IMG/VR virus record: IMGVR_UViG_3300037245_001182
Span: 1-21,368 of that record
Source of the DNA: a virus
Reading direction: 5' to 3' (one strand)
Length of the DNA: 21,368 bases
This document shows, piece by piece, positions 1 through 21,368 of this stretch (its first letter is position 1; each line of letters starts with the position of its first letter). The translations under genes were made by a program, and so were the position numbers. The notes below the pieces were generated by a model. That model was not told the DNA's origin. It worked only from the letters and a program-made list of their open reading frames with translations, and ran no database searches.

Positions 1-76
1 CACCCTGAATATTGAGATCTGCAGAGGTCCCGAAGTTGATATTTCCAGATGCCCCATTGACGATGCGTCGCGACAT
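1..76 (-). CDS. Partial CDS: N-terminus of a virion/tail protein, cut by left edge
   Basis: An ATG at 76 on the minus strand opens a frame that runs out of the window after 25 codons (starts MSRRIVNGASGNINFG). A Shine-Dalgarno-like GAGAGG sits four bases upstream. It lies 62 bases downstream of the preceding virion gene in the same direction, so it is probably the next gene of the tail module. The visible residues do not identify a family; N-terminal stretches of this kind (short, polar, Asn/Gly/Ser-rich) occur in tail-tip or fibre-type proteins, but that is only an inference from position. The 62 bases between the two genes show nothing else. Confidence 0.55.
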   Translation of the reverse strand, partial: MSRRIVNGASGNINFGTSADLNIQG

Positions 77-138
77 ACTACCTCTCAGTCCACAAATCTA
101 TAGTTACAGTTCTGCTGCCCACCTCGGATGCGTCGTCC

Positions 139-549
139 TTACAGCTTGAAGATTTTGTTGGACCCATTCGGCCATGCAACTGTGATGTTGCCACCGTTCG
201 GGGTTGTAGGCAGGCCAGTGTAATCGTCGATGTAGGCGATGAGCTGGGCGGTGGCTTCGTCGCCAGTGTGCAAGTACAGTACGAGGGCTTCGAACTGGTC
301 ACCACTCACGGTATTGATCGTGAGGTCATCGGCATCGGCCACACCGTCGACAGCGGTCTTGTTTGCCAAAGATGCGGCACTTACCGCAACACGGGCGGGG
401 GCGCCTATGTCCTGCAGAAACTCGTCTACGTTCTGGTCCACGGTATAGTCCGCCGTGTCCACGAAGATGCACCGAATGTCTGCCGAATCCCAGGGGATGT
501 CACCTGTCAGAAATGCGTTGCGGCCTGTGTCGTACAGAAAACTGCTCAT
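139..549 (-). CDS. Conserved phage virion-associated protein (136 aa)
   Basis: The protein begins MSSFLYDTGRNAFLTGDIPW. This resembles a family of small phage proteins that start with a Tyr-Asp-x-x-Arg/Lys-x-Ala-Phe-Leu-x-Gly motif and are found among structural genes; the exact role is not established as far as I know. The rest is acidic and beta-rich in appearance (many Val/Thr/Asp), consistent with a virion component rather than an enzyme. The ATG at 549 is supported by AGGAGG nine bases upstream. The gene follows the tape measure gene with a 32-base gap that holds a copy of the CGATAANTAA element, so it may be transcribed separately from the tape measure. Family match is from memory of similar sequences, not from a search. 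Confidence 0.75.
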   Translation of the reverse strand: MSSFLYDTGRNAFLTGDIPWDSADIRCIFVDTADYTVDQNVDEFLQDIGAPARVAVSAASLANKTAVDGVADADDLTINTVSGDQFEALVLYLHTGDEATAQLIAYIDDYTGLPTTPNGGNITVAWPNGSNKIFKL

Positions 550-564
550 AATGTCTTGCCTCCT

Positions 565-577
565 GTGTTAGTTATCG
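565..577 (-). promoter_or_regulatory. CGATAACTAACAC element (late promoter candidate, copy 1)
   Basis: On the minus strand the 32-base gap between tape measure and the next virion gene contains CGATAACTAACAC, ending about 15 bases before the start codon. It matches the element upstream of the major capsid gene at 12 of 13 positions. I read it as a candidate -10 region for a phage-specific sigma factor; no convincing -35 partner is visible. Confidence 0.4.
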
Positions 578-581
578 TTGT

Positions 582-3500
582 TTAGATGTCGACGCCATGT
601 GAGCGCCAGGTTCCAATCATTGTGTCAGCCACCTTCTTTGCGTCTGCGTTGTTCACCTCGACGGAGAGGTAGACGGGATTTCCATTCTTGCCCCAAAACG
701 CAGGTGCCGAACTGATTCCAACCACTCCGGTATTCGAAATCCCAGGTGCCGGCGGCGGCTGTTGGCCGAGCACGTTTTTGCCAAATGGTGAGACCATACC
801 GGTCTGCAGTGCACCGGCGAACCCCGAAGTAATTTGCCCCACTTTAGCAAGGCCTATCCCGGACAAGTCCTTCGCGCCGGTTGTAAGAGCGCCAGCCACG
901 GTGGCGAAGGAAGTGTCGATGGCCTTTGAGGCTCCCATGCCGGCTTGAACCAACCGGTTGGACCCGGAGTCCAATGCGCTCGAGCTGGTGTTGAGGTTAG
1001 TAGCATAGCGGCCGTTAGAGGACAACTGGTTCTGCTGGAGATCTGAAGTGGCATTATTGTTCTGCGTGTCCAGCTTGATCAGCCGGGCCTGAATGTCCTG
1101 GATGCGTGCTCGGTCGACATAGGTTTTCCGTTCCTTCTTTTGCAGCCGCACAAGTTCCTTTTGGAGTGATTCGTACTCACTCACATTCTCCGGGGCGATA
1201 GGTTGAAAGTCTTGCAGGTTTGTGGCCTGTGACGAAATCGCCCTCTCCAGGAACGCCAAGGCATTTGACAGTGGTACATCCAAGTTCTCGAGGTACCGCA
1301 GGTAGAATAGTTGCTTGACCTGGATCGCATCCACGTCCGGCGCCACGGTAACAACAGTTCCAGCCCCACCACCCATGAGTTGATTCAAGCTGCGGGTCTG
1401 GTTTTGTACAGCAGTTGCTACATTAACCATCCCAGAAGCAACCTCATCCATAACGCTTCCCCAGCTGTCGACGTTGCTGCCGAGCTCACGAAGAATTTCC
1501 GTACCACGTTCCTGAACGGACTTGAGCTCATCGAAGCCTTGGTCGATGTGGTTTGTTTGCACGTCGACGCTCTGCCGGGTTTCGTGGATGGCCTGAGTAC
1601 TGGTGTCCACAGAAGCTACGACGTCGCCAGTGGCCGCTATCTCTGCCTCGGCTGTGCGTTCGGTGACCTCTACGACGTCGCGCTTGGTGAGATCCAGTTC
1701 CTTCTTCAGCTCGGTGTCTTGTACAAAGATGCCACTGTTCAGGGTCTCCGAGATTTCCCAGAGGGACTTTTTGATGTCGTCGGTGCTGGCGTTCAGGTAC
1801 CCAATACCTTCACGGGTCGCTGCGGTGTTGTTCTTGATCGAGTACTCTTCCTCCCCGGTCCAGATTTTGATGTACCGGGTATTCTCCTCGATGGCGTTCA
1901 TGGTCTTTTCCATCTTGGCATTCTGGAAGTTCCCGATGATACTGGAAACCATGGTGCCGAGGGAGCCCAACATGCCGAGGGGGCCGCCTGCCAGCATCCC
2001 CATAGCTCCGCCCCCGCCACCACCGCCACCTGCACCGCCACCACCGCCTCCTCCAATGAGTTTGGTGATACCGGACATCAGGCCATCGAACGCCTTGCTA
2101 AGGCCCGCTACAGCGCCTTGAGCATTCAGCAAAGAGTTCATCAGTTCCTTACCGACGGTCTCAATCGCGAACCGCAGGACAGCCTTACCAGCGGCCTCGA
2201 AGGAATTCGCCACAATCTCCCCGAAGTTTTCCCCTTCAAGGATGGCGTCCGCAAGTCCTCTGGACAGGTCCGTGACGATGGTGGAAACCTGCTTCATCAC
2301 AAAGCCGGCCTCCCCGGCCTTCTTCTTGACCTTCACAAATCCAACGCCGGTCTCAGCGAGTGCGTCGCCAGCGGCGGACAACTGGGCCTCCAAGTGCTCA
2401 GTCTCTAGGCCGAGTTGTGACGTTAGGTCAATTTGCTTCTCAAGGGACTTAATAACTACGCGCCAGTAGTCCGCCGCGCTATGTGTACCGGCCGCCCATG
2501 AATCCTCCATGGCAAGGCGCTGCAACTCCAGGCCATCGATGATGTCGAAAATGGAGCCAGTGGAGGTAATGCCATACTGCTTCATGGCCGAGTCGGCGAC
2601 CTCGATGGCCTTGTTCAGGCCAGCCCATTTGTCGTCTGCCAGCGTGTCGAGGATACCACCCATGGCCTGCAGTTCTGCGGACAGGACCTTGGTGCTTTCG
2701 ATCAGGCCGGACCGCATGGACTTGTTCAGTGCCACGAACTCATCGTCCAAACTGCGCTGCGCGATCTGGGCCATCATCTTGTCCAACCGGGTCAGCTCGT
2801 TCAGCAGGGACTCGATGGCCGGCCCGGCAACCACGCCGAGTTCGTCGTAGACAAGGATTTGGGCCTCAACGGCCTTGCGGTGTTCCTTTGCCTTGTCCGC
2901 CACACTTTGCCAAAATGGCAGAAGGGTAGACTTTGCCTTCTTAACTGAGTCGACCAGTTCATCGAAGGTCTTCGGGATGTCTTCAAGCAAATTCGCGGCG
3001 GCGATACCGGCGTCGTCAAGGGCGCGAGCGAACCCTTCCGCCGCTTCACCAGCGTCCAGAAGTGGAGGCGGGAGGAGGTCGAGTTGCTCAACGACATCTT
3101 CGGCTATGGGACCGACGTCTGAGATCGGTCCGACGAAGTCCGCAGCCGCCTCACCTGCCAGGTCGAGAGCAATCTTCCAGTTCTCAAAGGCGCGTTCGGT
3201 TTCCTCGAGGCCAAGCTTCCCGGCCAGTTTGGCAAACAGTCCAACGATCTTGCCGAACCCACCTTCGAAGAACCCGGTAATTTTCTTCCAGACGCCCTTC
3301 ATGTAGGATGAAATGCCATCCCATACCTTCTTGATCTTCCTGGCGAGTGCAGTCCCGAAAATCTTGTCGACCCAACCAGCGACCCACATACCGAACTTAC
3401 CGAAGAGGCCGACCACCTTGGCGATCCAGTCCTTGTAGCTCTTCCAGAGGGAGGCGAAGAACTTGGCCATGTCCCGACCGAAGGCCATCATGACATCCTT

Positions 3501-4997
3501 CACGTTGATCCAGTGCTTGATGATTACAGCCAGCGCCAGACCAAGGGCCACGATCCCTGCAATGACTAGGAGCAGGGTTCCACCAGACAGTGCGGTCATG
3601 GCCGTGACGACACCCATCACACCAGCCTTGATCGAAGTCCACAGGGCAGCGAAGCCAATACCCTTGATGGTCACCGCCAGCTTTGCCAATACTCCACCGA
3701 ACTTCGTGAACCCAGCACCCACCTTGGCAAGCGTCGGGACCAGGAGTTTGAACCCGGACATCTGCGTGAGGAAGAAACCGGTGACCATAAGGACTGGACC
3801 AAGCGCCGTGACGAAGGCCGCGAAGACTAAGGACAGCCTCTGAATCGGGGCGGGCAACTCCTTGAACTTGGTGGCCAGCTCGGAGAACTTGTTTGCGAGC
3901 TTGATGACAAACTTGGTAAGTGCTTCTGCGTGCGGTGCCAGGATTTGACCAAGCGAGATGCCAGCATCCTGCAGGGCGGACTGCATTTTGGTGACGCTGC
4001 CCTGAAGGCCCTTCATCATAACCTCGGCCATCGTCTTCACAGCGCCGGCTGCGTCGTCGGCTTTCTTCTCGAGGTCGCGCAGCGCATCTGCGCCCTGATT
4101 GACGATGGAGATCATTGCGGGTCCACCACGGACACCAATCAGCGTCATCATATCGGAACTGTTCTCGGCGGCGGTACCAACCCGTTCGAAGCCATCGGTA
4201 AACTGGTCGATGATGTCTGCCATCGGCATCATGTTACCCGCCGCGTCCACGACACTGATCCCATACTTCTTCATGACCTTGGCACCCTCTTTGGTGGGAC
4301 CAAGAAGGCTGGTGATGATCTTCCGGAGGGAGGTGCCGGCCATGGAACCTTGAATACCGGCGTTACCAAGCAAACCGATCGCGGCGGCCATCTCGTTGAA
4401 GCGGAGGCCAACACCAGCGGCAACCGGACCGACCATCTTGAAGGCCTCGCCAAGCTGGAGCAGGTCTGTATTGGACGAGCTCATTACTGTGGCGAGGGTG
4501 TCCGTGGCGGCAGCGAGCTGTTCGGTCTCTAGGCCGAACCCTTTGAGGATGTTGGTGACGACGTCCGCTGAGGTTGCAAGGTCGATGTTTGCGGCTGCTG
4601 CGAGGTTTAGGGTGTCCGCCATGGACCCCATGATGTCGTCCGTTTCCATACCAGCCATACCGAGGAAGCCCATCGCATCTGCGGCTTCCCCTGCTGTGAA
4701 CTTGGTGGTCTTGCCAAGTTCACGGGCCTTTGCTTCTAACGCTTCAAACTCCTCGCCTGTTGCTCCAGTCACAGCAGCAACTTTGTTCATCCCAGCTTCG
4801 AAGCTAGCGGCCAGTTTCAACCCAGCGGCCGCGACACCAACCATAGGGGCAGTGATGGCCAAGGTCATGGCCATACCAGCCTTTTGCATACTGGCCCCTA
4901 TACTGCCTAGTGACTTCTGTGCCTTTTGGAGGCCGCGTGACAATCCACTTACATCGGCCCCAATCCGGACGAACATGTCAGCAAGTTTCATCCCCAT
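582..4997 (-). CDS. Tail tape measure protein (1471 aa)
   Basis: This is the longest gene of the window and sets tail length; it also guides tail tube polymerisation and is expected to be ejected ahead of DNA. Residues about 1-350 resemble the TP901-type tape measure core (segments such as GATGEEFEALEAKARELG and KYGISVVDAAGNMMPMADI). Two to three hydrophobic segments follow around residues 390-500 (for example GGTLLLVIAGIVALGLALAVI). A glycine-rich tract lies near residues 980-1000, and coiled-coil-like stretches with heptad charge patterns fill the C-terminal third. No peptidase or lysozyme motif is seen. An ATG at 5042 is in frame but has no ribosome site. The ATG at 4997 has AAGGAG seven bases upstream and overlaps the chaperone T stop by 20 bases, so I chose it. 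At the usual ~1.5 angstrom per residue the tail would be roughly 200 nm (inference). Confidence 0.93.
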   Translation of the reverse strand: MGMKLADMFVRIGADVSGLSRGLQKAQKSLGSIGASMQKAGMAMTLAITAPMVGVAAAGLKLAASFEAGMNKVAAVTGATGEEFEALEAKARELGKTTKFTAGEAADAMGFLGMAGMETDDIMGSMADTLNLAAAANIDLATSADVVTNILKGFGLETEQLAAATDTLATVMSSSNTDLLQLGEAFKMVGPVAAGVGLRFNEMAAAIGLLGNAGIQGSMAGTSLRKIITSLLGPTKEGAKVMKKYGISVVDAAGNMMPMADIIDQFTDGFERVGTAAENSSDMMTLIGVRGGPAMISIVNQGADALRDLEKKADDAAGAVKTMAEVMMKGLQGSVTKMQSALQDAGISLGQILAPHAEALTKFVIKLANKFSELATKFKELPAPIQRLSLVFAAFVTALGPVLMVTGFFLTQMSGFKLLVPTLAKVGAGFTKFGGVLAKLAVTIKGIGFAALWTSIKAGVMGVVTAMTALSGGTLLLVIAGIVALGLALAVIIKHWINVKDVMMAFGRDMAKFFASLWKSYKDWIAKVVGLFGKFGMWVAGWVDKIFGTALARKIKKVWDGISSYMKGVWKKITGFFEGGFGKIVGLFAKLAGKLGLEETERAFENWKIALDLAGEAAADFVGPISDVGPIAEDVVEQLDLLPPPLLDAGEAAEGFARALDDAGIAAANLLEDIPKTFDELVDSVKKAKSTLLPFWQSVADKAKEHRKAVEAQILVYDELGVVAGPAIESLLNELTRLDKMMAQIAQRSLDDEFVALNKSMRSGLIESTKVLSAELQAMGGILDTLADDKWAGLNKAIEVADSAMKQYGITSTGSIFDIIDGLELQRLAMEDSWAAGTHSAADYWRVVIKSLEKQIDLTSQLGLETEHLEAQLSAAGDALAETGVGFVKVKKKAGEAGFVMKQVSTIVTDLSRGLADAILEGENFGEIVANSFEAAGKAVLRFAIETVGKELMNSLLNAQGAVAGLSKAFDGLMSGITKLIGGGGGGGAGGGGGGGGAMGMLAGGPLGMLGSLGTMVSSIIGNFQNAKMEKTMNAIEENTRYIKIWTGEEEYSIKNNTAATREGIGYLNASTDDIKKSLWEISETLNSGIFVQDTELKKELDLTKRDVVEVTERTAEAEIAATGDVVASVDTSTQAIHETRQSVDVQTNHIDQGFDELKSVQERGTEILRELGSNVDSWGSVMDEVASGMVNVATAVQNQTRSLNQLMGGGAGTVVTVAPDVDAIQVKQLFYLRYLENLDVPLSNALAFLERAISSQATNLQDFQPIAPENVSEYESLQKELVRLQKKERKTYVDRARIQDIQARLIKLDTQNNNATSDLQQNQLSSNGRYATNLNTSSSALDSGSNRLVQAGMGASKAIDTSFATVAGALTTGAKDLSGIGLAKVGQITSGFAGALQTGMVSPFGKNVLGQQPPPAPGISNTGVVGISSAPAFWGKNGNPVYLSVEVNNADAKKVADTMIGTWRSHGVDI

Positions 4998-5720
4998 CGG
5001 TCTTCTCCTTCTTGCGTAGTACTCGACCGCCCAGTCTGGCATTCATTTGTTTGACCAAGTCCAACATCCCCTGCCAGTGGGGCTTATCGGATCGCTTGCG
5101 TTTTGGCTTCAGGCTGGGGAAAAAGTCCCAAGGCTCTATGGCCTTCTTTTGCTTCTTCCTGTCCCGTACAGAGTTTGCTACTGCTGCTGCGATGTGGCCG
5201 GCGCGGAGGTCTTTGTCCTTCTCGGATGCCTGCCATACTTCAAACCGATCGTAAAACGTCCTCGGCACTGAATCCCAGAACTCTTCGTCTGAGTTGTAGC
5301 CAAGGTGGATGCGAGCTATGGACCACAGGCCTAGCCAGTGGGTTGTGCTGCTCGTGGCATTTCCAGTACCTCGCTTGGCGCCTCCTCGGGTTCCATCTTG
5401 GTCGGTGCTAAAGGGCTCTTCTCCCGGCGGGCGAGACTGACCTCAAATGCTTTGCCAATAGCATTGGCAACGGTCTCCATGTTCTGGGGTCCGAGCATCC
5501 GGCCTACATCCTCAATCGTCAGGTCAGGGTCCTCGTGCTTGAGGGCTGCCCAGAGGATGACGCGAAGGTCACGTACGCCGAGGTTCTGCCAGGTGTCCTG
5601 GTCCATGATGGACTTGCAGGTTTCCTTTTCGATCTCGACAAGCGTGTTGAAGGTGATGCGAAGGTTGCGGGGCCGATCCAACTGAACCGGGATAACGGGA
5701 TTCACGATCTCGTTTTGCAT
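4978..5720 (-). CDS. Tail assembly chaperone GT fusion made by -1 frameshift (about 247 aa)
   Basis: The reading frame that ends at 4978 has no plausible independent start. It is open upstream through the stop of chaperone G and encodes HWLGLWSIARIHLGYNSDEE, a stretch typical of the T part of lambda G/GT-type tail chaperones. The two frames are joined at the heptamer C-CCT-TTA (5409-5415): 104 residues come from frame 0, then 143 residues from frame -1, with no stop in between. The fusion would bind the tape measure through its T domain and recruit major tail protein during tube assembly, as in lambda. The C-terminus is very basic (RDRKKQKKAIEPWDFFPSLKPKRKRS). A GTG at 5268 could in principle start a separate T, but the conserved T residues begin well before it. 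Confidence 0.85.
5331..5720 (-). CDS. Tail assembly chaperone G (129 aa, frame-0 product)
   Basis: This gene lies just upstream of the tape measure and downstream of the major tail protein, the standard place for the chaperone pair. The protein starts MQNEIVNPVIPVQLDRPRNL and contains RITFNTLVEIEKETCKSI and DLRVILWAALKHEDPDLTIE, which match the N-terminal half of siphovirus G-like chaperones (small, acidic to neutral, helical). The frame is open to 5810, but the ATG at 5720 has AGAGG eight bases upstream, and the extra 30 codons overlap a terminator hairpin and its T-run, so 5720 is preferred. Most ribosomes should end at 5331; a minority shift to -1 at 5409-5415 and make the GT fusion. Confidence 0.87.
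   Translation of the reverse strand: MQNEIVNPVIPVQLDRPRNLRITFNTLVEIEKETCKSIMDQDTWQNLGVRDLRVILWAALKHEDPDLTIEDVGRMLGPQNMETVANAIGKAFEVSLARREKSPLAPTKMEPEEAPSEVLEMPRAAQPTG
5409..5415 (-). other. Programmed -1 ribosomal frameshift site CCCTTTA
   Basis: On the minus strand the heptamer reads C CCT TTA in the frame of chaperone G, an exact X-XXY-YYZ slippery site. Slipping to CCC-TTT places the ribosome in the frame of chaperone T, which stays open for 143 further codons. The site is 75 bases before the G stop codon, and the T-frame sequence after it carries the conserved T residues. No other heptamer of this form is seen in the overlap. Confidence 0.8.
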
Positions 5721-5745
5721 ACTAGTACCTCTCTTTGTTGGGTTC

Positions 5746-5823
5746 AAAAAAAAACGCCCTACGCCTCCGGGAGTGAGGAGGGTACCCATCCACCCTCCCC
5801 ATCGGTACAAACCACGTAGGACG
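5746..5823 (-). terminator. Rho-independent terminator after the major tail gene
   Basis: On the minus strand an outer nine-pair stem (5815-5823 with 5755-5763, one G-U pair) encloses an inner seven-pair hairpin (5792-5798 with 5777-5783) and is followed directly by nine T residues (5754-5746). It lies between the major tail stop and the chaperone start. Genes downstream have no visible promoter of their own here, so it probably acts as an attenuator that lowers chaperone and tape measure expression relative to tail tube protein. Confidence 0.8.
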
Positions 5824-5843
5824 CGAGAAAACGCTAGGCAAAC

Positions 5844-6284
5844 TTAAGCCAGCGTCGGAGGTCCGGACACCTTGATGGTGACCGAGGCCTGGAGCACATC
5901 GGCCGGGTCAGAGCTGGGCTCGAACGCCGTGATGATACCGGGGAACGACCACTCGGTTTCGCTTTCGTCCGGGAACACGATTTTATAGGTCAGCTCGGTC
6001 CGGTCGGTCATGGTCTTGACAAGCCCACCCGCGGTCGCTGCGGTGTGCGTCGCGTTGGTCGGGACGAAGTTAATGTCGAGGCTGACCTCACCACCGTCAA
6101 GCAGGCCGGAGATGAACTTCCGCCACGGCGTCGGGGTGTTGTGAACAGTGACATCGATTGCGTCAGCCGAAAGGCTCGGGCCGGAAACGTTGCGAAGTTC
6201 GGCGATGGTGGTAAAGACTTCGGGTGACTCACCATCACCGACCTTGAGGTAAGTCTGGAACGCGCTAATTGCTAGAGTACTCAT
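5844..6284 (-). CDS. Major tail (tube) protein (146 aa)
   Basis: The protein starts MSTLAISAFQTYLKVGDGES and contains FTTIAELRNVSGPSLSADAI and the segment TELTYKIVFPDESETEWSFP, a pattern typical of siphovirus tail tube proteins of the lambda V/phage_TTP type. Length is normal for a tube protein without an extra Ig-like domain. It should polymerise as hexameric rings around the tape measure to form the tail tube. The ATG at 6284 overlaps the glycosyltransferase stop (ATGA), with a GAGAGGAG ribosome site about six bases upstream, so translation may be coupled. A CGATAANTAA element about 60 bases upstream and a strong terminator just downstream make it a possible single-gene transcription unit, which suits its expected high copy number. 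Confidence 0.9.
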   Translation of the reverse strand: MSTLAISAFQTYLKVGDGESPEVFTTIAELRNVSGPSLSADAIDVTVHNTPTPWRKFISGLLDGGEVSLDINFVPTNATHTAATAGGLVKTMTDRTELTYKIVFPDESETEWSFPGIITAFEPSSDPADVLQASVTIKVSGPPTLA

Positions 6285-7921
6285 TTGTTGCTCCTCTCAG
6301 TCTGGTTGGGCGACCCTGTCACCGGTTGCTTATGCTTCCATCTGTTGTTAATTATCGGCACGGAGACACTTGCCCACTTCAGGCGCTGGAACTCCATGCG
6401 CTCGAGGAATGCTTGAGCTTGGTCGAATCCTTTACTCTTCAGGATGCGCACTGAGGAGCTTAGGTTCCGGTGGAGGTACATTGCCCCTTCCATGTGGTTG
6501 GTTCGCCAGCCAGCACACTCGAGCTGGTAGCGCATGTCATTGTCCTCAAGTCCCCAGCCAGGCCCGCCGAAGGGACCATCCGTTTCAAAGCGCACGCCAT
6601 CTATGAAGGGACTCATACGGAATAGACCATACTGTGTCCACGCCACATCTTGTTCACTGTCCTTGAAGAGGAGGAACTCCTCGAGGCAGACTAGTGCTCT
6701 GGTCGTGTAGGCACGTTCCTTCAGGTGACCACCAGACCACATCCCAATACAACCAACCTCCGGGTATTGTTCGAGGTGGTCAACCATGGCACCGACGGAG
6801 TGTGGGATTACTTCGAGGTCACAGTCCGTGAATAGGATGTGGTCCATACCATACCGAATTGCCAGGTCGATGAGCTGGTTTCTGCCGATGGCGTTGCCGA
6901 AGTTCTCCTTGTTAAAGATGATCCGAACTGGGCAGGTCTCCCGCCACCTGTCAAGGTGCTGCTTGAGGAGTCCTGGTGTACCATCTGTGGAACCGTTGTC
7001 CACTACATACACTTCCGGAGTAACGCGCCGGAAGTGCTGAAGCCTGCCTGCCTCTTTGACCAAGGCCTCGATACCGTCGATGGTGATCTGACCCATCTCC
7101 CATGACAGACTTACCAAGGCAACCCGCCGCCTACCCTTACAGTAGAGTTCAGCAACGTCGTTGTTAGGCAGTGGCTCCCAGTTGTCCGTGCGGGTCTTGT
7201 GAATGGTGTTGTGGGAGTGGATACCAATCACTGTCAGCTCAGGTGTACAGACTGCCCGCCTATGCATACCAATACGCCTGATGAACATCTGGTCCTCAGC
7301 ACGTGAGGTGTCTGGGAACTGGTAGTTTCTCCAAGCGTCTCGGTGGAAAACCATGGTGCCACCGATCATGACTGTGCGGTCGCCATGTTTGAAATGGTAG
7401 CCCAGCTCCTCTTCGAGATCGTAGTACCACGGTTCTGAGCAAGCGACCATGTGGGTCTTGTCCGAAAAAAGTGCTAGTTTTGCGGACAGAGCGTTTGGTG
7501 CTTGGCGGTCGTCGTCGTCCCAGATGGCGAAGTGGGTTGCCTTGGAATTCCGCACCGCCATGTTGCGCCGTTCACCGATGGTCGTGTCCGGGGTGCATCT
7601 GACTACCGAAATCATGTTGGTGCTTTTTGGTAAGTACTCATGAATCGCAGCAGCATCCTCCGTGACGATGATGAGCTCTTTGTTCGGCCAGTTCTGGGCC
7701 ATGAAGTCTGCCATGGCTTCCGGCCAGAACTCCTTGCGCTTCTCGGATGTCGCCATAAGGCAGGCCACTAACGGGTGCTTCGCCTTCCAGTCAGCCGGGT
7801 TGTGCCGATGCTTTTGATGGACCTTCATGGTCTGAAAGTCCGATGTGTCGTAGGGGCAGGCAGCACAGAAGTACCATGAGATGCTACGGACGACTTTGGT
7901 GGTGAACTGTGGTGGTATCAT
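6281..7921 (-). CDS. C2H2 zinc finger fused to two tandem GT2-like glycosyltransferase domains (546 aa)
   Basis: Residues 19-40 form a C2H2 finger (C19, C22, H35, H40). Residues about 50-250 form a first GT-A fold glycosyltransferase: LVACLMATSEKRKEF at the nucleotide-binding strand, four aspartates 135-138 in the DxD position, and ED at 209-210. Residues about 265-490 form a second GT-A unit: VYVVDNGSTDGTPGLL at 304-319, DxD at 366-368 (FTDCDLE), and GLEDNDMRYQL near 457-467. Family knowledge: GT2-like enzymes transfer sugar from a nucleotide-sugar donor. Here the gene sits inside the tail module, overlapping its neighbours at both ends by four bases, so its target may be a virion protein; host surface or DNA bases are alternatives. 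The second domain resembles polypeptide-type glycosyltransferases in its late GWGLEDND motif, but the acceptor cannot be told from sequence. Confidence 0.85.
   Translation of the reverse strand: MIPPQFTTKVVRSISWYFCAACPYDTSDFQTMKVHQKHRHNPADWKAKHPLVACLMATSEKRKEFWPEAMADFMAQNWPNKELIIVTEDAAAIHEYLPKSTNMISVVRCTPDTTIGERRNMAVRNSKATHFAIWDDDDRQAPNALSAKLALFSDKTHMVACSEPWYYDLEEELGYHFKHGDRTVMIGGTMVFHRDAWRNYQFPDTSRAEDQMFIRRIGMHRRAVCTPELTVIGIHSHNTIHKTRTDNWEPLPNNDVAELYCKGRRRVALVSLSWEMGQITIDGIEALVKEAGRLQHFRRVTPEVYVVDNGSTDGTPGLLKQHLDRWRETCPVRIIFNKENFGNAIGRNQLIDLAIRYGMDHILFTDCDLEVIPHSVGAMVDHLEQYPEVGCIGMWSGGHLKERAYTTRALVCLEEFLLFKDSEQDVAWTQYGLFRMSPFIDGVRFETDGPFGGPGWGLEDNDMRYQLECAGWRTNHMEGAMYLHRNLSSSVRILKSKGFDQAQAFLERMEFQRLKWASVSVPIINNRWKHKQPVTGSPNQTERSNK
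6345..6361 (-). promoter_or_regulatory. GTGCCGATAATTAACAA element (late promoter candidate, copy 2)
   Basis: Inside the 3' end of the glycosyltransferase gene the minus strand reads GTGCCGATAATTAACAA, about 60 bases before the major tail protein start. It contains GCCGATAA, the core of the FliA-type -10 element, and the CGATAANTAA pattern shared with three other sites. It would allow strong separate transcription of the tail tube gene. No matching TAAA-type -35 is seen at the expected distance. Confidence 0.45.
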
Positions 7922-8280
7922 CGAGCTGGTACCTCGAGGATTTGCTGTCCACCAGGACCATATAGCTCTGCCTCGATGGGACGTGTCTGGGCCTGCTGGT
8001 CTGCTAGCGGGAGAAGGTGGACGGCGTACACATGTTGCTTTATGAGTTGGGCGCTTTCAAGGGTATCGAAGGCGCAATGGCAGCAGTGCCACTGTGGACG
8101 CTTGTGCCAGCCCTCCGGGTTATATGTGAAGTCCCGGCCCTTTTGAATAGGTGCGCCAGCCGCCCTGGCAATGAACTCCTGGACCTCTACGCTATCGGCC
8201 CCGTTCGCAACCGGAATACGAGGATGTTGTGTCTGATCTGTTCCGGGTCCATTATCGTCTGTGCGTTCTCGAATTGGCAT
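7918..8280 (-). CDS. Small zinc-finger protein (120 aa), unknown role
   Basis: I do not recognise a full family. Residues 66-88 form a C2H2-type finger (C66 and C69, H83 and H88; sequence HCCHCAFDTLESAQLIKQH). It resembles the finger at the start of the next gene: both have C-x2-C, an aromatic-Asp-Thr a few residues later, then the His pair. The start ATG at 8280 lies inside the preceding gene, giving a 94-base overlap; GGAG nine bases upstream supports it and there is no later ATG, GTG or TTG before the finger. The gene ends with an ATGA overlap into the glycosyltransferase gene, so the two are probably translated together and may act together, for instance by recruiting the enzyme to a target (inference). 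Confidence 0.75.
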   Translation of the reverse strand: MPIRERTDDNGPGTDQTQHPRIPVANGADSVEVQEFIARAAGAPIQKGRDFTYNPEGWHKRPQWHCCHCAFDTLESAQLIKQHVYAVHLLPLADQQAQTRPIEAELYGPGGQQILEVPAR

Positions 8281-8600
8281 GAAATGATTCTCCAGTCTGT
8301 ACCGCTGATGGGCTGGTGTTCCAGGAGTTGAATGATCCTGTTACCAATCAGTTTTGCTTCTTTGAAGCCGCGGTAGTCGGAGTAGACGTGGATGGCCACT
8401 GTAACCTGCCGGCCGATGCGTGTGTGGAGGTTGTCAGGTGTTTCGTTCCACTCGCCCAATCGTACATATGGGCAACGCACATCTTCCTCTGGAGGAACTT
8501 CCCCGTCGTAGACGCCATTCGTGAGCACACCGAGGTTCGCGTCCCCATCGAGGATGGTGAAAATACCCTCTTGCAAATCCCATAGTGAAGAACCACTCAT
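8187..8600 (-). CDS. Tail terminator / tail completion protein (137 aa, DUF3168-like)
   Basis: The protein starts MSGSSLWDLQEGIFTILDGD and contains GVYDGEVPPEEDVRCPYVRLGE and VTVAIHVYSDYRGFKEAK, which match the DUF3168 family (length about 120-140). Members of this family cap the tail tube and form the interface with the head-tail connector, as does lambda gpU. Position supports this: it follows the HK97 gp10-like gene with an ATGA overlap and precedes the tail tube cluster. AAGGAG nine bases before the ATG at 8600 supports the start. Its last 94 bases overlap the zinc-finger gene in another frame, an unusually long overlap for this operon. Confidence 0.85.
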   Translation of the reverse strand: MSGSSLWDLQEGIFTILDGDANLGVLTNGVYDGEVPPEEDVRCPYVRLGEWNETPDNLHTRIGRQVTVAIHVYSDYRGFKEAKLIGNRIIQLLEHQPISGTDWRIISCQFENAQTIMDPEQIRHNILVFRLRTGPIA

Positions 8601-9052
8601 GACGATGATCTCCTTGCCGCTGTCTTCATTGCCACCGCGATCCGGGCGTTGAACGGAAGTTCTTCGCGCCGCCAGGCGGGGTGTAGAAAAGGCTGTGCGG
8701 ACATGCCCGCCCGGCCCCCGTGTGTATAGCTTGATGGGAGTGGCGGGTGTTGACTCTGTCTACCACGTCTACCCGTACCAAACTCCACGAAAGGTCCATA
8801 CTCCACGTTCGTCCCGACTTCCCCGGTCATACCGTTGTTGAAGAACTCGAGTTGGATTGAAGACCGAAGCCGGCCCCCAAGAATTTTCCCAGCCTTGCGG
8901 ACGGGACAGAGCTCTTTGGCGACGCGTTGAACATTAAGGGCAGACTCGTTGACGGCGTCCCTCACTTGTGCCTTAGCGACGAAGTCCAACATACGGAGCT
9001 TCTGCTTGACTATGGACTTGCCTACGAGTGTGACTGTAACCTTGTTCGCCAT
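8597..9052 (-). CDS. HK97 gp10-like head-tail joining / tail completion protein (151 aa)
   Basis: The protein begins MANKVTVTLVGKSIVKQKLR and contains a central VGTNVEYGPFVEFGTGRRG and a later QPFLHPAW, the signature of HK97 gp10-like proteins (NVEYAxxxEFGT ... PFLxPA). These proteins act at the connector-tail boundary during head-tail joining. Length is typical. The start codon overlaps the stop of the head closure gene by one base (TAATG), with GGAGA close upstream, so translation is likely coupled. It is followed by the tail terminator gene through an ATGA overlap. Confidence 0.88.
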   Translation of the reverse strand: MANKVTVTLVGKSIVKQKLRMLDFVAKAQVRDAVNESALNVQRVAKELCPVRKAGKILGGRLRSSIQLEFFNNGMTGEVGTNVEYGPFVEFGTGRRGRQSQHPPLPSSYTHGGRAGMSAQPFLHPAWRREELPFNARIAVAMKTAARRSSS

Positions 9053-9423
9053 TACTCTCCATCTTCCTTATCGATTTGTTCCTGACAGAACAGGATTGTC
9101 TTGCGGTTCTCCTCCTCGATGTTCCGCGCGCCTTCAATGGAAAAGTACCGTGTCCCCTCGCTGGTGACGAACTTAACACGCCAGCTCACCTTGAACCCTG
9201 TTTGGTACCGCATCTCGATGACGTGGCTGGTGTTCTCCTTGAGTTGCCCGTGGATGAATTCGGTGTAGGCAGACTTCGGAATGATACGACACCACGCAGT
9301 CGACTCGTCGGACGGGGTCTCAGCGTTACCGCCACCAGTGTCCGGCGTGAGAGTCATGGACTGGAAGGTCACGAAGTTCAAGTACCGTCCGAGTTGCTTG
9401 TTTCTACTAGCTCGGCGCATCAT
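9052..9423 (-). CDS. Head closure / head-tail adaptor protein (123 aa)
   Basis: The protein resembles phage head closure proteins of the SPP1 gp16 / HK97 gp7-like group: short, beta-rich, with a basic start (MMRRASRNKQLGRYLNFVTF), a central AWCRIIPKS in the place of the usual 'WAxI' segment, and VIEMRYQTGFKVSWRVKFVT resembling the common 'IRYRxxI...RVxY' segment. It plugs the DNA exit after packaging and receives the tail. A TTG at 9438 is in frame, but the ATG at 9423 overlaps the upstream stop (ATGA) and has GGAG nine bases ahead, so I use it. Its neighbours are the connector upstream and the gp10-like gene downstream, the canonical order. Confidence 0.82.
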   Translation of the reverse strand: MMRRASRNKQLGRYLNFVTFQSMTLTPDTGGGNAETPSDESTAWCRIIPKSAYTEFIHGQLKENTSHVIEMRYQTGFKVSWRVKFVTSEGTRYFSIEGARNIEEENRKTILFCQEQIDKEDGE

Positions 9424-10109
9424 CCTTTCAGGCTCCAATCGATGTAACCCTGGAGCGCGCCAGCGATACCGGCCGGTATCGGTCCCGTCTGGTCTGCTGT
9501 TGCTTGGTACTTTTGTTCCGGGCCTTCACCGTAGGGGTCGCCATAGTAGTGCGTAGCAAGCTCAAGGCAGGCTTCTTTCAAGTCTTGTGACACGGAGGCC
9601 ACCGCAGCGTCGATAGCCTCCTGGTTGGCTCCTACGACCAAAGCAGAGAACCCGACGTTGTAAGTGATCTCGAAACTTTGGAACCCGCGGTGGCATGGCC
9701 AGGAGTCCCGGGCCACTAGCCATTTGCCGGCCTCGAAGTAGTCGTCGGGATCTACAGTGTCCCATTCCACACCTGCGGTATAGCTGTTGATTGTCTTGAC
9801 GGACACAATCCCAAGTGTCGGAACCGGGCCTTGCCGAAGGCGAATCTTGCGGCCGATGGTGTCGTGGGTCTGAGTCCATGTTTGCTGGATGATGGTCTTG
9901 TTGATGAACTTTTCGATTTGCCGCCGAGCAGCCGGAAGCAGTCTGGCAATCTGGGCGTCGAGTTCGGACGAGGTCTGCGTAATCTTGGCGTGGGTCTTGA
10001 ACTCGGCCGCGGTAATGGGTTCTGCCACAGAGTCGACGGTTCTCTCTAGCTGGAAACCGTCCTTCAGCTTGGTCTCCTGTGGTGCTCCGAAGGATTCATA
10101 GAACGACAT
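9420..10109 (-). CDS. Head-tail connector protein, phiE125 gp8 / HK97 gp6-like (229 aa)
   Basis: The N-terminal half contains ITAAEFKTHAKITQTSSELD followed by AQIARLLPAARRQIEKFINK, a helical pattern typical of gp6-like connector proteins (DNA-packaging adaptor). The C-terminal half contains ITYNVGFSALVVG and DLKEACLELATHYYGDP, matching the longer phiE125 gp8 family. The protein should form a ring under the portal. The ATG at 10109 has GGGAGG five bases upstream. It is the first gene after the decoration-like gene, separated by about 90 bases that hold a GC-rich hairpin. Confidence 0.87.
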   Translation of the reverse strand: MSFYESFGAPQETKLKDGFQLERTVDSVAEPITAAEFKTHAKITQTSSELDAQIARLLPAARRQIEKFINKTIIQQTWTQTHDTIGRKIRLRQGPVPTLGIVSVKTINSYTAGVEWDTVDPDDYFEAGKWLVARDSWPCHRGFQSFEITYNVGFSALVVGANQEAIDAAVASVSQDLKEACLELATHYYGDPYGEGPEQKYQATADQTGPIPAGIAGALQGYIDWSLKG

Positions 10110-10136
10110 AGCGCCCTCCCTTTACAAAATGGGAAA

Positions 10137-10165
10137 GGCCCCACAGGGGAATGCCCCGTGGAGCC
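10137..10165 (-). terminator. GC-rich hairpin after the decoration-like gene
   Basis: On the minus strand a stem of about twelve pairs (including G-U pairs) with a short loop lies between the decoration-like gene and the connector gene and is followed by TTTCCCATTTT. The T-run is interrupted, so this is a weaker terminator or an mRNA-stabilising hairpin. A second, smaller inverted repeat (AGTCA...TGACT) precedes it near 10169-10184. It would close the capsid transcription unit while letting some polymerases through. Confidence 0.55.
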
Positions 10166-10200
10166 CTTCAGTCAACATGCTGACTAGGCGTTCCGGTTAG

Positions 10201-10635
10201 TTACGACCGGGGCGACCAGCTTGTATCCTTCGCACCGAGCAGGGCCAGGGCCGACAGGGCCACGGTGACGCCGGAGTTACCGGCAGTCTCTGTGAACACC
10301 AGACGCATGTAGCGTTTGGTACCCTTGGCATAACCGGTTTCGAGAACAGAGTTTGCCTGAGCCGAAGCGTTCAGCACAATTGCGGGACCGAGTCGACGAT
10401 TGGTCGGGATGGCCGCAAAATCGCCGGCCCCCGCCTCATCGCCCTCTTCAGCAGTGATGCTGATATAGTCCACTGAGCTGAGATTGGTAACAGCAGCCAC
10501 CTGAATCAGGAAGGCCACGGAGTTGTAATCATGTGTGTCCACAACAACGCCATTCGTGGTGGCAGAGATCGCGGCTGCGGTCAGGGCCTCCACTGCGTCC
10601 AAGTGGGACATGATGTCACGAGTGAAGAACGACAT
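10201..10635 (-). CDS. Small virion protein, candidate capsid decoration protein (144 aa)
   Basis: The protein starts MSFFTRDIMSHLDAVEALTA, then shows alternating Val/Ala/Thr strands with DTHDYNSVAFLIQVAAVTN and ITAEEGDEAGAG and the late segment KRYMRLVFTET. This resembles small beta-rich proteins often encoded next to major capsid genes in siphoviruses; some such proteins decorate capsids, but I cannot assign one family with certainty. It follows the major capsid gene by 35 bases, and AAAGGAG eight bases before the ATG at 10635 is a very strong ribosome site. Sharing the capsid transcript suggests a high-copy virion component. Confidence 0.7.
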   Translation of the reverse strand: MSFFTRDIMSHLDAVEALTAAAISATTNGVVVDTHDYNSVAFLIQVAAVTNLSSVDYISITAEEGDEAGAGDFAAIPTNRRLGPAIVLNASAQANSVLETGYAKGTKRYMRLVFTETAGNSGVTVALSALALLGAKDTSWSPRS

Positions 10636-10670
10636 AGTTTTTTCTCCTTTCCTTGTATGATCAGGGCTGC

Positions 10671-11930
10671 TTACGCGGCCGAAATCTTCAGCTTCTTCAG
10701 GGCTTCGGTGATCATCACCTTGCCACCAACACGCCGGCGTGCCGAGATTTCCACCATGCCGGTTGACTTGCTGGAGAACGGGTCGCGCATCAGTTCCATG
10801 GCGACACGGTCGAGAATGGTGTACCCGCGGCGGAAGTCGCCGAAGATGACCGGGTAGAGACCGGCGCCGACGTCCGGCATGTCCGGAGCAGTCGTGTACG
10901 GGCGGTCAAGAATGCTGGCCGGCCTCGCGTCCGTCTTAATGCCAGGAGCCCAGAGGTACTGGTTGTTCCCGTCCTTCAGCTTGCGGATCTCCTTGAGGGT
11001 CGACCGGTTCAGGACCCACTGGCTGTTTGCCAAGTAGGCTTCTTTCAGCTCGTAGTACAGGTTGATCAGACCATCGCCGGTGATCTCGTCGGCGTCCTCG
11101 GAAACGACTTCGCCGACTTCCGTGTTGGTCATGAAACCTTCGGGCTGGCCGTCACCAGTACCGTTGACAAAGGCAGTGCCTTCCGTGACGCCGAACTGCT
11201 CGGCAAACTCTTCGCGGAGGAAACCTTCGATGTCGAAGATGGTGTCTTCCAGGTCCTGCTTGCTAACTTTGGCGAGCGCGTACATCTCGTGCGCAACCAA
11301 AGTCTCCAGGCCCCACTTCGGGTTCTGGGTTTCGGAGCGTGTGTCAATCTCGGCTACCCATGCGGCGGCAGCGGACTGAGTCTTCTTGGGAATCTGAACC
11401 GCGGTGCGGCTGGTCGTGCGCAGGCGAGCCAGACCACGAATCTGCGACCACTCGGTCACCGTGGTAAGGATCTCCGCCACGTACTCGGCCGGGGCCAGAT
11501 AGCCGCCAGTCTCGCTGTCGGCCAGTGTCATGGACTTGAACTGCGCCTCGGTCAGGACGCCCATATGGACTGCCTGCTCGGGGTCGACGCCGGACTTCAG
11601 GGCCTTGAAGAACAGGGCCTTGCGTTCGGCGATCTGGGCCTTGGCGTCGTTCGGGTCGATGATGGCTCCGCCCTTACGAGCGAGCTTGGCTTCGAGTTCA
11701 TCGATACGGGTCTTGAGCTCGGTTGCGCCCGTTTGGGCTGCTTCGGTTCTGGCGACTTCGGCGGTGATCTTCTCTTCCATGCCTTCCAAGGCAGTGTTGA
11801 GCTTCTCGACCTGCTCCTTGAACTCGCCGTTGCTGGTTCCGTACTTCTTGACTTCCGCCTGAAGAGCGTCGTTCGAGGTCTTGAAAGACGTGAACGTCTC
11901 TTGCATCTCACGGATCTGTTCATCAGTCAT
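10671..11930 (-). CDS. Major capsid protein, HK97 fold (419 aa)
   Basis: Residues 1-85 are a charged coiled-coil (MTDEQIREMQETFTSFKTSN onward) that looks like an HK97-type delta domain, which acts as internal scaffold and is removed by the prohead protease. The remainder carries typical major capsid segments: SETGGYLAPAEYVAEILTTV near residue 140, AAAWVAEIDTRSETQNPKWG, VLNRSTLKEIRKLKDGNNQY, and a C-terminal YTILDRVAMELMRDPFSS. Length is normal for a capsid precursor. The frame is open up to 12035, but the ATG at 11930 has AAGGAG six bases upstream and begins the coiled-coil directly, so I chose it. It is preceded by a terminator and a promoter-like element and followed by the decoration-like gene. 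Confidence 0.95.
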   Translation of the reverse strand: MTDEQIREMQETFTSFKTSNDALQAEVKKYGTSNGEFKEQVEKLNTALEGMEEKITAEVARTEAAQTGATELKTRIDELEAKLARKGGAIIDPNDAKAQIAERKALFFKALKSGVDPEQAVHMGVLTEAQFKSMTLADSETGGYLAPAEYVAEILTTVTEWSQIRGLARLRTTSRTAVQIPKKTQSAAAAWVAEIDTRSETQNPKWGLETLVAHEMYALAKVSKQDLEDTIFDIEGFLREEFAEQFGVTEGTAFVNGTGDGQPEGFMTNTEVGEVVSEDADEITGDGLINLYYELKEAYLANSQWVLNRSTLKEIRKLKDGNNQYLWAPGIKTDARPASILDRPYTTAPDMPDVGAGLYPVIFGDFRRGYTILDRVAMELMRDPFSSKSTGMVEISARRRVGGKVMITEALKKLKISAA

Positions 11931-12077
11931 GGGCTTCTCCTTTTCAGTTGTGAGTGGGTTAAAGCAAACCACCCGATATTGTGTTGCTGTTCCTAAGAGG
12001 TCTCTATCGGGCGGCTTCGTCTCGGCTCTAACCAACGTTGGCGAGTGAGACAGTGAAGTGTCTGGTAATGCCTCTCA

Positions 12078-12090
12078 GTGTTACTTATCG
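12078..12090 (-). promoter_or_regulatory. CGATAAGTAACAC element upstream of the capsid gene (copy 3)
   Basis: The minus strand reads CGATAAGTAACAC about 150 bases before the capsid start and downstream of a strong terminator. It differs by one base from the copy at 565-577. Because the terminator would stop incoming polymerase, a promoter must lie between it and the capsid gene, and no convincing sigma-70 promoter is visible there. No -35 partner is recognised. Confidence 0.45.
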
Positions 12091-12115
12091 CAGGAAGGTT
12101 TGCGGGGCATATTCG

Positions 12116-12129
12116 GTATTCGCGAATAC
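12116..12129. promoter_or_regulatory. 14-base perfect palindrome GTATTCGCGAATAC
   Basis: The sequence GTATTCGCGAATAC is its own reverse complement. It sits about 26 bases upstream of the CGATAA element on the capsid side of the terminator, where an activator or repressor dimer site would be expected. No protein can be assigned to it. Confidence 0.4.
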
Positions 12130-12164
12130 AGCATACGGGGGATAGCGTACTTGGTAGAAATGGC

Positions 12165-12200
12165 AAAAAAAGACCGGAGACCTAAACCTCGGTCCCCGGT
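12165..12200 (-). terminator. Rho-independent terminator after the prohead protease gene
   Basis: On the minus strand a ten-pair stem (12191-12200 with 12173-12182, one G-U pair) with an eight-base loop is followed, after two bases, by seven T residues (12171-12165). It lies about 38 bases beyond the protease stop codon and separates the protease transcript from the capsid transcript. Confidence 0.88.
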
Positions 12201-12237
12201 TGGTGAGTCAGCAGAATGTCAAACCACAGCAGAACTT

Positions 12238-12948
12238 CTAGGGTGCAAGCTCCTTAAACTCGGCAAGCATCTTGCTGAACTCCATGTCGTTCGCGGCGGA
12301 CTTGAACGACTGGATCAATTTCAATTCGGCCTCGGTGGGTTCCTCAGGAGTTGGCCCTGCTGGACTACCGCGCAGCGCCGGGTCCGGGGCTTCGAAGAGT
12401 GACTTGTACTGGTCAGTCTCGAACCACGGGGTTTCGTCCTCGGTGTTCAATCCCTTGACAGTGGCGATCAGCGCCTTGGGATTCATTCCCCAAGGCACAA
12501 CCGAAATCTCAAACAGCTTCAGTTCCTGGAGGCGGCGCACCTTCTCGTTCTCGTCAATGGAATACTTGACCACGTCGAAGCCGAAGGACAAGGCGTCGAG
12601 GATACCCTCCTGGACCTTGGTACGAATGTCCTGGGCGAGCTGGACGGCTGAGAACTGGGCCTTGAACCATAGGCCATGGTCATCTTCCTTCGCCTCCACC
12701 ACCTTACCGATCACTGCGGAGGTGCCATCGTAGATGCGGTGGGAGTCAAACAGAAGAACTTCGCCCTTGGGCATCCGCTCTTTCAGGGTCTTGCGGAAGG
12801 CGCCCTTCTCGACAATGTCGCGGCCTTGATCGGTGTTGCCGAAAACGGAAGCGTATCCTTCGATGAACCCTCCCCCGGAGGTACCTTCGTCATCGTCCTT
12901 GAGAACCTTGAGTTTTGCCAGTTCAGGTGAAATTAGTTTTCTAACCAT
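12238..12948 (-). CDS. Prohead maturation protease, HK97 / U35 family (236 aa)
   Basis: The serine protease core has the family motifs: GFIEGYASVFGNTDQGRDIV at residues 28-46, catalytic His at 70 (LLFDSHR), catalytic Ser at 121 (DALSFGFDV) and an acidic residue at 148 (LKLFEISVV). It should cleave the capsid delta domain during head maturation. The C-terminal tail from about residue 170 is acidic and proline-rich, then helical, and may act as scaffold. The frame is open up to 13128, but the ATG at 12948 has AAGGAG eight bases upstream, and the longer version would overlap two promoters, so it is rejected. A GTGCCGATAACTAA element lies 16 to 33 bases upstream of the start. Confidence 0.93.
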   Translation of the reverse strand: MVRKLISPELAKLKVLKDDDEGTSGGGFIEGYASVFGNTDQGRDIVEKGAFRKTLKERMPKGEVLLFDSHRIYDGTSAVIGKVVEAKEDDHGLWFKAQFSAVQLAQDIRTKVQEGILDALSFGFDVVKYSIDENEKVRRLQELKLFEISVVPWGMNPKALIATVKGLNTEDETPWFETDQYKSLFEAPDPALRGSPAGPTPEEPTEAELKLIQSFKSAANDMEFSKMLAEFKELAP

Positions 12949-12963
12949 TCTGCGATCTCCTTC

Positions 12964-12981
12964 GTGTTTAGTTATCGGCAC
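12964..12981 (-). promoter_or_regulatory. GTGCCGATAACTAAACAC element (late promoter candidate, copy 4)
   Basis: The minus strand reads GTGCCGATAACTAAACAC immediately before the protease ribosome site. The core GCCGATAA equals the FliA-type -10 consensus. It lies in the 94-base divergent gap between the protease and the plus-strand gene at 13043. A start of transcription here would give a leader of only about 10-15 bases. Confidence 0.45.
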
Positions 12982-12994
12982 AGCAACAAAGGAG

Positions 12995-13023
12995 TTGACA
13001 GGGGTTCTGGGTTGGTGTACTTT
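12995..13023 (+). promoter_or_regulatory. Sigma-70 promoter TTGACA-17-TACTTT
   Basis: A perfect -35 (TTGACA, 12995-13000), a 17-base spacer and TACTTT (13018-13023) point to the plus-strand gene at 13043. The predicted transcript would start near 13030, just ahead of its ribosome site. It faces away from the late operon, so expression of that gene need not depend on late transcription. Confidence 0.75.
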
Positions 13024-13042
13024 GGGAACAGGAGAAAAGCTG

Positions 13043-13303
13043 ATGATCAAAGGCAACGTATATATCGGGCAGAAGCGCTGGCCCCTCTCGCTGAGTGGTA
13101 CTACGTTCAGAACCACCAAGAAGACCATGCGTGAAACGCTGGCACCAGTGGCCGGCCTGTTTGATTTGGCAGAACCGGGTGAATATTACCCGGATAGGGA
13201 GAAGGCCCTATGGGACTTTGCCGCAGAATTTGTCAGTGGCTTTGCCAGGTTTGACATCCGAGAGCGTACGGATTCAGCAACCATCCTAGACCGCATCTAC
13301 TAG
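13043..13303 (+). CDS. Lone plus-strand gene (86 aa), unknown; candidate immunity protein for the MuF toxin-like domain
   Basis: I recognise no family. The protein starts MIKGNVYIGQKRWPLSLSGT, is rich in charged and aromatic residues (DREKALWDFAAEFVSGF) and has no signal peptide or membrane segment. AGGAG lies eight bases before the ATG, and a near-consensus sigma-70 promoter lies just ahead. It is the only plus-strand gene inside the otherwise minus-strand structural block. It ends tail to tail with the MuF-like gene: the two stop codons share the bases CTAG. A gene with independent expression directly at the 3' end of a toxin-like domain is the usual layout of an immunity or antitoxin gene. 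That is inference from context; it could equally be an unrelated moron gene. Confidence 0.7.
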   Translation: MIKGNVYIGQKRWPLSLSGTTFRTTKKTMRETLAPVAGLFDLAEPGEYYPDREKALWDFAAEFVSGFARFDIRERTDSATILDRIY

Positions 13304-15093
13304 TTAAACAGGTTCCACAGCATCCGTACGAACTCCGGGTCACGGTTGAAGAAGGATGTCGGGTTCTGATACAACCTCTGGAGTCCCATGGACAGAATCT
13401 CAGTACCATCCCCTTGATAAATCTTACCAGTATAGTTGCTGTTCCCGGTCGCCTTCCACTTGTCCTCCTTGAACATCTCTGACGCGTGCTTTGGATCATT
13501 TGGGTACAGCTGCTTAGTGTACAAGTCCTGCTTCGTCCGGTCCTCCAGGAACTTGTTTGCTGATGTGTAGGCCTTGCGCCCGCGGTGCTCTAGGCCATGT
13601 CCCATCTCATGTATAATGACGTGGACCGGGTCCTCGGGGGCAACGTGGCTTACGCCTCGCCTGTTGAAGGCCCGTCCACCTCTCGGCAGGGCCTTGACCT
13701 GAATGGACTGTGTGTGCTTATAGTTCTTCCCGACAAGACTGTTAAGCCATTTGCCGGCCTCGATGGGAGTGTCCCCAAGTACTTTAGTACTCTGGATAAC
13801 AATGCTACCGGCTCCTTCAGAAAAATGCTTGGCAACCCATAACTGTTCTGAAGTTGCCAGCCTGTTTATTGCCTCAGTAAACTTTGCAATCTCCCTGCTC
13901 TTGGCCGCAATGCGCTCCTGGAGGAGTTTGCCAGCGGGGCTATTCATTCCCGTAGGTACAGCCCTGAGTTGTTTTTCGAGTGCCACCTTTTCCTTCATCA
14001 GGGTCCATTGCTTACGTGACAGGGCATCCACCTTTTTCTTGCGGTTCAAGGTGAAGGCCTTGAAGTCGGCCTTGAGCTTGTCGAACTTGGCGGTCTTCTG
14101 TTTGGGCGTCAGCTTCTTTGGCTTCGGCTTCGGCTTCACAGCTTGTGCCACAGCAAGCAAGTTCCGGGCTGTGGGGTCTGGCTGGGCCTGTGACAGGGGT
14201 CGGGTCTGGGACTTGCGCTTGTACGTCACGGTACACCGGCAAGAGATGGTCTCCTTGGGCTTTGCGCCGAGTGAGGTATCGCCTGGGAACATGAGCTTGG
14301 AGCCACCAACTTCGAAGGGCTTGTCGAAAGCAACCTTCGTCTGGGTGGCACCAGCGACGATGTGGGTGTGCCGGACCCGGAGGTCCCCAGCGTTCAACCA
14401 CGCCTTCGTCATGTTGTCGGCCCGCAGGAACTTGTCTAGGCTGAAGTGTGTACCTGCGTTACTGGCGGCCACGATCTCGGTCTGGACGATGAGCTTGGCA
14501 CGTCTGCTGGAGAACTTGTAACTGTCCTTCAGTTCCCTGGCAACGATGTCGCTGGAGGTACCATCTCGGAGAGCGCGGTCCAGTGAGCGGCGAATCCCGT
14601 CTCGGGTGGCTGTGCTGATGAGGGTAACCTTGGCGGCGGTCATGGTCCGGTTGTACTGGACCAGCTCCGGCATATCATTCAAGTCCACCTTGTCGAACTC
14701 ATCCTTGACCTGCGCCCTGGCACGCTTGGCAAAGTGAAGGCCTACCGTGTCATACAGACTACGGATTATAGGCGCCAGGTTCTTCAGCTCCCGTTCGGCT
14801 GCCCTGCCAATGTGCAACGGGGTTGAGCCAGCCCGGTAGTCTGCCAGCACCGCAGACCTGGCACGTGCTAGAATGGGAATCATCCTGTTGATGAATACTG
14901 CCTCGAACGATCGACGCTCCTTCTCAAAGGTCTTGAACTCAACCAGCATTGAAACCACCTCGGGGTCATACTCATCATCCATTAGTGGGTACAGTTCATT
15001 GAGGCTTGGATGGAGGTAACACAAAGGCTGGTAGGCGGACCGAACGTACTCTGCCACTGACTTCGGTAGCTGGGATATGGTTTGCTTGCTCAT
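13300..15093 (-). CDS. MuF-like minor head protein with C-terminal zincin metallopeptidase-like domain (597 aa)
   Basis: The N-terminal 330 residues match the MuF / SPP1 gp7 head morphogenesis family: the region of DGIRRSLDRALRDGTSSDIV and IVQTEIVAASNAGTHFSL leads to DLRVRHTHIVAGA and the terminal ETISCRCTVTY (Cys-Arg-Cys). A basic linker follows (KPKPKPKKLTPKQK) with a coiled-coil to about residue 430. Residues about 440-597 form a separate domain with HEMGH at 495-499 (VHVIIHEMGHGLEHRG) and a likely third zinc ligand E565 in TEILSMGL, a gluzincin-type arrangement. MuF proteins with C-terminal toxin domains are known in phages; they ride in the head and may be delivered with DNA. AGGAGG four to five bases before the ATG at 15093 supports the start. 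An alternative is a maturation peptidase acting on virion proteins. Confidence 0.87.
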   Translation of the reverse strand: MSKQTISQLPKSVAEYVRSAYQPLCYLHPSLNELYPLMDDEYDPEVVSMLVEFKTFEKERRSFEAVFINRMIPILARARSAVLADYRAGSTPLHIGRAAERELKNLAPIIRSLYDTVGLHFAKRARAQVKDEFDKVDLNDMPELVQYNRTMTAAKVTLISTATRDGIRRSLDRALRDGTSSDIVARELKDSYKFSSRRAKLIVQTEIVAASNAGTHFSLDKFLRADNMTKAWLNAGDLRVRHTHIVAGATQTKVAFDKPFEVGGSKLMFPGDTSLGAKPKETISCRCTVTYKRKSQTRPLSQAQPDPTARNLLAVAQAVKPKPKPKKLTPKQKTAKFDKLKADFKAFTLNRKKKVDALSRKQWTLMKEKVALEKQLRAVPTGMNSPAGKLLQERIAAKSREIAKFTEAINRLATSEQLWVAKHFSEGAGSIVIQSTKVLGDTPIEAGKWLNSLVGKNYKHTQSIQVKALPRGGRAFNRRGVSHVAPEDPVHVIIHEMGHGLEHRGRKAYTSANKFLEDRTKQDLYTKQLYPNDPKHASEMFKEDKWKATGNSNYTGKIYQGDGTEILSMGLQRLYQNPTSFFNRDPEFVRMLWNLFN

Positions 15094-15123
15094 AGGGCCT
15101 CCTACAGGGGCAGGGAACAGTCC

Positions 15124-15143
15124 GGGGCGAGGTTACCCGCCCC
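15124..15143 (-). other. Stable hairpin between the 27-aa gene and the MuF-like gene
   Basis: GGGGCG and CGCCCC form a perfect six-pair stem around an eight-base loop. No T-run follows, so it is not a standard terminator; it may stabilise or partition the mRNA between the membrane peptide and the MuF-like gene. Confidence 0.45.
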
Positions 15144-15149
15144 GTCTGC

Positions 15150-15233
15150 TCAGAATCGCAACCAGAGGTTTGTCGCGGCCAGGACGGTGAGGAGGATGTA
15201 CCACCTCGGTTGAATGTGCTTTAGGTAGGTCAT
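15150..15233 (-). CDS. 27-residue single-span membrane peptide
   Basis: In the 149-base gap between portal and MuF-like genes an ATG at 15233 opens a frame ending with TGA at 15150. AAGGAG lies four to five bases upstream, as good as the sites of the neighbouring genes. The product starts MTYLKHIQPRWY and continues as a hydrophobic span (ILLTVLAATNLWL) ending in Arg-Phe. The short basic N-terminus and single span suggest an inner-membrane peptide. The function is unknown. The placement of the ribosome site, the coding-strand agreement and the membrane pattern argue that it is real, but so short a frame could arise by chance. Confidence 0.55.
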   Translation of the reverse strand: MTYLKHIQPRWYILLTVLAATNLWLRF

Positions 15234-15242
15234 AGGGCTCCT

Positions 15243-16586
15243 TTACTCATCTCCGTCATTCGGGTCATCAACACCCTCGTCATCTTCATCCGGGTCTTCC
15301 TCGGGTTCGTCATCCGGGTCCGCTGGTAGTATGGTGTCATCCAGTACCGGTGCTTCAGCAGAGCTGATGGGCTGAAGGGTTGCTGGCATCCAGGCTACAT
15401 CGCCCCACTCGACATTCGGGAGACCAAGGCGCAACCGCTCGTTCACCACGTTGATTGGGTAACCCATTTTCACCAACCGTTCCGCCTGCTCCATCTTCTC
15501 CCCGAACGCCTGGCGCATAGCCGGGACTTCCGAGAGGTCATAGCGGATGACAATGTCGTCACCAAAGAACGGGGCGAGTCTGGTGTTGACTTTGGACTGA
15601 ATCCACTCCAGCATCCCCATGATGTTGTCTTCCCAAAACGACAGGCGGGCGACGGAATAGTTGCTGTAGGTGGGGTCTTCCTGTGCACCAACAACTTGCG
15701 GCGGCACACCATAGATTGCACAGATCTCATACTTGTTCACGTTGCGCTGGGCGAGGAACTCCATGTCCTTCTGGTTCAGCCCCATCTGCTCCCATGTCAT
15801 ACCGCCCCACAGGACCATCGGCTTGTGTAGTTCGTCGCCGGAGAAACCCTCCTCAAGACTTTCCAGGATCTCGGACTTCTGCTGCACTTGGAGAACCTGC
15901 GCCGGGACGTTCAAGATGCCACTAGGGACGGCAGAGTTATCGAGGATTGTCTTGTTCCACTTGACAGCAGAGTTCTCGGTCTGCACAGTTCTGGCGGCGG
16001 CCGTTAGAGGAGATTGCCCACGGAACTCGTTGAGCGGGTCCACGTATTTCATGTGGATGATGTTGACGGGTTTGTACTTGATCGGTTTGCCCTGACCCGT
16101 GTCGAGTTCGTACCGGTCGATATAGTTGGTCGGGTGGGGTTTAATCTGCATCCAGTCAGGTCGCAATGGGAACAACTGGAACGGGACGCCGGCAACGTAC
16201 ACAACCTCCCAGAACGACTCACCAGCCAGGCCGAGAGTCGTAGCCCAGCACTCGAAGAACTCTTTGCGACTGTAGTATGGGTTTGGCTTCTCCATCAGCA
16301 CTTCGAGCGGGTGGCCCGGTTGCGGTGTCTCCGTACCATCCTTTGCCTTTTTGTAGGCCTTCCACGGGACGGAAGCCACGGCCTCTCCGATGGACCGATT
16401 ACAGCGGTACACCCAGACGAGCTGCTTGTAACCCTCTATGACAGCCTCTTTATAGGTGAAGTCGCCTTTGCCCCCAAACAGACCGCTGCTGCCGCCTGAC
16501 TGGAACATCAGGGAGACGGGGCCTAGCGCCTGTGGGCTACCGGCCTTCATACCGAGAAATCGTTGTGCGCCTTTGATGAAGTTCAT
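15243..16586 (-). CDS. Portal protein, HK97 family (447 aa)
   Basis: Typical portal segments are visible: VYRCNRSIGEAVASVPWKAY near residue 55, IIHMKYVDPLNEFRGQSPLT near residue 175, the segment WNKTILDNSAVPSGIL, and NKYEICAIYGVPPQVVGAQE near residue 280. The protein forms the dodecameric ring at one vertex through which the terminase packages DNA and to which the connector binds. The C-terminus is an extreme acidic tail (DEPEEDPDEDDEGVDDPNDG), likely disordered. The ATG at 16586 has GGAG about 12 bases upstream, further than usual for this operon. The gene follows the sigma-like factor and precedes the membrane peptide and MuF-like genes. Confidence 0.93.
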   Translation of the reverse strand: MNFIKGAQRFLGMKAGSPQALGPVSLMFQSGGSSGLFGGKGDFTYKEAVIEGYKQLVWVYRCNRSIGEAVASVPWKAYKKAKDGTETPQPGHPLEVLMEKPNPYYSRKEFFECWATTLGLAGESFWEVVYVAGVPFQLFPLRPDWMQIKPHPTNYIDRYELDTGQGKPIKYKPVNIIHMKYVDPLNEFRGQSPLTAAARTVQTENSAVKWNKTILDNSAVPSGILNVPAQVLQVQQKSEILESLEEGFSGDELHKPMVLWGGMTWEQMGLNQKDMEFLAQRNVNKYEICAIYGVPPQVVGAQEDPTYSNYSVARLSFWEDNIMGMLEWIQSKVNTRLAPFFGDDIVIRYDLSEVPAMRQAFGEKMEQAERLVKMGYPINVVNERLRLGLPNVEWGDVAWMPATLQPISSAEAPVLDDTILPADPDDEPEEDPDEDDEGVDDPNDGDE

Positions 16587-16601
16587 ATGTGTGTGCAGCT
16601 C

Positions 16602-17219
16602 CTACTGCTTGTTAATAGTCGGGATCAAGTCCGGAAAGTACTCCCGGACCATGGCGAGGCCTTTGTTTCGGATGTCGGGGATGTCGAATTCGTCCATGCT
16701 GAGTTCAGTCCCAATCTCCTCATCCGTACGCCCTTCGAGGAATGTCCGAACAAGCACTGTGGCCTCGATGAGGGGCAGCTTCTCCTCAAGGATCTTGGAC
16801 ACCTTGACGAACAGCAAACGCTGGTCCAGTTGCTCATCCAAGTCAGTTGTGCTTTCCTGGAGATCGAAGTCATCCGGGTGTTCGAGTTGGAACCGTATGT
16901 TGTATTTGCGCTCACGGGAAATCATGTCGAGGATGGCACCTCGAATCCGGGTGAACGCAAAGGTGCTGAACTTGGCACCACGGCTCCCGTCGAACAGTGG
17001 GATTGCTTTCGACAGGCCATACAACGCTTCTGCCACAATGGCTTCATGGTCTATTCGGACATCCTGTGGAATGGGAATCCTCTTGACGATGCTGAGGACC
17101 AAGGGCATAATGTTCTCACCATCGTGGATCACCTCTTGCACCTGGCAGCGCCCTGCCGGGACATGGCTCTCTCCATCCTTCTTCACTTCTGTAGGTCTCT
17201 CTGCTCGTTTGAATTTCAT
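16602..17219 (-). CDS. Sigma-70 family RNA polymerase sigma factor, FliA/SigB-like layout (205 aa)
   Basis: Residues about 36-103 match sigma region 2: HEAIVAEALYGLSKAIPLFD, then GSRGAKFSTFAFTRIRGAIL and DMISRER, the hallmark of -10 recognition and core RNA polymerase binding. Residues about 140-195 match region 4, with a helix-turn-helix (GRTDEEIGTELSMDEFDIPD) for -35 recognition. Region 1.1 is absent and region 3 appears short, as in alternative sigma factors. The start ATG overlaps the terminase stop by one base (TAATG). The place is where a terminase or portal partner would be expected, not a regulator. It could redirect host polymerase to late genes; candidate target elements with a GCCGATAA core are found upstream of several virion genes. 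A remote alternative is a diverged packaging accessory protein. Confidence 0.85.
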   Translation of the reverse strand: MKFKRAERPTEVKKDGESHVPAGRCQVQEVIHDGENIMPLVLSIVKRIPIPQDVRIDHEAIVAEALYGLSKAIPLFDGSRGAKFSTFAFTRIRGAILDMISRERKYNIRFQLEHPDDFDLQESTTDLDEQLDQRLLFVKVSKILEEKLPLIEATVLVRTFLEGRTDEEIGTELSMDEFDIPDIRNKGLAMVREYFPDLIPTINKQ

Positions 17220-18607
17220 TATCTTCGCCTTCCGCCGCCTAGTCGCGTCGCTCCATATTCAACAGCCGGCTCAAGTGCCAGGGTATTGAAAGCCCCGGAC
17301 GTGGCGTCCGCCTGATCATCGTGTTCGTGTTCCATGGTCTGTGTGACCGAACAAATCTCCTGGAGCCACTCGTGGTTCCAAGGGCCATTCACCAGTGTGA
17401 CGTTACCGCCTTCCGCCTGAGCCGCGAAGGGCCGCCACCTTACATACTTCGGACCGGAGGCTGGTATGCCAGCGAAGTCGAACCCTGTGAGCTGGCGCAG
17501 GTACTGGGCGATGACTGTTTTCCCCGATGCTCCTGGTTCCTGTTCCATCCTGATCCGGCAGTTCCGCCCGTCAAGCTTGGCGGTGGCGGTGACCAACTCC
17601 TCAACCCGGAGCGGTGATAACCGGTCGCGCCGGACGTCCTCGATGTACCAGACACCGTTCGGCGCCATGGCCACACGGACCCCGACAGTCCAGTCAGGGT
17701 TTGTGGACTTCTTCTTTGCCTCAGTACCAGCCAGATCCCAGAACCGCATTCGTGTACACTCAAATGGCACCGCCGCAACATCGCAGTATTTCTGGAACCA
17801 CTCGAACTTGAACAGTGCACCCTCGAGGCTGGCGTTCCAGTCACCCCACCGTCTCTGCGCCCGTGTGATCGGGTCCAACATACTCAGGGATACTTCATAG
17901 GCCTTCTGGTCGATATGGGGATTGTCCTCAAGCAGGGACGGGATGAAGATGCTTTTGCCCCGGACGGTGTTCTTGTCGATGAACCGTTTCTTGTTCCAGA
18001 GGTGACCTACGCCGCCAGGGTTTGAAGCACCTCGCATCCGCAGCGGTACAGGGAACCCGACTGGTTTCCTGAGCCGGCCGAATAGGAATGTGTACTGGGA
18101 CTCGAGGAACTGGGATAGCTCGTCAAAGCCAATGAACTGGAAGGCCGCCGAGTCATACTGGTACTTGTCATTCTCGTGTTGCAGGTACCCGAACTGAAGG
18201 GAGGCCCCACTGGGGAATACATACCGGTTGTGCTTGCCCTCCCACATGGCGTCCGTACCCTGCAACCACTGGTGAGCCCTGTGGAGGATGGAGTCTGCCA
18301 AGTTGAGCTGGGAGAATGTACGCCTCAGGATGAGTGCGTTGTAACCTGGGACGTCGATGTATTGGAGGGCGCCCATGAGGAGGTAGTCAGACTTCCCACC
18401 ACCAGCGGCCCCACCAAAGAAGAGCTCCAAGTAATCGTTCAGGAGGAGCGCACAGGTTTGGCGCTCGGTCGGGATGTGAGGGCAGTACTTCGACATCTTG
18501 GGGATGAGGTCGCCCGCCCAGTCTACGCCGGCGTCGTTTGCGTCCTGGAGGTCTTGCTCGTAGCTGGCCAAGACGTCTTTGTCGAATTGTTCTTTGGTTG
18601 CTTCCAT
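17219..18607 (-). CDS. Terminase large subunit (462 aa)
   Basis: The packaging motor ATPase has a Walker A at residues 65-73 (GGAAGGGKS) and a Walker B at 157-163 (FQFIGFDE), with the coupling segment SNPGGVGHLWNKKRF near 195-209. The RNase H-like nuclease domain has D291 (RFWDLAGTE), an acidic residue near 355 (RMEQEPGASGKT) and the late HDDQADATS near 429-437. Together these cut concatemers and drive DNA into the head through the portal. The ATG at 18607 has AAGGTG nine bases upstream and a TATAAT promoter about 75 bases upstream. No small terminase gene is visible next to it; the neighbour on one side is a sigma-like factor and on the other a divergent control region. Confidence 0.95.
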   Translation of the reverse strand: MEATKEQFDKDVLASYEQDLQDANDAGVDWAGDLIPKMSKYCPHIPTERQTCALLLNDYLELFFGGAAGGGKSDYLLMGALQYIDVPGYNALILRRTFSQLNLADSILHRAHQWLQGTDAMWEGKHNRYVFPSGASLQFGYLQHENDKYQYDSAAFQFIGFDELSQFLESQYTFLFGRLRKPVGFPVPLRMRGASNPGGVGHLWNKKRFIDKNTVRGKSIFIPSLLEDNPHIDQKAYEVSLSMLDPITRAQRRWGDWNASLEGALFKFEWFQKYCDVAAVPFECTRMRFWDLAGTEAKKKSTNPDWTVGVRVAMAPNGVWYIEDVRRDRLSPLRVEELVTATAKLDGRNCRIRMEQEPGASGKTVIAQYLRQLTGFDFAGIPASGPKYVRWRPFAAQAEGGNVTLVNGPWNHEWLQEICSVTQTMEHEHDDQADATSGAFNTLALEPAVEYGATRLGGGRRR

Positions 18608-18679
18608 AGAGAGTTACACCTTGCGGTTCTGCTAGGTGCTCCCATCCTGGAAGCGTGTTACCGAATCTCGTTACTGGAC

Positions 18680-18710
18680 ATTATACGCAAAGTTAGTTGA
18701 CTATTGTCAA
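18680..18710 (-). promoter_or_regulatory. Promoter of the structural operon: TTGACA-19-TATAAT
   Basis: On the minus strand TTGACA (18710-18705) and TATAAT (18685-18680), both perfect consensus, are 19 bases apart and lead into the terminase gene. The spacer is two bases longer than ideal, which may make the promoter depend on an activator or on DNA twisting. This is the only strong sigma-70 promoter seen for the minus-strand block. Confidence 0.7.
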
Positions 18711-18713
18711 CTA
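18694..18713. promoter_or_regulatory. Inverted repeat TAGTTGAC-4-GTCAACTA over the -35 box
   Basis: Two perfect eight-base arms separated by four bases cover the -35 of the terminase promoter. A dimeric regulator bound here would block or modulate transcription of the whole late block. No regulator gene that would bind it is evident in the window. Confidence 0.55.
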
Positions 18714-18733
18714 AAGAGAAATCAAAGGGAGAG

Positions 18734-18796
18734 GCAAAATAAGTGTTGACACCTTGGCAAAACTGTGGCACCATTGGTTTATGCTTACCACACAGA
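18734..18796 (+). repeat. Promoter repeat, copy A (TTGACA-17-CACCAT, leaderless start)
   Basis: This block is nearly identical to 19378-19440: about 57 of 63 bases match, the differences being confined to the spacer between the two boxes. It contains TTGACA (18746-18751), a 17-base spacer, CACCAT (18769-18774), six bases and then ATG at 18781. Transcription would begin at or next to the start codon, and no Shine-Dalgarno sequence is present. The arms TGTGG and CCACA flank the start codon. Confidence 0.75.
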
Positions 18797-19326
18797 CCTA
18801 CGAAGGCAAAACGGCGGTGGAGTGGCGGGAGTCAGCCGCGGCGAACCGCAAAGAAAAGAACGACAGTTTTGAGCGTTGCGACACCGATGGTTTCCTCTCT
18901 CAGTGGGCCAGCGGAATTTGTGGTCGGCGGGATGAGTACGCCGCTCAACTCGCAGAGCAAGGTGGTGTGAGCGACTTCCCCGTACTACTTGATAGCGGTG
19001 GTAACGTCGTTGCCATTGACTATACGCCCGCCGGTTACTCGGCCAGCGCCGGCTACTACGTCAAATCTGCCTGGAAGGTTCTGCGCAAGTACCGGAAATG
19101 CCTTTGCCGCGGGTTCATCCCGATGGGTGAGAAATCCCGCATCCAGAAGAAACTTGGACTCCGTGAGGGCAGGGCGATCCTCCCGGCAAAGGCTGATGTT
19201 GTTGGTACTGGCCACGGCCTCTCAGGGACCGCATGGGCCGCAATCGTTATTGATAACGGGCAGTTCTATACGTTGCTTGAGGAGGGCCACCACTTCAAGC
19301 TCGCCCTGGATCATGAAGAGGCGTAA
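18781..19326 (+). CDS. Unknown plus-strand phage protein (181 aa)
   Basis: I recognise no family. The protein starts MLTTQTYEGKTAVEWRESAA and is soluble, with an N-terminal charged helix, cysteines at CGRR and CLCRGF, a basic middle (KSAWKVLRKYRKCLCRGFIP) and a C-terminal segment IVIDNGQFYTLLEEGHHF that looks like beta strands. There is no signal peptide. The start is set by the promoter repeat: the ATG at 18781 is six bases after the proposed -10 box, so translation is probably leaderless; a TTG further up (18754) lies inside the promoter. A good terminator follows 18 bases after the stop. The first five codons are shared with the next gene, which suggests the control block was duplicated together with them. 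Being divergent from the late operon, it may belong to an earlier expression class. Confidence 0.8.
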   Translation: MLTTQTYEGKTAVEWRESAAANRKEKNDSFERCDTDGFLSQWASGICGRRDEYAAQLAEQGGVSDFPVLLDSGGNVVAIDYTPAGYSASAGYYVKSAWKVLRKYRKCLCRGFIPMGEKSRIQKKLGLREGRAILPAKADVVGTGHGLSGTAWAAIVIDNGQFYTLLEEGHHFKLALDHEEA

Positions 19327-19343
19327 TCGCACCTCCTCAGCAG

Positions 19344-19369
19344 CCCACCGTTTCGGCGGTGGGTTTTTT
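19344..19369 (+). terminator. Rho-independent terminator after the 181-aa gene
   Basis: CCCACCG and CGGTGGG form a seven-pair stem around TTTCGG and are followed by six T residues. It sits 18 bases after the stop codon and directly before the second promoter repeat, so each of the two plus-strand genes is its own transcription unit. Confidence 0.9.
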
Positions 19370-19377
19370 ACGTTTAG

Positions 19378-19440
19378 GCAAAATAAGTGTTGACAGTCAG
19401 GCAAAGGTGTGGCACCATTGGTTTATGCTTACCACACAGA
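19378..19440 (+). repeat. Promoter repeat, copy B (TTGACA-17-CACCAT, leaderless start)
   Basis: This is the second copy of the 63-base block. TTGACA is at 19390-19395, the spacer is 17 bases, CACCAT is at 19413-19418 and the ATG at 19425 follows six bases later. The stretch from the -10 box to codon 5 is identical to copy A, while the spacer differs at six positions. GTGTGG and CCACAC flank the start codon as inverted arms. Confidence 0.75.
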
Positions 19441-19871
19441 TCACAGCAGCAAAGTTGAAAGCAATGCAAACGGACATATATGATGCCTTGGTTGCAGTCG
19501 GGGCGAAGCACGGTGTCACCCTTACCACGGGCAACACGAAGTTCAGCAACAGTGAGGCCCGGACGCAGCTCATCATCCGGTCAGGTTACTGCGAAGGCCA
19601 GACCCAAGAGGACTTGGACAAGGCGGAATGGGACCGGCACTGCCCCTACATCGGAATGAAAGCTGAGGACTTTGGCCAGTCGTTCCAGATCAATGGTCGT
19701 GTGTTCACCATCTGCCAAATCAAACCCAACGCCCACTCCTACCCGATCATTGGTAAGGGTCCTGCCGGTGGGAAATACAAGTTCGCAGCCGCTGGTGTCA
19801 AAGTGGCCCTGGCGCAGAAGCTTGAGCGTGGGACATCCTTCGCTGGGGTCATGAACCAGCGCACCACATAA
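19425..19871 (+). CDS. Conserved phage hypothetical protein (148 aa)
   Basis: The protein starts MLTTQITAAKLKAMQTDIYD and continues with GAKHGVTLTTGNTKFSNSEA, then CPYIGMKAEDFGQSFQINGR, VFTICQIKPNAHSYPII and GGKYKFAAAGVKVAL. Phage proteins with this order of motifs (GLxxEDFGxxFxxNGxxYxIxGIKPxxxxYPI...KF) are common in tailed phages, but I know of no assigned function. No membrane or signal segments are seen. The start is set by the promoter repeat and is probably leaderless. A hairpin (TGACGGGG...CCCCGTCA) lies four bases after the stop. Confidence 0.85.
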   Translation: MLTTQITAAKLKAMQTDIYDALVAVGAKHGVTLTTGNTKFSNSEARTQLIIRSGYCEGQTQEDLDKAEWDRHCPYIGMKAEDFGQSFQINGRVFTICQIKPNAHSYPIIGKGPAGGKYKFAAAGVKVALAQKLERGTSFAGVMNQRTT

Positions 19872-19874
19872 CTT

Positions 19875-19897
19875 TGACGGGGGCGTAAGCCCCGTCA
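19875..19897 (+). terminator. Hairpin after the 148-aa gene
   Basis: TGACGGGG (19875-19882) and CCCCGTCA (19890-19897) form an eight-pair stem with a seven-base loop just beyond the stop codon. Only a short A-rich tract follows on the plus strand, so as a terminator it is weak by itself; the larger hairpin 20 bases further on may complete it. Confidence 0.5.
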
Positions 19898-19905
19898 CAC
19901 CAAAA

Positions 19906-19945
19906 TTAAAAACAGCAATGCCCCGGTGGTTTAGACCGGGGCATT
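19906..19945 (-). terminator. Strong terminator for the minus-strand ThyX cluster
   Basis: An eleven-pair perfect stem (AATGCCCCGGT, 19917-19927, with 19935-19945) with a seven-base loop is followed on the minus strand by GCTG and then TTTTTAATTTT. It ends transcription coming from the radical-SAM-like gene about 60 bases after its stop and can also stop plus-strand polymerase. The rest of 19946-20002 shows nothing notable. Confidence 0.75.
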
Positions 19946-20002
19946 TGCCATGTGCGGGATGATGTCCCTCCCATTCAAGGCTATCTCAGGGACAAAGAAG
20001 TA

Positions 20003-20812
20003 CTAAGCCTTGCCCCGCACAAACTCTTCGCCCCATAGGGCGCTGCTGGTGACACTGCTAGCGGCGGCGGGGTGGGTAGGTATGCTGAACCGGCTGATGT
20101 GGTCACCCCAGCCCTCTACGTGCTTTGCAGCGGTCTGCTCGAACCGGTCGATGGAGTCCTGTTCCATCCCAGTGTATGTGATGTACAGGGGGATCCCCCA
20201 CCCGACCAACATATTGAGGTTGCTCAGCATTAGTGCCGGGTCGAAGGTCCGTTCGCGTGTCACCCTGTAGAACTCGTCCGGAGACCAGCCTTTAATGTCC
20301 ACGGTGTACATGCAGTTCCGGCGAAGGTGCTGGAGCTGCCGGAGGACACCGTCCTGGTACCGGGGGCCAGCCAGGCAGAGATTAGTGTAGAAGGCGGTGG
20401 GTCCTCGTGTGTTGTCTGCCAAGCTCTTTAACAGGTCCGGCCACATCTCCATGTAGAGCCCAGGGGTGCCACCAGTGGGGTGAAACGCGTCGAGTGTCTC
20501 CATGTGGTCCTGGTGTGCAAAGTGGTAGTCCTGGAGGTTGGTGAACTCAGTCACAAGCGAAGCTGTGCTGTAGCACTCGGGTTTCCCGTCGTGCTCGCCG
20601 CTATACAGGTGTGCCAGGAACTGAAGCGAAGATGGTTTCCAGCCCCATCGGTCAAGCACGAACTCCCCCACGCGGGCGGCAGCTGGGGATCGGCACACAT
20701 CCCACGTTCGGAACATAGGGCGGCCGCGGGACACAATGATGTCGTCCTCCTGTATGTTCAGTACTTGGGCAGTGAGCGGTACGACCGGCCACTGCAAAGT
20801 CGTTGTTTTCAT
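20003..20812 (-). CDS. Radical-SAM-like protein without the CxxxCxxC motif (269 aa), function unknown
   Basis: The middle and C-terminal parts resemble a radical SAM barrel. FHPTGGTPGLYMEMWPDLLK (about 110-129) lies where GGEP is expected. AFYTNLCLAG (140-149) lies where the TNG strand is expected. VDIKGWSPDEFYRVTRERTF (171-190) and NLNMLVGWGIPLYITYTG follow the usual 'DIK...l...Gi...' pattern. However, no CxxxCxxC iron-sulfur motif is present; instead HFAHQDH (97-103) gives an HxxHxxH arrangement in the N-terminal part. If the fold is right, the protein is either inactive for SAM cleavage or uses another metal site. The ATG at 20812 overlaps the preceding stop (ATGA) and has GAGGG seven bases upstream; the longer frame to 20848 lacks this. 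It is co-transcribed with thyX, hinting at nucleotide metabolism. The fold call is tentative. Confidence 0.45.
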   Translation of the reverse strand: MKTTTLQWPVVPLTAQVLNIQEDDIIVSRGRPMFRTWDVCRSPAAARVGEFVLDRWGWKPSSLQFLAHLYSGEHDGKPECYSTASLVTEFTNLQDYHFAHQDHMETLDAFHPTGGTPGLYMEMWPDLLKSLADNTRGPTAFYTNLCLAGPRYQDGVLRQLQHLRRNCMYTVDIKGWSPDEFYRVTRERTFDPALMLSNLNMLVGWGIPLYITYTGMEQDSIDRFEQTAAKHVEGWGDHISRFSIPTHPAAASSVTSSALWGEEFVRGKA

Positions 20813-21051
20813 ATCAGTACCCTCAAGAGCTCCGGCAAGGCAGCCCACTCTCTTTCCATTTCCATCCGTTCCTCGTAGGCCTGCCGAAGTTGCCGGCGTG
20901 GCCTACCTTCCTTATCGGCACTTGCCTTGGATGGACCTGGCAGGCCATGGTTGGCAAAGTCCGGGGAGGCCACGAGGTAGCTGTTCTGAAAGAGCTTGAT
21001 AGCTACCCGTGGTGGAATGAACTGAATGGTGGTGCTGCTGTGGTCTGACAC
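20809..21051 (-). CDS. Small protein of unknown function (80 aa)
   Basis: I recognise no family. The protein starts MSDHSSTTIQFIPPRVAIKL, with a middle segment NSYLVASPDFANHGLPGPSK and a basic then acidic helical end (RPRRQLRQAYEERMEMEREW). The start is GTG at 21051: AGGAGG lies seven bases upstream, overlapping the region just after the thyX stop, and no ATG is available nearby. It sits between thyX and the radical-SAM-like gene in an operon with a 12-base gap upstream and a four-base overlap downstream. A GTGCCGATAA copy lies within this gene. Confidence 0.7.
   Translation of the reverse strand: MSDHSSTTIQFIPPRVAIKLFQNSYLVASPDFANHGLPGPSKASADKEGRPRRQLRQAYEERMEMEREWAALPELLRVLI
20912..20921 (-). 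promoter_or_regulatory. GTGCCGATAA copy inside the 80-aa gene
   Basis: This is a third exact copy of the ten-base core found before the protease and major tail genes, about 100 bases upstream of the radical-SAM-like gene and on the same strand. It lacks the following TAA of the other copies (it reads GGAAGG), so it may be chance or a variant site. Confidence 0.25.
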
Positions 21052-21063
21052 TGTCAGGCCTCC

Positions 21064-21368
21064 TTATTCTTGGTGTACAATCCTGGCCGGTACTTCGTCG
21101 TACATGAAGTTCTCAACCAGTTCTGCCTCCTTAAACGGTAACACAGGCGCAGCGATATTGTCAAAGAACATTGGCAACCGTTCCTGGAAGTAGCGGAGCA
21201 GTGGGACAGCGAGCTGCCGCATTTGCGGGTGGGCGTCCGCGGCAGTACGCTTGACCAGGAAGTTGTGCCAGGACCCGAGGTTGAGTGTGGCGACGTATTC
21301 GGTCTTCAAACCGGTCGGCAGGAAGTACCTTGCCATCTGGGGTGACCAATTCATGTCCGTCCGCCAGA
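21064..21368 (-). CDS. thyX: Flavin-dependent thymidylate synthase ThyX, C-terminal part (cut by right edge)
   Basis: The frame is open to the window edge, so the N-terminal part, including the RHRxxSxNE-type motif, is missing. The visible part has the ThyX C-terminal pattern: QMARYFLPTGLKTEYVATLN (as in 'AR..LP....T'), then LGSWHNFLVKRTAADAHPQM (as in 'Rsl.hFl.lR....AQ.EIR') and RQLAVPLLRYFQ. The enzyme makes dTMP from dUMP using methylene-tetrahydrofolate and FAD/NADPH; phages carry it to supply thymidine for replication. The ATG at 21354 is an internal methionine, not the start, because codons upstream (Trp-Arg-Thr-Asp) remain open and fit the family. AGGAGG of the next gene begins at its stop codon. 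Confidence 0.85.
   Translation of the reverse strand, partial: WRTDMNWSPQMARYFLPTGLKTEYVATLNLGSWHNFLVKRTAADAHPQMRQLAVPLLRYFQERLPMFFDNIAAPVLPFKEAELVENFMYDEVPARIVHQE

Follow-up and report, generated by a model that had tools for sequence, protein, structure and literature searches.

A tandem glycosyltransferase (GT) that begins with a C2H2-type finger is encoded between the tail terminator and the major tail (tube) protein (MTP) of a phage, directly beside a small gene whose product carries a related finger. Sequence comparison and structure prediction suggest that the protein is a soluble cytoplasmic enzyme that glycosylates a virion protein, likely one of the tail, and that its finger serves as a docking tag of a kind also present in a tail-operon protein. 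We assign this reading a probability of roughly 0.55. The DNA analyzed (hereafter, the window) is an entire IMG/VR viral record of 21,368 nt, itself a fragment. Relatives, designated by L numbers, are loci from viral contigs, some of which are also fragments.

A tandem glycosyltransferase in a tail operon

The minus strand of the window has a gene order typical of a long-tailed phage: terminase, sigma-70-like, portal, Mu-F-like, protease, major capsid protein (MCP), and connectors, followed by the tail terminator, a 120-aa gene, a 546-aa gene, the MTP, chaperone genes, and the tape measure. The names portal, protease, and tape measure rest on sequence and gene order. An earlier note, made from the letters of this DNA, had described overlapping 546- and 120-residue genes between tail terminator and major tail genes, the larger encoding two GT-A domains with DxD-type motifs. 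Both reading frames, the identity of their neighbors by Pfam and PHROG, and both domains were recovered, and the placement is conserved in relatives.

8187..8600, minus strand: tail terminator (phrog_176, E 1.5e-21; Pfam Tail_completion_gp17, E 3e-17)
7918..8280, minus strand: free finger protein, 120 aa (open reading frame; family found after the terminator in relatives)
8017..8085, minus strand: C2H2-type finger of the small protein (C66, C69, H83, H88)
6281..7921, minus strand: finger-GT-GT protein, 546 aa (open reading frame; Pfam GT2 in two stretches)
7802..7867, minus strand: C2H2-type finger of the GT (C19, C22, H35, H40; ligands invariant in relatives)
7136..7783, minus strand: first GT-A domain, residues about 47-262 (model pLDDT mostly 70-95)
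7508..7522, minus strand: WDDDD metal/nucleotide-sugar motif of GT domain 1 (134-138; W134-D137 invariant in 17 relatives)
7292..7297, minus strand: ED 209-210, presumed catalytic-base motif of GT domain 1 (ED, EE, or DE in 17/17 alignment rows)
6383..7135, minus strand: second GT-A domain, residues about 263-513 (Pfam GT2 stretch 303-408)
6818..6826, minus strand: DCD (DxD) 366-368 of GT domain 2 (D366 and D368 invariant; DGD in L113 and L033)
6542..6547, minus strand: ED 459-460 of GT domain 2 (GLED kept in L003 and L113; GFED in L120/L121)
5844..6284, minus strand: MTP (Pfam Phage_TTP_12, E 2.3e-13; phrog_158, E 3e-20)

The terminator-to-MTP genes form a tightly packed late operon. The 546- and 120-aa genes share 4 nt (7918-7921), the MTP gene shares 4 nt with the end of the GT gene, and 94 nt are common to the 120-aa gene and the terminator gene. 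The ATG at 8280 is the sole ATG, GTG, or TTG codon 5' of the small protein's finger in the window, L004, and L003. A later start at the terminator stop was considered, as dN/dS exceeds 1 in the overlap, and was rejected because the codon there is GTA and other standard starts are absent; the high ratio is expected where the terminator frame overlaps. An open frame in this overlap arises by chance in 48% and is therefore by itself no evidence.

Other genes of the window merit mention. The sigma-70-like gene (16602-17219, minus strand; Pfam Sigma70_r2, E 5e-11; phrog_351, E 3e-13) lies between terminase and portal and touches the terminase stop, placing a sigma factor within the packaging module, and it is retained in the L003 genome (L019 5685-6302). 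Upstream of the terminase is the 3' part of a ThyX-type thymidylate synthase gene (21064-21354, minus strand; Pfam Thy1, E 1e-12). The product of 20003-20848 (minus strand) is homologous to an L003 protein (L019 583-1554) with the radical-SAM-like cysteine motif GCHLDCAYC; the window protein lacks this motif (YSGEHDGKPECYS), and its frame is nonetheless open.

Profile matches and predicted fold identify the 546-aa protein as a tandem GT of family GT2 with two GT-A domains. Pfam Glycos_transf_2 matches two stretches of it (E 4e-22, 79.3 bits versus a cut-off of 23.3), and DxD-type and ED motifs are present in both domains and retained in relatives; domain 1 also carries IGxxRN. A structure prediction from four close sequences gave a pLDDT of 38, and a model built from a 17-row alignment (mean pLDDT 69) was used instead. 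Residues 48-234 of this model align to 6p61 (Z 19.5, 181 residues, 2.9 Å) and residues 259-513 to ArnC 9bhc (Z 18.1, 190 residues, 3.1 Å). Close relatives at the same position are 74-90% identical, while the finger ligands and GT catalytic residues are retained down to about 29-32% identity. The dN/dS of the GT gene, about 0.2 versus L004 and about 0.09 versus L003, shows purifying selection. Annotated phages yielded only one match to the GT (22%), none to that of L113, and generic GTs only for that of L152; no relatives emerged when 84,980 bacterial and archaeal species were scanned twice.

An enzyme of this kind might instead alter a host surface polysaccharide, leading to receptor change or superinfection exclusion, with its site in the tail module being incidental. 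Such a role would fit the weak hits (E 4e-4) to PHROG families of moron GTs, including those of GtrB-like O-antigen conversion, as well as the matches of the GT domains to TarP/TarS and ArnC. In contrast to GtrB, however, the 546-aa protein has no membrane helix by hydropathy (Kyte-Doolittle maximum, 1.1). Moreover, the slot between terminator and MTP is kept across several lineages inside an overlapping late operon, and the GT has its finger in common with a tail-operon protein. We consider action on the host surface improbable.

Fingers of the small protein and the glycosyltransferase

The GT finger has the spacing C-x2-C-x12-H-x4-H, with ligands invariant in the window, L004, L003, L113, and L033; the same finger is present in L152 and L161. 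The small-protein finger has the spacing C-x2-C-x13-H-x4-H, and in the free fingers of L158/L162 the loop is longer (x16). The earlier note had listed disappearance of the finger cysteines from every relative as counting against its proposal. This is not what we found: all four ligands are invariant across ten aligned fingers. A loose C2H2 pattern arises in 0.6% (GT) and 0.1% (small protein) of shuffled copies. Matches to Pfam C2H2 models all fell under the gathering cut-off (E 0.012-0.07); hence, we call these fingers C2H2-type rather than members of Pfam C2H2. Their signature, aromatic-x-C-x2-C-x-hydrophobic-D, was confined to these proteins among the ORFs of the first loci set, and its D is not kept in some later free fingers (L150, L158, L162, and L165). 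Many of the fingers are preceded by W-[KH]-G. In the structure model, the elements that would make up a beta-beta-alpha fold in the GT finger (E7-11, E14-18, and H29-39) are placed at pLDDT < 50.

Reciprocal profile searches bear out the relationship that the earlier note had seen between the two fingers. When an HMM of the free fingers was run against 6,238 ORFs, the GT-fused fingers ranked next after the free ones (best E 9e-8), with the window's own GT finger scoring weakly (E 0.74, amid the first unrelated sequences). In the reverse search with a GT-finger HMM, the free fingers ranked straight behind the GT fingers. A common origin of free and GT-fused fingers is well supported by these comparisons, although it is not proven for each pair, because the strongest link is that within L152 and C2H2 fingers are generally alike. 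Searches of annotated phages with the free finger returned a chance-level match only, and none for L165. These results point to a conserved finger protein between terminator and MTP that lacks a reliable Pfam or PHROG family match.

Many C2H2 fingers recognize DNA or RNA, and the substrate of the GT could conceivably be a nucleic acid, such as modified phage DNA, to which the fingers bind. The L003 relative (67.8 kb) encodes QueD-like (PTPS) and QueE-like proteins (L022 2709-3317 and 3318-4082) and a DpdA-like protein (phrog_887; L021 6111-7133), indicative of probable 7-deazaguanine DNA modification. In addition, the second GT domains of L113 and L033 weakly match the TET-associated glycosyltransferase PF20691, which likewise has a GT-A fold. 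Taken together, these genes and matches make DNA glycosylation conceivable. The PF20691 matches are nevertheless under cut-off (E 0.01-0.03) and limited to L113 and L033, with no match at E ≤ 0.001 in five records. DpdA was not found in the record of the GT-bearing L113, a 26-kb fragment, and the GT and finger genes lie in the tail module, away from the modification genes. Most free finger proteins are acidic, with near-neutral fingers, and this charge pattern speaks for docking to protein rather than to nucleic acid. The earlier note had allowed either a protein partner or nucleic acid; the balance tilts toward the former, and we give action on nucleic acid little credence.

Natural variation between terminator and major tail protein

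Given that some relatives are fragments, absence was scored solely inside the sequenced slot. In nine lineages, a small finger protein is encoded after the terminator; in seven of these, the slot has no GT. The loci without one (L034/L024/L025, L036, L150, L154, L158/L159, L162/L163, and L165) share the order terminator, free finger, two to three small beta-type paralogues, and MTP, and no GT2 was detected in the records of this series that were searched whole (G003 and G004). L152 encodes a free finger, one beta paralogue, a finger joined to a single GT domain (281 aa), and the MTP. Finger-GT-GT proteins occur in L113, L033, and L161 (partial in L160); in L113 and L033, this gene stands immediately behind the terminator, and the free finger and beta paralogue are absent. 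Finally, the window, L003, and L004 encode a free finger and then finger-GT-GT, again with the beta paralogue absent. The finger-GT architecture, which the earlier note had proposed to seek in other phages, thus recurs in L152, L113, L033, L161, L003, and L004, and every GT in the slot has its own finger.

By these comparisons, this tail operon regularly includes the free finger protein, which is independent of the GT, and the GT itself is optional. Because L113 and L033 lack the free finger, the two proteins are not mutually required. Since the free finger mostly occurs without a GT, the finger probably had its original role in the tail module, from which the GT appears to have borrowed it. 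The earlier suggestion that both proteins dock to the same partner therefore survives in part: the fingers are related, but the small protein, mostly found without a GT, does not qualify as a dedicated partner of the enzyme.

The number of beta-type genes in the slot also varies: two to three without a GT, one with the single-GT form, and none with finger-GT-GT. Absence of these genes from the finger-GT-GT lineages is compatible with a role at the virion surface. A Thr/Ala-rich loop around residue 80 of the MTP is one to two residues longer in the GT-bearing window, L003, and L113, a weak difference. Trees of the MCP and the MTP place these viruses together but do not settle in which order the finger-only, finger-GT, and combined arrangements were gained or lost. 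Annotated Streptomyces and Thermobifida phages with MTPs 35-40% identical have no finger or GT genes at this position.

The tandem beta-type paralogues (two to three, about 115 aa each) are probably beta-rich, carry a GPF motif, precede the MTP, and weakly match the phrog_16194 tail protein. They were located as follows:

L154 3812-4955: beta-type paralogues
L036 15186-16302: beta-type paralogues
L150 4204-4934: beta-type paralogues
L162 4225-4950: beta-type paralogues
L165 3668-4384: beta-type paralogues
L024 5218-5940: beta-type paralogues

GTs of the same family also occur without a finger in other structural modules (L115, L116, and L123), and such enzymes in general therefore need no finger. 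The enzymes of L115 and L116 are encoded by WDDD-type GT genes (4061-4720 and 3989-4648, respectively) that are flanked, within the connector module, by head-closure and gp10-like genes. Single WDDD-type GT genes are present in L118, L122, L124, L125, and L128, in some cases followed by further GT-like genes; those of L118, L124, and L125 lie shortly behind the MCP. The tandem GT of L121, also finger-less, immediately follows the MCP. This protein and its relative in L120 begin with a different small domain that in other phages is located beside the MCP, a likeness that consists of a weak alignment of about 50 residues.

The fused finger might simply be a structural part of the enzyme, serving stability or dimerization, with its likeness to the neighboring protein reflecting duplication only and no docking. 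Each protein has one finger, the fused finger of the window group is the more diverged by the free-finger profile, and, its tail aside, the GT varies most in the finger loops (45% identity over residues 19-40 versus L003), all of which would suit such a part. Conversely, the finger is retained in each slot GT, with one GT domain or two; the fold does not require it, as homologous GTs without a finger exist; and the tandem GTs of L120/L121 have another small N-terminal domain, one located beside the MCP in other phages. We regard a purely structural finger as unlikely.

Proposed role and relation to known systems

In the reading we prefer, namely virion glycosylation guided by a docking finger, the 546-aa protein would be a soluble cytoplasmic GT of the virion-assembly module. 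Both GT2/GT-A domains would use host nucleotide sugars, so that a virion protein becomes glycosylated during assembly. The candidate acceptor is most likely the MTP encoded directly downstream, or else another tail component. Domain 1 may add a first sugar and domain 2 a second sugar or an extension. The N-terminal finger, homologous to that of the small tail-operon protein, would serve as a docking domain that brings the enzyme to the tail component bound by the small protein. That the finger binds zinc and docks, which protein accepts the sugar, which sugar is donated, and in what order the two domains act are all inferred. Because the tag is related to a small tail-operon protein found in many relatives, it probably guides the enzyme to a component of the tail. 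Slot GTs always have the finger and finger-less GTs exist elsewhere; a docking tag is thus the simplest account, with the counterpoint that the finger gene and the GT may merely share an operon slot.

A tentative and rather doubtful generalization is that phages recruit GTs to the growing virion through a fused copy of a small domain from the same operon, the finger for the tail and the L120/L121 N terminus for the head; the free finger would then be an unrecognized conserved tail-module protein. Nature provides a series consisting of the finger alone, the finger with finger-single-GT, finger-GT-GT alone, and the finger with finger-GT-GT. Together with an enzyme that carries a domain homologous to a conserved tail-operon protein, this series makes targeting testable by removing or swapping about 35 residues.

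Several known systems resemble parts of this arrangement. In spacing (C-x2-C-x12/13-H-x4-H), the fingers are like Pfam zf-C2H2, from which they differ by their sub-cut-off match, their own signature, and the presence of one finger per protein. As for the enzyme, the top whole-chain matches in both sequence-profile and fold searches are synthases with two GT-A domains per chain, K4 chondroitin polymerase (2z86) and heparosan synthase 2 (8vh7). With a whole-chain rmsd of about 18 Å (394 residues), the likeness is limited to single domains, and the relative domain placement in the 546-aa model is uncertain. Unlike these synthases, the window GT has a finger, and polymerizing activity cannot be inferred from the resemblance.

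Another parallel is provided by mycobacteriophages. Passages in PMC12363180 and PMC11256854 (relaying Freeman et al. 2023) describe virion glycosylation of Che8, Corndog, and Myrna by their own GTs, with capsid and tail-tube proteins as the reported targets; according to PMC12363180, Che8 gp110 is a GT required for Che8 capsid glycosylation. The window GT profile has no match to gp110, which is GT25-type. GT domain 1 does match the GT2 domain of Che8 gp108 (E 6e-7), whose gene is two genes away from that of gp110. Whereas the Che8 GTs cluster near the genome end, the window GT sits inside the tail operon. In a limited search of the open-access literature, we came across no paper describing a phage GT with a fused finger, Che8-type GTs included. 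Virion and tail-tube glycosylation by phages is already known, and the finger-GT arrangement, as read from its sequence, appears to be a variant of it.
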